The notes beneath the pieces were generated by a model that saw only the letters and a list, made by a program, of their open reading frames with translations, was not told the DNA's origin and did not search any database. A program made the position numbers and the translations under genes. This document shows, one piece after another, positions 1-50,968 of a stretch of DNA of 50,968 nt (position 1 is its first letter; each line of letters opens with the position of its first letter). The stretch is from Clostridia bacterium (GTDB lineage: Bacteria; Bacillota; Clostridia; Acetivibrionales; STF1-152): assembly GCA_028280575.1 (NCBI GenBank), contig JANQLN010000034.1:1-50968 (forward strand), in the 5' to 3' direction.

Positions 1-22
1 GGCACATTTGACAAAATGTGCC
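1..22. repeat. Perfect 9-bp inverted repeat with 4-nt loop
   Basis: GGCACATTT at 1-9 is exactly complementary to AAATGTGCC at 14-22, with the loop GACA. It is followed by a segment (about 26-50) containing CCTGTCCCCTTGACAC, a kind of sequence I associate with dispersed palindromic elements in Firmicutes; that association is recollection and cannot be checked here. The window edge cuts the left context, so it could also be the terminator of an upstream gene, although no T-run follows. Confidence 0.4.
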
Positions 23-113
23 ATAAGACCTGTCCCCTTGACACATGACACTAATTCTTATTTTGCACGGCGGGAATGGGCTTCACATATTATAATTGGA
101 GAGGAATATATAT

Positions 114-473
114 GTGGGGGTTTTTATGCTAAAAATTGTTTATGAATTTTTGTTTTACATCTTTGCCATATACGGTTTTATCTTTTTAGTCGCTGGTATA
201 TATAACCGTATAAAAATTAGAAAGACAAATACTGAAGGCATACAAATGATATTAACTGTTGAAAATAAACAGGATACGGTAGAAGGCTTGATAAGGTCTA
301 TATTTTTAAATGGTATATTGGATAAGCTTCTTTTGAAAAAACTAACGGTTATTGACATGGCTTCATCAGATGATACGCCGGATATCCTGAAAAGGCTTGA
401 GGAAGAATATCCGCGTCTTGATGTTATTAAACATACAAAAAAATATTTATCTCTTGATGAAAATATATTATAA
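114..473 (+). CDS. Small membrane-anchored protein resembling the N-terminal half of a family 2 glycosyltransferase
   Basis: About 119 residues. One hydrophobic helix near the N-terminus is followed by a basic stretch and a soluble part with the pattern ILTVENKQDTVEGLIRSI ... LTVIDMASSDDTPDIL. This resembles the first two strands of GT-A fold family 2 glycosyltransferases, where the usual motif is VDDGSxDxT. The protein stops before any DXD metal site or acceptor-binding half, so catalytic activity is unlikely; it may be a remnant or a small adaptor. GTG at 114 is chosen because GGAGAGG at 98-104 sits 9 bases upstream. ATG at 126, after GGGGG, is an alternative. It precedes recD2 by 85 bases on the same strand. 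No substrate can be inferred. Confidence 0.55.
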   Translation: MGVFMLKIVYEFLFYIFAIYGFIFLVAGIYNRIKIRKTNTEGIQMILTVENKQDTVEGLIRSIFLNGILDKLLLKKLTVIDMASSDDTPDILKRLEEEYPRLDVIKHTKKYLSLDENIL

Positions 474-558
474 TAAATGTACGTTGATAGCGTAAAAATA
501 TGAGGTTAAACAGCCTGTGTATTGATATGGATTAAAGTACGGGGGTGAGAATTTATTT

Positions 559-2781
559 TTGGAGACCATAAAAGGGACTGTTGAAAATATTATTTATCAA
601 AATGAAACCAATGGATATACCGTATGTGATATTTATGATAATGAAGCTCTTATAACTGCTGTTGGCTGCATGCCCGTACTTAATGAGGGAGAAACTGTAA
701 AAGTAAACGGCGATTGGATAACTCACCCCGAATACGGTGAGCAGTTCAAGGTTATGGCATATGAAAAAATTATGCCCCATACCGTTGAATCTATTGAAAA
801 GTATCTTGCCTCCGGTATTGTAAAAGGTGTAGGTCCTTCCACTGCTAAAAAAATAGTCGGCAGGTTTGGTGAACAGGCCCTTGATATAATTATGTTCAAC
901 CCGTTAAAGCTTGCAGAAATTAAAGGCATTAATGCCAAAAGGGCTGAGATGATAGGCAGTTCTTTAGAAGAACAAAAAGGGCTTATGGATGTTATAATAT
1001 TTTTCCAGAAGTATGGTTTGACCCCTTCTTATTCGAACAGGATATACAAGGTCTTTGGCAGGAATGCAATTGAAATTGCCAGGTCCAATCCTTACAAGCT
1101 TTCTGACGAAGTACATGGAATAGGCTTCAAAATAGCAGATAGAATGGCAATGAACCTGGGTATAGAACCATTGAGCCTGTTCAGGATTGCCAGCGGAATC
1201 AAATATGCTTTATCCCAGGCAGCGGCAGACGGGCACACTTTTCTGCCGCAGAACGTGCTGGAGGATTATACCTCAAAATTATTAAGGACAAGCATTGATT
1301 CCATAGCGGATGCCCTTGTATCCCTCCAATTGGAGGGAAAGGTCGTGATGGAAAAAACTGATGGGCAAACAAGGGTATACCTTGCTGCTTTCCATCTCGC
1401 AGAGAAGAACGTATCGGCTAAGCTTCAGGTTTTAGCAAAGCATGAATGTGAAGACCTTACCGGAAACCTTGAAATGATATTAAAGGAATTTGAAAAAAGC
1501 GAAGGTATATGTTTTGCAAGCCTGCAAAAAAAAGCTGTGGAAAAGGCACTGGCAAATGGTGTGCTTATAATAACAGGAGGTCCAGGTACCGGCAAAACAA
1601 CTATTATTAAAAGCATAATAAAGGTTTTCAAAAAATGTGAGCTCAGTGTTGAGCTTGCAGCACCTACCGGAAGGGCTGCCAAAAGAATGTGCGAGGCCGC
1701 AGGTTATGAAGCCAGGACCATACACAGGCTCCTTGAAATAGGATATTTATCTGAAACAGAAGTGCAGGTTTTTGCAAGGAATGAAGACAATCCCATTGAT
1801 GCGGACGCAGTTATTATAGATGAAATGTCAATGGTGGATATAGTTCTTTTTAACAGCCTTTTAAAGGCCGTAACCTGCGGGATGAGGTTAATCATGGTTG
1901 GAGATGTGGACCAGCTCCCGTCTGTGGGCCCCGGTAATGTGCTTAAGGATTTAATATCCAGCAATGCAGTCAAAACCGTAAGGCTTACAGATATTTTCAG
2001 GCAGGAAAGCGAGAGCACAATTGTAGTAAATGCCCATAAGATAAACAATGGATTATTGCCGGTAATAGACAATAAAAGCAAGGATTTTTTCTTTCTCAGA
2101 AAATCTGAGGGGGATAATATTCTAAATTCTGTTATGGATATTTGCAGCAGAAGGCTTCCAAATAAATTCGGATATGACCCCATGAGGGAAATACAGGTAC
2201 TGGCACCTACAAAAAAGGGCATTGTGGGTGTATTGAATTTGAATATTGAGCTGCAAAAGCTTTTGAACCCTTCAAGCAAGGACAGAAATGAAAAAATGAT
2301 TAAGGAATTTACATTTCGAGAAGGTGACAGGGTCATGCAGATTAAAAACAATTATACAATCAGATGGGAAAGGACAGCGGGAGATTCGGTCATTGAGGGT
2401 GAAGGGGTGTTCAACGGGGACACGGGCATAATTAAACAGATTGACGGCGAAGCCCATACACTTACCGTCTGTTTTGATGATGAAAAAACCGTAGAATATG
2501 AATGGGTATTTGCTGAGCAATTGGACCCTGCTTATGCAGTTACAATACATAAGAGCCAGGGCAGTGAATTTCCTGTTGTGGTTATACCCCTTTATTCGGG
2601 CCCATCCGTACTTATGACAAGAAATTTGCTTTATACGGCTGTTACAAGGGCCAGGGATATGGTAATACTGGTAGGCAGGGAAGATATAATAAAGCAAATG
2701 GTCGAAAATAAAAGGGAGGTAGCTAGATTTACAGGCTTGTCGGATTGCTTGGCAGCTTACGGCATAAATTCCTGTCCTTAG
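559..2781 (+). CDS. recD2: RecD2-type ATP-dependent 5'-3' DNA helicase
   Basis: 740 residues, the usual length for RecD2/YrrC, the RecD-like superfamily 1B helicase of bacteria without RecBCD, which acts in the cytoplasm in DNA repair and fork maintenance. The N-terminal part (about 1-100) is an OB-fold-like region, followed by helix-hairpin-helix segments. The Walker A motif GGPGTGKT is at 340-347 and Walker B IIDEMS at about 419-424. YAVTIHKSQGSEF near 659-671 is the UvrD_C_2 motif, with the TAVTRAR motif following. The start is TTG, supported by GGGGGTGA at 541-548. It sits 6 bases upstream of the ComF gene, with which it is probably cotranscribed; this recD2-comF-flagellar order occurs in Clostridia. 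No defect is visible. Confidence 0.95.
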   Translation: METIKGTVENIIYQNETNGYTVCDIYDNEALITAVGCMPVLNEGETVKVNGDWITHPEYGEQFKVMAYEKIMPHTVESIEKYLASGIVKGVGPSTAKKIVGRFGEQALDIIMFNPLKLAEIKGINAKRAEMIGSSLEEQKGLMDVIIFFQKYGLTPSYSNRIYKVFGRNAIEIARSNPYKLSDEVHGIGFKIADRMAMNLGIEPLSLFRIASGIKYALSQAAADGHTFLPQNVLEDYTSKLLRTSIDSIADALVSLQLEGKVVMEKTDGQTRVYLAAFHLAEKNVSAKLQVLAKHECEDLTGNLEMILKEFEKSEGICFASLQKKAVEKALANGVLIITGGPGTGKTTIIKSIIKVFKKCELSVELAAPTGRAAKRMCEAAGYEARTIHRLLEIGYLSETEVQVFARNEDNPIDADAVIIDEMSMVDIVLFNSLLKAVTCGMRLIMVGDVDQLPSVGPGNVLKDLISSNAVKTVRLTDIFRQESESTIVVNAHKINNGLLPVIDNKSKDFFFLRKSEGDNILNSVMDICSRRLPNKFGYDPMREIQVLAPTKKGIVGVLNLNIELQKLLNPSSKDRNEKMIKEFTFREGDRVMQIKNNYTIRWERTAGDSVIEGEGVFNGDTGIIKQIDGEAHTLTVCFDDEKTVEYEWVFAEQLDPAYAVTIHKSQGSEFPVVVIPLYSGPSVLMTRNLLYTAVTRARDMVILVGREDIIKQMVENKREVARFTGLSDCLAAYGINSCP

Positions 2782-2787
2782 AAGGGG

Positions 2788-3450
2788 GTGGTTTTTACGC
2801 TCAGGTTAGTTGAATATTTTTATCCTCCAAAATGTATTTTTTGCGGAGAAATTGTTGAGGCGGGAAATAATAAATATTCATGTGGTGAATGTGAACGCTT
2901 TTTAAGGCCGTATATTTCTACCGGATTAATGAGACCGACGGACAAATTTGAAAAGCTTGTATGCTTATGGAAATATGAGGGCATGGTGAAAGAATCCTTG
3001 AAAAAATACAAATTTAATGATAAAGCCGGATATTACAGGGCGTTTTCCATTGGATTGTATGAAAAGCTTAAGCAAGCGGGATTAGAAAAAATTGACGGGG
3101 TTTTATCAGTGCCCCTTCATAAAAGTAGAAAAACAGAACGCGGATATAACCAATCTTTTCTAATATCAAGAATGCTGTCGGGAAAAATGAAAGTGCCCGA
3201 AATGTCCAGGCTGCTCATAAGAGTTAGAAACACTGAAAGCCAGAGCCTGCTTTCCCAAAAAGGCAGGTCCGAAAATATGAAAGGTGCCTTTAGAGTAAGT
3301 AATCCCTTCAAAATCAGGGGTAAGAATATATTATTGGTTGATGATGTAGTAACAACAGGAAATACACTCAACGAGTGCACTAAAATGTTAAAAGATGCGG
3401 GTGCAGGCAAAATATATGCGGCGGTTGTGGCCAGTGCCAGGGAAAGATAG
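2788..3450 (+). CDS. comF: ComF-family phosphoribosyltransferase-like protein
   Basis: About 220 residues. An N-terminal zinc ribbon has Cys16, Cys19, Cys32 and Cys35 (KCIFC and CGEC patterns). The PRTase domain contains the PRPP-binding loop LLVDDVVTTGNT at about 182-193. ComFC/GntX family members take part in DNA uptake in competent Gram-positives and are widespread in non-transformable species, where the exact reaction is unclear. The start is doubtful: GTG at 2788 overlaps the ribosome site AAGGGGGTG (2782-2790), which is too close to serve it, while the codon at normal spacing is ACG at 2797. The gene is followed by the flagellar operon, as in the Bacillus comF-yvyF-flgM arrangement. Confidence 0.9.
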   Translation: MVFTLRLVEYFYPPKCIFCGEIVEAGNNKYSCGECERFLRPYISTGLMRPTDKFEKLVCLWKYEGMVKESLKKYKFNDKAGYYRAFSIGLYEKLKQAGLEKIDGVLSVPLHKSRKTERGYNQSFLISRMLSGKMKVPEMSRLLIRVRNTESQSLLSQKGRSENMKGAFRVSNPFKIRGKNILLVDDVVTTGNTLNECTKMLKDAGAGKIYAAVVASARER

Positions 3451-3457
3451 GCGGCTA

Positions 3458-3485
3458 TAAGAAATTAATAAATAAGTGCCGATAA
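3458..3485 (+). promoter_or_regulatory. Sigma-D (sigma-28)-type promoter before yvyF
   Basis: TAAG at 3458-3461 lies 16 bases before GCCGATAA at 3478-3485, against the known Bacillus sigma-D consensus TAAA-N15-GCCGATAT. The -10 box and its 3' flank form a 16-mer (GCCGATAAATAATATA) that recurs exactly at 3979. This would start flagellar transcription at yvyF instead of only at flgM. The -35 is imperfect, so it may be weaker than the second promoter. Confidence 0.6.
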
Positions 3486-3507
3486 ATAATATATGGGGGT
3501 ATGGAAT

Positions 3508-3936
3508 ATGGCTGATTTGAGAAATTGTAAAAAATGCGGGAAGATGTTTACTTATGTAACCGGTATGCCGATCTGCCGCGCTTGTAAAAAGGAAGAAGAG
3601 GAAGAATTTAAAAGCATAAAGGAATACCTGTATGAAAATCCTGGTGCTACCTTGAATCAGATTGCAAGTGATTTGGATGTCAGTGTCAAAAGGATTAAAA
3701 TGTATTTAAGAGAAGGCAGGCTGGAGATCATAGGTAATGATGAGGGCAACATAGTACTGGAATGTGAAAAATGCGGTAAATCCATAAAAACCGGACGGTA
3801 TTGTGAACTGTGCGAGAGGGATATTAAAAAGGGCCTGTTAGGAGTATCCAAGGATATGAAGAACAGTATTGAAAATTTAAAGAACCGTGAAAAAGCTGTA
3901 GGTATGAGGTATATGTACAAGGATGAAAAAAAATAA
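3508..3936 (+). CDS. yvyF: YvyF-like flagellar operon protein (TIGR03826-type)
   Basis: 142 residues from ATG 3508, which is preceded by GGGGG at 3495-3499. The N-terminus has a CxxC...CxxC zinc knuckle (NCKKCGK and CRACKK). A helix-turn-helix-like segment resembling LNQIASDLDVSVKRIKMYL follows, then a second Cys pair set (CEKCGK and CELC). Members of this family sit immediately upstream of flgM in Bacillus and Clostridia and are proposed regulators of flagellar gene expression; no biochemical role is firmly known to me. A C-terminal Lys/Glu-rich helix completes the protein. The length matches the family, and its place between comF and flgM supports the call. Confidence 0.85.
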   Translation: MADLRNCKKCGKMFTYVTGMPICRACKKEEEEEFKSIKEYLYENPGATLNQIASDLDVSVKRIKMYLREGRLEIIGNDEGNIVLECEKCGKSIKTGRYCELCERDIKKGLLGVSKDMKNSIENLKNREKAVGMRYMYKDEKK

Positions 3937-3959
3937 ATTTTATTAAAGTGTAAACATAT

Positions 3960-3986
3960 TAAAGTGTAATTTAAAATAGCCGATAA
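3960..3986 (+). promoter_or_regulatory. Sigma-D (sigma-28)-type promoter before flgM
   Basis: TAAA at 3960-3963, a 15-base spacer and GCCGATAA at 3979-3986 match the sigma-D consensus TAAA-N15-GCCGATAT with one difference. It lies about 105 bases upstream of flgM, the anti-sigma-28 gene, giving the expected autoregulatory layout for late flagellar genes. Confidence 0.85.
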
Positions 3987-4091
3987 ATAATATAGAAAAG
4001 AGTATAAGTAAATAAAACAGAGCTTGTACATGATATAAAGGAACCGGAAAGCATTACAGGAATCCTGTTTTAGGACTAAGGTGGTATTTGA

Positions 4092-4379
4092 ATGAAAATT
4101 TGGGGTGATATCCCTAAGGTACAGGGAATATACAATAAACAAAAAAGGGTTGAAAAGCCTGGTAAAGCAGGAAAAACAGGATCAACCGGGGATGTGGTAT
4201 CCATATCGGGCAAAGCAAAGGATTTTCAGACCGTATTGAAGGCTTTGAAGAATGTCCCTGATGTCCGTACTGAAAAGGTAAATGAATTATCTTCAAAATA
4301 CAGGTCCGGCAGTTATGATACCAGCGGAAAAGATATAGCGGACAAGATTATTGACTCAATATTGGATAAAAAGGTGTAG
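4092..4379 (+). CDS. flgM: Anti-sigma-28 factor FlgM
   Basis: 95 residues, typical for FlgM. The family holds the flagellar sigma factor inactive in the cytoplasm until the hook-basal body is complete. The C-terminal half shows the conserved pattern: VVSISGKAKDFQ, then VPDVRTEKVNELSSKYRSG and GKDIADKIIDSIL, corresponding to the sigma-binding helices. The start ATG is preceded by AAGGTGG. Its own promoter at 3960-3986 is of the sigma-28 type, so FlgM level should be fed back by its target. It is the first gene of the flgM-flgN-flgK-flgK-flgL series. Confidence 0.93.
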   Translation: MKIWGDIPKVQGIYNKQKRVEKPGKAGKTGSTGDVVSISGKAKDFQTVLKALKNVPDVRTEKVNELSSKYRSGSYDTSGKDIADKIIDSILDKKV

Positions 4380-4423
4380 ATTTTTTATACTTACAAATGT
4401 GTGGGTCCTATGGAGGTGTTTCT

Positions 4424-4915
4424 TTGGAAAATGCTAGCGTAAGGAAACTAATAGGCATACTGGACCAGGAAAGCCTTATTTACAACGATATACTAAAAAT
4501 ATCAAAAAATAAAAAAAATTTGATTGTGGACGGAAAAGTAAGTGAGCTTGAGAATCTTGTGAAGATGGAACAGGCACTTATTGTTAAAATCGGCAAGCTG
4601 GAATCGGATAGGGAAGAGGAGATTAAATTTATTGCACAAGAGTATAATGCGGATAATTTGAATATAACCGGACTAATGAAGCTTATTGACAATACGCAGG
4701 CAAAGGAATTGGAAAAATCACGCAATAATATGCTCAAAATATTAGGAGAGCTTAAGGAAAACAATGATTTAAACTGCAAGCTCGTAAAAAATTCGCTGGA
4801 GTATATTGATTTTTCAATTAATATTTTGAGTCCTGCAGAGGCTGATAAAAATTACAGCAATATGGGAAAGGTGAATGCTCCAAAGAAAAAAAATTTATTT
4901 GACGTGAAAATGTAA
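4424..4915 (+). CDS. flgN: FlgN-type flagellar export chaperone
   Basis: 163 residues from TTG 4424, chosen because GGAGG at 4412-4416 is 7 bases upstream. The reading frame stays open further 5' but without a better site. The sequence is almost entirely alpha-helical with a heptad-like pattern (KLIGILDQESLIYNDILK and similar), as in FlgN, the cytoplasmic chaperone that holds hook-associated proteins FlgK and FlgL before export. The end has a basic tail (APKKKNLFDVKM). Its position directly between flgM and flgK is the strongest support. It ends 13 bases before flgK. Confidence 0.88.
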   Translation: MENASVRKLIGILDQESLIYNDILKISKNKKNLIVDGKVSELENLVKMEQALIVKIGKLESDREEEIKFIAQEYNADNLNITGLMKLIDNTQAKELEKSRNNMLKILGELKENNDLNCKLVKNSLEYIDFSINILSPAEADKNYSNMGKVNAPKKKNLFDVKM

Positions 4916-4928
4916 CGGAGGTTAAATC

Positions 4929-7004
4929 ATGGGAGTTAGCTTTGCAAGTTATGAAATTGCGCGTTCGGGACTTTATGTAAACGAACGTGCACTTTATGTA
5001 ACAGGACACAATATCAGTAATGTGAATACTCCTGGGTATGTAAGGCAACAGGCTATAATCCAGAACGGTCCGACTGTAAATATTCATAAGGGTCCGAATA
5101 TGTTCCAGATGGGACTTGGCGCGGACATCCAGAGAATAAGACAAATCCGGCATTCTTTTCTTGACAATGTATACAGGCAGGAAAATACTACACTTGGCTA
5201 CTGGGAAGCCAGGACAAAAACACTTCAGGATGTCCAGTCCGTAATGTCTGAACCAATGGAAGCCGGGCTTCAAAATGTTATGAATCAATTCTGGGACTCA
5301 TGGCAGGAGCTTTCAAAAGAGCCCGACAGCCTGACGGTAAGGGCACTTGTGAGGCAAAGAGGAGAAGCTTTTGCCCACCATGTTAATCATATGTCCTCCC
5401 AGCTTGATAAGCTCCAGGAGGATTTGAATTCGGAGATAATGGTCAGGATTGACGAAATCAATGATATTACAGACAAAATTGTCAAGCTCAATGAATACAT
5501 CCTTAAAGCGGAGACTGCGGGAGATTCGCCCAATGACTACAGGGACCAAAGGAATACATTGGTGGACAGGCTTACAAAGCTTGTAAATTGTGAAGTATAT
5601 GAAGCAAACGACGGGCAGCTGCAAATAACTGTGGGAGGATATTTCCTGGTAAATAAATCGGAAAGCACTAATCTGGTAGCGGAAGAAAAAACCACAGGTT
5701 CTATTTTCTATGTGCCAAAATTAGAAGGCACCAATATTGAGGTGCCTGTGAAAAATGGTATTTTAAAAGGCTTATTGGAGTCAAGGGGAGAGGTTTTTGG
5801 TGAAAAAGGAAGCATGGAAAACGGCAGTCCCAACACAAAAGCCGATATAGTTTTTGCCGTAGATATTACAAGTACGACAGATGCCCTGGCCAAGATTAAG
5901 AGCAATATACAATCCTATGTGGACGAGCTTGACAGGTCAGGAATTGACTATAATTTGAGATTGATTACATATGGAGATACGGTATACAGCAATGATGATT
6001 TTGGAAAGGACGCAGCATTGCTTGAGGCTGCCATACCTTCGGTCCCAAATGGAGACGGCAATAATAATTTCGGAGGAGCGGGAGGAGTAATACAATCCCT
6101 TGAAGGTACTGCCTTCAGGAATGCCGCAAACAGGTATGCCTTTGTTTTTACAGGGGAAAGCATTGACGGGAACGGGATAACCGGGTCCGGAACAGCCTAT
6201 GGTGAAAGCCTCAATGCCTTGGGTATTAAAACCTCCGTATTTACGGACAGCGGCTATTTTAATGCGGGATATGCAGGTGACACGGGAGAGAATGGCTGGG
6301 ACAGCATAACCCTGAGAACAGGCGGCAAGCTTTATGATATAAATACGGCAGCTTCCGACTTTGCAGATTTGCTTACAGGTGCCGGTACGGATACTGCTGC
6401 TGATGTGGATTCGGAAATAAGCGTTATAGAAGAATCTGCAAACATAATATCAACATTTAAGAAAAGAATTAATTCACTTATAAACATAATGGTAAGGCAG
6501 GTAAATTATCTGCATCAAAGCGGCAAAACAATGGGCAACCCGCCGGTTGACGGTGAAAGCTTTTTTACCGCTATTAACTCGAAATATCCACTGGAAATGG
6601 GCAATATAAAAATCAATGACAATCTTACAAACCTTAATAATATTGTTGCTTCACAAAGTGATGCAAGCGGTGACAATACAATAGCCTTGCAGATTGCCAA
6701 TTTAAGGCATGCAAAGGTTATGAAGGATTCAAGCGGGCTTATAAGCATTGACGAGTATTATCAGAATATAATACTTGATGTAGGGTATATGGGCTTTGAT
6801 GCGGAGAGGATAATGTCAAACCAGACAGGCCTTGTGAATGCGGCCCATCAGCAAAGAGTATCAGTAACCGGTGTTTCCATGGATGAAGAAATGACTAATA
6901 TGATGAGGTACAAGTTTGCTTATAATGCAGCCTCAAAAGCAATCAATGCAGTTGACGAAATGATTAGAACCATTATAGAACGTACCGGAATAGCCGGAAG
7001 ATAG
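4929..7004 (+). CDS. flgK: Flagellar hook-associated protein FlgK with an inserted von Willebrand factor A domain
   Basis: 691 residues, longer than ordinary FlgK (about 500-600). FlgK (HAP1) joins hook and filament outside the cell. The N-terminus (SFASYEIARSGLYVNERAL, NISNVNTPGYVRQ) and the C-terminus (VSVTGVSMDEEMTNMMRYKFAYNAASKAINAVDEMI) are the conserved rod/hook-type helices. Between them, at about 303-485, lies an extra module that reads as a vWA domain. It has the strand ADIVFAVD followed by a DxTxT metal-site motif (D312, T314, T316), then LRLITYGD at about 343-350, FVFTGES at 405-411 and TGGKLYDI near 464-471. The usual Asp after the FVFT strand is absent, so the metal site may be partial. 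The FlgK reading resumes at NIISTFKKRINSLI. GGAGG precedes the ATG. The flgN chaperone gene is adjacent and a second flgK follows 11 bases later. Confidence 0.93.
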   Translation: MGVSFASYEIARSGLYVNERALYVTGHNISNVNTPGYVRQQAIIQNGPTVNIHKGPNMFQMGLGADIQRIRQIRHSFLDNVYRQENTTLGYWEARTKTLQDVQSVMSEPMEAGLQNVMNQFWDSWQELSKEPDSLTVRALVRQRGEAFAHHVNHMSSQLDKLQEDLNSEIMVRIDEINDITDKIVKLNEYILKAETAGDSPNDYRDQRNTLVDRLTKLVNCEVYEANDGQLQITVGGYFLVNKSESTNLVAEEKTTGSIFYVPKLEGTNIEVPVKNGILKGLLESRGEVFGEKGSMENGSPNTKADIVFAVDITSTTDALAKIKSNIQSYVDELDRSGIDYNLRLITYGDTVYSNDDFGKDAALLEAAIPSVPNGDGNNNFGGAGGVIQSLEGTAFRNAANRYAFVFTGESIDGNGITGSGTAYGESLNALGIKTSVFTDSGYFNAGYAGDTGENGWDSITLRTGGKLYDINTAASDFADLLTGAGTDTAADVDSEISVIEESANIISTFKKRINSLINIMVRQVNYLHQSGKTMGNPPVDGESFFTAINSKYPLEMGNIKINDNLTNLNNIVASQSDASGDNTIALQIANLRHAKVMKDSSGLISIDEYYQNIILDVGYMGFDAERIMSNQTGLVNAAHQQRVSVTGVSMDEEMTNMMRYKFAYNAASKAINAVDEMIRTIIERTGIAGR

Positions 7005-7015
7005 GAGGTTTTTTC

Positions 7016-8641
7016 ATGAGAGGGTCTTTTTTTGGGCTTAATGTGGCGGTAAGAGGGCTTTTTACCGCACAGAGAAGCTTAAATGTAGTAAACCATAATA
7101 TCAATAATATAAATACTCCCGGTTACTCCAGGCAAAGGGCGGTACAAACTGCTTCAAGGCCTGCGGCAGCTATGGACGGTACCGGAATGATAGGTACAGG
7201 CTCTAATGTAATATCGCAGGAGAGAGTAAGAGACGAATACCTTGACTTTAAATACTGGAGTGAAAATATTTCTATGGGAGAATGGAAAGCAAAGACAGAA
7301 TTGCTTTCTGAAATGGAAGTAACATTTAACGAGCCTTCTGAAAGTGGTTTTACAAAAATACTTTCAGACTTTTTTAATTCACTGCAGGAGCTGGCCAAAG
7401 ATCCTGGAAGCGAGGCTGCCAGAGCTATTGTAAGGCAGCGTGGAATAACTGCTGCCAAATATTTTAACAGTACGGCCGTACATTTTGAGAAAATGCAGAC
7501 GGATTTGAACATGAGAGTCAGGACAAAGGTAGAAGAGTTGAATTCTTATGCAAAGCAGGTTCAACAGCTGAACAGGCAGATATATATTGCCGAACTGGAC
7601 GGAAGCTCGGCAAATGATTTAAGGGACCAGCGTACTGTACTGGTTGACAGGATGTCCGAAATTGCCAATATTGATGCATCGGAGGTTGTTTATGGCAAGC
7701 TGCCCGACGGCAGGCCGGACAAGCATTTTTTGATTACCATAAGCGGTAAAACTTTAGTAGATCATTACCAGATAAGTGAATTGGCTGTTGAACAAAGAAC
7801 AAGCAAATTAAACGAAGAGGATGTGGATGGCCTTTATGAAGTGGGCTGGGCGGACGGGAACACTCTTGAAATAAAGGGTGGAGAACTTAAAGGTTACCTT
7901 GATATAAGGGACGGAAAAGAAGGAATGAACGGAAGCCCCATATATAAGGGTATACCCTTTTATATGAGAAAAATGAATCAATTTGTACAAACATTTGCAA
8001 AAGCTTTTAATGAGGGATATATTGATAGGAATACGGATTATACAATACAGCCGTCTGAAGACGGGATCGGTCATACCGACGGTTTTGGGGCTGATCCTGA
8101 CGGAATAGACGGTCCCATGGGGGCATCTACAGGAATCAGATTTTTTACCATGCTTGGAGATGACGGAAAGCCTTTGAGCACCTCTGAGTTTATAGACGGG
8201 GAAACGACAATCTCCGGTATAATATCAAGATATGATAAGCTTACGGCTAAAAACTTTTCTCTTAGTGAGGATATAGTTTTGGACTATAACAAAATTGCGG
8301 CATCGGATACGGACATGGAAATCGGAAATATTGAAGTATTAAATTCACTTATTGCCATGAGGCACAATAAAACCATGTTTTCCGAGGGAGGACCGGAGGA
8401 CTTCATGAAATCTTTAATATCTACGCTTGCCATTGATGCCCAGCAGGCAGAGAGATATACGGCTAACCAGAAAGCTATAGTGCACCAGATATCAAACAGG
8501 AGAACTTCATTTTCAGGAGTGTCTCTTGATGAAGAAATGACTAACCTTGTCAAGTTTCAACATGCATACAATGCGTCTGCAAAAATGATAGCCACCATGG
8601 GTGAAATATATGATACATTGATAAACAAGCTGGGAGTTTAA
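7016..8641 (+). CDS. flgK: Second FlgK-type flagellar hook-associated protein
   Basis: 541 residues, normal FlgK length, without the vWA insertion of its neighbour. The N-terminal FGLNVAVRGLFTAQRSLNVV and INNINTPGYSRQRAV and the C-terminal FSGVSLDEEMTNLVKFQHAYNASAKMI are diagnostic for the FlgK family. The middle carries a variable domain with SEDGIGHTDGFGADPDG. GGAGG precedes the ATG by 7 bases. The two paralogues lie head to tail. Known family behaviour would allow one to be HAP1 and the other an alternative or adaptor HAP; which is the principal junction protein cannot be told from sequence, but this one is the more canonical. Confidence 0.93.
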   Translation: MRGSFFGLNVAVRGLFTAQRSLNVVNHNINNINTPGYSRQRAVQTASRPAAAMDGTGMIGTGSNVISQERVRDEYLDFKYWSENISMGEWKAKTELLSEMEVTFNEPSESGFTKILSDFFNSLQELAKDPGSEAARAIVRQRGITAAKYFNSTAVHFEKMQTDLNMRVRTKVEELNSYAKQVQQLNRQIYIAELDGSSANDLRDQRTVLVDRMSEIANIDASEVVYGKLPDGRPDKHFLITISGKTLVDHYQISELAVEQRTSKLNEEDVDGLYEVGWADGNTLEIKGGELKGYLDIRDGKEGMNGSPIYKGIPFYMRKMNQFVQTFAKAFNEGYIDRNTDYTIQPSEDGIGHTDGFGADPDGIDGPMGASTGIRFFTMLGDDGKPLSTSEFIDGETTISGIISRYDKLTAKNFSLSEDIVLDYNKIAASDTDMEIGNIEVLNSLIAMRHNKTMFSEGGPEDFMKSLISTLAIDAQQAERYTANQKAIVHQISNRRTSFSGVSLDEEMTNLVKFQHAYNASAKMIATMGEIYDTLINKLGV

Positions 8642-8676
8642 AATACACAATAAAAAATTTAAAGGGGTTGAGTTAT

Positions 8677-9603
8677 ATGCGGATTACTAATACAATGCTT
8701 ATAGACAATATGATGAAATACATAGGCGGGAATCTTGGGAGGATGAATAAATACCAGGGACAGCTTGGCACGGGTAAAAAGATTCAAAAGCCTTCCGATG
8801 ATCCGGTTGTAGCCGCAAGGGCATTGAAGCTTCGTACCGATGTAGCCGAAATTGGCCAATACAAAAGAAATATAAATGATGCGAAGTCATGGCTTGAGGT
8901 CAGTGAAAGTACCCTGGGCAAACTCGGTGATGTGCTTCACAGGGTAAGAGAGCTTGCGGTCAAGGCTTCCAGCGGTACTAATACCCAGAGTGATACACAG
9001 AAAATACTTAAGGAAGTGAAGCAGCTTAAAACACAGGTTGTCCATCAGGCAAATACGACTTATGCGGGAAGATACTTGTTTTCAGGATTTAAAACCGATA
9101 CCAAGCTTATAAATGATGATGAGGGTGATATTGCATTTGGACAGTTCAATATGGATGTATTAAATACGGAAGCTATAAAATATGAAATAGGTATAGGAGA
9201 TAATATAAACATAAATGTTCCCGGCGGAGACCTTTTCAATTCAGGAGCAGACGCTGCCGCTTCGGGCGTGCCTTCAATGATTGGCAACTTCGACAGCTTA
9301 ATTGCCGCCCTTTCGGCCGGGGATAATGAAGCAATAAGCAGTATGATTGGCGACATAGATGCAGATATGGACAATGTAAGCAGGGTTAGAGCAGACGTAG
9401 GAGCAAGGGTAAACAGGCTTGAGTTAACTGCCAACAGGCTTGATACGGATAATATAAATTTTACGAGGCTAATGACTATGAATGAGGATGTAGATGCTGC
9501 GGAGGCTATAATGAATTTGAAAAATGAAGAAAATGTATACAGGGCATCCCTTGCCGGAGGAGCAAGAATAATTATGCCATCCCTTATTGATTTTTTGAGA
9601 TAA
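8677..9603 (+). CDS. flgL: Flagellar hook-associated protein FlgL (HAP3)
   Basis: 308 residues from ATG 8677, with AAAGGGG at 8661-8667 placed 9 bases before it; a TTG at 8668 lies too close to that site. The N-terminus MRITNTMLIDNMM and the motif QLGTGKKIQKPSDDPVVAARAL are classic FlgL/flagellin D0-D1 signatures. The C-terminus (NEENVYRASLAGGARIIMPSLIDFL) is the matching helix. FlgL joins FlgK to the filament. It follows the two flgK genes by 35 bases and is probably in the same transcript and served by FlgN. Confidence 0.94.
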   Translation: MRITNTMLIDNMMKYIGGNLGRMNKYQGQLGTGKKIQKPSDDPVVAARALKLRTDVAEIGQYKRNINDAKSWLEVSESTLGKLGDVLHRVRELAVKASSGTNTQSDTQKILKEVKQLKTQVVHQANTTYAGRYLFSGFKTDTKLINDDEGDIAFGQFNMDVLNTEAIKYEIGIGDNININVPGGDLFNSGADAAASGVPSMIGNFDSLIAALSAGDNEAISSMIGDIDADMDNVSRVRADVGARVNRLELTANRLDTDNINFTRLMTMNEDVDAAEAIMNLKNEENVYRASLAGGARIIMPSLIDFLR

Positions 9604-9662
9604 AATAGTGATTGGGAAAAATATGCTGCATTTATTAGCTTGGTAATGATTAGGTGTTGGAA

Positions 9663-10238
9663 ATGAGCTTGAGAATAAGCAGGACGGATGGGAAAATTGG
9701 AATAGAAACAACTCCGGCAAAGCTTGAAATAACTAAAAGGGATGCCAGGCTCAGCTTAAGGCGAAATCATGTTGAAATACGCATGAAAACGGAGCATCCA
9801 AAGGTTGAAATTGACCAATATGAAGCTTTCGCAAGCGCGGGCCTTAAAAATTCTCTTGACCTGGCAAAAGAAGCGGCCCGGAAAGGATACCGGCAGGTAA
9901 TGGAGTTTATAGCCAAATATGCCCGGGATGGGGATATGCTGGCTGCTATTGAAAATGGCGGTAACCCGCTGGCAGATATTGCTGAACGGGATGCATTCCC
10001 CACAGATGAATATGGATTGGGATTCATTCCACAAGCGGGACCGGATTTTAAGGTTCATGGCAATTTGAAAATAGATGCTGCTGCTGCAAAGCCTGAAGCG
10101 AGTAATGGAATTTGGAGTGAGTATGAGCCGGGGGAAGTAAATATAAACTATACCAGGGGGAAGGTGAATATTTACCTTAAGCAAAGGCCGTCAATTAATA
10201 TAGAATTCAGAGGGAAAAATGTAGACAGCAAAATATAG
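9663..10238 (+). CDS. DUF6470 (YviE-like) protein of the flagellar operon
   Basis: 191 residues from ATG 9663, with AGGTG at 9652-9656 upstream. The sequence is rich in short alternating beta strands (IGIETTPAKLEI, VEIRMKTEHPKVEID) around a helical centre (LDLAKEAARKGYRQVMEFIAKYARDGD). This is the pattern of the YviE/DUF6470 family, which is always found between flgL and fliW in Bacillus and Clostridia. No function is established. There is no signal peptide or membrane helix. It lies 59 bases after flgL and 30 before fliW. Confidence 0.82.
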   Translation: MSLRISRTDGKIGIETTPAKLEITKRDARLSLRRNHVEIRMKTEHPKVEIDQYEAFASAGLKNSLDLAKEAARKGYRQVMEFIAKYARDGDMLAAIENGGNPLADIAERDAFPTDEYGLGFIPQAGPDFKVHGNLKIDAAAAKPEASNGIWSEYEPGEVNINYTRGKVNIYLKQRPSINIEFRGKNVDSKI

Positions 10239-10268
10239 CTGATGAGAAGGGGATATGGGGGGATTATG

Positions 10269-10766
10269 ATGCTGGTTAATACCAAACACTTTGGGGAGAT
10301 TGAAGTAGATGAAAAAGGGATTATTGATTTTAGGGGAGGATTGCCGGGGTTTGAAAAAATAAAAAAATATATTCTTTTAACAAATTCGGATAAAGAATCA
10401 CCTTTTAAATGGCTGCAAAGCATTGAAGAGAAAAATCTTGCCTTTGCAGTAATTGACCCTTTCGTGATTAAAAAGGATTATGATATTGAAGTAAGTGATG
10501 AAACAGTCGAAAATCTGGATATTGAAAATCTTAAGGACGTAATGGTTTTATCTATTGTAGTAATACCGGAAGATATATCAAAAACCTCTATAAACCTTAA
10601 GGCTCCTTTGATTATTAATGTTAACAGGAAAAAAGGTATGCAGGTAATCCTTGACACAGACTTATATACTGTGAGACACTATATTGTGGAGGAGCTCCGC
10701 AAACAGGAGGTTATTGAGAATGCTTGTACTGACAAGGAAGAAAGATCAGTCCATTGTAATAAATGA
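10269..10766 (+). CDS. fliW: Flagellar assembly factor FliW
   Basis: 165 residues from ATG 10269; GGGGGG at 10257-10262 gives a 6-base spacing, whereas the adjacent ATG 10266 would be too close. Family motifs are [25 protein letters not shown], and [19 protein letters not shown] near the end. FliW binds flagellin and also allosterically inhibits CsrA, forming a flagellin-FliW-CsrA homeostasis switch in Firmicutes. The last 47 bases overlap the start of csrA in another frame, so translation of the two proteins is probably coupled, fitting their direct interaction. The flagellin gene itself is not in the window. Confidence 0.95.
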
Positions 10767-10938
10767 CAATATAGAAATAAAAATAGTTGACATCCAGGGT
10801 GACCAGGTCCGCCTCGGTATATCCGCGCCTAAAAGTGTATCAATTCATCGTAAGGAAATATATATTGAAATCCAGGACGAAAACAGAAAGGCAGCCAAAG
10901 CTAAAAATATTGACCTGAATGATTTGCTAAAAGAATGA
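10720..10938 (+). CDS. csrA: Carbon storage regulator CsrA, RNA-binding translational repressor
   Basis: 72 residues, with the canonical opening [15 protein letters not shown] and the conserved [20 protein letters not shown] stretch, including the RNA-contacting basic residues. CsrA is a homodimer that binds GGA-containing leaders and blocks translation, notably of flagellin in Bacillus. ATG 10720 is chosen from CAGGAGG at 10704-10710, inside the fliW coding sequence. The C-terminal extension beyond the usual 61-residue core ([14 protein letters not shown]) is common in Gram-positive CsrA, which FliW recognises. It is the last gene of the operon. Confidence 0.96.
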
Positions 10939-10948
10939 GTAAAAAGTC

Positions 10949-11014
10949 CTTCCGGCAAACCGTGTCTGAACGGTATAGGGGAGGTTCTAAATCAATAGAA
11001 TCAAAAGCCGGAAG
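10949..11014 (+). ncRNA. Putative structured RNA element (three-way junction) after csrA
   Basis: Starting 10 bases after the csrA stop, CTTCCGGC (10949-10956) pairs perfectly with GCCGGAAG (11007-11014). Inside are two further hairpins: ACCGT/ACGGT (10959-10963 with 10970-10974, loop GTCTGA) and GGTTCTA/TAGAATC (10983-10989 with 10996-11002, one G-U pair, loop AATCAA). The junction segment between them contains AGGGGA, a GGA-type motif that CsrA-like proteins favour. No T-run follows the outer stem, so it is not an ordinary intrinsic terminator. I do not match it to a named riboswitch class. It may be a 3'UTR element, a processed small RNA or an mRNA-stabilising structure. Confidence 0.4.
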
Positions 11015-11249
11015 AACAAAATTTACCCAGTATGCTTTATGGAATGTCTTAATTTATGCAATATGACATTTAAACAGTACCTCATTTTTAAAGCCATATT
11101 TTATGGAATTATTACGTTACATCTAGCAAGAATTCATTATACACCATGTCCTTTGTAAAATCAATAATAATTGTTTTTAAGCACCCCCAATTTTTTACAA
11201 AACCGCGTTTTTTACTTCATTTGGTAATGAGAAAAAAAGTTTTTGAAAA
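11015..11249. other. AT-rich intergenic stretch between the flagellar and primosome operons
   Basis: Together with 10939-11014 and 11279-11416 this forms a gene-free gap of 478 bases. I see no credible open reading frame, tRNA or repeat in it. A short inverted repeat (AATGTC near 11043 with GACATT near 11065) is too weak to call. The flagellin gene that follows csrA in Bacillus is absent here. Confidence 0.5.
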
Positions 11250-11278
11250 TTGATGCTTTCATATGAATATGATATAAT
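11250..11278 (+). promoter_or_regulatory. Sigma-A-type promoter of the DnaD/DnaC pair
   Basis: TTGATG at 11250-11255, a 17-base spacer and TATAAT at 11273-11278 give a near-consensus housekeeping promoter. The ATG of the DnaD-like gene is about 138 bases downstream, leaving a fairly long AT-rich leader with no obvious structure. Confidence 0.65.
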
Positions 11279-11416
11279 CAAGATATATATTTGGTACTGC
11301 AGTGAAAAACTTTATTAATAGTTTTATAAGGCAACAGCTTAAGTTTAGTATTAGTGTTATTAATAGATTATTTGGAAATATAGTTTTTTTATATAATTTA
11401 AAGCGTGGGGGATAAT

Positions 11417-12394
11417 ATGACATTTGAAAGTTTTGAATCAGTAATGTATTCCGACACACCGGTGCCGGATATTTTTTTTTCCGAGTATCTGCCATCCATG
11501 AAAAGTGAGTATGTAAAAGTATATATCTTTATGCTGTTTCTAAAAAAACATAATAAAAATATTGCTTTTGAAGATATGTCTAAAAAACTCGGTCTTGGTT
11601 TTAATGTACTCAAGGACGCATTGCTTCACCTGGAAAGTATAGGGGTTATTAACCGGGAGGGTGAGGATATTATTTTAATGGACTTAAAGCAAAAAGAAAT
11701 AAATAAGATTTACAGGCTTAAAACAACATCAACACCACAGGAGGTTGCGGTAAGCTGTGAAAGAAATAAGAAACGAAACCAGATCATATCGGCGATAAAC
11801 AATACTTTTTTCCAGGGAGTTATGTCAAGCTCGTGGTATAGAGACATTGATTCCTGGTTTGATAAATACAACTTTGATGAAGATGTGATGTATGCGCTGT
11901 TCAGGCATTGCTATGACCACAATGCCCTTACAAAAAGCTACATATGCAAGGTGGCGGACAATTGGCAAAGCAAGGCTGTAAAAAATTCATTTGATCTTGA
12001 CAGGTATTCGCTGGAACAGCAAAGGTTTAGAAAAATCAAGCTTAACATAGTGAAAAAGCTGAAGCTTGGCAGAAACCTTACCCAGTATGAAGACGAATAT
12101 GTGGAAAAATGGGTTGTTCAATTCAACTACGATTTTGCTATAATTGAAATTGCCCTTAAGAAGACAACAGGTAAAACAAATCCTAATTTCAGGTATATTG
12201 ATGCCATTATTTCCGAATGGAACAAAAATGATTTAAGAACAAAAGATGAAATAATGTTTTATGAAAAGCAAAGAAGTAAAAGAACGGCAAGCAAAAGCAC
12301 CAGCTTTAAAAAGGCTGTTACATACAATGACTTTGAACATAAGCATGACGACAGCGTTTATCTGGATAACTATTATAGTGATTTAAAGGATTAA
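11417..12394 (+). CDS. DnaD-domain replication initiation protein
   Basis: 325 residues from ATG 11417 (site GTGGGGG at 11405-11411). The N-terminal part (about 30-100) is a winged-helix domain (YIFMLFLKKHNKNIAFEDMS, KDALLHLESIGVI). The C-terminal part holds two consecutive DnaB_2/DDBH2-like helical regions, the second ending in FRYIDAIISEWNKNDL, which fits the YxxxIxxxW DNA-binding motif of DnaD. Known DnaD proteins remodel DNA at oriC or restart sites and help recruit the helicase loader. The gene for that loader starts 13 bases downstream, so the two form a primosome operon. Nothing suggests a phage origin beyond the family's general presence in phages. Confidence 0.88.
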   Translation: MTFESFESVMYSDTPVPDIFFSEYLPSMKSEYVKVYIFMLFLKKHNKNIAFEDMSKKLGLGFNVLKDALLHLESIGVINREGEDIILMDLKQKEINKIYRLKTTSTPQEVAVSCERNKKRNQIISAINNTFFQGVMSSSWYRDIDSWFDKYNFDEDVMYALFRHCYDHNALTKSYICKVADNWQSKAVKNSFDLDRYSLEQQRFRKIKLNIVKKLKLGRNLTQYEDEYVEKWVVQFNYDFAIIEIALKKTTGKTNPNFRYIDAIISEWNKNDLRTKDEIMFYEKQRSKRTASKSTSFKKAVTYNDFEHKHDDSVYLDNYYSDLKD

Positions 12395-12407
12395 AGGATT
12401 ATACAAA

Positions 12408-13421
12408 ATGAATAAGAATGTGCATGATGCTATTAGAAATGAATATGACAGCATCAGAAAGAAATCAGATGAAGAATTGGAAATGAAAAAGAAAGGGGTA
12501 TATGAGCGTATACCTGGGATTGAGCTTATTGATAAACAGATTTTCCAATGCGGATTGAAGTATAACAGGCTCATTTTAGCCAGCCATGACTACAAGGATA
12601 CATTAGAGCTTTTGGAAAAAGAAATGGACGAATTAAAGCTGAAGAAAAAAAAACTGCTGGCAGAGAACGATTATCCTGATGATTATCTCCGGCCGGACAA
12701 TAAATGCCGAATGTGCATGGACACGGGTTTTTTGACAGGTTCAAAACAAAGGTGCCCATGCTATACACAGAAGCTTATAAAAGCGTTGTATGACTCTTCA
12801 AATCTTGAACTAACGGAACATGAAAACTTTTCTGTGTTTGATGAAGCCTATTATCCGGATATAGCAGATTTGAAAAAATACGGCTTAAAGGCCAGCCCCA
12901 GAGAAAATATTATCAAAATTAAGAATAGATGCCATAAGTTTATTAATAATTTTAGAGCAAGTGACGAAAAAAATCTTTTTTTTAACGGACCTGCGGGGAC
13001 AGGCAAAACCTTTATGGCAAATTGTATTGCATACGAGCTTCTTAATATGGGCTTTACGGTACTCTACCAGACATCTCCTGTCCTGTTTAACACAATTTCG
13101 GAATATAAAATGTCCATGAACCAGGAAAGCGGGATGCTGAATACTGCCTATAAGAGGATCTTTGATGTCCAGCTCCTTATCATTGATGACCTTGGTACGG
13201 AGCCCAAAAGTGACTCCAGATATGCCGAACTTTTGTCTATTCTTAATATCCGCCAGATAAATAACATGAAAAAACCCTGCAAGACAATTATATCTACAAA
13301 TTTCGGACCAAGAAACATACTTGAGTATTATACCCAGAGATTTACGTCCAGGCTGAATGGTTTTTTTGATATATTGAAATTTGCAGGCGACGATATAAGA
13401 ATGATTAAAGCCAGACAATAA
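12408..13421 (+). CDS. DnaC/DnaI-like AAA+ replicative helicase loader
   Basis: 337 residues. The N-terminal region is helical, with a Lys/Glu-rich coiled coil (about 60-85) and a zinc-knuckle-like set of cysteines at 100, 103, 116 and 118, as in DnaI. The AAA+ domain has Walker A GPAGTGKT at 194-201 and Walker B LLIIDDLGTEP, followed by sensor-1 KTIISTN and an arginine-rich YTQRFTSRL. Such proteins load DnaB-type helicase onto single-stranded DNA. The ribosome site (AAAGGA) is modest. It lies directly behind the DnaD-like gene. After it comes a 114-base gap with no clear terminator. Confidence 0.9.
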   Translation: MNKNVHDAIRNEYDSIRKKSDEELEMKKKGVYERIPGIELIDKQIFQCGLKYNRLILASHDYKDTLELLEKEMDELKLKKKKLLAENDYPDDYLRPDNKCRMCMDTGFLTGSKQRCPCYTQKLIKALYDSSNLELTEHENFSVFDEAYYPDIADLKKYGLKASPRENIIKIKNRCHKFINNFRASDEKNLFFNGPAGTGKTFMANCIAYELLNMGFTVLYQTSPVLFNTISEYKMSMNQESGMLNTAYKRIFDVQLLIIDDLGTEPKSDSRYAELLSILNIRQINNMKKPCKTIISTNFGPRNILEYYTQRFTSRLNGFFDILKFAGDDIRMIKARQ

Positions 13422-13472
13422 GTATGTATTTTATGCCGGGCAAATTGCTTATGCCTTTTAAATTTACTATTT

Positions 13473-13500
13473 ATTTGATGGAATAATTTCCATAACAAAT
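13473..13500. promoter_or_regulatory. Imperfect palindrome upstream of the first YesM/YesN pair
   Basis: ATTTG-A-TGGAA-TAAT-TTCCA-TAA-CAAAT: two nested inverted repeats (13473-13477 with 13496-13500, and 13479-13483 with 13488-13492). It lies 36 bases before the kinase start and has the size and symmetry of an operator. No regulator can be assigned. Confidence 0.3.
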
Positions 13501-13535
13501 GCAAGGGGCAGTACTAATTTTACGGGAGGGTAATT

Positions 13536-15350
13536 TTGAAATTAATAAATAGATTATTAGAAAACACCTTTTTTTTAAAATTAATTCTTACCTATTCCCT
13601 TATTATTATCCTGGGAATTATTTTCACGGCATATCTGGTTACAAAAGGTATGATGGACGAGCTTATTGAGGCTCAATCCAATTATGAAAAAGAGATACTT
13701 ACAAAAGTGAGGAAGTATACCGATGAAAAATTAAAGACAGTAGATACAATATTTACACAGTTTTACTTATTGAATTATTATTCAAGCTATACTATCTCAG
13801 ATTTGCTGAGCCCATACAAAAATATAAATATGGGTGATGATGAGAAACAACAAAGGGTATTTAGCTTTATAATGGATGTTTGCAGGACCAATACTTTTAT
13901 TACGGACATGATGATTATAGACTATGGAAAAGAAGATACATTCTTTTATTCAAATGAATTTGGAAGAGATATATCCCTTAACCAGGACATATTTAAAAGT
14001 GACTTTTTTAAAATGATAAAAAAAAGCGGGAATTCAAGGTTTATTTTGTCCAATAACATACCCTCGTATATTGTGGATAAAAATATTCATCCGGTCAGGG
14101 TAATTACAATTTATGTAAACCTGTATGATACAAGCTACTTTAAAGTAGGTAATGAGATAGGCGCGGTTGTAGTTAATATTAATCCTCAAATTATATCTGA
14201 GGTGTTTGAAGATATAGAAGATTCAATTCTGGGTAATGTATTAGTTATTGATGATGCGGGGACGGAGTTATTCAATTTAAAAAATCAATCTGAATATAAA
14301 AATATTAATTTAAAAGATTTTCATAATAATGAAGAATTAATAATTAATAAGCTCACATCAGATGTTTATAACTTAACATTTATAAACGTAGTTGAGAAAG
14401 AAAAATTAAATGAATTAATAAATCCCGTAAAGAATGAAGTCATAAAAATAATTGTTTTATGCCTGGTAGTGCTGGTTTTTATAAGCATTTTTGCAGCCAG
14501 GATTCTTGTTAAAAGAATAAAAAGACTGGTAAAGAGTATAAAGATTTATGAAAAGGATGGATACAAAACCAAAATATCAGTTGGTACTGATGATGAATTG
14601 GGATACCTGGAAAAAAGCTTCAATCAATTATGCAAAAAAATGGAGAACTACATTACAAAAGTATATTTATCGGAAATAAAGGTGAAGACTGCCCAATTAA
14701 AAGTACTTCAGGCCCAAATAAATCCGCATTTTATGTTTAATACCTTAGAAGCTATCAGAGTTACTGCACTTATTAATAAAGATAAACAAACAGCGAAAAT
14801 GGTTCATATTTTAGGAAACATGTTCAGGTGGAATATAAATATGAAGGATATGATTATTGAATTTTCAGATGAAATAGAGTATATTAATTCATATATAGAG
14901 CTTCAAAAAATCAGGTATAGCTATAGTTTTGATGTTAACATAAATATTAGTGAGGACATTCTAAGAATGGGGATACCAAAGTTTATACTCCAGCCTATTG
15001 TGGAAAATGCAATTTATCATGGCCTAAGCGGCAATGTAAAAGACAAGCAAATAACCATAAATGGAAAAACAAGCAGGCAAACTACTGTTATTGAAGTGAT
15101 TGACAATGGGGAAGGAATAGATACCGAAAGGCTTGGACAGGTTAGTGAAAATATTTCAAGTATACAAAAAGATGATGATTTATATAATATCGGATTAAGA
15201 AATGTACACCAGAGAATAATAATGTTATTCGGAGATTCGTATGGACTTGCAATATCAAGTGAAGTTAATAAGGGGACAAAGACAACTATAGAAATACCTG
15301 CATTATCTAAAAAGGAGATGGACGGATATGTACAGAGTAATTATTGTTGA
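13536..15350 (+). CDS. YesM-type membrane sensor histidine kinase (carbohydrate locus 1)
   Basis: 604 residues. Membrane helix 1 lies at about 14-35 (LILTYSLIIILGIIFTAYLV), then an extracytoplasmic sensor domain to about 300, and helix 2 at about 305-325. A HAMP region follows, then the His_kinase box AQINPHFMFNTLEAIR with phospho-accepting His398 and the N box QPIVENAIYHG (N491). The G box DNGEGI and a C-terminal HATPase end complete it. This is the LytS/YesM class that pairs with AraC-type regulators to sense oligosaccharides outside the cell. TTG 13536 follows GGGAGGG. The gene overlaps the response regulator by 23 bases and lies upstream of a sugar ABC importer that it presumably controls. 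Confidence 0.93.
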   Translation: MKLINRLLENTFFLKLILTYSLIIILGIIFTAYLVTKGMMDELIEAQSNYEKEILTKVRKYTDEKLKTVDTIFTQFYLLNYYSSYTISDLLSPYKNINMGDDEKQQRVFSFIMDVCRTNTFITDMMIIDYGKEDTFFYSNEFGRDISLNQDIFKSDFFKMIKKSGNSRFILSNNIPSYIVDKNIHPVRVITIYVNLYDTSYFKVGNEIGAVVVNINPQIISEVFEDIEDSILGNVLVIDDAGTELFNLKNQSEYKNINLKDFHNNEELIINKLTSDVYNLTFINVVEKEKLNELINPVKNEVIKIIVLCLVVLVFISIFAARILVKRIKRLVKSIKIYEKDGYKTKISVGTDDELGYLEKSFNQLCKKMENYITKVYLSEIKVKTAQLKVLQAQINPHFMFNTLEAIRVTALINKDKQTAKMVHILGNMFRWNINMKDMIIEFSDEIEYINSYIELQKIRYSYSFDVNINISEDILRMGIPKFILQPIVENAIYHGLSGNVKDKQITINGKTSRQTTVIEVIDNGEGIDTERLGQVSENISSIQKDDDLYNIGLRNVHQRIIMLFGDSYGLAISSEVNKGTKTTIEIPALSKKEMDGYVQSNYC

Positions 15351-16899
15351 TGATGAACCGCTTGTTAGAATGGGTTTAAGAGAAACAATAGAGTGGGATG
15401 AATTGGGCCTGGAAATATCAGGTGAAGCTTCAAATGGAATAGAAGCTCTTAAGCTTATTAATAATATAAGGCCTGAAATACTCATAACAGATATAAAAAT
15501 GCCCAACATGAATGGTCTTCAACTGATAAAAAAAATACGTGAATTGAATTATAAAATAAAGATTATTGTATTAAGCGGGTATACTGATTATGAATACTTA
15601 AAAGAAGCAATAGAATGTGGTGTTGAAAGCTATTTACTCAAGCCTATAGATAATGAGGAGCTGATTTCTATAATCAACAGCGCGGTTAATAACATAGAAC
15701 GGGAGATATTATTTGAAACCAGGCAAAAAGAAGGTACAAAAGCACTTAAGAGAAATATTTTAAATAGATTGGTCATGAATTCTATTTCATTAAAAGAATT
15801 TAAGGAAAAAAGCACCTTTTTGAATTTATCTTTTAAAGGAAACGAATTTTCTATTGTAATTGCCGCTATAGAAGAAACCGGTGAAGATACTGATTTTATC
15901 AGGCAAAAGCATAAAAAAATCGTCATGTTTTCTGACAGGTGTGAAAAAACCATGAATGTTGAAAGATATGGAGTTACGTTTATTAATGAAAAAGGAGATT
16001 TTGTCCTGATTGCAAATAGCTGCCATAATGAAAAGCTAAAAAGGCTGATGGCAGACATTGTAAATATGGCTCAAAAAGATTTGAATCTTGCAATATTTGC
16101 CGGCATAGGATCCGGTGTGCGTCGTGTTGAAGATATACATGAATCTTATGCCAATGCTTTAAAATGCCTGGATTATGGAATGATATTAAAAAGACAAAGG
16201 GTTATTGCATATTATGACATAGAAGCTAATGGACCGGAAAATTTTGAAAATATCAATTTTGAATACCAGATCGTTGAGAATTTAATCAAAACAAACAAAA
16301 AAGATGAACTTGAAAAATATATAGATAAGATATTTAATGACATGCGATTAATTGAAAACATCTCAATTGAGAATATTAGAAATTTTATTATACAAATGGC
16401 TGTCTATATAATAACCATAATAGGAGGTATGAGTGAAAATACCGAGAGTATAATAAACAAAATAGATTTCAGGTATGCACATATTACCAATATCAGGAGT
16501 TTGCGGGAGTTTGAATTGTGGATAAAAGACTTTTGCGGCAATGCCGTCAAGCTGCTGAATGACAATAAAAATTATGTGGTCAGCAATATGGTAAAGAACA
16601 CAATAGACTATATAAATAGATACTATTTTAAGCAAATATCATTGAAATTAATTGCAAATGAAATTTATATAAATCCATCCTACCTTGGTCAAATTTTTAA
16701 AAAGGAAGTTGGGGAATCATTTACTGACTATGTAAACAAGTACAGGGTAAAAAAAGCAAAAGACCTTTTAGACAATACAGATATGAAAATTTATGAAGTT
16801 GCTGAAAAAGTGGGATTCACAGATGCAAGATATTTTAGTAAAATATTCAAGAAAATCACACGAATAAACCCTTCTGATATTAAGAGAGCAGGAATATAA
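15328..16899 (+). CDS. YesN-type response regulator with AraC DNA-binding domain (locus 1)
   Basis: 523 residues. The receiver domain (1-120) has phospho-acceptor Asp55 in ITDIKMPNMNG, the conserved LSGYTDYEYLKEA and Lys in YLLKPIDNEEL. A long central region of the YesN type follows. The C-terminal AraC/XylS domain (about 420-523) has two helix-turn-helix units (ISLKLIANEIYINPSYLGQI and the KIYEVAEKVGFTDARYFSKI signature). AAAGGAG inside the kinase gene serves the ATG, and the overlap implies translational coupling. Expected role: activate the adjacent ABC importer and surface protein genes when the kinase detects substrate. Confidence 0.94.
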   Translation: MYRVIIVDDEPLVRMGLRETIEWDELGLEISGEASNGIEALKLINNIRPEILITDIKMPNMNGLQLIKKIRELNYKIKIIVLSGYTDYEYLKEAIECGVESYLLKPIDNEELISIINSAVNNIEREILFETRQKEGTKALKRNILNRLVMNSISLKEFKEKSTFLNLSFKGNEFSIVIAAIEETGEDTDFIRQKHKKIVMFSDRCEKTMNVERYGVTFINEKGDFVLIANSCHNEKLKRLMADIVNMAQKDLNLAIFAGIGSGVRRVEDIHESYANALKCLDYGMILKRQRVIAYYDIEANGPENFENINFEYQIVENLIKTNKKDELEKYIDKIFNDMRLIENISIENIRNFIIQMAVYIITIIGGMSENTESIINKIDFRYAHITNIRSLREFELWIKDFCGNAVKLLNDNKNYVVSNMVKNTIDYINRYYFKQISLKLIANEIYINPSYLGQIFKKEVGESFTDYVNKYRVKKAKDLLDNTDMKIYEVAEKVGFTDARYFSKIFKKITRINPSDIKRAGI

Positions 16900-16955
16900 A
16901 TATCTAGAAATTTTACTACAAAATTAAGAATTTGTAACATTGATTCATCCTAATA

Positions 16956-16985
16956 TTGGATATATAATTTTGATATCAGGATAAT
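16956..16985 (+). promoter_or_regulatory. Possible promoter of the locus 1 ABC importer
   Basis: TTGGAT at 16956-16961 and GATAAT at 16980-16985 are separated by 18 bases, about 50 bases before the binding-protein start. The boxes are only moderate matches to sigma-A, as expected for an activator-dependent promoter served by the adjacent YesN-type regulator. Confidence 0.35.
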
Positions 16986-17034
16986 ATAAAGCGCTTTATG
17001 TAATCCGAATTCAGAATTAATGGAGGTAATCAAA

Positions 17035-18357
17035 TTGAAAAAAGTCTTGTCTTTGCTACTATCTATTGTACTGGTTTTAACACTGTTTGCCGGATGTGGA
17101 AAAAGTACCTCTGGAGATGGAACCGAGCCTGCTGAAAAAGATGATGAAACTGAAAAGATTGAAGAAGTTAAGGAGGAAAAGCCAGTTAAAATTATATTTG
17201 CAACAAACGAAACGCCAATATTAACAACAGATTTTTGGGCAGTTGTTTCAGAGAGATTTACGGACGCAAACCCAGATGTAATTGTAGAAAATATTGCACA
17301 ACCTTCGGCCAACATTATGATGAGAGATTATTTAAAAACTTTGCTTGCGGCAGGACAATTTCCGGACGTAATGGTAATGGCTTCACCTGGTGATTTTGTA
17401 CCTGCGGGCGCTTTGTTGCCAATACCTGATGAAGATATGCCATATATTGCAGATACAACTAAAGGAAAGTTTAACGGAAAATCATATGTAGTCCCTTATA
17501 AAAAGCAAGTCGGCGGATTTTTCTATAATAAAAAAATATTTGCTGAAAATAACCTGGCTGAACCTCAAACATATCAGGACCTTGTTGAATTATGCGACAA
17601 ACTTAAAAATGCAAATATTACACCAATATCTATGGGATTAAAAGACGGATGGCCCCAATTGGTTTTGGCTTCTTTAATACTTTCGGCTGATTTACTGACT
17701 GAAAATCCGGATTGGGGCCTGGATAGAAATGCTGGCAAAACTACATTTACATCTCCGGAATTCAAAAAAGCACTAAACAAGTATGCTGATTTGACTAAAA
17801 ATTATTGCAACGACAACATGGCCGGTGTCAGCTATACTCAAATGATGGAACTTTTCTTTACGGGAAAAGCAGCAATGATGCCTATGGGCTCATGGCTCCA
17901 AGGTGAGGAACAAAGAGTCAAGCCGGATTTTGAAACAGGATTTTTTCCGGTACCTTCAGACAAAAATGCAGATAATATAGCCGTATGGATTAATGAAGGT
18001 CTATCTATCAGCGCTAAAACCGAATATCCTGAGCAGTGTAAAAGATTTGTGGAATTCTTTATGACTGATGAAGAATGGTATGGCAAATTTCTTAAAACTG
18101 AAATGTTATTCCCAACAACAAAGAAAGCTGTTGAGTATGAAAAGAGCAGCTTAAGAAAAGAAATAGAAGAAAAAATCAAACCTATGACGGAAGTTGAAAA
18201 TTGGTATGATATGACTGGGGATGCCGCATTATTGCCAGGATTGCAGACATATTTCAATAAAATGACTGTTAATATTGCAATGGGTGAAGATGTAGATAAA
18301 CAGTTGGAGCTATTTGATAAAACATTTGACGAAGCTAAATCCAACCTTGAAAAGTAA
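17035..18357 (+). CDS. Sugar ABC transporter substrate-binding lipoprotein (locus 1)
   Basis: 440 residues from TTG 17035, with GGAGGT at 17022-17027. The signal peptide MKKVLSLLLSIVLVLTLFAGC carries a lipobox (LFAGC), so the protein should be anchored to the outer face of the membrane by Cys21. After a Glu/Lys-rich linker the mature part is a family 1 extracellular solute-binding fold with typical motifs (DFVPAGALLPI, YVVPYKKQVGGFFYNKKIF, FFTGKAAMMPMGSWLQGE). It should capture an oligosaccharide for the two permeases that follow. A strong hairpin separates it from them. The specific sugar cannot be told. Confidence 0.93.
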   Translation: MKKVLSLLLSIVLVLTLFAGCGKSTSGDGTEPAEKDDETEKIEEVKEEKPVKIIFATNETPILTTDFWAVVSERFTDANPDVIVENIAQPSANIMMRDYLKTLLAAGQFPDVMVMASPGDFVPAGALLPIPDEDMPYIADTTKGKFNGKSYVVPYKKQVGGFFYNKKIFAENNLAEPQTYQDLVELCDKLKNANITPISMGLKDGWPQLVLASLILSADLLTENPDWGLDRNAGKTTFTSPEFKKALNKYADLTKNYCNDNMAGVSYTQMMELFFTGKAAMMPMGSWLQGEEQRVKPDFETGFFPVPSDKNADNIAVWINEGLSISAKTEYPEQCKRFVEFFMTDEEWYGKFLKTEMLFPTTKKAVEYEKSSLRKEIEEKIKPMTEVENWYDMTGDAALLPGLQTYFNKMTVNIAMGEDVDKQLELFDKTFDEAKSNLEK

Positions 18358-18370
18358 GCAAATATTTCAG

Positions 18371-18412
18371 GAAGTTGTGCAAAAAACCTCAAGAGGGCTT
18401 TTGCACAACTTC
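18371..18412 (+). terminator. Strong intra-operon hairpin between binding protein and permeases
   Basis: GAAGTTGTGCAAAA (18371-18384) pairs perfectly with TTTTGCACAACTTC (18399-18412), with an inner CCTC/GAGG pairing. No T-run follows on the plus strand, so full termination is doubtful. A partial terminator or a 3' stabiliser of the binding-protein mRNA is more likely, giving more binding protein than permease, as known for maltose-type operons. Confidence 0.65.
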
Positions 18413-18450
18413 TGGATTAGCATATAACATATTAAATTAAGGTGGCTTTC

Positions 18451-19311
18451 ATGAAAAAGAAACTTGAATTGGAAAATTTAACCTTTATAATGCCCGGATT
18501 TTTGATATATTTAGTATTTATGTTTGTTCCTATAGCACTATGCTTGTTTTATAGTTTAACTAACTGGGATGGAATAAGCAGCAGCTACAAGATAATAGGG
18601 TTGAGAAATTTTTCCAGGATATTTTCAGACGTAAGCTTTTTGGAATCGGTAAAGGTTACAATAATTGTTACATTGACTACTTCAATAATATATAACACAC
18701 TGGGTATAGCAACAGCTGCTTTATTGAACTATGCGGGCAGGGCATATAACTTTTGCAAATCTGCTGTTTTTTTACCTGCAATATTAAGTCCCGTGGTTGT
18801 TTCATTTATTTGGGCGTATATGACTCAAACAGACGGGGGTATAATCAATCATATTATCACTGCAGTTGGAATGGGTCCAATAGACTTTTTTGCTTCTAAA
18901 GACGCCATAGCATTTACTGTTTCAGGTGTAATAGCATGGGCTGCATTCGGCTTTTTTACAACTGTATACATTGCTGCGTTAAAAACAATACCAAATGAAT
19001 TATATGAATCCGCAAAAATTGATGGTGCAGGAATTTTCAAACAATTCCGTAATGTTACCTTGCCGCTATTGACACCAGGTATTACAGTAAACACAATACT
19101 GTCCGTAACCTGGGGATTAAAGCAATATGATTTTATAAAAGTTATGGCACCAAATACAGTCCAGACGGTAACAGTCAATGCAATAGAAAGAGCTTTTGAC
19201 TACAATATGATGGGATATTCGTCGTCAATTGTATTGGTATTATTTGTTAGCATTGTTGTTATATCCTTAATACAAATATTTATTATGAAGAAGTTTGAGG
19301 TGGAATATTAA
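18451..19311 (+). CDS. Sugar ABC transporter permease, MalF/UgpA-like (locus 1)
   Basis: 286 residues from ATG 18451 (site TAAGGTGG). Six hydrophobic segments are visible, the first at about 12-32 (FIMPGFLIYLVFMFVPIALC). The EAA loop that docks the ATPase is present as ELYESAKIDGAGIFKQF, followed by the usual LPLLTPG. It forms the heterodimeric channel with the next gene, 2 bases downstream. No ATPase gene lies in this locus, so a shared MsmK/UgpC-type subunit encoded elsewhere is required. Confidence 0.94.
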   Translation: MKKKLELENLTFIMPGFLIYLVFMFVPIALCLFYSLTNWDGISSSYKIIGLRNFSRIFSDVSFLESVKVTIIVTLTTSIIYNTLGIATAALLNYAGRAYNFCKSAVFLPAILSPVVVSFIWAYMTQTDGGIINHIITAVGMGPIDFFASKDAIAFTVSGVIAWAAFGFFTTVYIAALKTIPNELYESAKIDGAGIFKQFRNVTLPLLTPGITVNTILSVTWGLKQYDFIKVMAPNTVQTVTVNAIERAFDYNMMGYSSSIVLVLFVSIVVISLIQIFIMKKFEVEY

Positions 19312-19313
19312 TA

Positions 19314-20138
19314 ATGAATAAATTGCTGGTAAACGTAAAGAAGTTTTTTTTAATAGTATTTTCAATAATATATTTGATTCCCTTATATGCAGCAATTGTC
19401 AATTCGGTTAAAAAATATGAAGATATTATTAAGAGCCCTTTAGCACTGCCTGAAAATTTTACATTAGAAAACTTTAAATTAGCCTATATAAGAGCTAATA
19501 TTGGAAGCCTTTATTTTAACAGCTTTATAATAACTTCCATATCTTTGTTACTAATTGTATTTTTAGCTTCAATGCTGGCATATCCTATTGCCAGAAACAA
19601 AAATAATGTGAAATATAAAATCTTGTATATTTTTATTTTATGCGGCATGATGGTTCCTCCCCAGGTTGTATTGATTCCGAGCATAAAGACTTTAAAATTT
19701 TTAAACCTGCTGAATACATTTCCCGGTATAATATTCTTTTATGCAGGAACATATTTAAGTATTGGCATGTTTCTTTATACTGCATTTATAAAAACAATAC
19801 CTACGAGCATTGAAGAATCCGGTATTATTGACGGGGCAAACAAATATACAATTTTTTACAAATTAATTTTTCCACTTTTAAAGCCCTGTACGGCAACTGT
19901 AGTTATTTTCCTGGGTATGTGGATATGGAATGACTTCCTGCCTCCAATGTATATTTTGGGGTCCCATAAAGGAAGAACAATTACAACAGGAATATATAGT
20001 GCTATTGGTACATTTACAACTCAATGGAATATAGTGTTTGCATGTGTAATACTTGCAAGCCTGCCGATTATCATATTATATTTATTTATGCAAAAGCAGT
20101 TTCAAAGCGGCCTTACCGCAGGAGCGATAAAAGGTTAG
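19314..20138 (+). CDS. Sugar ABC transporter permease, MalG/UgpE-like (locus 1)
   Basis: 274 residues with six hydrophobic segments. The EAA loop reads SIEESGIIDGANKYTIFYKL with LIFPLLKP after it. The C-terminus FQSGLTAGAIKG is typical of MalG-class permeases. The ribosome site GAGGTGG lies within the end of the previous gene. It partners that permease in the membrane. The next gene, 82 bases on, encodes the giant surface protein, which may belong to the same regulon. Confidence 0.94.
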   Translation: MNKLLVNVKKFFLIVFSIIYLIPLYAAIVNSVKKYEDIIKSPLALPENFTLENFKLAYIRANIGSLYFNSFIITSISLLLIVFLASMLAYPIARNKNNVKYKILYIFILCGMMVPPQVVLIPSIKTLKFLNLLNTFPGIIFFYAGTYLSIGMFLYTAFIKTIPTSIEESGIIDGANKYTIFYKLIFPLLKPCTATVVIFLGMWIWNDFLPPMYILGSHKGRTITTGIYSAIGTFTTQWNIVFACVILASLPIIILYLFMQKQFQSGLTAGAIKG

Positions 20139-20220
20139 GTGCAATAACCTTAAATATTTTTCAAAAAAATATATGAATATGGTGTATGTTGTAGAATAAA
20201 AAATGTGGAGGGATTAAGTT

Positions 20221-23200
20221 ATGAAAGGAAAGTTTTCTATGTTTTTTGCGCTAATCCTGGCGATGAACTGCCTGCCGAATATTAGTGCATTATCGCCTGG
20301 ACAGGCGTTGGCAGTACCAAATGCGGCAGAAGTATATGTGTCTAATGATGGAGACGACAGCAATGACGGATCAGCAGCTTTGCCTGTTAAATCAATAGAA
20401 AAAGCTATTGAATTAACCAGGCAAAGCGGGGGAGCAGATAAACATATCATTTTAAAAGATGGAATTTATCAAATCTCACGAACAATTTCACTTGCACCGG
20501 AGGATTCAAATCTCACGATTAGAGCAGAAGCTGGGGCAAATCCAACTATATCCGGTGGTGTCAGGATAGAAAACTGGACACCTGCAGTTCATAATGGTAT
20601 TCAGATGTACGAAGCAGAAGTACCCGGTGAAAAGTATAATTTCAGACAAATGTATGTAAACGGGCAACGGGCAGTACGTGCAAATTCAAGCAACAACGGT
20701 GAAGCATTCAATCAAAATTATCCCCACAGAGTAGATAAATACCACTATGTTGACGGTAAAGCAGCAGGATATGTTGTAGAACGGTCGATTGTGGGAGATG
20801 TCAGAAACGGACAGAATATGGAACTGGTATTCAACGAGGGCTGGAGAAATCATAGAATGGCTGTCAGCAGTCTGATTGAATTAAACGATACGGAAGTGGC
20901 ACTTTACATAGACCCGGAAGTATTTGAGTGGTCACTAACAGCAGATGCGTGGACTAAGCCTGTCATTGGAAAATGGTATTACCTTGAAAATGCATACTCA
21001 CAGCTTAATAGGGAAAATGAATTCTATTATGATGAAGAGCAGGGCAAAGTGTACTATTATCCAAGTAGCGGTGTAGATATGAATACTGCTGACATTTGGG
21101 TATCAGGCGGTGTAGAAACATTAATAGCCATTACGGGAAACAGCACATCTGATACAATAAACAATGTATCTGTTAAAGGTATTACATTTAAACATTCAAC
21201 ATGGAACAGACCTAACACATATGGTGCTTCAACAGTACAGGCAAACTTCTATGTCAATGAAAAAGGCCAGGGCTCCCACACCGACGGTGCAGCCGGGGAG
21301 GGTGGTGTTCAGGCTATACCAACAATAGAAATCGAGTATGCAAGCAACATAAAAATTGACAGAAATACACTGACAAATCTCGGAACAACAGGTGTTAGAG
21401 TAAAGAATGCAACAAACGGCGTGCATATTACAAACAATACATTTAAAGACATATCCGAATCATCTGTAGTTGTTGCTAAATGGACACACAACTTTATAGA
21501 CGATGAAACAGAGGGCATATGTTATGATACAAAGATAGCAAACAACCTTATTGAAGATATAGCAGTAGAGTTTTTTGGAGCGCCGGGACTACAAACATAC
21601 TATACAGATACATTGCTAATTGAAAACAACACATTAAGGAATGTTGGATACGGAGCAATGATGCTGGGCTGGAACGGCTGGCAGGACACTGAAAAAGATT
21701 CAATCACAAGCAGAAATACAACTTTGCGTTACAACAGGGTGGAGGAGTGGTCAAATGAAATAGGTGATACAGGAGGTATCTATACGCTGGGACAGCATAT
21801 GAACTCGGAAGTATATGAAAACTACTATCTGAATGCAAACAGGTACCATGCTTCACTATATTTTGATGAGGGTTCTGGATATTTCTCAGTATTTAACAAT
21901 GTTACAGAGCAAAACAAAGCACTGAAAGGCGGGGCGAAATTCAGATGGTTTAATTGCTGGACTCCTCAGGTACACGATATCTATGCATTCAGCAATTATA
22001 GCAACACTGACCCAAATGACGACGGTACGGTTGTGAATGTAGGTACTCGTGTATACGGCAACAACTGGGATGGAGAAAATCATTTTGAACAAGCCGGTAA
22101 CGGACAATATGGCGAGTGGGGAAAAGCACAAGGCGAGGGCTGGAGCGAAATACCAGCACAAATCATGAACAAAGCAGGTGTTAGAAATGATTATGACACT
22201 GCAAGCCATGAATATCCGCTGAAAATAGCAAAACCAAATGATGTTGCATTCGGAAAAAATTCAATTTTTAGATATGAAAACGGTGACGAAGATTTTGGCA
22301 AGGAAAAGCTTCTTTCCCAATATGCAGTAGATGGATATTACAATAATATTTCCAAAGACCCGTTCGCAATAAATCCAACATTAAAAGATTTTTATGGAGA
22401 TGTGTTCTCTAAAGGCAGTTATGCGCAATCTGGTTTGGATAACCCTTATGGTGCGTTAGAAGTTGATTTGCTTGATACATTTAATGTAAATGAAGTTGAG
22501 ATTGACTTCACCACACAAGGTTATGCAACAGAATACGAAGTACAAGTCTCCATAGACGGCAGTAAATTCGAGACAGTAGATTATGTACAGGACAATACAC
22601 AGGATAATGTTAAATCCGTATTTGGCACAAAATATATCAGGTATATACGTATTGTACCACACAGTCTGAATATAGATGGTATGCAGGTTGTAAATGTATC
22701 AGCATTTGAAGATGTGCCGGCACCTGTTCCGACAAAAAAACCACCGGAAGTATTGGATATAGATGATAATGGATTGATTGCAAAATTCAGTGCAGATTAT
22801 GGTATTGTAAGCAGAGGCACACAATATGTAAGAGAATGGCAGAACCAAGTGCCCGGTGGAAACAGTTTTGTAACTCCGTTACCAAGAGCACACGACGGAA
22901 GCGATGTCACAACAGGAGCACCAAAAAAACCGAAGGTAATAAACTTTGCACTTAATGACCGGCCGACAGTATTTTTCGATGGCTGGGATGACAATCTGGA
23001 AGTGCAAGCAGGATTGGACAAACAAAATAATACGGTATCATTCCTTGCAAGAGGATATCGGGACAGCAGTATACATGTATATGCTGATGAAGATAACAAG
23101 CTGTTTGAAATTGATAACTCAATAGCAGGAGAATGGGCATTGTGGACATTCTCTACAGATAACGGCAATATGACAATCTATAAAAACGGTGAGCAAATAG

Positions 23201-26200
23201 ACAGTAAACGGGTAAGCACAGGTACAATTGATAAGCTTACAATAGGATACAATGTGTGTATTAGATTTAAAACAAGGGGTGCATTTGTCGGAAATGTTAC
23301 ATATGGCGATTTTGCAGAATTTGCAGTATATGACAGGGCATTATCAGAACAAGAAGCAGTTGCTTTATTCGTAAAACACACAGAAAAATATGGTGACTTT
23401 TTAGTTAGGTATGATGTGTCCTTTGAAAGCAATGGAGGTACAGAAGTCGGTAATATGACAGGTGTTATGTCCGGCAGCAGATTGCAAGAGCCTCAAGCAC
23501 CCCAGAAAGCCGGTAATGTATTTGCCGGATGGTACAAAGAACCCGGGCTTATAAACAGATGGCTATTTGGAACAGATATACTATATGGTGATATTACATT
23601 GTACGCAAGGTGGATAGATGAAAACATTTCTGAAGTTGAGCTTGCTGCAAATTCGCTTGGACAAGCGGGTGATGCTTCTATCACAGGTCTTACATCCGGA
23701 GAAATGTATACGGTATTGGTGGAAGACACAGAGCTGTTATATGTGCAGCCCGAAGGAACACTAACATCGGATATTGAACAGGCAGGGCATCTGCAAGGAA
23801 CCGGGATAACAGGACTAATGAACGGATACAGATATTTCGTAAGCAAACACTCGGTGATGATAGATGACAGGGATGATACCATAGAATACGGCGGAATAAT
23901 CGGAAGACATGCCAGTGTTAATAATTCTGACTGCTACAATGATACAAGGACAGTGTTTCATGTTTGGGACGGGGAATATAACAGAAATGACGCATATGTA
24001 AAGTATACATTTATAGGTACAGGTATCAAGTTATACACCGAAAAAGAGGGAGGTGTAACCAATATAGATGTCAGGCTATATGAAGGTGACGGTATTGATA
24101 CGGAGCCCATTGATACATATATATCTGACCAACGTACGGGATATGCTCCGGGAGGACAAAAAGGACAGCAATTATCATACGAAAAAGAAGATTTGGCCCT
24201 GGGAGTATACACTATACTGCTAAAACCTGACTTTGAAGATATGGATAACAACGGCATGAACGGCTTCTTTTCAGTAGATGCATTTGAAGTAGTAAGTCCG
24301 GCAGATGCATTGCTAAAGCCGGTTGATGTAACATTTGAAAGCAATGGAGGTACAGAAGTCGATGCTATTGTCGGTATTATGACAGGCAGTAAGATAACAG
24401 AACCCGAAGTACCGCAAAAAGAGGGATTTATATTTACAGGCTGGTATTCTGATACTGATTTAACACAGCTATGGGATTTTGACAGGGATAGAGTTGCCGG
24501 TGAAATGACATTGTATGCTGGCTGGGTTGCAAGTGATGCTACAGAAGTAGAGCTTGACGAGGATTCACTTGGAGAGGCGGGAGACAAAAAGATTAAAGGA
24601 CTGAATTCCGGAGAACTATATGTAGTCAAAGCAAATACAGGAATTTTTTATACAAAATCTGACGGAACACTAACACCGGATTTTGAAGAAGCCGGACATT
24701 TGAGAGGAAATGAGATAATAGGTCTTATCAATGGTTACACATATTCTGTGAGCAAATATTCAGTGAAGATAGATGACAGGGATGATACCATAGAATACGG
24801 TGGAATAATCGGAAGACATACCAGTGTTAATAATTCTGACTGCTACAATGATACAAGGACAGTGTTTGAAGTTTGGGACTGGAGATACAATAGAAATGAC
24901 GCATATGTAAAGTATACATTTATAGGTACAGGTATCAAGTTATACACTGAAAAAGAGGGTGGTGTAACCAATATAGATGTCAGGCTATATGAAGGTGACG
25001 GTATTGATACGGAGCCCATTGATACATATATATCTGACCAACGTACAGGATATGCTCCGGGAGGACAAAAAGGACAGCAATTATCATACGAAAAAGAGGA
25101 TTTGGCCCTGGGAGTATACACTATACTTTTAAAACCTGACTTTGAAGATATGGATAACAACGGCATGGACGGTTTCTTTTCAGTAGATGCATTTGAAGTA
25201 ATAAGCCCGGCAGATGAAATACCACAGGAAGAGGGTATTTGGGCAGGCAATCTTGATGCTGACAATCTAATACCCAATGAAACCGTCATAGGCGCATCCT
25301 ATCCGCTGGAAACCGTAACGGCCCAAGTCCGGCTGGATGGAGTAACGGACGGACCGGGAGCAGGAGAAGGAATCATGGGGCGGCTAGGTGTGAAGCACGA
25401 AGACGATGATGGTTGGACATGGTATGAAGCAGCATACAAAGGCGACAGCGGTGACAATGATATATACGGGGCAGACTTTATACCGATGGAAACCGGGACA
25501 TTTATATACAAGATGGCGTTTTCCAGCGATCTGGGGGCCAACTGGCACAGTACGGAAGTGAAACAGATTGTGGTGAAGCCGTCCGTGGACCGGATACCGC
25601 CGCCGCCTGCACAGTTGGAGCAGCCTGAACAGGAATCGGGAAGAGTGACGTTGAATTGGACGGTACAAGATGCCGTTTATACGGTTCAGGAGGCCGTATA
25701 CAATATTTTTGCAGCAGATGTATACGGTTTTAAAATCCATAGAGACGGAGAGCCGATTGATAAAATATGGGACGGGGCAGCAAGGAGTTATACCGATTAT
25801 TCTGTTGAAAACGGTACGGCTTATACTTACAGTGTGGAAAGCTTTGATGATTCTTTTAACACAGCAGCAGGAAATACGGTAAAGGTGACACCGGGCACAC
25901 CCCCATCCCCATCCCCTTCTCCTTCTCCATCCCCATCCCAGCCCGTTGAGCGTCCGTCAGGGAAGGTCCCGGGGAAGGCGCCCGATGATGATAAAGTCAA
26001 TGAAATGATCAATGATTTGGATGATGAGCTGGATGCTGATGAGGCCTCCGATATCCTGAATCAAATCGGTAAGCTGGATATTTCCTCGGAGATGGCTGCA
26101 AAAGTGTTGACAAAAGTACTTCAAAAGACCCAGGATATCAATGATAAAACAGCTGCGGCAATGGTACAAATCCTGAATAAAGTGGGACTGATAGAAAGTG

Positions 26201-27423
26201 TAAAGCTGGAAACCCAAGACGGGAAGAAAGTAGCAAAAGTAGAGGAGACAGACCTTAAAGCAGCGTTAAAGAACATGGAAAAGGCGATGGACGACGTCAG
26301 GAAAGAAGTGAAAACAAAATTGAAAGAAGAGGCTGCCGTTACGATTTTAGTAGAGGGGGCAGCGTCGAGGGAGGCGTTGGAAGTACCTGTAGCTGCGGCA
26401 TTTATGGAGCAGCTCCGGGATAAAGGTATTGGCGTGCAGGTGGTCACGGACGACGGAGCCATGAAGCTTCCTGCGGCAGCTATTGGTGAGGAATGGATGC
26501 AAGGGGCAAAGGAAGTGAGGATGACTAGAAAACCTCTGGGTTCGGAGGATGCAGAAGCGGTAAAAGAAAAAATAACGGCAAAAGACAGTGGGTTCAGTCC
26601 TGTTGGCGGGGTGTATCATTTTGAAGTGGTGACAGTAGATGATAAAGGAACCGGCAGAAAAGTCGACAAATTGGATGCTAAGGCCCAAATAGCCATTGCA
26701 ATGAAAGAGAAGGATTTAAAGTCTATCGCGGATAAGAGAAAGGCCGGTGTTTATGATGTGGCGGAAGACGGAACGGCAGTATTTAAGGGCGGTATATTCA
26801 ACGATACGGGTATTGTATTTGAAACCGACCGCTTTGGCAGCTATGTGGTGATGGAATACAACAAAACCTTCCGGGATATTCAAAGCCATTGGGCTAAAGA
26901 TTCCATTGAGGTATTGGCGGCAAGACACATAGCTAAAGGAGTGGATGCAGCCAATTTTGACCCTGGAGGCAAAGTGACCAGAGCCCAATTTGCAGTTTTC
27001 CTGGGAAGAGCCTTAGACCTGGAAAAAGCTGCATATGGACATAAGTTCTCCGACCTGCCGGAGGATGCATATTATACAGGCTATGTACTTGCCATGAATA
27101 AAGAGGAATTCATTCAAGGATATGGAGACGGGACATTTAGACCGGATGAGGAAATCACAAGAGAACAAATGGCTGTAATGATGATGAGAGTTTATGAATA
27201 TCTGACCGGAGAGGACCTAGCGGCAGTAAAAGGCTATAGAGATGCAGCCTTTGCGGATATGGACAAAGTATCCTATTATGCTGCAAACAGCTTGAAGGCC
27301 GCCAAAGCATTAGGCTTGGCCGATGGTGTCGGAGAAAATAGATTTAATCCAAAAGGGAAAGCTGAACGTGCCGCAGCTGCGAAAATGATTGTAAGATTGT
27401 TGGAAAAAGGGGAACACTTCTAA
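20221..27423 (+). CDS. Giant SLH-anchored multidomain surface protein with parallel beta-helix
   Basis: 2400 residues. A signal peptide ends near residue 31 (GQALA). The modules that can be read are as follows. A right-handed beta-helix region lies at about 37-710, opening with VYVSNDGDDSNDGS and carrying repeated N-rich turns such as NNTFKDI. An F5/8 type C-like domain is at about 715-830 and a LamG/concanavalin-like domain at 846-1060. Two copies of an InlB/Listeria-Bacteroides repeat plus a beta-sandwich module lie at 1062-1361 and 1366-1665. A further beta module is at 1673-1790 and a fibronectin III-like domain at 1790-1892. A Pro-Ser linker (PSPSPSPSPS) and a helical/mixed region run to about 2215. 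Three SLH repeats close the protein (2217-2400). It should be fixed to secondary wall polymer and act on or bind a polysaccharide imported by the upstream ABC genes. Lyase, epimerase or pure binding roles cannot be distinguished. Site GGAGGG precedes the ATG. Confidence 0.9.
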   Translation: MKGKFSMFFALILAMNCLPNISALSPGQALAVPNAAEVYVSNDGDDSNDGSAALPVKSIEKAIELTRQSGGADKHIILKDGIYQISRTISLAPEDSNLTIRAEAGANPTISGGVRIENWTPAVHNGIQMYEAEVPGEKYNFRQMYVNGQRAVRANSSNNGEAFNQNYPHRVDKYHYVDGKAAGYVVERSIVGDVRNGQNMELVFNEGWRNHRMAVSSLIELNDTEVALYIDPEVFEWSLTADAWTKPVIGKWYYLENAYSQLNRENEFYYDEEQGKVYYYPSSGVDMNTADIWVSGGVETLIAITGNSTSDTINNVSVKGITFKHSTWNRPNTYGASTVQANFYVNEKGQGSHTDGAAGEGGVQAIPTIEIEYASNIKIDRNTLTNLGTTGVRVKNATNGVHITNNTFKDISESSVVVAKWTHNFIDDETEGICYDTKIANNLIEDIAVEFFGAPGLQTYYTDTLLIENNTLRNVGYGAMMLGWNGWQDTEKDSITSRNTTLRYNRVEEWSNEIGDTGGIYTLGQHMNSEVYENYYLNANRYHASLYFDEGSGYFSVFNNVTEQNKALKGGAKFRWFNCWTPQVHDIYAFSNYSNTDPNDDGTVVNVGTRVYGNNWDGENHFEQAGNGQYGEWGKAQGEGWSEIPAQIMNKAGVRNDYDTASHEYPLKIAKPNDVAFGKNSIFRYENGDEDFGKEKLLSQYAVDGYYNNISKDPFAINPTLKDFYGDVFSKGSYAQSGLDNPYGALEVDLLDTFNVNEVEIDFTTQGYATEYEVQVSIDGSKFETVDYVQDNTQDNVKSVFGTKYIRYIRIVPHSLNIDGMQVVNVSAFEDVPAPVPTKKPPEVLDIDDNGLIAKFSADYGIVSRGTQYVREWQNQVPGGNSFVTPLPRAHDGSDVTTGAPKKPKVINFALNDRPTVFFDGWDDNLEVQAGLDKQNNTVSFLARGYRDSSIHVYADEDNKLFEIDNSIAGEWALWTFSTDNGNMTIYKNGEQIDSKRVSTGTIDKLTIGYNVCIRFKTRGAFVGNVTYGDFAEFAVYDRALSEQEAVALFVKHTEKYGDFLVRYDVSFESNGGTEVGNMTGVMSGSRLQEPQAPQKAGNVFAGWYKEPGLINRWLFGTDILYGDITLYARWIDENISEVELAANSLGQAGDASITGLTSGEMYTVLVEDTELLYVQPEGTLTSDIEQAGHLQGTGITGLMNGYRYFVSKHSVMIDDRDDTIEYGGIIGRHASVNNSDCYNDTRTVFHVWDGEYNRNDAYVKYTFIGTGIKLYTEKEGGVTNIDVRLYEGDGIDTEPIDTYISDQRTGYAPGGQKGQQLSYEKEDLALGVYTILLKPDFEDMDNNGMNGFFSVDAFEVVSPADALLKPVDVTFESNGGTEVDAIVGIMTGSKITEPEVPQKEGFIFTGWYSDTDLTQLWDFDRDRVAGEMTLYAGWVASDATEVELDEDSLGEAGDKKIKGLNSGELYVVKANTGIFYTKSDGTLTPDFEEAGHLRGNEIIGLINGYTYSVSKYSVKIDDRDDTIEYGGIIGRHTSVNNSDCYNDTRTVFEVWDWRYNRNDAYVKYTFIGTGIKLYTEKEGGVTNIDVRLYEGDGIDTEPIDTYISDQRTGYAPGGQKGQQLSYEKEDLALGVYTILLKPDFEDMDNNGMDGFFSVDAFEVISPADEIPQEEGIWAGNLDADNLIPNETVIGASYPLETVTAQVRLDGVTDGPGAGEGIMGRLGVKHEDDDGWTWYEAAYKGDSGDNDIYGADFIPMETGTFIYKMAFSSDLGANWHSTEVKQIVVKPSVDRIPPPPAQLEQPEQESGRVTLNWTVQDAVYTVQEAVYNIFAADVYGFKIHRDGEPIDKIWDGAARSYTDYSVENGTAYTYSVESFDDSFNTAAGNTVKVTPGTPPSPSPSPSPSPSQPVERPSGKVPGKAPDDDKVNEMINDLDDELDADEASDILNQIGKLDISSEMAAKVLTKVLQKTQDINDKTAAAMVQILNKVGLIESVKLETQDGKKVAKVEETDLKAALKNMEKAMDDVRKEVKTKLKEEAAVTILVEGAASREALEVPVAAAFMEQLRDKGIGVQVVTDDGAMKLPAAAIGEEWMQGAKEVRMTRKPLGSEDAEAVKEKITAKDSGFSPVGGVYHFEVVTVDDKGTGRKVDKLDAKAQIAIAMKEKDLKSIADKRKAGVYDVAEDGTAVFKGGIFNDTGIVFETDRFGSYVVMEYNKTFRDIQSHWAKDSIEVLAARHIAKGVDAANFDPGGKVTRAQFAVFLGRALDLEKAAYGHKFSDLPEDAYYTGYVLAMNKEEFIQGYGDGTFRPDEEITREQMAVMMMRVYEYLTGEDLAAVKGYRDAAFADMDKVSYYAANSLKAAKALGLADGVGENRFNPKGKAERAAAAKMIVRLLEKGEHF
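23859..24307 (+). repeat. Copy 1 of a nearly identical in-frame repeat in the giant surface protein gene
   Basis: This stretch matches 24768-25216 almost base for base at a fixed offset of 909 bases (303 codons), with scattered substitutions. It encodes a beta-sandwich module running from DDRDDTIEYGGII to GFFSVDAFEV that looks like a carbohydrate-binding fold. The preceding InlB-type segments (about 23404 and 24316) are also duplicated but clearly more diverged. Confidence 0.9.
24768..25216 (+). repeat. Copy 2 of the nearly identical in-frame repeat
   Basis: Second copy of the module at 23859-24307. The differences are few and mostly single bases, for example HVWDGEYN against EVWDWRYN and GMNGFF against GMDGFF in the encoded protein. 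Such identity favours recent duplication or gene conversion. Confidence 0.9.
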
Positions 27424-27436
27424 AAATTGAATAAAA

Positions 27437-27473
27437 GGGGGGAGCGGTATGCATGGTCATGTACGGCTCCCCC
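27437..27473 (+). terminator. GC-rich hairpin after the giant surface protein gene
   Basis: GGGGGAGC at 27438-27445 pairs with GCTCCCCC at 27466-27473. The inner part can pair further (GTA with TAC, CATG with CATG). It lies 14 bases after the stop codon. The T content downstream is modest (AAGTTTA), so it is a probable but not classic terminator. The GTATGC...CATGTACGG pattern also recalls hairpins of group II introns, but no intron protein or domain V is present. Confidence 0.5.
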
Positions 27474-27667
27474 AAGTTTACTGCTTATAGATGGCAAAAG
27501 CACTTCTAATTATATAAAATTTTTAATAAATCATAGAATAAACTTTCATACAATGATACAATTATCAAACAAGAAGATTGTTTTATGTACAATAAAACCT
27601 CTATTAATAAAATTGGTGATTTTGGAGTAACAGACTTTAACCGATTTGAATATTTGGAGCGGGTGTT

Positions 27668-28600
27668 ATGATTATTTCAGCGTCAAGACGAACGGATATA
27701 CCATGCTATTACTCTGATTGGTTCATTAACCGGTTAAAAGAGGGGTATGTTTTGACCAGGAATCCTTTGAATCATGCACAAGTGAGTAAAATTCCTTTAT
27801 CTTCTGATGCTGTAGATTGTATTGTGTTTTGGACCAAAGATCCTGAAAACATGCTGGCAAAGCTTAAAATACTTGAAGAAATGAAGTATAAATTTTATTT
27901 CCAGTTTACATTGACTCCATATGGAACTGATATAGAAAAAAATCTCCGCAGAAAAACAGATATTGAAGATACCTTCATATTCTTAAGCAAAGCTATAGGA
28001 AAAGAGCGTGTAATATGGAGGTATGATCCGATTATTTTAAATGACAGCCTGACTATAGACTACCATAAGGAGCAATTTAAAAGACTTTGCGAGAAGCTAT
28101 ATAATTATACTGAAAATGTAACCATAAGCTTTGTTGACATGTATCGCAAGCTGCAATCAAAAGTTATTCGTCCGATAAATGGTGTCCAGATGGTCGAGCT
28201 TGGCAAAAATATCGGGCAGGCAGCCAAAAATTATGGGCTTACAGTTAAAGCATGCTGTGAGAAAATGGATTTGTCGGCGTCAGGCATTGAAAAAGGAAGC
28301 TGCATTGATAAAACTGTTATTGAAAAGGCTTGTAAATACAGGATTGACGTAAAAGACGATAAAAATCAAAGAGATGGCTGCGGGTGCGTTGAAAGTATAG
28401 ATGTTGGAGCATATAACACATGTCCGAATGGCTGTGTATATTGCTATGCGAATTATAGCAAAAAATCGGTTGAAGCAAATATTAAAAGACATAACATAAA
28501 TGCTGATATGCTAAATGACGAGCTGAAAGGTACAGAAAGAGTATTCGAGAGGAAAATGCGTTCAAATAGGCAAACCCAGCCCCGGTTGTTCCTTTTGTAG
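27668..28600 (+). CDS. DUF1848 family protein with a C-terminal CX3CX2C iron-sulfur motif
   Basis: 310 residues. The N-terminus MIISASRRTDIPCYYSDWF and the following NPLN, VFWTKDP and WRYDPI motifs are characteristic of DUF1848, a probable TIM-barrel family of unknown reaction. Near the end, C252-x3-C256-x2-C259 (CPNGCVYC) matches the radical SAM cluster motif, and further cysteines (DGCGCVE) occur about 16 residues earlier. In ordinary radical SAM enzymes this motif is N-terminal, so its place here is unusual but appears to be a family trait. The gene stands alone between the two carbohydrate loci. The ribosome site is weak. A link to sugar metabolism is not shown. Confidence 0.85.
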   Translation: MIISASRRTDIPCYYSDWFINRLKEGYVLTRNPLNHAQVSKIPLSSDAVDCIVFWTKDPENMLAKLKILEEMKYKFYFQFTLTPYGTDIEKNLRRKTDIEDTFIFLSKAIGKERVIWRYDPIILNDSLTIDYHKEQFKRLCEKLYNYTENVTISFVDMYRKLQSKVIRPINGVQMVELGKNIGQAAKNYGLTVKACCEKMDLSASGIEKGSCIDKTVIEKACKYRIDVKDDKNQRDGCGCVESIDVGAYNTCPNGCVYCYANYSKKSVEANIKRHNINADMLNDELKGTERVFERKMRSNRQTQPRLFLL

Positions 28601-28622
28601 TGGTGTGGGGTTAAATTTGAGT

Positions 28623-28651
28623 TAGACATCAATCATAATATGTATTATAAT
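28623..28651 (+). promoter_or_regulatory. Sigma-A-type promoter before the second YesM/YesN pair
   Basis: TAGACA at 28623-28628 and TATAAT at 28646-28651, spaced 17 bases, lie about 35 bases before the kinase start. The strong -10 and correct spacing suggest constitutive low-level expression of the sensor pair. Confidence 0.6.
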
Positions 28652-28685
28652 TTAAAATATAATGCTAATATGGAGTTTATTGTAT

Positions 28686-30428
28686 ATGAATGTATCTAAG
28701 GCCTTTGGGCTAATCCAAAAGATAAACCTGCGTTCCAAGCTAATTATCAGTTATATCATTATATTTGTATTGCCTATGCTTATTATTTCAAATGTGCTAT
28801 ATACGATTTTCTCTTCCCATTTAAACAAGGTATCTATGGAGCTTACCCAATTGTACACATCTCAGATTGATTCAACCATAAGAAATTTTGTACAATATGC
28901 AGACAATGTTTCAAGAACCGTATTTCATGACAAAAATATTCTATACAATTTAAAAGACAAAAATAAGGAGTCATTATTTGAAAAGATAAAAACAAAATTA
29001 ACGGTTGAAAAGTATTTATCCCAGGTTACTACTTCTATACCTGAGCTGGCGGGAGTTGTTTTAGTGGGTAAAAATGAGCATGTTTACTACAATTCTTCTT
29101 TGCATATTGCAGAATATAATGCCATCATCAAGCAGGATTGGTTTGAGAAGATCCTGCATTCCAAAGGAGAGCTTCAAGTATTTAACGACGGCAACTTTTT
29201 CAGCCCGCATAAAAATTATATGATTTTTGGCAGGCTTGTGAATGACTATGAATCAAATCCGGCAGGCGTCATTCTTTTTATCACCGATCCGAATCATATT
29301 GTTAAAATGAATGCAAAACAACACAGCATACAGGAAAAATATGATATCAATATTATCATAAGCGATATTGATGGCAATCCAATGATCCATTTGAATGAAA
29401 AAGGAACGGGCAATACATTAAGCGGGGAAAAAATAAAAGGATATGAAGACACTTATATTGCCTATGATGAAACTTTGGATTATGGATTGAAAATAAAAGT
29501 TTTGTACCCCAAAAAGAAGCTGTATGCTGAAATTGAGTATATAAGAAGTGCCAATTATGCCGTTATGGTTTTTAGCTTGATTTTTTCTATTTCATTCTCA
29601 CTTTTAGTAAGCTATAATATAACCAGACCTTTGGTTGAGCTGCAAAAAAGTATAAAGAAGGTACAAACGGGGAATTATGAAACCATTAATGAAGTAAAGG
29701 GTAATGACGAGATTGCAAACCTTATACGTAACTATAATTTGATGATAACAAAAATAAATGTGTTGTTTAAGGATGTGTACATGGCAAAGCTCAAGCAAAA
29801 ACAGGCACAGTTTTTGGCTCTGCAGCACCAAGTCAACCCGCATATGCTATATAATACTTTAGAGTCCATTCGTATGGAAGCAGCCGTCAGCAAGAATATA
29901 AGGGTAGCAGACATGGTAAAAACCCTTGCAAAAATGTTTAGACTGACTTTACAGCCTGAAAACAAAATAAACTATATCCGGGATGAGGTTGAATATGCAA
30001 AAATTTATGTAGCGCTTCAAAACATCCGATATAACGACTGCATCCATATCACTTTTGAAATAGAACCGGATATTGAGCATGCAAGGATTATAAGGCTTGT
30101 ATTTCAGCCTGTTATAGAAAACGCAATTATTCACGGCTTTGTAAATCGGAAAAAGGTTTTTAACATCCATTTACGGGCTGCGAAACTAAAAAAAGATATA
30201 CTTATCAGGATTACCGACAATGGAAGAGGAATAGAAAAACACCGGCTTGAAAAAATTAATAAAGATCTAGAAATTTCAGAGATAGATCCTGATACTTCTA
30301 AGGACAGTATTGGGCTGAAAAACATTTATGAGAGAATACGTAACTATTATGGTAAAAACTATTATCTAAAGATATATTCGGAATATGGAAAGGGCACAAT
30401 GGTAGAAATGTTGATTCCAAAAGCTTAG
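28686..30428 (+). CDS. YesM-type membrane sensor histidine kinase (carbohydrate locus 2)
   Basis: About 580 residues from ATG 28686 (TGGAG at 28671-28675); the frame is open from ATG 28662. Helix 1 lies near 20-40 (LIISYIIIFVLPMLIISNVL). An extracellular dCache-like sensor follows to about 280, with helix 2 near 285-310. The HAMP region has ITRPLVELQKSIKKV. The kinase box is HQVNPHMLYNTLESIR with His386 as phosphate acceptor, then the N box QPVIENAIIHGF and G box ITDNGRGI. It is separated from its response regulator by 11 bases. It presumably senses a plant or microbial oligosaccharide taken up by the LplB/YtcP-type importer downstream. Confidence 0.93.
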   Translation: MNVSKAFGLIQKINLRSKLIISYIIIFVLPMLIISNVLYTIFSSHLNKVSMELTQLYTSQIDSTIRNFVQYADNVSRTVFHDKNILYNLKDKNKESLFEKIKTKLTVEKYLSQVTTSIPELAGVVLVGKNEHVYYNSSLHIAEYNAIIKQDWFEKILHSKGELQVFNDGNFFSPHKNYMIFGRLVNDYESNPAGVILFITDPNHIVKMNAKQHSIQEKYDINIIISDIDGNPMIHLNEKGTGNTLSGEKIKGYEDTYIAYDETLDYGLKIKVLYPKKKLYAEIEYIRSANYAVMVFSLIFSISFSLLVSYNITRPLVELQKSIKKVQTGNYETINEVKGNDEIANLIRNYNLMITKINVLFKDVYMAKLKQKQAQFLALQHQVNPHMLYNTLESIRMEAAVSKNIRVADMVKTLAKMFRLTLQPENKINYIRDEVEYAKIYVALQNIRYNDCIHITFEIEPDIEHARIIRLVFQPVIENAIIHGFVNRKKVFNIHLRAAKLKKDILIRITDNGRGIEKHRLEKINKDLEISEIDPDTSKDSIGLKNIYERIRNYYGKNYYLKIYSEYGKGTMVEMLIPKA

Positions 30429-30439
30429 GGGGAGAGCAT

Positions 30440-32029
30440 ATGTATAAGGTTTTACTGATAGATGACGAAAAAATTATTATTAAAGGACTAAAATCAATTA
30501 TTAACTGGGAAGGTCTGAATTGTGAGGTATTCGGAGAAGCCTGTGACGGCAAGGAGGGAATAAAAAAAGCAAAACAGCTTAAACCGGATATTATCATTGT
30601 GGATATAAAAATGCCAATGATAGACGGGCTGCAGATGATTGAACAACTGATGGCAGAAGGATTTGAATCAAAATATATTATTCTAAGCGGCTATTCGGAA
30701 TTTGAATACGCTAAGAAGGGTATTGAAATGGGTGTGGATGCGTATTTGCTAAAGCCTGTTGAAGAGCTGGAGCTTGAACAAAAAGTTCAAATGCTGACCG
30801 GTAAGATTGAAGAAGAAAAGCAGAGCAAAGCGCAAAGCAGTGAACTGTTAAAGCTGAAGCAAACCAACAAAAACATTTCAAAAAATTATATACTTAGGGA
30901 TATTGTAGATTCAGGTATTGACCATGAACCGGATATTGACAGGCAGCTCAAAAGCATAGGCATAGATATTTTCAATATAAGCCTTGTTGGAATGATTATA
31001 GAGTCCGATGAATTGGGTTTGTATCTTCAAAAGCAAAGGGATAACATATATAAGCAGATAGAATCCGTTTTGCCTGTGGGTTTAAAAGCAGTTTTATTCA
31101 GATACAGGGCCAACCAGATCGGTGTTATTCTAAACAGCAAAACAAAATTTAGTGATGATATCATTCGTGACGCAGGTAATAAGATATTCAAAACACTTAC
31201 TTCAAACTATGATATAAAAATAACCATAGGGGTTGGAAGTATTGTGAACAATGTAATGGAGCTTTCAAAAACATTTTGGGATGCCCGGTATGTTGTAGGG
31301 TATAAAATTATCAAGGGAAATACGGTTATATTGGCCAATGATATCAAAGCGTATTCAACAAGTTTAATTAAAGTACCAAAAGAAATCCTTGACGGTATAT
31401 CCATGGCTGTTATTGAATCGGATATGCAAACAGCAGTATTACAAATAAACAACTTTTATGACCATCTCCTCAAATGTGAAGGCTTGAGCCTGTTTCAGCT
31501 TCAGATCCAATCCTTGCATGTTATCGTGCATATTATACAAAAAATAGATTCCATCCAGATTGAGCTGAATAAGTATTTTGGAAAGGATATGATTACACTT
31601 GAAAGCATCTCCCGTTTTGATTCTATGGAGGAATTAAAAAACTGGATGACAAATATTTTAAAAAGCATAATTGAAATCCGTTCCAAAAGGGTCGTGGTTT
31701 CCGGCAGTATAATAAAACAGGTCATAGAGTATATCAACGACAATTATAATAAAAACATTACTTTGGCTTTACTCTCAGAAATATTTTACTTAAGCCCGCA
31801 ATATATCAGCCAATTGTTTAAGAAAAAAAAAGGTATATCTTATCAGGGTTATGTTACACAGGTCAGAATGGAAAAGGCCAAGGAACTGTTATTATTGACA
31901 GACTCCAAGATATACGAGGTCTCACAAAAAGTGGGATACCATAATATAAAACACTTTAGAAAAACATTTGAAAGGTACGCAGGAGTGAACCCATCTGAAT
32001 ATAAGAACAGAAAGCTGTTTCATCCATAA
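30440..32029 (+). CDS. YesN-type response regulator with AraC DNA-binding domain (locus 2)
   Basis: 529 residues. The receiver has Asp55 in IVDIKMPMIDG, LSGYSEFEYAKKG and YLLKPVEELEL. A predicted coiled coil (residues 108-150, EQKVQMLTGKIEEEKQ) links to a YesN-like central domain. The C-terminal AraC domain includes ITLALLSEIFYLSPQYISQL and the signature YEVSQKVGYHNIKHFRKTF. The site GGGGGAG precedes the ATG. It is the partner of the preceding kinase and probably activates the importer operon that starts 125 bases downstream. Confidence 0.94.
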   Translation: MYKVLLIDDEKIIIKGLKSIINWEGLNCEVFGEACDGKEGIKKAKQLKPDIIIVDIKMPMIDGLQMIEQLMAEGFESKYIILSGYSEFEYAKKGIEMGVDAYLLKPVEELELEQKVQMLTGKIEEEKQSKAQSSELLKLKQTNKNISKNYILRDIVDSGIDHEPDIDRQLKSIGIDIFNISLVGMIIESDELGLYLQKQRDNIYKQIESVLPVGLKAVLFRYRANQIGVILNSKTKFSDDIIRDAGNKIFKTLTSNYDIKITIGVGSIVNNVMELSKTFWDARYVVGYKIIKGNTVILANDIKAYSTSLIKVPKEILDGISMAVIESDMQTAVLQINNFYDHLLKCEGLSLFQLQIQSLHVIVHIIQKIDSIQIELNKYFGKDMITLESISRFDSMEELKNWMTNILKSIIEIRSKRVVVSGSIIKQVIEYINDNYNKNITLALLSEIFYLSPQYISQLFKKKKGISYQGYVTQVRMEKAKELLLLTDSKIYEVSQKVGYHNIKHFRKTFERYAGVNPSEYKNRKLFHP

Positions 32030-32057
32030 TATAAACAATTTTAAAAACCCCCCCTTT

Positions 32058-32087
32058 TTGCTATAATCTGTTACCTTTTTTTATAAA
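32058..32087 (+). promoter_or_regulatory. Possible promoter of the locus 2 importer
   Basis: TTGCTA at 32058-32063 and TATAAA at 32082-32087 are 18 bases apart. A second -10-like TATAAT occurs at 32099-32104 without a -35. Both fit a promoter needing an activator. An 8-base run of C at about 32048-32054 just upstream is unusual in this AT-rich DNA. Confidence 0.3.
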
Positions 32088-32153
32088 GGGCTATACTCTA
32101 TAATAATATTGGCACCAGATTGTTAGCAAAATATATTAGAAGGGGGATTTAAC

Positions 32154-33113
32154 TTGGCTGAAACAGTTATATCCTGCAACAAAAAAAGTATAAATGAACT
32201 ATTAAAAAAACACACCGTGATAAACAATATAAGGAAGTATCCGGCTTTGTATATCATGGTTTTACCGGGACTTGTGTTTTTTATTTTATTTAAATATGTA
32301 CCCATCCTGGGGTCGGTCATCGCTTTTGAAGATTATAATATTTTCAAAGGAATTTTTGAAAGCGAGCTGGTAGGGTTGAAACACTTCATACGTTTTTTTA
32401 ATTACCAGGATTTTTGGCGTGTGGTAAAAAATACAGTGATTATTGGTTCCTATAAGCTGCTATTTGGCTTTCCTGCACCGATTATTCTTGCCGTACTTAT
32501 AAATGAAGTCAAAAACAAGTATTTTAAAAAAACCGTACAAACCATATTTTACGTCCCCCACTTCTTTTCCTGGGTGATTATTGCCGGGTTGACGTTTACT
32601 TTTTTATCATTAGACGGTATGGTAAACCAAATCATTGAATATTTTGGGGCAGAACCGGTCTTGTTTATGCAGCAAAAAGAGATGTTCCGGCCACTTGTAG
32701 TGTTGACGCATTTATGGCGAAACACAGGATGGGGTACGATCGTTCTTATGGCTGCACTAAGCAGTATTGATCCGCAGGTATATGAATCAGCAAAGATAGA
32801 TGGAGCGAGCAGGATAAGAACCATTTTTTCCGTCACAATTCCTTTGCTTATGCCCACCGTAACAGTTCTATTTTTACTCAACTTAGGCAGATTTCTTGAT
32901 TTAGGCTTTGAGCATGTATACAATCTGCTGACGCCGATGACCTATAGTGTGGGGGATATTATAGATACCTATGTATACAGGATAGGCATTATTGACGGTC
33001 AATACAGTTTTTCAACTGCAATTGGGATGTTTCAATCCATTATAGGTTTTATTATGGTCATTTGCGCCAATAAGCTGGCAAAAAAATATACAGATGCGGG
33101 AGGATTATGGTAG
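32154..33113 (+). CDS. LplB-type sugar ABC transporter permease (locus 2)
   Basis: 319 residues from TTG 32154, behind GAAGGGGGA. After a 35-residue cytoplasmic leader come six hydrophobic segments, the first being PALYIMVLPGLVFFILFKYV. This opening, VLPGxxFFxxFxYxPxxG, is the hallmark of the LplB/YteP subfamily. The EAA loop is VYESAKIDGASRIRTIF with SVTIPLLMP following. It forms the channel with the next gene, whose ATG follows the stop codon directly. Related importers take up pectin or hemicellulose fragments; the substrate here is not determined. Confidence 0.94.
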   Translation: MAETVISCNKKSINELLKKHTVINNIRKYPALYIMVLPGLVFFILFKYVPILGSVIAFEDYNIFKGIFESELVGLKHFIRFFNYQDFWRVVKNTVIIGSYKLLFGFPAPIILAVLINEVKNKYFKKTVQTIFYVPHFFSWVIIAGLTFTFLSLDGMVNQIIEYFGAEPVLFMQQKEMFRPLVVLTHLWRNTGWGTIVLMAALSSIDPQVYESAKIDGASRIRTIFSVTIPLLMPTVTVLFLLNLGRFLDLGFEHVYNLLTPMTYSVGDIIDTYVYRIGIIDGQYSFSTAIGMFQSIIGFIMVICANKLAKKYTDAGGLW

Positions 33114-33983
33114 ATGAGTAGCAAAACGCAAGATAGGTTAATAGATATCATAATCTATATGTTCCTGGCAATACTCGCTTTTATTATGCTGGTTCCTTTA
33201 TTAAATGTAGTATCTACTTCATTAAGCCATGGCACTGCAGTTGACAGGGGCGAAATATATATTTTTCCAATAGAACCTACTCTAGCCTCCTGGAGTTATA
33301 TATTTAAAGAAAACAGAATGTGGAGATCATTATTTATTACCATATCTACAACATTCATAGGCGTTGTAAACAGCCTGTTTTTAACGTCCCTGACAGCGTA
33401 TCCCCTGGCAAAAAAAGAATTTAAAATAGGCAAGGTGATGATGGTTACCATTGTGTTCACAATGATTTTCAGGGCACCCATGATTCCCTATTTTCTTACC
33501 TTAAGGAGTCTTGGCCTATATGACAGCATTTTTGTCCTGATTCTGCCGCATGCTATTAGTGCATATAACCTGATTATTATGAGAACATTTTTCAAACAAC
33601 TGCCGGATGAGCTTGAAGAAGCGGCGAAAATAGAAGGATGCGGCTATTTTCAAATGCTTTTTCGAATCGTGATACCCAACTCCAAAGCGGTTTTGGCTAC
33701 CCTAGGGCTATTTTATGCCGTGGCCCAGTGGAATCAGTTTTTACATCCCATATTATTTATTAAAAGCAGCAAAATGTTTCCGCTGCAGTTGCTTTTGAGG
33801 CAAATGGTAGACGGTACCGAGGAAATAGACATGGTAGATATTGTCATGACTACAATGGTATATAATGAACAAACGGTGAAAGCAGCTGCAGTCATCTTTG
33901 CCATGTTGCCTATTATGATGGTGTATCCTTTTATACAAAGATATTTTGTAAAAGGAGCAATGCTTGGTTCGGTAAAGGGTTAG
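33114..33983 (+). CDS. YtcP/LplC-type sugar ABC transporter permease (locus 2)
   Basis: 289 residues with six hydrophobic segments. The opening IIIYMFLAILAFIMLVPLLN followed by VSTSLS is typical of the YtcP subfamily. The EAA loop is ELEEAAKIEGCGYFQMLFRI, with VIPNSKAVLATL after it, and the C-terminus is VKGAMLGSVKG. It is translated immediately after its partner. As in locus 1 there is no ATPase gene nearby. Confidence 0.94.
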   Translation: MSSKTQDRLIDIIIYMFLAILAFIMLVPLLNVVSTSLSHGTAVDRGEIYIFPIEPTLASWSYIFKENRMWRSLFITISTTFIGVVNSLFLTSLTAYPLAKKEFKIGKVMMVTIVFTMIFRAPMIPYFLTLRSLGLYDSIFVLILPHAISAYNLIIMRTFFKQLPDELEEAAKIEGCGYFQMLFRIVIPNSKAVLATLGLFYAVAQWNQFLHPILFIKSSKMFPLQLLLRQMVDGTEEIDMVDIVMTTMVYNEQTVKAAAVIFAMLPIMMVYPFIQRYFVKGAMLGSVKG

Positions 33984-34060
33984 TTTTTTGATGGTAGCGG
34001 CTGTTTGAAAGCCGTTGATCATAATTTGAAATGAATATTAAAATAAAAGGAGGGAAAAAA

Positions 34061-35674
34061 ATGGAGAAGAAATTAAAAAGGAGCCTGGCTTTAATAACTG
34101 TCATTTCAATTCTTTCAGCTTCAATGATTGGTTGTACGAGAGGAAAAGTGGCGGATTCACAAGAACCAACCGGTGAAAAGGAGCCAAATACTACTAAAAG
34201 TGATTCAGAACAAACAAAAGAAGCCGGTGAAAAGGCAGAACCTGTAGAGATTGAGGTTTGGAATGTCAATGTTGGCGAGCTGCCAACAGAAAAAGGTGGA
34301 ACCATGTACAATTATTTCAAGGAAAGAATTGGCGTAGCGCCGACTATGCCTGCCATTCCCTGGAACGGTGGAGAAGCCTACCTGCAAAGGTTTAGGCCCG
34401 CTATGGCTGCTAATGACCTGCCGGATATGTTTCTTCCTCATGGCGGTATAGAAGCAACAATCATAGAAAACAAAGCCGCTGTGAACTTGAAGGATTATCT
34501 TCCGAAATATGCGCCAAATGTATGGGAAAGAATACCCGCCGAAATATGGGATGTTATTGCAGCAGCCGACCCTTCGGGTGAAGGCGGTATTTACTACATT
34601 CCTATGATTAAAGACTATGTTGACCATGGTGCCTACATTAGACAAGACTGGCTTGATAATCTTGGCCTGGATATGCCTAAAACAAGGAATCAGTTTGTAG
34701 ATGTTTTAAAGGCGTTCAGGGACCAAGATGCCAATAAAAACGGAGACCCCGATGATGAAATTCCAACAGGAGGCAGAGAAGGCGGATCGTGGATGGATCA
34801 TCTGTTTACACCGTTTGGTGTTGCAATTCTTGCCGGCAAGCCGGGATGGGAAATATATGAAGGGGAAATCACTTATGCGGGCGTAACAAAAAATATGCGG
34901 TCAGCAATTGAATTTATCAGGTATTTATACCAGGAAAAGCTCATGGATCAAGAAACATTTTTCAATAAGAAAAAAGAATGGGATGCAAAGCTGTACTCGG
35001 ACAGGGTGGGCATTTATTACCATATGCCTGAATATGCCGCATCGAGGATTGAAAAAATGAGAAATACCAATCCCAATGCAGAGGTAAAAGCGTTACCCAT
35101 TTTTGATGTTGAAGGATATGATGGGGTTGTCTCAAAGAAAGTATTGAAAAGACCCGAGTGGATGATTACTGCCGATACCCAAGAAAAAATAATTGCCTGC
35201 CTTACGCTTTTGAACTATCTGAATGATCCTGAGAATTATGTTGACCTGGAATATGGTGCACAGGGAATGCACCATGTCGTCAAGGATGGGAAGAAGGTGA
35301 TGCTGGAGCAAGATAATACAAAGATGGAATGCAGGTTTAGAAGTAACATTATCAGCGAGAAGCAGATTGTCAACAGAATGGATGAATCAAAGACAGAGGA
35401 GGATGCCTGGAAGTGGGACATGGTGAAAAATCTCATCCTTGATACCAATGCCCAGCCCACTATTCTTAGCGCTGCAAATGGTATGCCTTCCAGTGTTTAC
35501 GGGGATTATGCAGATATCAGGTCACATACCATGTACAAAGAGTATATGACAAGAATAGTTATTGGAGAATGGTCCATAGATAAGTTTGATGAGTTCGTTG
35601 AAAAGTGGCACAAGAGCGGCGGAGAAGAAGTAACAAAGAATGTTCGCAAATGGTATGCGGCAGTTAAAAAATAA
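34061..35674 (+). CDS. LplA-type extracellular sugar-binding lipoprotein (locus 2)
   Basis: 537 residues from ATG 34061, placed 7 bases after AGGAGGG. The signal peptide ends in a lipobox (ASMIGC), followed by a long Glu/Lys/Thr-rich spacer. The mature protein is of the large family 1 solute-binding type usual with LplB/YtcP permeases (about 500 residues). It contains a DxNKNGDPDDEIP segment of the kind that in this family suggests a calcium-binding loop (D-x-N-x-N-G-D). It follows the two permeases by 77 bases and is followed by a strong hairpin. Substrate unknown, probably an oligosaccharide or polysaccharide fragment. Confidence 0.93.
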   Translation: MEKKLKRSLALITVISILSASMIGCTRGKVADSQEPTGEKEPNTTKSDSEQTKEAGEKAEPVEIEVWNVNVGELPTEKGGTMYNYFKERIGVAPTMPAIPWNGGEAYLQRFRPAMAANDLPDMFLPHGGIEATIIENKAAVNLKDYLPKYAPNVWERIPAEIWDVIAAADPSGEGGIYYIPMIKDYVDHGAYIRQDWLDNLGLDMPKTRNQFVDVLKAFRDQDANKNGDPDDEIPTGGREGGSWMDHLFTPFGVAILAGKPGWEIYEGEITYAGVTKNMRSAIEFIRYLYQEKLMDQETFFNKKKEWDAKLYSDRVGIYYHMPEYAASRIEKMRNTNPNAEVKALPIFDVEGYDGVVSKKVLKRPEWMITADTQEKIIACLTLLNYLNDPENYVDLEYGAQGMHHVVKDGKKVMLEQDNTKMECRFRSNIISEKQIVNRMDESKTEEDAWKWDMVKNLILDTNAQPTILSAANGMPSSVYGDYADIRSHTMYKEYMTRIVIGEWSIDKFDEFVEKWHKSGGEEVTKNVRKWYAAVKK

Positions 35675-35690
35675 AATGTGATTGATACTT

Positions 35691-35745
35691 AAAATATACT
35701 CCTATTTAGCCTGCGGCATCATGTAGTTAAACAGGAGTATATTTT
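35691..35745 (+). terminator. Long hairpin terminator after the locus 2 importer
   Basis: The 18-base arm at 35691-35708 (AAAATATACTCCTATTTA) pairs with 35728-35745 with one mismatch, around a 19-base loop. The A-rich left end and the TTTT right end give it the form of an intrinsic terminator working in either direction. Confidence 0.75.
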
Positions 35746-35869
35746 GAATAAGTATTAATAAAAATTTTAATCAACATAGATAACATAAGGGTTATCCCAA
35801 CTTCTCTTTTGTGAAGATAAAAATATTCACTACCGGTTTTTTTGTTTAATACGCAATAAAGGTGAAATT

Positions 35870-36904
35870 ATGAAAAAAAAATTATTTATCCCATTGGTTA
35901 TTATAGTGGCCTTCATTGTGCTTCTTGTATTTATTACGGTAAAGGGCAAAAATTCAGAAATAGTTATGTGGATTAACGAAGAGCCTGTTTATGCACAGGA
36001 GTTTATGATGTTTGCAGAGAGCTATAGAAGCCAGGTTTTTTCTTATTATAAAAAGAACTATGGGGCAGAGTTTGATGAAAATTTTTGGAATAGAACTTTC
36101 GAAGGAGAAACCCCTGCCGATTATTTGCTGGAGTTGGTTATTGCAAAAATTACTTCTTTAAAAAATGAACAAATACTGGCAAAAAGGCTTGATCTGGTGT
36201 CTGCTATCGATTTTACCGATTTTCTTTCCCATTACCAGGAAACGAACCGCCAAAGAGATAAAGCTCTTAATGAAAAAAAAGTGATCTATGGACCAAAAAA
36301 CTATAAAATACTAGATTATTACCTTTACAAACAGACGAACCTGAAAGCTGCTTGTATCCAATTTTATGAAAACCATATCCATGTATTTGATGAATCGACA
36401 TGGGATGCGTTTTTAGAGAGTATTGATTATAAAAAGAAATATGATTATACCCTGGATATCATCACCTTAAATATTTTAAAGGCGGATTCCATAGGGCTTG
36501 ATGAAAAAGAAAATGCATTGAATAGACTGAAACAAATTAAAGATGACTACTTAGAAATAAATAAAATAAAAAATGCTCTTTTTGATTTGCCTCATAAGGC
36601 AGACTGTTACCAATTATCTGTTCTTGCAAATGAAGTATATCCGGAGGATTCCCTTGAGAATGAGTTAACCGATATACTAATTCACCTGGAAGATAAGGAT
36701 ATTTCCGATCCTATTTATTATAACGGGAAACTAATTATTTTCAAAGTGTTAAATAAAAAGGAAGCCATCTCTGATATTTCTAATTATCAAAATGCTTATG
36801 TTGAGTGGTGCTATGAAAAATACCTGGATGCAAATAAAAAAAACTTGATAATAGAAATAGACGATACAATAATACAAAATTTATTAAAAAAACTAAATCA
36901 TTGA
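35870..36904 (+). CDS. Membrane-anchored SurA/PrsA-like foldase relative without a rotamase domain
   Basis: 344 residues. One N-terminal membrane helix (about 5-25, FIPLVIIVAFIVLLVFITV) is followed by an extracytoplasmic part. That part opens with VMWINEEPVYAQEFMMFAES, the pattern that begins SurA_N-type chaperone domains (VNGxxIxxxEF). Long charged helices follow. I cannot find the parvulin PPIase core (no GDLGxF-type motif), so it looks like a chaperone module only. GGTG precedes the ATG. It lies between the binding-protein hairpin and the secreted beta-helix gene, suggesting it helps fold or export that product. The role is inference. Confidence 0.6.
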   Translation: MKKKLFIPLVIIVAFIVLLVFITVKGKNSEIVMWINEEPVYAQEFMMFAESYRSQVFSYYKKNYGAEFDENFWNRTFEGETPADYLLELVIAKITSLKNEQILAKRLDLVSAIDFTDFLSHYQETNRQRDKALNEKKVIYGPKNYKILDYYLYKQTNLKAACIQFYENHIHVFDESTWDAFLESIDYKKKYDYTLDIITLNILKADSIGLDEKENALNRLKQIKDDYLEINKIKNALFDLPHKADCYQLSVLANEVYPEDSLENELTDILIHLEDKDISDPIYYNGKLIIFKVLNKKEAISDISNYQNAYVEWCYEKYLDANKKNLIIEIDDTIIQNLLKKLNH

Positions 36905-37093
36905 TATAGGGAGGTGTATAAAGGGTTAAGAGAAGCTGAAAAACGTTCTTTATAAAAACTTTTATTACATGCATTCACCAGAATCGGGATGGGTTTATAG
37001 CTCACTTCTGTTAAAGCTACTTATTGTTATACATTACAAGGTTTAACAAAAAAATATTATAAAGTAAAGCAATGATTATAGGAGGTTATGTTC

Positions 37094-39250
37094 ATGAAAC
37101 ATCTATTAAAAAAAAGATTGTTAGTATGGTTAATGTGTATTTTTGTAATAGCCCTGGGTGTCATATATCATCCCGCCAATGCCGCTTCTGCCGGCAACAT
37201 CTACTATGTGGATATTATCGGGGGAGATGATCATAATGACGGACTGTCCCAATCTAAAGCTTTCAAAACCCTCGGCAAGGTAAACAGTATAAACTATCAG
37301 CCTGGTGATAAGATACTGTTTAAAGCCAGCGGCATATGGACCGGCCAATTAAAGTTTCAGGGGTCCGGCACCAGCAGCGCTCCAATAGTAATCGACATGT
37401 ACGGTAATGGCAGCAAGCCTGTTATTGATGGAGCAGGCCTGGTTGGTGAAGGGGTTGTTTATATTTACAATCAGGAATATATTGAGGTGAACAATCTTGA
37501 AATCACCAATGATGCGCCAGACGCTGCAGACCGAAGGGGAGTTGAAGTTATTGGAAGCAATTTCGGTACGGTTGACCATATTGTGTTAAGAAACCTTAAT
37601 ATACACAATGTCAAAGGAATTGCAGGCAATTCACTGGACGCAAAAAGGACAGCAGCTATTTACATTGCAACCAGGTCGGATGATACGGTACCCACAAGGT
37701 TCAACAATGTTTTGATCGAAGGGTGTACAATTACTTCGGTGGATAATCAGGGTATTATTACAAACAATGAAATCAAGCATAGCGATTACCCTTACACTCC
37801 AGCATGGAATGCAAGGAGATTCAGTAATCTCATTATACGCAACAATGTAATTAGTGACATAGGGAAAAATGCTATTGTTACCAGATTATCCGACAATACC
37901 TGCCTGGTGGAATACAATGTATGCTATGATACGGCAGTGAGAGCAGGGACGGGAAATACTATTTTTTCAAGAAGCTCTGCAGGAACGGTATTCCAATTTA
38001 ATGAAGGATACAGGAACTTGACTGTTGATTATGACGGATGCCTGTATAATGCAGACCTTAATAGTGTTGACTGCATATTCCAGTACAGCTACAGCCATGA
38101 CAACAACCATGGCTTATTCTGGATGTGCACAAAACCCCAGGATAAGGGGAATATTGTACGGTACAATATCAGCCAGAATGATAAGGGTGGTATATTTACC
38201 GTCAACTACCCTACACAAGGTCTTAAAATATACAACAATACGGTCTATATCGGTCCAAATGTATCCCCTAAAATTATTTATGAGCGCCATAAAGGCGGAA
38301 ACGGACCGAGAATCTACAGCTTTGAAAATAACATTATCTATAATATGAGCAATAATGCCGTGTATGATTTTTACACAGCCAATAGTGATTATGTCAGAAC
38401 AATTGACAACAATCTTTTTTATGGTGTACACCCTCAAACAGAGCCCACTGACAATAACAAAATCACACTGGACCCATTATTTGCCCAGCCCGGTTCCGGC
38501 GGTTACGGCATTAATACATTGGCAGGCTACAAACTCACCCAGGGTTCACCGGCCATCAATAGTGGAAAGTTGATTGCTAATAACGGTGGAATGGATTTCT
38601 TTGGGAATCAATTGACTGACGGCTATACCGATATTGGCGCACATGAATACCAGGGGACATCCGGTACACCTACTTCCGGTCCAACAGCGACGCCAACGCC
38701 CATACCTACGCCAGGGCCGACAGCCACACCTACGCCGGCACCCGGCAGTGAAACAACCGTAACGCCTATTGCCGATTCATATGTGAGGGATGGGGGACAT
38801 GCTGATACAAACTATGGTAATGATATAGGCATGATGGTTAAAAGTGCTTCACCAGGTTACAGGAGAAAGTCATATGCCAGGTTTGATTTCAGTGCATTTA
38901 GTGACACCAGTGCGCATTCGGCAGTATTAAGGGTTTATGTATCTAAGGTCGCTTCTGATTCTTCAAGGACAATTAAACTATACGGGACTTCTGATGAGAG
39001 TTGGTCAGAGACAAGTATAACATGGAATAATGCTCCGGCAGGGACAACATATATCGGTGAAAATGCTGTAAGCAGCATCCCCGGTGTATGGTATGAGTAT
39101 GATGTAACAAGTTATGTAAATAGCAATATGTCTGACAAGATTGTGTCGTTTCTGCTTATCAACGAGGGGCCGTCCAGTCCGGAAAATCATGTTACATTTG
39201 CAACCAGGGAAGCCTCCGCAGGTAATCCCCAACTTATAGTCACGCCATAG
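37094..39250 (+). CDS. Secreted right-handed beta-helix protein with C-terminal DNRLRE domain
   Basis: 718 residues from ATG 37094 (GGAGG at 37081-37085; ATG 37088 would be too close). The signal peptide ends near HPANAASA. A DUF1565-like start, IYYVDIIGGDDHNDGLSQ, leads into a parallel beta-helix (about 40-515) with many N-rich turns (LNIHNVKG, IRNNVISDIGKNAI, IYNNTVYIG). A Thr/Pro linker (TATPTPIPTPGPTATPTP) follows, then a DNRLRE/CBM96-like domain (PIADSYVRDG, SYARFDFSAF, SWSETSITWNNAP). Beta-helix proteins of this kind include pectate lyase-like lyases and epimerases. No catalytic residues can be assigned safely. It has no SLH or sorting signal, so it is probably released. It shares its N-terminal signature with the locus 1 giant protein. 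Confidence 0.88.
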   Translation: MKHLLKKRLLVWLMCIFVIALGVIYHPANAASAGNIYYVDIIGGDDHNDGLSQSKAFKTLGKVNSINYQPGDKILFKASGIWTGQLKFQGSGTSSAPIVIDMYGNGSKPVIDGAGLVGEGVVYIYNQEYIEVNNLEITNDAPDAADRRGVEVIGSNFGTVDHIVLRNLNIHNVKGIAGNSLDAKRTAAIYIATRSDDTVPTRFNNVLIEGCTITSVDNQGIITNNEIKHSDYPYTPAWNARRFSNLIIRNNVISDIGKNAIVTRLSDNTCLVEYNVCYDTAVRAGTGNTIFSRSSAGTVFQFNEGYRNLTVDYDGCLYNADLNSVDCIFQYSYSHDNNHGLFWMCTKPQDKGNIVRYNISQNDKGGIFTVNYPTQGLKIYNNTVYIGPNVSPKIIYERHKGGNGPRIYSFENNIIYNMSNNAVYDFYTANSDYVRTIDNNLFYGVHPQTEPTDNNKITLDPLFAQPGSGGYGINTLAGYKLTQGSPAINSGKLIANNGGMDFFGNQLTDGYTDIGAHEYQGTSGTPTSGPTATPTPIPTPGPTATPTPAPGSETTVTPIADSYVRDGGHADTNYGNDIGMMVKSASPGYRRKSYARFDFSAFSDTSAHSAVLRVYVSKVASDSSRTIKLYGTSDESWSETSITWNNAPAGTTYIGENAVSSIPGVWYEYDVTSYVNSNMSDKIVSFLLINEGPSSPENHVTFATREASAGNPQLIVTP

Positions 39251-39413
39251 ACAGCTTAATATTTATCTATCCATAAATAACACGAAAGAAGCAGGAGTGG
39301 GTTATAAACCGATTCTGATTGCAAAGCCAATCTATGTAATAAAAGTTATACAAAGGATAATAGTAAAGGCATAGCACAATTGATTTTAAAAGTCCAATAT
39401 TTTGGTGTCATAT

Positions 39414-39444
39414 GCAAAAAACCACATTATTTATGGTTCTTTGC
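39414..39444. terminator. Hairpin at the converging ends of the beta-helix gene and the minus-strand genes
   Basis: GCAAAAAACCA (39414-39424) pairs with TGGTTCTTTGC (39434-39444) with one mismatch, loop of 9. It overlaps the stop codon of the minus-strand membrane protein and lies 163 bases after the plus-strand gene, between convergent genes. Neither side has a long T-run, so it is only a possible terminator. Confidence 0.4.
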
Positions 39445-39847
39445 GAGATCGCCGCCAACAAAAAAGAAATAGTATTCCAGGAAAGATGATTGACAATGAT
39501 ATTAAAAAGGGAATAATAAAACTAGAGGTCAAGGAGATAGGCTCCTGAATCAAATGTACAGTAAGAAATATCAACTGGAAAATAAAAGCAATTGCTCCTC
39601 CGAATCTCTCCCAACGCCAAGCAATGCCCAACCCTATAGCACTTAAAGTTATGAGAACCGGACCCAAGTATTCTATTAAGGAAACATTGTCTACGGCATA
39701 TGGATCTGCAGTCCCAGTTTTAAACCAGTCCCATACAGTACCAATGAGTACAAGTAATACACATATAACAATTATTGTTCCCCAAAATCGTGCAATCCAG
39801 CGCGTCCACGTTGTTACTCGGTTATTTGTGTTTTTAGTATTTAGCAT
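39431..39847 (-). CDS. Four-helix integral membrane protein of unknown function
   Basis: 138 residues with four hydrophobic segments (about 22-40, 58-76, 82-100 and 108-128) and a basic end (CWRRSRKEP). It resembles small uncharacterised membrane proteins of Firmicutes (DUF7670-like), a tentative placement. GGAGG lies upstream on the minus strand (AAGGAGGTTCAATATA before the ATG). The gene is convergent with the beta-helix gene. A second small membrane protein lies 33 bases upstream. No function can be proposed. Confidence 0.75.
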   Translation of the reverse strand: MLNTKNTNNRVTTWTRWIARFWGTIIVICVLLVLIGTVWDWFKTGTADPYAVDNVSLIEYLGPVLITLSAIGLGIAWRWERFGGAIAFIFQLIFLTVHLIQEPISLTSSFIIPFLISLSIIFPGILFLFCWRRSRKEP

Positions 39848-39880
39848 TATATTGAACCTCCTTACAAAATAATATCTATA

Positions 39881-40210
39881 TTATTGATAAATTATAAGTA
39901 TAAATAATAAAAATATAAAAATTAAAACTATAATGCTGCTAAAAACCAAAGATACTATTGTAAGCCCTTTTTTACTAGGCCCTTTTGTAAGGTCTATAAT
40001 TGATAATATAAAAGTAATTATAGAAAAGACTACAATTAATGACCCAAGTATCATTCTTATTATCTCACTAATATGTACTTTTGTTATAGATGTAATTATA
40101 CTTACTAATATTAGACATAATAATACTACTAAGAATATAAAGGCTATCTTACTTAATTTTGAAAATAATAGATTATCTTTATGATTTGATTTCTCCAATT
40201 TTGAGTCCAT
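39881..40210 (-). CDS. Small DUF4190-like membrane protein
   Basis: About 109 residues if started at the ATG ending at 40210, which follows a clear GGGGGAG site on the minus strand; the frame is open further upstream to 40297. After a short polar start (MDSKLEKSNHKDN), three hydrophobic helices follow (AFIFLVVLLCLILVSIIT, ILGSLIVVFSIITFILSIID, and a C-terminal LVFSSIIVLIFIFLLFILII) with a Lys-rich loop (LTKGPSKKG). The base composition is even more AT-rich than the neighbours. The pattern resembles small DUF4190-like membrane proteins. No role can be assigned. Confidence 0.65.
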   Translation of the reverse strand: MDSKLEKSNHKDNLLFSKLSKIAFIFLVVLLCLILVSIITSITKVHISEIIRMILGSLIVVFSIITFILSIIDLTKGPSKKGLTIVSLVFSSIIVLIFIFLLFILIIYQ

Positions 40211-40381
40211 AATACTCCCCCTATTTACCATGATTAATTTTCTCATAAATGTAAACGGAGGGCAAGTGGTAAAGTAAATAAAAATTTGTAGGAACATGGA
40301 GAATTATATGACCTTTAAGAAAAAGAACATAAAGGCTACCTTAAACCGGCTTATATATGGACAGCTTGTGGAAATGAGCTG

Positions 40382-41389
40382 TTACCGTATTACTTCCAGT
40401 ATGGTTTCCAGCAGGCCCATATTGGTTCCCGTTAATTGAAAAGCTATCACCGTGTATACAAATGCAACAACAGCCAGTCCGGGTATGAACCATACCAGGC
40501 CCTTATTGCTTCTTTGAATATTTTTATCCGGGAATTGCTTTTTATCTGATGTTGTTCTTGTAAAGGCAATAAAAAGCCCCGCTAAAATTGCTCCGGCAAA
40601 TAATAACATGAATATCCAGCTGGAAATTATAACCGCAAGCTGATTGCCGGGCATTGACTGAAGGTTTTCAAAATATTCTGCCATATAATCGGAGCCGGTA
40701 TTAAACTGTGGAGGAACCATTTCACCTAATAATTTTGATGAGACAAAACTGATTACTACGGCAGCCGAATTGTTTACAAAGTGTGCAAATATTCCCCCGT
40801 ACAGTGAGTTTGTCCTGTATACGATAAATCCTATAAGCCCGCCTAATATTGCAGTGCCGAGCAATCTTTGAAAATCAAGATGAATCAGGCCAAAGAGCAA
40901 TGCAGTATAAATAATTGACGCTTTTACACCATATTTTTCCATGCCTCGTTGAATGACGCCTCTGAAGAGGACCTCTTCACAGATTCCGGCGGAAACACCG
41001 ACAACTAGTATATTCAAAAAAAGGCCGGCCATGTTTTCCGCCTGCGGAATCGATACTAAAATTACATTTCCAAAAATACTTTTAATTGCCCATAGATTAA
41101 GCAGGTTAAGTATGCTTACAACAGGTATGGAAAAAATCATTATGCAAAAAATCAAAAATAAATTCAATATGCCGATAGGTTTCATCCTGAACTGTTCTTT
41201 AAAGTCAATTTTACATAATATTACATAAATAACAACAGGAAGTAATATAAAAAAATATTCTGTTATTATTATACCCCGGTAAAAGTCTGCCGATTGAACT
41301 CTGCTGCCTGCAAAAAACAGAAGTAAAACCGCAGCAGAGTACAATATTCCGGCATGCTTTACAGTAGGTTTGTTTTCATAAATGCTCAT
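40382..41389 (-). CDS. CPBP-family intramembrane glutamic endopeptidase
   Basis: 335 residues with about eight hydrophobic segments. The ABI/CPBP (Rce1-like) motifs are present: EEVLFRG (EExxxR), FGLIHLDFQR (FxxxH) and GGIFAHFVNNSA (HxxxN). Family members cleave within membranes, and in bacteria many act in bacteriocin immunity or protein maturation; the target here is unknown. It is preceded on the minus strand by GGGAG. It stands 110 bases downstream of ypeB with no sign of a shared function. Confidence 0.9.
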   Translation of the reverse strand: MSIYENKPTVKHAGILYSAAVLLLFFAGSRVQSADFYRGIIITEYFFILLPVVIYVILCKIDFKEQFRMKPIGILNLFLIFCIMIFSIPVVSILNLLNLWAIKSIFGNVILVSIPQAENMAGLFLNILVVGVSAGICEEVLFRGVIQRGMEKYGVKASIIYTALLFGLIHLDFQRLLGTAILGGLIGFIVYRTNSLYGGIFAHFVNNSAAVVISFVSSKLLGEMVPPQFNTGSDYMAEYFENLQSMPGNQLAVIISSWIFMLLFAGAILAGLFIAFTRTTSDKKQFPDKNIQRSNKGLVWFIPGLAVVAFVYTVIAFQLTGTNMGLLETILEVIR

Positions 41390-41499
41390 TTATCCCAATC
41401 TCCCATTAGTTGCTATTTATTTTCTAACTATACATGAGAATTGTATAAAATGCAAATATATGAAAAATGGGGAAACTCTCAAGTTGAAACGGGAGCATT

Positions 41500-42891
41500 C
41501 TACATTGTCAGTATTCCATTAGGGGTATCTATTATCAATAGGATGTTTTCTTCCTTTCCGGTTTTTGCATTAATATAAATGAGAAAATCCCTCCCGTACA
41601 TCTTTCCTTTAAATTCGTACGTGAATAATTCGGTTTTAAAATTGGTAGGTATTATTGCAAGCCCTGAGCTTAATATTTCAATCCTTTCATTTATTTTTGA
41701 TTTTGCCTCGTCCGCTGTAATACCTGGTGAGGGAATGCTGCGCTCCCTGTGGGAATAAAGGTATCCTTTTGCCTCAATGCCAAGAACCTCTCCGTTATCC
41801 AATGCTATTTTTACTTTTATAAGGTCCGGATATATAATTACATTATCCTGCTTATAAGCATAATTTATAACAGCCGTATTATCCTCCTGTGTATAATAGG
41901 TATCGGCCATATTCTTAAAGCCTTTTTCTTCAAGGAATTTACGGCCCAGCTCCTTGGCATGGTCTACGGTGATTTTCTTTTCGGGAACAGGTCTGTTATA
42001 TAACATCCAGTAAACATGGCCGCCTTTTTGAGTGATGTCGACAATTGCTTTTTGCTCTTCAGGATTATCTTTGAAAGCTGCCGTGTATGTAAATGTCTTA
42101 ATTGGCCCGTCATCATTTTGTCCCGTGAGCTCTAGGGAGGCTACCCTGTCCTTTCCCAAAAATTCTGTAACCTTTTCCCTGCCCTGGTCTGCATTCAGCA
42201 TATTACCTGTTATGCCCTTTGGCTCAAGTGTGGTAAGATGGTCGGAAAATGGTCCGTCATAAATTAATGTGGGATATTCCTGGAATGTCTTATCAATATT
42301 TTCAAACTGCTGTGACGGCATATCCGCGGATGTTTTTCTAAAGATTGATGCTCCACGTCTGGTCAGTTCATCCCATTTTATTCTTTTAAATGAAAGCTGC
42401 TGCTGTAAATCATCCAGGCTTTTCCCGAGTTCGATAGAGTATCCGTAAAGCTTTTCAACTGTTTGGTAGTCCTTTTCAGTTATTGTATTGCCTGCCATGG
42501 TTGTATTATTCAAAGAGTATGCCAAGTCTCCCACTTGAGTAAGGAATTTTGAGGTTTTTGCCAAAATATGCTGTGAAACAGGCAGCTGTCCAAGGTTTGT
42601 TTGTGCCATATTAGCCTGTCTCCAGGCTTCTTGCAATGTGCCGGCTGTTTTTTCCGGCGTGGATGCTATTAAGGCTTTAACCAGCAATACTTCCACATTG
42701 TTGACATATCCCAGCAAATCGTAAAATGCCCTGTTGTAATTATTGTTAAGCTCCTGTTTCAAGCTTGCCGAATGTCTGTACTGGTTTATTCCCCAAATAG
42801 ATATAACAGCTATGATTACTATAACAATACTGTACATCTTTCTATCCTGCAATCTTCTTTTGAAATCAAGCAATTTTTCCCTTATACCCAA
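41500..42891 (-). CDS. ypeB: YpeB spore germination protein
   Basis: 463 residues from a TTG ending at 42891. GGAGGTG just upstream (within the start of a longer open frame to 42906) sits 8 bases before it. One N-terminal membrane helix (about 23-40, MYSIVIVIIAVISIWGI) is followed by a long helical ectodomain and C-terminal PepSY-like repeats (ITVDHAKELGRKFLEEKGF and ITADEAKSKINERIEIL). YpeB is needed for assembly and stability of SleB in the dormant spore and is itself processed during germination. sleB lies 21 bases upstream, making the classic sleB-ypeB operon. The length agrees with the family (about 450). Confidence 0.95.
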   Translation of the reverse strand: MGIREKLLDFKRRLQDRKMYSIVIVIIAVISIWGINQYRHSASLKQELNNNYNRAFYDLLGYVNNVEVLLVKALIASTPEKTAGTLQEAWRQANMAQTNLGQLPVSQHILAKTSKFLTQVGDLAYSLNNTTMAGNTITEKDYQTVEKLYGYSIELGKSLDDLQQQLSFKRIKWDELTRRGASIFRKTSADMPSQQFENIDKTFQEYPTLIYDGPFSDHLTTLEPKGITGNMLNADQGREKVTEFLGKDRVASLELTGQNDDGPIKTFTYTAAFKDNPEEQKAIVDITQKGGHVYWMLYNRPVPEKKITVDHAKELGRKFLEEKGFKNMADTYYTQEDNTAVINYAYKQDNVIIYPDLIKVKIALDNGEVLGIEAKGYLYSHRERSIPSPGITADEAKSKINERIEILSSGLAIIPTNFKTELFTYEFKGKMYGRDFLIYINAKTGKEENILLIIDTPNGILTM

Positions 42892-42912
42892 TATGAGCAC
42901 CTCCATAGTTTT

Positions 42913-43605
42913 TTATTTTGCAAAGTTGTGTTTTCCAATCTTTTTTACTACTTGCCTGCTCCATATCCATTTACTGGTAGCTGTTGCCGGATTCCAGTAG
43001 TATATGCATCCTCCTGTAGGGTCCCAACCGTTGAGAGCATCCCTGGCCGCCTTTAATACGGTAGAGCCTTCTTTTATTGCAATATTTATCTGACCGTCTG
43101 AGACAGCGGTAAATGCTCCGGGCTGGTATATGACTCCGGCTATTGTTTTGGGGAAAGCGGGATCTCTTGTCCTGTTTATAATAACCGCCCCCACGGCAAC
43201 CTGGCCCTCATAGGGCTCTCCCCTTGCTTCACCGTTTATGGCACGTGCAAGAAGCTGTTCATCCGAATTTCCTGTTGCCTGTGCATGGACAACACCTGTA
43301 AATATAATTTTTGAAAGGCCTAGGGCCAGTATTGTATGTTTATCTGCCGTTCCGTAAACAGGCAGCCCGTATGAGTGCTGGAATTGCCTTACCGCATTAA
43401 ACGTATCCTTGTCAAAATACCCGGAAATCTCCCCTTTATAATACCCCCAATTGCTAAGCCTTTGCTGCAGCCTCAGGACGTTTTCATTCCTGTCACCTAA
43501 ACGAAGAGAAGGAGTTAACGGTCTGGTTCCATAGCTGCCTGACAATGAAAGGTTTGAAAGTAAAATAATAAGGAATATGAATATGGTTTTTTTTGCATTT
43601 TTCAA
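42913..43605 (-). CDS. sleB: SleB spore cortex-lytic enzyme
   Basis: 230 residues. A signal peptide (KKTIFIFLIILLSNLSLSG) is followed by a PG_binding_1 domain (about 34-95, LRLGDRNENVLRLQQRLSNW) and the Hydrolase_2/SleB lytic transglycosylase domain (about 118-230). The latter has the catalytic Glu in LLARAINGEARGEPYEGQVA and the conserved VINRT...FPKTIAGVIYQPGAF. The enzyme cleaves spore cortex muramic-delta-lactam peptidoglycan during germination. The start is TTG with a weak site. On the minus strand, TGAATA (43665-43660) is a good sigma-F/sigma-G -35, but the -10 18 bases on (GAAAATA) is poor. It is cotranscribed with ypeB. Confidence 0.95.
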   Translation of the reverse strand: MKNAKKTIFIFLIILLSNLSLSGSYGTRPLTPSLRLGDRNENVLRLQQRLSNWGYYKGEISGYFDKDTFNAVRQFQHSYGLPVYGTADKHTILALGLSKIIFTGVVHAQATGNSDEQLLARAINGEARGEPYEGQVAVGAVIINRTRDPAFPKTIAGVIYQPGAFTAVSDGQINIAIKEGSTVLKAARDALNGWDPTGGCIYYWNPATATSKWIWSRQVVKKIGKHNFAK

Positions 43606-43718
43606 AACTTCACAACCTTTATACAGTTTTGTATTATTTTCTGTTTCAAAGGTTAAATTTATTCATTATATCCAATAGGTTAAATACAGTGTGCATTTTG
43701 ATTTAAAAAAATATATTC

Positions 43719-43747
43719 TTGAAGGATTGCCGAAAATATTGTAAAAT
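43719..43747 (+). promoter_or_regulatory. Sigma-A-type promoter of the 43,805 membrane protein
   Basis: TTGAAG at 43719-43724, a 17-base spacer and TAAAAT at 43742-43747, about 57 bases before the start codon. It is divergent from sleB. Confidence 0.5.
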
Positions 43748-43804
43748 CAAAGGACGGGTTTAGAAAATATCATTTAGTATCATTGCAGGTTTTTGGAGGT
43801 CATT

Positions 43805-44458
43805 ATGGAATTATTAAAGAGGATTGTTGAGTTTTTAGGCGTGGCTCACAGCGTTGTACTTGAAGTAATATCTAATGGAAATAAGAGCAGATATGTTATT
43901 CCTTTTAGTGAATGGAAGCAAATAAAAAGCTGGTATTATGACGATGAATTTAAAGAAGATTACTTGCTTACTCTTGACGATGCCGTTGATTCATATACAA
44001 TGGTTAGATTGAATAAGGCAACATCTGAAATAAGGGTCTGGGAAATAAGCAGAATGGCTGTTCTTACTAAAAATGCGGGATACATTTTTAAATCATTTGT
44101 ACCCAGGATTATAAGATTTTTTACTGCATTTTTTATAGCTGTTCTTATGTGGCCGGTGCTAATTGCAGTTTCATTCCTTCAAAAGACAGATTTAACAGTT
44201 AGTGCATTGGCAATGGGAACCAGGATTACCACATTGATCTTTACCATATTTCTTTTATTTAACCTGCTTTATGTCATATTTAAAGCAGTTGATGTATTCC
44301 TGCATAAGTACAGGGCTTTTGTAGTTGAAGAAGAAGCATTTTTAACCGACACGGTGGCATTTAACCTGCTGGTGTTAATTGTCTTTTTCTCACTGGGAGG
44401 AGACAAGCTGGTGGGATACGCAGAGTATCTGTGGAACTATGTTGCCGACAAGATGTAA
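43805..44458 (+). CDS. Membrane protein of unknown function
   Basis: 217 residues from ATG 43805 (GGAGGT at 43795-43800). The first 95 residues are soluble and mixed alpha/beta with aromatic charged motifs (SEWKQIKSWYYDDEFKEDY). Three or four hydrophobic segments follow (IIRFFTAFFIAVLMWPVLIAV, TTLIFTIFLLFNLLYVIF, TVAFNLLVLIVFFSL). I do not recognise the family. It has its own promoter and terminator hairpin and is divergent from sleB-ypeB, so a sporulation link is only positional. Confidence 0.75.
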   Translation: MELLKRIVEFLGVAHSVVLEVISNGNKSRYVIPFSEWKQIKSWYYDDEFKEDYLLTLDDAVDSYTMVRLNKATSEIRVWEISRMAVLTKNAGYIFKSFVPRIIRFFTAFFIAVLMWPVLIAVSFLQKTDLTVSALAMGTRITTLIFTIFLLFNLLYVIFKAVDVFLHKYRAFVVEEEAFLTDTVAFNLLVLIVFFSLGGDKLVGYAEYLWNYVADKM

Positions 44459-44478
44459 AAAGGTGTTATAATTGCTCA

Positions 44479-44528
44479 ATACTACAGCGAAAAAGCCTGA
44501 CTGATAATAAGGGTTTTCGCTGTAGTAT
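44479..44528 (+). terminator. 15-bp hairpin after the membrane protein gene
   Basis: ATACTACAGCGAAAA (44479-44493) pairs perfectly with TTTTCGCTGTAGTAT (44514-44528), and an inner CC/GG adds to it. No T-run follows the stem, but its strength and place 20 bases after the stop codon make termination likely. Confidence 0.65.
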
Positions 44529-44662
44529 CAAACTATCCATTCCATAAGTACGTTCCATATCTGCAGCATAATTTTAAAATATTATAAAGATGGTTTAATT
44601 TAAGCAAAGGCAAAAAATGGGGAGCTCTAATAAAATTTCATGTAAAAAAATGTATAATGCTA

Positions 44663-44691
44663 TTGAAAAAAATGGATAAATGTTGTAAAAT
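44663..44691 (+). promoter_or_regulatory. Sigma-A-type promoter of the Spo0E-like gene
   Basis: TTGAAA at 44663-44668, a 17-base spacer and TAAAAT at 44686-44691, about 58 bases before the TTG start of the small gene. Confidence 0.5.
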
Positions 44692-44749
44692 AAGATTATA
44701 AGATAAAATTGCGTTTAATTTTACTAATGAGGAAGCGGGGGAAGTTAAA

Positions 44750-44929
44750 TTGAATGCTACTAAAGAGAAGTTTATCAATGATGAAATAATTTTGTTGAGA
44801 AAAAAACTTGAGCAGGAATTATGCAAAAGGTCAATTCATTGTGAAGAGGTGCTTGAGATAAGCAAAGAGATGGATTCTTTAATTGTCGGATACTACAGCA
44901 GCTCACATGACCGGATAGATAAGCGGTAA
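44750..44929 (+). CDS. Spo0E-like small sporulation regulatory protein
   Basis: 59 residues. The sequence begins MNATKEKFINDEIILLRKKL and ends in the signature SKEMDSLIVGYY, which matches the SxxLDxLIxxYY motif of Spo0E-family phosphatases. These form a helical hairpin and dephosphorylate Spo0A~P, restraining sporulation; the Asp of the motif is the key residue. The start is TTG with GGGGGAAG at 44737-44744. It has its own promoter. A short polar tail (SSSHDRIDKR) follows the motif. It is a single gene between a membrane protein and the pilus operon. Clostridial homologues are common and often annotated only by this motif. Confidence 0.8.
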   Translation: MNATKEKFINDEIILLRKKLEQELCKRSIHCEEVLEISKEMDSLIVGYYSSSHDRIDKR

Positions 44930-45087
44930 TATTATGCAGGATATTTCCAGGTAAAAAAGCATAGGTCTTTTTATACTAAGAATTTATTATTTATAAATAT
45001 AGAATATAAATCCTTTAATTGTCTTTTCGCCAAAATATTTTATGAAATATCCAAGGCTTCCTATGTTTTTACTCATACTATAAAAAT

Positions 45088-45116
45088 TTGACAAATATAG
45101 GCTTAGATATTATAAT
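45088..45116 (+). promoter_or_regulatory. Perfect consensus sigma-A promoter of the Tad-like pilus operon
   Basis: TTGACA at 45088-45093, exactly 17 bases, then TATAAT at 45111-45116: an ideal housekeeping promoter, 32 bases before the first start codon. Expression of the operon should be strong unless repressed. Confidence 0.88.
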
Positions 45117-45148
45117 ATTCATAGTAAAAATCTAGAAGGAGTGTCAGA

Positions 45149-46240
45149 ATGGGTAGAATAAGCCTGTTATTAATTGACAAAGATTATGAATATATAAGCA
45201 GTTTAAGCAATTATATAGCAGTTAATTATTCTCATTTGTTTACAGTAAGCTTTGTTACCCCGGCACAATTTAAAAAAAATGATTACAATAAGAATACGGA
45301 TATTTTGTTAACTTCAAGAGAAATCCATGAAGATTACCCTGTTAATTCAGGCCTGGTACTGTTTTTTTCAGAAGATAAAAATGTAACCGGATATGACAGT
45401 ATATATAAATTTCAGCACTGTGACCTGTTAGTAAAAAAAATTATCGATTACTATACATCCGAAAAAGGCCCGTTTTCACCGATTAACAGCGGCATGTGCC
45501 TTTGTGTGGGCATATACGGTCCTGTTTTTGATACGGTAAATATGACATTGGGTGCGGGGCTTGCAGCAAGAAGTGCTTTAAAGGGAAGAAATATATTGTT
45601 TTTTGATTCAGACGGCGCAAGCGTCATAAAAATTATTTTTAAAAATTCATGTAATGCTTTTTCAAATGTTCTGTACAGGGTAAAGGACGGGTATCCGAAT
45701 ATAGGAACAATACTGGACGGGGTTACCTGTGCTTCCGATATCAGCGGATTATTTTATCTTCCCCGGGCAGAAAGCCTTTTAGAGCTTGATGAAATATCAC
45801 CGGAAGATTATGTAAAAATTGTATCTTCATTAAAATCACTGGGCAGCTATGATTTTATTATGGTGAATATGGACAGCAGGCTTGATAAAAGGAATTTTGC
45901 AATATTAAATGAATGTGATATTATATTTGTCCCGTTTTCAAACAATAAAATGGAAACCCAAAGGCTTGAGACAATAAAGAAAGAGCTTGATTTACAGGAA
46001 GACAAAAACGGCTGCCGTATACAGGAGAATATGGTACCTGTCCAGTTAGGTACTGACGATACAAGCTGTTATCCAATCGGCAATAGCATCCTCGGAAAGG
46101 AAGTAGTTGAATTTGCGCCCAAGGAAACCGGCAGTCTGGTTGATTTAGATTATTTCAGAAATGAATTAAGCCATTTATCCGGCTTTTTGGATTTGCTGCT
46201 GAAAAAATATGTTTTCCCTAAAATGGAGGATCTGGAGTGA
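45149..46240 (+). CDS. CpaE/TadZ-like protein with degenerate P-loop
   Basis: 363 residues. The N-terminal 110 residues look like an atypical receiver domain (SLLLIDKDYEYISSLSNYI), as in CpaE/TadZ. The second half has the ParA/MinD-like layout (VGIYGPVFDTVN at 120-131, then LKGRNILFFDSD, YDFIMVNMDSRLDK, CDIIFVPF). The Walker A position, which should read GGxGKT, has GPVFDTVN without Lys, so ATP hydrolysis is unlikely. TadZ proteins localise the Tad pilus machine at the membrane, and some known TadZ have atypical P-loops. AAGGAG precedes the ATG. It overlaps tadA by 4 bases, the first of a tightly packed operon. Confidence 0.8.
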   Translation: MGRISLLLIDKDYEYISSLSNYIAVNYSHLFTVSFVTPAQFKKNDYNKNTDILLTSREIHEDYPVNSGLVLFFSEDKNVTGYDSIYKFQHCDLLVKKIIDYYTSEKGPFSPINSGMCLCVGIYGPVFDTVNMTLGAGLAARSALKGRNILFFDSDGASVIKIIFKNSCNAFSNVLYRVKDGYPNIGTILDGVTCASDISGLFYLPRAESLLELDEISPEDYVKIVSSLKSLGSYDFIMVNMDSRLDKRNFAILNECDIIFVPFSNNKMETQRLETIKKELDLQEDKNGCRIQENMVPVQLGTDDTSCYPIGNSILGKEVVEFAPKETGSLVDLDYFRNELSHLSGFLDLLLKKYVFPKMEDLE

Positions 46241-47448
46241 AGAATATAAATAACCTTATCCAGCATATAAGAGACAGTATATGCCGGACCCTGACATTGG
46301 AGCAGGAAATGTCCGACGAAGAATTAAGGGAGAAAATTATTGAAATGGTATTTAATATATCAAAGGACAAGTATATTACCCTGCAGGAAAAAAAGCTTGT
46401 TGTAGACACGGTTTTCAATTCAATGAGGGGGCTGGACATACTCCAGCCCATGATTGACGACGAAGACGTTACAGAGGTTATGATAAATGGTCCGGACAAT
46501 ATATTCATAGAAAAAAATGGGAAAGTGAGCAAACAGGATATCAGGTTTGAAACTGAAGATAAATTGGAAAGCTTAATACAATCGGTTGTGTCCAGGGTAA
46601 ACAGAACGGTAAATGAGGCTGCACCCATAGTTGACGCCAGGCTGCTGGACGGCTCAAGGGTTAATGTTGTGTTAAAGCCTGTTGCTTTAAACGGGCCTGT
46701 TATGACTATAAGGAAATTTGGAAGCAAATTTTTGACAATGGAGAAAATGATAGAATTTGGTACAGTCAGCAAGGAAGCTGCGGGATTTCTAAGTACCCTT
46801 GTGAAGGCAAAATATAATATTTTTATCTGCGGGGGGACAAGCTCGGGAAAAACCACTTTTCTTAATGCACTTGCCGGATATATTTCAAAGGATGAAAGGA
46901 TTATTACAATAGAAGATTCTGCCGAGCTTAGGATTGAAGGGATAGAAAATATAGTAAGTATGGAAACAAGGAATGCCAATGTTGAGGGAAAAGGTTCAAT
47001 AAGCATAAGGGAGCTTATCAGGACATCCTTAAGGATGAGGCCGGAAAGGATAATTGTAGGTGAGGTTAGAGGAGCAGAAGCGCTTGATATGCTACAGGCT
47101 ATGAATACAGGACATGACGGGTCATTATCCACAGGACATGGAAACTCGGCAAAGGATATGATGAGCCGTCTTGAGACAATGGTGCTGCTGGGTGCAAATT
47201 TGCCCCTTGATGCAATAAGGAGGCAAATAGCATCTGCTATTGATATCATAGTCCATATTTCCAGGATGGGAGACGGAAGCAGGAAGGTTCTTGAAATTAG
47301 TGAGATTGACGGCATAATTGACGGACAAATCAATTTGAATCCTGTTTTTTACTTTCATGAAGGTAAACTTATAAAAACAGGCAGTGAATTTAAAAACAGG
47401 GCTAAATTCATTATGGCCGGCAAAGGAGGATATATAGATGGATTATAA
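46237..47448 (+). CDS. tadA: TadA/CpaF-type secretion and pilus assembly ATPase
   Basis: 403 residues from GTG 46237 (GGAGG upstream). The family order is complete: an N-terminal helical domain, VTEVMINGPDNIFIEKNGKV, Walker A GGTSSGKT (199-206), the ASP box ITIEDSAELRI, Walker B RIIVGEVRGAEALDML and the His box TGHDGSLSTGHGNS. This hexameric ATPase powers assembly of Flp/Tad pili together with the two inner-membrane TadB/TadC proteins encoded next. The end overlaps tadB by 11 bases, implying coupled translation. Confidence 0.95.
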   Translation: MKNINNLIQHIRDSICRTLTLEQEMSDEELREKIIEMVFNISKDKYITLQEKKLVVDTVFNSMRGLDILQPMIDDEDVTEVMINGPDNIFIEKNGKVSKQDIRFETEDKLESLIQSVVSRVNRTVNEAAPIVDARLLDGSRVNVVLKPVALNGPVMTIRKFGSKFLTMEKMIEFGTVSKEAAGFLSTLVKAKYNIFICGGTSSGKTTFLNALAGYISKDERIITIEDSAELRIEGIENIVSMETRNANVEGKGSISIRELIRTSLRMRPERIIVGEVRGAEALDMLQAMNTGHDGSLSTGHGNSAKDMMSRLETMVLLGANLPLDAIRRQIASAIDIIVHISRMGDGSRKVLEISEIDGIIDGQINLNPVFYFHEGKLIKTGSEFKNRAKFIMAGKGGYIDGL

Positions 47449-48178
47449 CAATTACGAAATGAAAATCAGGGAAAAAGCACTCTGCTTTATAGCTGCGGCG
47501 GCAGTTATATACTGTATTGCCTTCATATTTTACAGAAGCCATCTTATATCCGGCATTGTAAGTATGTCCGGGTTACTTTATCCGGCAATCAAAAAACGTG
47601 AAATAATAGAAAAAAGAAAGAGGGAATTAAACCTGCAGTTTAAGGATTTATTATACACTGTTTCCTCGTCGCTGTCATCGGGAAAATCTGTGGAAATGGC
47701 ATTTTACAATCTTCCAAAAGACCTTGAAATACTTTACCCTGAAGAGACTGCGATGATCAGGCAGGAAACAGCCTTAATAATTAAAAGGCTTAAAATGAAT
47801 GATCCCATTGAAAAAGCCCTGGCTGATTTTGCCGATAGATCGGCTGTGGAAGATATAAAGAGCTTTACAGATGTTTTCAAAACATGTAAAAGGGCCGGTG
47901 GCAATATAGTTGAGGTGATAAAAAATACAACACAAATAATAAGTGACAGGATTGAAGTCAGGCAGGAAATTGAAATGCTGGTGGCTGAGAAGAAATTTGA
48001 GCAAAAGATTTTAAATATTGTTCCTGTGGCTATGATATTGCTGCTGTCAGCCAGTGCACCGGAGTATATAGAACCAATATTTAAGACTCTTGCGGGAAGG
48101 GTGGTTATGACATTATCGCTGGTTCTTCTTTTATGTGCATATGTCATCTCGAAAAAAATTGTTGATATCAAAATATGA
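47438..48178 (+). CDS. tadB: TadB-like pilus assembly platform protein
   Basis: 246 residues. Two hydrophobic segments lie near the N-terminus (CFIAAAAVIYCIAFIF and the following LISGIVSMSGLLYP) and two at the C-terminus (IVPVAMILLLSA, VVMTLSLVLLLCAYVI). Between them is the T2SSF-type domain (DLLYTVSSSLSSGKSVEMAF, then DFADRSAVEDIKSFTDVFKTCKRAGGNIVEVI). This is the first of the paired platform proteins on which the ATPase acts. GGAGG precedes the ATG. It is slightly shorter than Gram-negative TadB, as usual in Clostridia. Confidence 0.9.
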   Translation: MDYNNYEMKIREKALCFIAAAAVIYCIAFIFYRSHLISGIVSMSGLLYPAIKKREIIEKRKRELNLQFKDLLYTVSSSLSSGKSVEMAFYNLPKDLEILYPEETAMIRQETALIIKRLKMNDPIEKALADFADRSAVEDIKSFTDVFKTCKRAGGNIVEVIKNTTQIISDRIEVRQEIEMLVAEKKFEQKILNIVPVAMILLLSASAPEYIEPIFKTLAGRVVMTLSLVLLLCAYVISKKIVDIKI

Positions 48179-48193
48179 GGAGGCATTTTTTGA

Positions 48194-49054
48194 ATGTTTT
48201 ATTTACTTGTTTTCATGATATTATCAAGCAGCGTTATGTTTTATATTTCCAGAGGGAAATATAATCACATGCTTAAAGATGTTAAAAAAAGAGAGTTTCC
48301 ATTAAAGGAATTGCTTCCTATAGGCTTGCTTTTTTTAGAGTTAACGGGATATAAATACAAATCATCCTACGACAGAGGCATTTCAATTATTTCCGGTGAG
48401 CTTTACGGCAACACTCTTGCCAGGGATATGCTTAAGGTTTTTTGGGCAAACAGGATAATATATATTATGATTGGAATAACCATTATATTGACAATCTGCC
48501 AGTTTACGGGCCCTGGCAATAAAATGCTTATATTCCTTGCTTTGCTGGTGTCAATAATACTTGTTACAACGGACAGGGAATTGAGGAATAAACAAAAGAG
48601 GAGAAAAATATCCATACAGTTTGCGTTTCCAGACTTTATCAATAAATTTACACTTTTAATAAATGCGGGTATGACTACACGTTTTGCCTGGGAAAAAATA
48701 GCTGCCGAAGCTAAAAAGGAAGAGCCGCTTCAAAAGGAATTAAGGTGTGCGGTTATGGATATGAAATCCGGCGTGCCTGAAATCAAGGCTTATGAACGTT
48801 TTTCAAAAAGGTGCGGAATACCTGAAATAACAAGGCTTGTTTCGGTGCTGGTTCAAAATATCAGGAAGGGCAACAGTGAGCTGGTCTCTGTTTTGAGAAT
48901 AAGCGGGGAGGAGTGCTGGCACATGAGGAAAAATGTAGCAAAAAAAATGGGTGAAGAAGCGTCTACAAAAATGATTTTTCCTCTTGCCTTTATGCTTATA
49001 GCAATATTATTGATTGCCATAACCCCTGCTATTTTAGCCTTAAAGGGATTTTAG
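48194..49054 (+). CDS. tadC: TadC-like pilus assembly platform protein
   Basis: 286 residues. One N-terminal helix is followed by a cytoplasmic linker, two helices near 90-125 (IIYIMIGITIILTICQF, MLIFLALLVSIILV), a T2SSF domain (FPDFINKFTLLINAGMTTRF, then VLVQNIRKGNSELVSVLR) and a last helix (MIFPLAFMLIAILLIAITPA). The C-terminal EEASTKMIFPL pattern is typical of TadC. It follows tadB by 15 bases with GAGGAGG as ribosome site. Confidence 0.92.
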   Translation: MFYLLVFMILSSSVMFYISRGKYNHMLKDVKKREFPLKELLPIGLLFLELTGYKYKSSYDRGISIISGELYGNTLARDMLKVFWANRIIYIMIGITIILTICQFTGPGNKMLIFLALLVSIILVTTDRELRNKQKRRKISIQFAFPDFINKFTLLINAGMTTRFAWEKIAAEAKKEEPLQKELRCAVMDMKSGVPEIKAYERFSKRCGIPEITRLVSVLVQNIRKGNSELVSVLRISGEECWHMRKNVAKKMGEEASTKMIFPLAFMLIAILLIAITPAILALKGF

Positions 49055-49089
49055 GATTAATGGCTTTAGGGAGGGGGGAGGTGATAAAT

Positions 49090-49299
49090 GTGTTAATGCG
49101 TAATTTTTTAGAGAAAGAAAAGGGTCTGGGAACAGTTGAAATTGTTATTATTATTGCGGTTTTGGTAGGGATTGCTTTAATTTTCAGGGAAGCAATAATA
49201 AATTTTGTTACAGATATCATGGAAAATGTTTTTGGGGATGATTCTATAGTAAATGATCTAAACAGCACCGGCATAAGAGACAATAATAAGATTAATTAA
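49090..49299 (+). CDS. Flp1-like prepilin
   Basis: 69 residues from GTG 49090, placed 8 bases after GGAGG within GGAGGTGAT (49077-49085), a near-perfect ribosome site that outranks the longer open frame. After a short basic leader comes EKGLGTVEIVIIIAVLVGIALIF. Cleavage after KG would leave Glu at position +5 of the mature pilin, as prepilin peptidases of the Tad/type IV class require. A 20-residue hydrophobic helix and a short polar tail (DDSIVNDLNSTG) follow. This should be the structural subunit of the pilus. Only one pilin is present and no prepilin peptidase gene lies in the window. Confidence 0.85.
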   Translation: MLMRNFLEKEKGLGTVEIVIIIAVLVGIALIFREAIINFVTDIMENVFGDDSIVNDLNSTGIRDNNKIN

Positions 49300-49322
49300 T
49301 TTGAAGGGGAGAATAATATTTT

Positions 49323-50678
49323 ATGGTAAATGCGTCAAAACCGGATTTCGAGTTCATCTACAGCAATAACTCCAGGGCAAGCAACTTGATAATCAAGACA
49401 AAAAATGACAGCAGTATAGTCCATCACCAGGTTGAAATGCTTGTTAGAAACAATATATCGGGAATAATCAAGCTTAATTTACTCTACAGCGATATGGAAA
49501 TGAATCTTTATTATGAAATTACATCAAAATTATCCCTGAAAAAGTTTTTAAGCTTGAAAGTGTTAAAAAGAGAGGAGATTCTTTCAATACTCAGCCAGAT
49601 TATAAGAATACTGACCTTATCTTCCGGAAGCTATATGCTTTATGACAAATATTTTCTTATTGATAGTGATTATATATTTATCGAGCCTGATACACTAAAC
49701 GTCTGGATGGTATATGTCCCGGTAAAAAGAGAGGCGGAAGCAGTAAGTAAATTCAGGGAGTTTGCACTTGATATTGTTACCGGTCCGGTAAATCTAATTG
49801 AACAGGAAGATGATGACAATTATTTGCAAAGGCTCATATCTTTTTTAAAAGATGATTTATATACACCAACCGGTTTTGTGAAATTATTGGATGAGCTGCT
49901 TGCCAAAAAGAGGAAAGAACATAAACTGAAAACTGTTGACTTTAAGCTTAATAAAAGCAGCGCTGAAAAGGCAGAGGAAGAAACTGCCGCCGCCTCTCCG
50001 GCGGTGGAAAAGGGTACTAAGGAACATGATGCGGTAAATATTACAAGAACAGGTATTATAGCTATTTTATTAACCCAGTTATTTTTTCTAGGTATTTTTA
50101 TAGTTTTTACAAGCGTTGTTCCAGGCGGTTTTCCAAAAGCTGCTGCCGAAACCTTTGGTTTGCTGCTGGTAATTGGGGCACTTGATTTCATTATCACAAG
50201 ACATTTGGCTGCAAGGTTTAAAACAGCCGGTCCCGGTGGGGAATATCCATTCCAAAAACAAAAGAATACAGTGCAAAAGCAGCAGAGCAAGGAAGCTGAA
50301 GTGCAAAGGAAGAAGACAGATGGAAATATAACATATCTGAGTAACAAGACGGAAATACTTGATGAAAGAAGCTTGGGCGTGCCGTGCCTTGTACCAAAAA
50401 ACAAGCATTCCTCTGATGAAATCCATATAGTCAAGTCCAGCATTGTTATCGGCAGAATGCAGGATATGGTGGATTATATCATTAACAACAATTCCGTCGG
50501 AAAAGTGCACGCAGAAATTATTGTAAAAGATGAGTGCTATTATTTGAAGGACTTAAACAGCAGGAATGGAACATATATAAATGATAAAAAAATAGACAGC
50601 AATATAGATTACAGCATAAATAATAAGGACAGGATTACTTTTGCAAACTGCGAATACGTATTTATTCAATCATATTAA
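49323..50678 (+). CDS. DUF6382 and FHA domain membrane protein of the pilus operon
   Basis: 451 residues. The N-terminal 190 residues match the DUF6382 pattern (MLVRNNISGIIKLNLLYSDME, LSSGSYMLYDKYFLIDSDYIFIEP), a domain regularly found with FHA domains beside clostridial Tad loci. A linker rich in Lys/Glu/Ala leads to two hydrophobic segments at about 242-265 and 275-295. A Gln/Lys-rich linker then joins a C-terminal FHA domain (about 374-451) with IVIGR, the SVGKVHAE recognition segment and LNSRNGTYIN. FHA domains bind phosphothreonine, so the protein may link pilus assembly to Ser/Thr kinase signalling; the ligand is unknown. It is the last gene before the terminator. Confidence 0.88.
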   Translation: MVNASKPDFEFIYSNNSRASNLIIKTKNDSSIVHHQVEMLVRNNISGIIKLNLLYSDMEMNLYYEITSKLSLKKFLSLKVLKREEILSILSQIIRILTLSSGSYMLYDKYFLIDSDYIFIEPDTLNVWMVYVPVKREAEAVSKFREFALDIVTGPVNLIEQEDDDNYLQRLISFLKDDLYTPTGFVKLLDELLAKKRKEHKLKTVDFKLNKSSAEKAEEETAAASPAVEKGTKEHDAVNITRTGIIAILLTQLFFLGIFIVFTSVVPGGFPKAAAETFGLLLVIGALDFIITRHLAARFKTAGPGGEYPFQKQKNTVQKQQSKEAEVQRKKTDGNITYLSNKTEILDERSLGVPCLVPKNKHSSDEIHIVKSSIVIGRMQDMVDYIINNNSVGKVHAEIIVKDECYYLKDLNSRNGTYINDKKIDSNIDYSINNKDRITFANCEYVFIQSY

Positions 50679-50697
50679 AAGTTACCCCATGTACCCG

Positions 50698-50735
50698 GCA
50701 TGGGAGCCTGATTACGGTTGTGCAGGCTCCCATGC
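50698..50735 (+). terminator. Terminator hairpin of the pilus operon
   Basis: GCATGGGAGCCTG (50698-50710) pairs perfectly over 13 bases with CAGGCTCCCATGC (50723-50735), loop of 12. It lies 20 bases after the FHA gene stop and 14 before the convergent minus-strand stop. The A-rich/T-rich flanks suit use from both sides. Confidence 0.8.
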
Positions 50736-50748
50736 TGAAAATCCCATT

Positions 50749-50968
50749 TTATAGTATTTTTATGTCCAGCCTTACATTTTCCCTCTTTTCCCCCACAACC
50801 CTGGAAAAGGCTATTGCGTCCTTGAAGCCGTGCTTGTAGAAGAATACCCTCGTAAGTGTCCTTTGCAAAAGGTGGACATCGCCGTACCTGTTTAAATCAC
50901 GCACCATATCCTGGGGCAGCGCCTTTCTAAGCTTTTCATAAAGCCTGTCCTCTTTTTCCTCGCAGTCT
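50749..50968 (-). CDS. C-terminal part of an unrecognised protein, cut by the window edge
   Basis: Reading leftward from the right edge, an open frame of 72 codons ends at TAA (50751-50749). The encoded tail begins DCEEKEDRLYEKLRKALPQD and continues through LNRYGDVHLLQRTLTRVFFY to RENVRLDIKIL. It is charged and helical with codon choice like its neighbours, and no stop occurs up to the edge. I do not recognise the family. The start is outside the window, so total length and function are unknown. Confidence 0.6.
   Translation of the reverse strand, partial: DCEEKEDRLYEKLRKALPQDMVRDLNRYGDVHLLQRTLTRVFFYKHGFKDAIAFSRVVGEKRENVRLDIKIL

Follow-up and report, generated by a model that had tools for sequence, protein, structure and literature searches.

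The first of two tandem FlgK proteins encoded in a clostridial contig carries a von Willebrand factor A (vWA)-like domain between two intact FlgK halves. Profiles and alignments indicate that this insert is a conserved, loss-prone and widespread module, occupying a single site in the FlgK1 proteins of several clostridial families. It is therefore not a one-off fusion.

The window (the whole stretch of DNA that was analysed, 50,968 nucleotides long) places the gene in a flagellar junction operon:

4092..4379, + strand: flgM-like anti-sigma factor gene, upstream of flgK1 (by eye from the ORF list)
4397..4915, + strand: flgN-like chaperone gene, upstream of flgK1 (by eye from the ORF list)
4929..7004, + strand: flgK1, a FlgK hook-associated protein (691 aa) that contains a vWA-like domain (TIGR02492; Pfam FlgK_D1, Flg_bbr_C and Flg_bb_rod)
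7016..8641, + strand: flgK2, 541 aa, a second tandem FlgK lacking a vWA domain (TIGR02492 317 bits; hhalign against canonical vWA 1.9%)
8668..9603, + strand: flgL-like junction gene, 311 aa (by eye from the ORF list)

The flgK1 product reaches 324.4 bits against TIGR02492, whose curated cut-off is 170.75. Both ends of the protein are present, the open reading frame is intact, and the three Pfam domains FlgK_D1, Flg_bbr_C and Flg_bb_rod each exceed their cut-offs. FlgK2 and the FlgL-like frame follow downstream, and a second FlgK is also found in relatives.

The two paralogues (4929-8641) are 34% identical and lie ahead of the FlgL-like gene, an arrangement that recurs in the relatives examined. 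If both were assembled, the junction would have one extra ring. A literature search found no paper on such a tandem pair. In two other genomes (G054 and G033, downstream of L009 and L013) the FlgK2 frames are 886 and 852 aa long, compared with 541 aa in the window, and other domains may be inserted there. Elsewhere in the window, inspection by eye picked out a 2400-aa secreted protein (20221-27423) that begins like a beta-helix and has repeated modules and, towards its C-terminus, S-layer-like repeats, as well as tad/Flp pilus assembly-like genes (45149-50678) for a CpaF-type ATPase, TadB/TadC-like proteins and an FHA protein.

Residues 287 to 511 of FlgK1 enclose 223 residues that are absent or almost absent in vWA-free relatives, and the domain itself takes up most of this segment:

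5820..6389, + strand: vWA-like domain, residues 298-487 of FlgK1 (PF00092 E 8e-4 for the segment, 18/24 homologues matching; hhalign to canonical vWA E 1e-20)

A sequence-only reading of the same DNA had placed a vWA domain between two intact FlgK halves at 5838-6390, close to the span found here, and it had listed the motifs D312, T314, T316, LITYGD, FVFTGES and TGGKLYDI, all of which are at the places given. Taken alone, the window segment matches Pfam PF00092 weakly (E 8e-4; 20.1 bits, under the curated cut-off of 23.8), and phmmer with this segment found no match in the PDB. The homologous inserts are more telling. PF00092 is matched by 18 of 24 homologous FlgK inserts, with a best E-value of 6.7e-12, and VWA_2 by five of the 24. 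Searched against the PDB, the profile of the insert family finds single integrin I domains, namely 1v7p (integrin alpha-2, E 9.5e-5) and 9hll (integrin alpha-M, E 1.3e-4). Two rows scored higher, one a designed repeat protein and the other collagen VI, but their scores add up many weak repeats, so only the single-domain integrin matches were used.

Direct comparison of profiles points the same way. Against five canonical secreted clostridial vWA domains, the FlgK inserts align by hhalign at 99.3% and E 1e-20, a value that refers to a single comparison rather than a database search. The alignment covers 168 of 189 columns, so that the sequence-based match runs from the first strand to the last. 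The window segment alone gives 95.1%, while the negative control, FlgK2, gives 1.9%. AlphaFold2 models, both made from input lacking a usable alignment, had mean pLDDT values of 33 (the domain with a single relative, L038) and 32 (whole FlgK1 with FlgK2), too low to be informative on the fold. It is at the level of sequence profiles that the insert is confirmed as a vWA-like domain, and its fold is deduced from them.

The site of insertion was located by aligning a profile of 29 FlgK1 proteins with the FlgK of Salmonella and C. jejuni (PDB 9gsx, 9go6):

5784..5822, + strand: N-terminal junction, R286 to N298; D1a alpha6-alpha7 loop that receives the domain and corresponds to C. jejuni R299/G300-G313 (aligned with PDB 9gsx and 9go6; helix boundaries from PMC5691160)

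Profile positions 9-286 align with Salmonella FlgK 6-287. Positions 509-545 align weakly (4.1 bits) with Salmonella 294-330; from 577 onwards the C-terminal part aligns with Salmonella from 450. Because the flanks align up to 287 and again from 294, the insert falls in the six-residue gap between them, upstream of a helix that ends in N-x-x-H-x-x-G. On C. jejuni FlgK it maps to R299/G300-G313/I314, where a published 14-residue insertion splits the D1a helix into alpha6 and alpha7 (PMC5691160). The domain is therefore a D1a loop insertion and not part of D2/D3. This differs from the earlier proposal, in which it sat in an outward-projecting variable domain of FlgK. According to the model published for C. 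jejuni, D1b and D2 make up the ring's outer face and D1b touches the hook (PMC5691160). Since the insertion point is near D1b in sequence, an outward and hook-facing position of the vWA-like domain is a reasonable inference.

The domain is found well beyond the window. FlgK matches occur in 55 of 60 related genomes. Of the 47 FlgK1 proteins compared, 35 have the insert, with 173-239 residues separating the two junctions; in the 12 that lack it, 5-38 residues lie there. FlgK2, wherever it was examined downstream, is free of the domain. When 391 genomes of the class were sampled, the insert profile matched in 41. Six of the matches, all from outside the order (L083-L087 and L090), proved on reading to be FlgK proteins with the insert at the identical site, and a second FlgK adjoins in five of these six stretches; the remaining matches were judged by the length of the ORF alone. 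Sampling 299 genomes of the phylum turned up no FlgK besides that of the window: apart from the window itself, the six matches comprise a flagellin, a surface-type protein and three secreted proteins that are almost identical to one another. No match to the FlgK1 alignment was found in viral contigs, and a plasmid search returned FlgK matches only, which omitted the insert region or covered at most 70% of the query. The window's own genome contains no other flagellar vWA protein; its remaining matches are non-flagellar.

When presence and absence of the domain are mapped on a FlgK1 core tree, at least four changes are needed, and the starred branches force all four. The vWA-free FlgK1 proteins of one family (f14; L048-L055) nest inside groups of carriers. 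They retain 20-38 residues at the site, for instance SRGDSINSLGSMDGGISALENS, and several of these remnants resemble both flanking linkers of the domain; compare SRGDSINSLGSMDGGISALENSTSII with SRGEVFGEKGSMENG...SEISVIEESANII in the window. This resemblance suggests that the domain was lost and its linkers left behind, so these non-carriers read as domain losses with linker scars. Four non-carriers outside this family have 5-7 residues at the site and could represent either the ancestral state or complete losses. In a further family (f6; L060-L063) the domain is shortened, its middle part being gone.

Where it is present, the insert is conserved by purifying selection, loosely, while evolving fast. 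In close pairs where both ratios can be estimated, simple Nei-Gojobori counts put dN/dS at 0.13-0.20 in the insert, compared with 0.04-0.07 in the FlgK core. Identity in the insert drops much faster than in the core; among pairs in the 55-65% band of core identity, the means are 0.25 and 0.59.

Canonical vWA domains of the MIDAS type bind metal through a DxSxS motif, a Thr and an Asp. In the window, the first ligand loop is kept (DITST) and the other two ligands are lost, so the domain does not have the full set:

5862..5876, + strand: remnant of MIDAS motif 1, D312-I-T314-S-T316 (sequence; column counts over 41 FlgK inserts)
6069..6071, + strand: F381, where canonical relatives have the MIDAS Thr; this ligand is lost (column counts)
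6153..6155, + strand: G409, aligned with the third MIDAS Asp; this ligand is lost (column counts)

Among the 41 inserts counted, the first Asp is present in 32, a DxSxS-like motif in nine, the Thr in none and the third Asp in five. Of these ligand columns, that of the Thr is the least secure, because the middle loop is hard to align. Eight comparison domains have the first Asp in every case and the third in six. The earlier suggestion that the third Asp is missing and that binding could be metal-poor thus holds for the Asp, for which G409 stands. It understated the degradation, however, as the middle Thr is gone too.

What such a domain does at the junction can be approached by weighing several explanations. 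One of them would make the segment an ordinary FlgK D2/D3 that merely resembles vWA. Like D2/D3 the segment is variable and internal, and its single-sequence vWA score is under the cut-off. Its position is nevertheless different: the profile alignment puts it at Salmonella 287-294, whereas the outer domains D2/D3 come after 330, at about 331-449, and the corresponding stretch of FlgK1 is a minimal one of only about 31 residues. The family-level vWA evidence is strong, and close FlgK1 relatives lack the whole insert. This identity is rejected on position and largely refuted; only a very slight chance is left to it.

Another possibility is an outward-facing adhesin, whose eleven copies per flagellum would attach to other cells, plant fibre or matrix and would do so with no canonical metal site. 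Adhesion is a common task of vWA domains, and the insert diverges quickly compared with the core, as suits an exposed surface. vWA inserts are also known from the flagellins of other bacteria (PMC5595980, Table 1). Loss of the MIDAS does not exclude adhesion, because metal-independent vWA adhesins could exist. Against this, the MIDAS ligands are degraded in almost all members, the domain is repeatedly absent, and a place at the filament base, in about eleven copies, is a poor one for adhesion. Nor is a tie to lifestyle seen: we take cellulose degraders to be present among the carriers and to include one non-carrier, so the domain does not track a cellulose-degrading way of life. The adhesive role at the hook tip put forward earlier is not supported by these observations, and we consider it unlikely. 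The degenerate metal site, together with the shortened versions in one family and the several lineages in which linker scars remain in place of the domain, would suit a near-neutral passenger that has no function today, having entered a permissive loop long ago and been subject to drift and loss since then. Yet the domain has been retained for long across several families, and the dN/dS of 0.13-0.20 in close pairs indicates purifying selection, part of which may act only on folding and export. A passenger is likewise a doubtful explanation.

The reading that we prefer, and hold to be somewhat more likely than not, is that the vWA-like domain of FlgK1 is accessory to the junction ring, works independently of metal and has a role in surface or packing. 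The process would start with a secreted-type vWA domain entering the alpha6-alpha7 loop of D1a in the FlgK1 of a clostridial ancestor. In Salmonella, the FlgK layer consists of eleven subunits (PMC12221982). If the same number holds here, eleven vWA-like domains would encircle the junction of hook and filament, close to the outer surface that faces the hook; this geometry and exposure are deduced. The metal site for canonical ligand binding has been lost, so the domain would most likely act without metal. It may contact neighbouring junction or hook proteins, or shape the surface of the junction as the variable D2/D3 domains do. Because it was lost repeatedly, it is presumably not strictly needed for assembly, provided that the vWA-free species are motile, as we assume. 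A bolder form of this proposal, in which selection maintains the ring of eleven vWA-derived domains as a working collar of clostridial flagella that binds or bears force without metal, and which is common in the group but undescribed, seems improbable at present.

The general kind of protein, a vWA domain within an axial flagellar protein, is already known from flagellins. In Table 1 of Eckhard et al. 2017 (PMC5595980), vWFA ranks eighth by frequency among the domains in the hypervariable regions of flagellins, with 21 cases; there the domain is simply listed. Two examples were met in this analysis. A flagellin from elsewhere in the same phylum (L047 and L088; G109) has a vWA insert that matches PF00092 with E 4.7e-12 (L047). 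In a flagellin from a Candidatus Lindowbacteria MAG (L038:4581-6098), the insert starts with NTKADIVFGID, like that of the window, and hhalign gives 96.7% against the FlgK inserts, while Pfam recognises only the flagellin ends. The host in these cases is a flagellin, present in thousands of copies, rather than FlgK. The insert of the first example keeps DNTGS, in contrast to the degraded metal site of the FlgK inserts.

The nearest non-flagellar relatives found are secreted clostridial vWA proteins (L043, L077-L080). They match the insert profile over nearly its full length but are non-flagellar and retain the metal motifs DTTGS...D(T/S)PET...TDA. Among FlgK proteins, the D2/D3 domains of Salmonella and Burkholderia (PDB 9go6, 2d4y, 4ut1) are likewise variable domains on a conserved core. 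They differ in being placed after the N-x-x-H-x-x-G helix and in their fold, D2 being a beta barrel in the published structures.

A literature search, made mostly without subscription papers, found no description of a FlgK-vWA protein or of D1a as a site for vWA, and no described function, in agreement with the sequence-only reading. Domain insertions in flagellins are known, some with new activities; here the junction protein FlgK serves as a host too. The closest counterpart in position is the D1a segment G300-G313 of C. jejuni FlgK (PDB 5xbj, PMC5691160), which lies at the identical point of the D1a helix bundle but has 14 residues and forms no domain. A core loop described elsewhere only with that 14-residue insert thus appears, in these clostridia, to hold a fold usually linked to adhesion, one that is under selection and yet dispensable.
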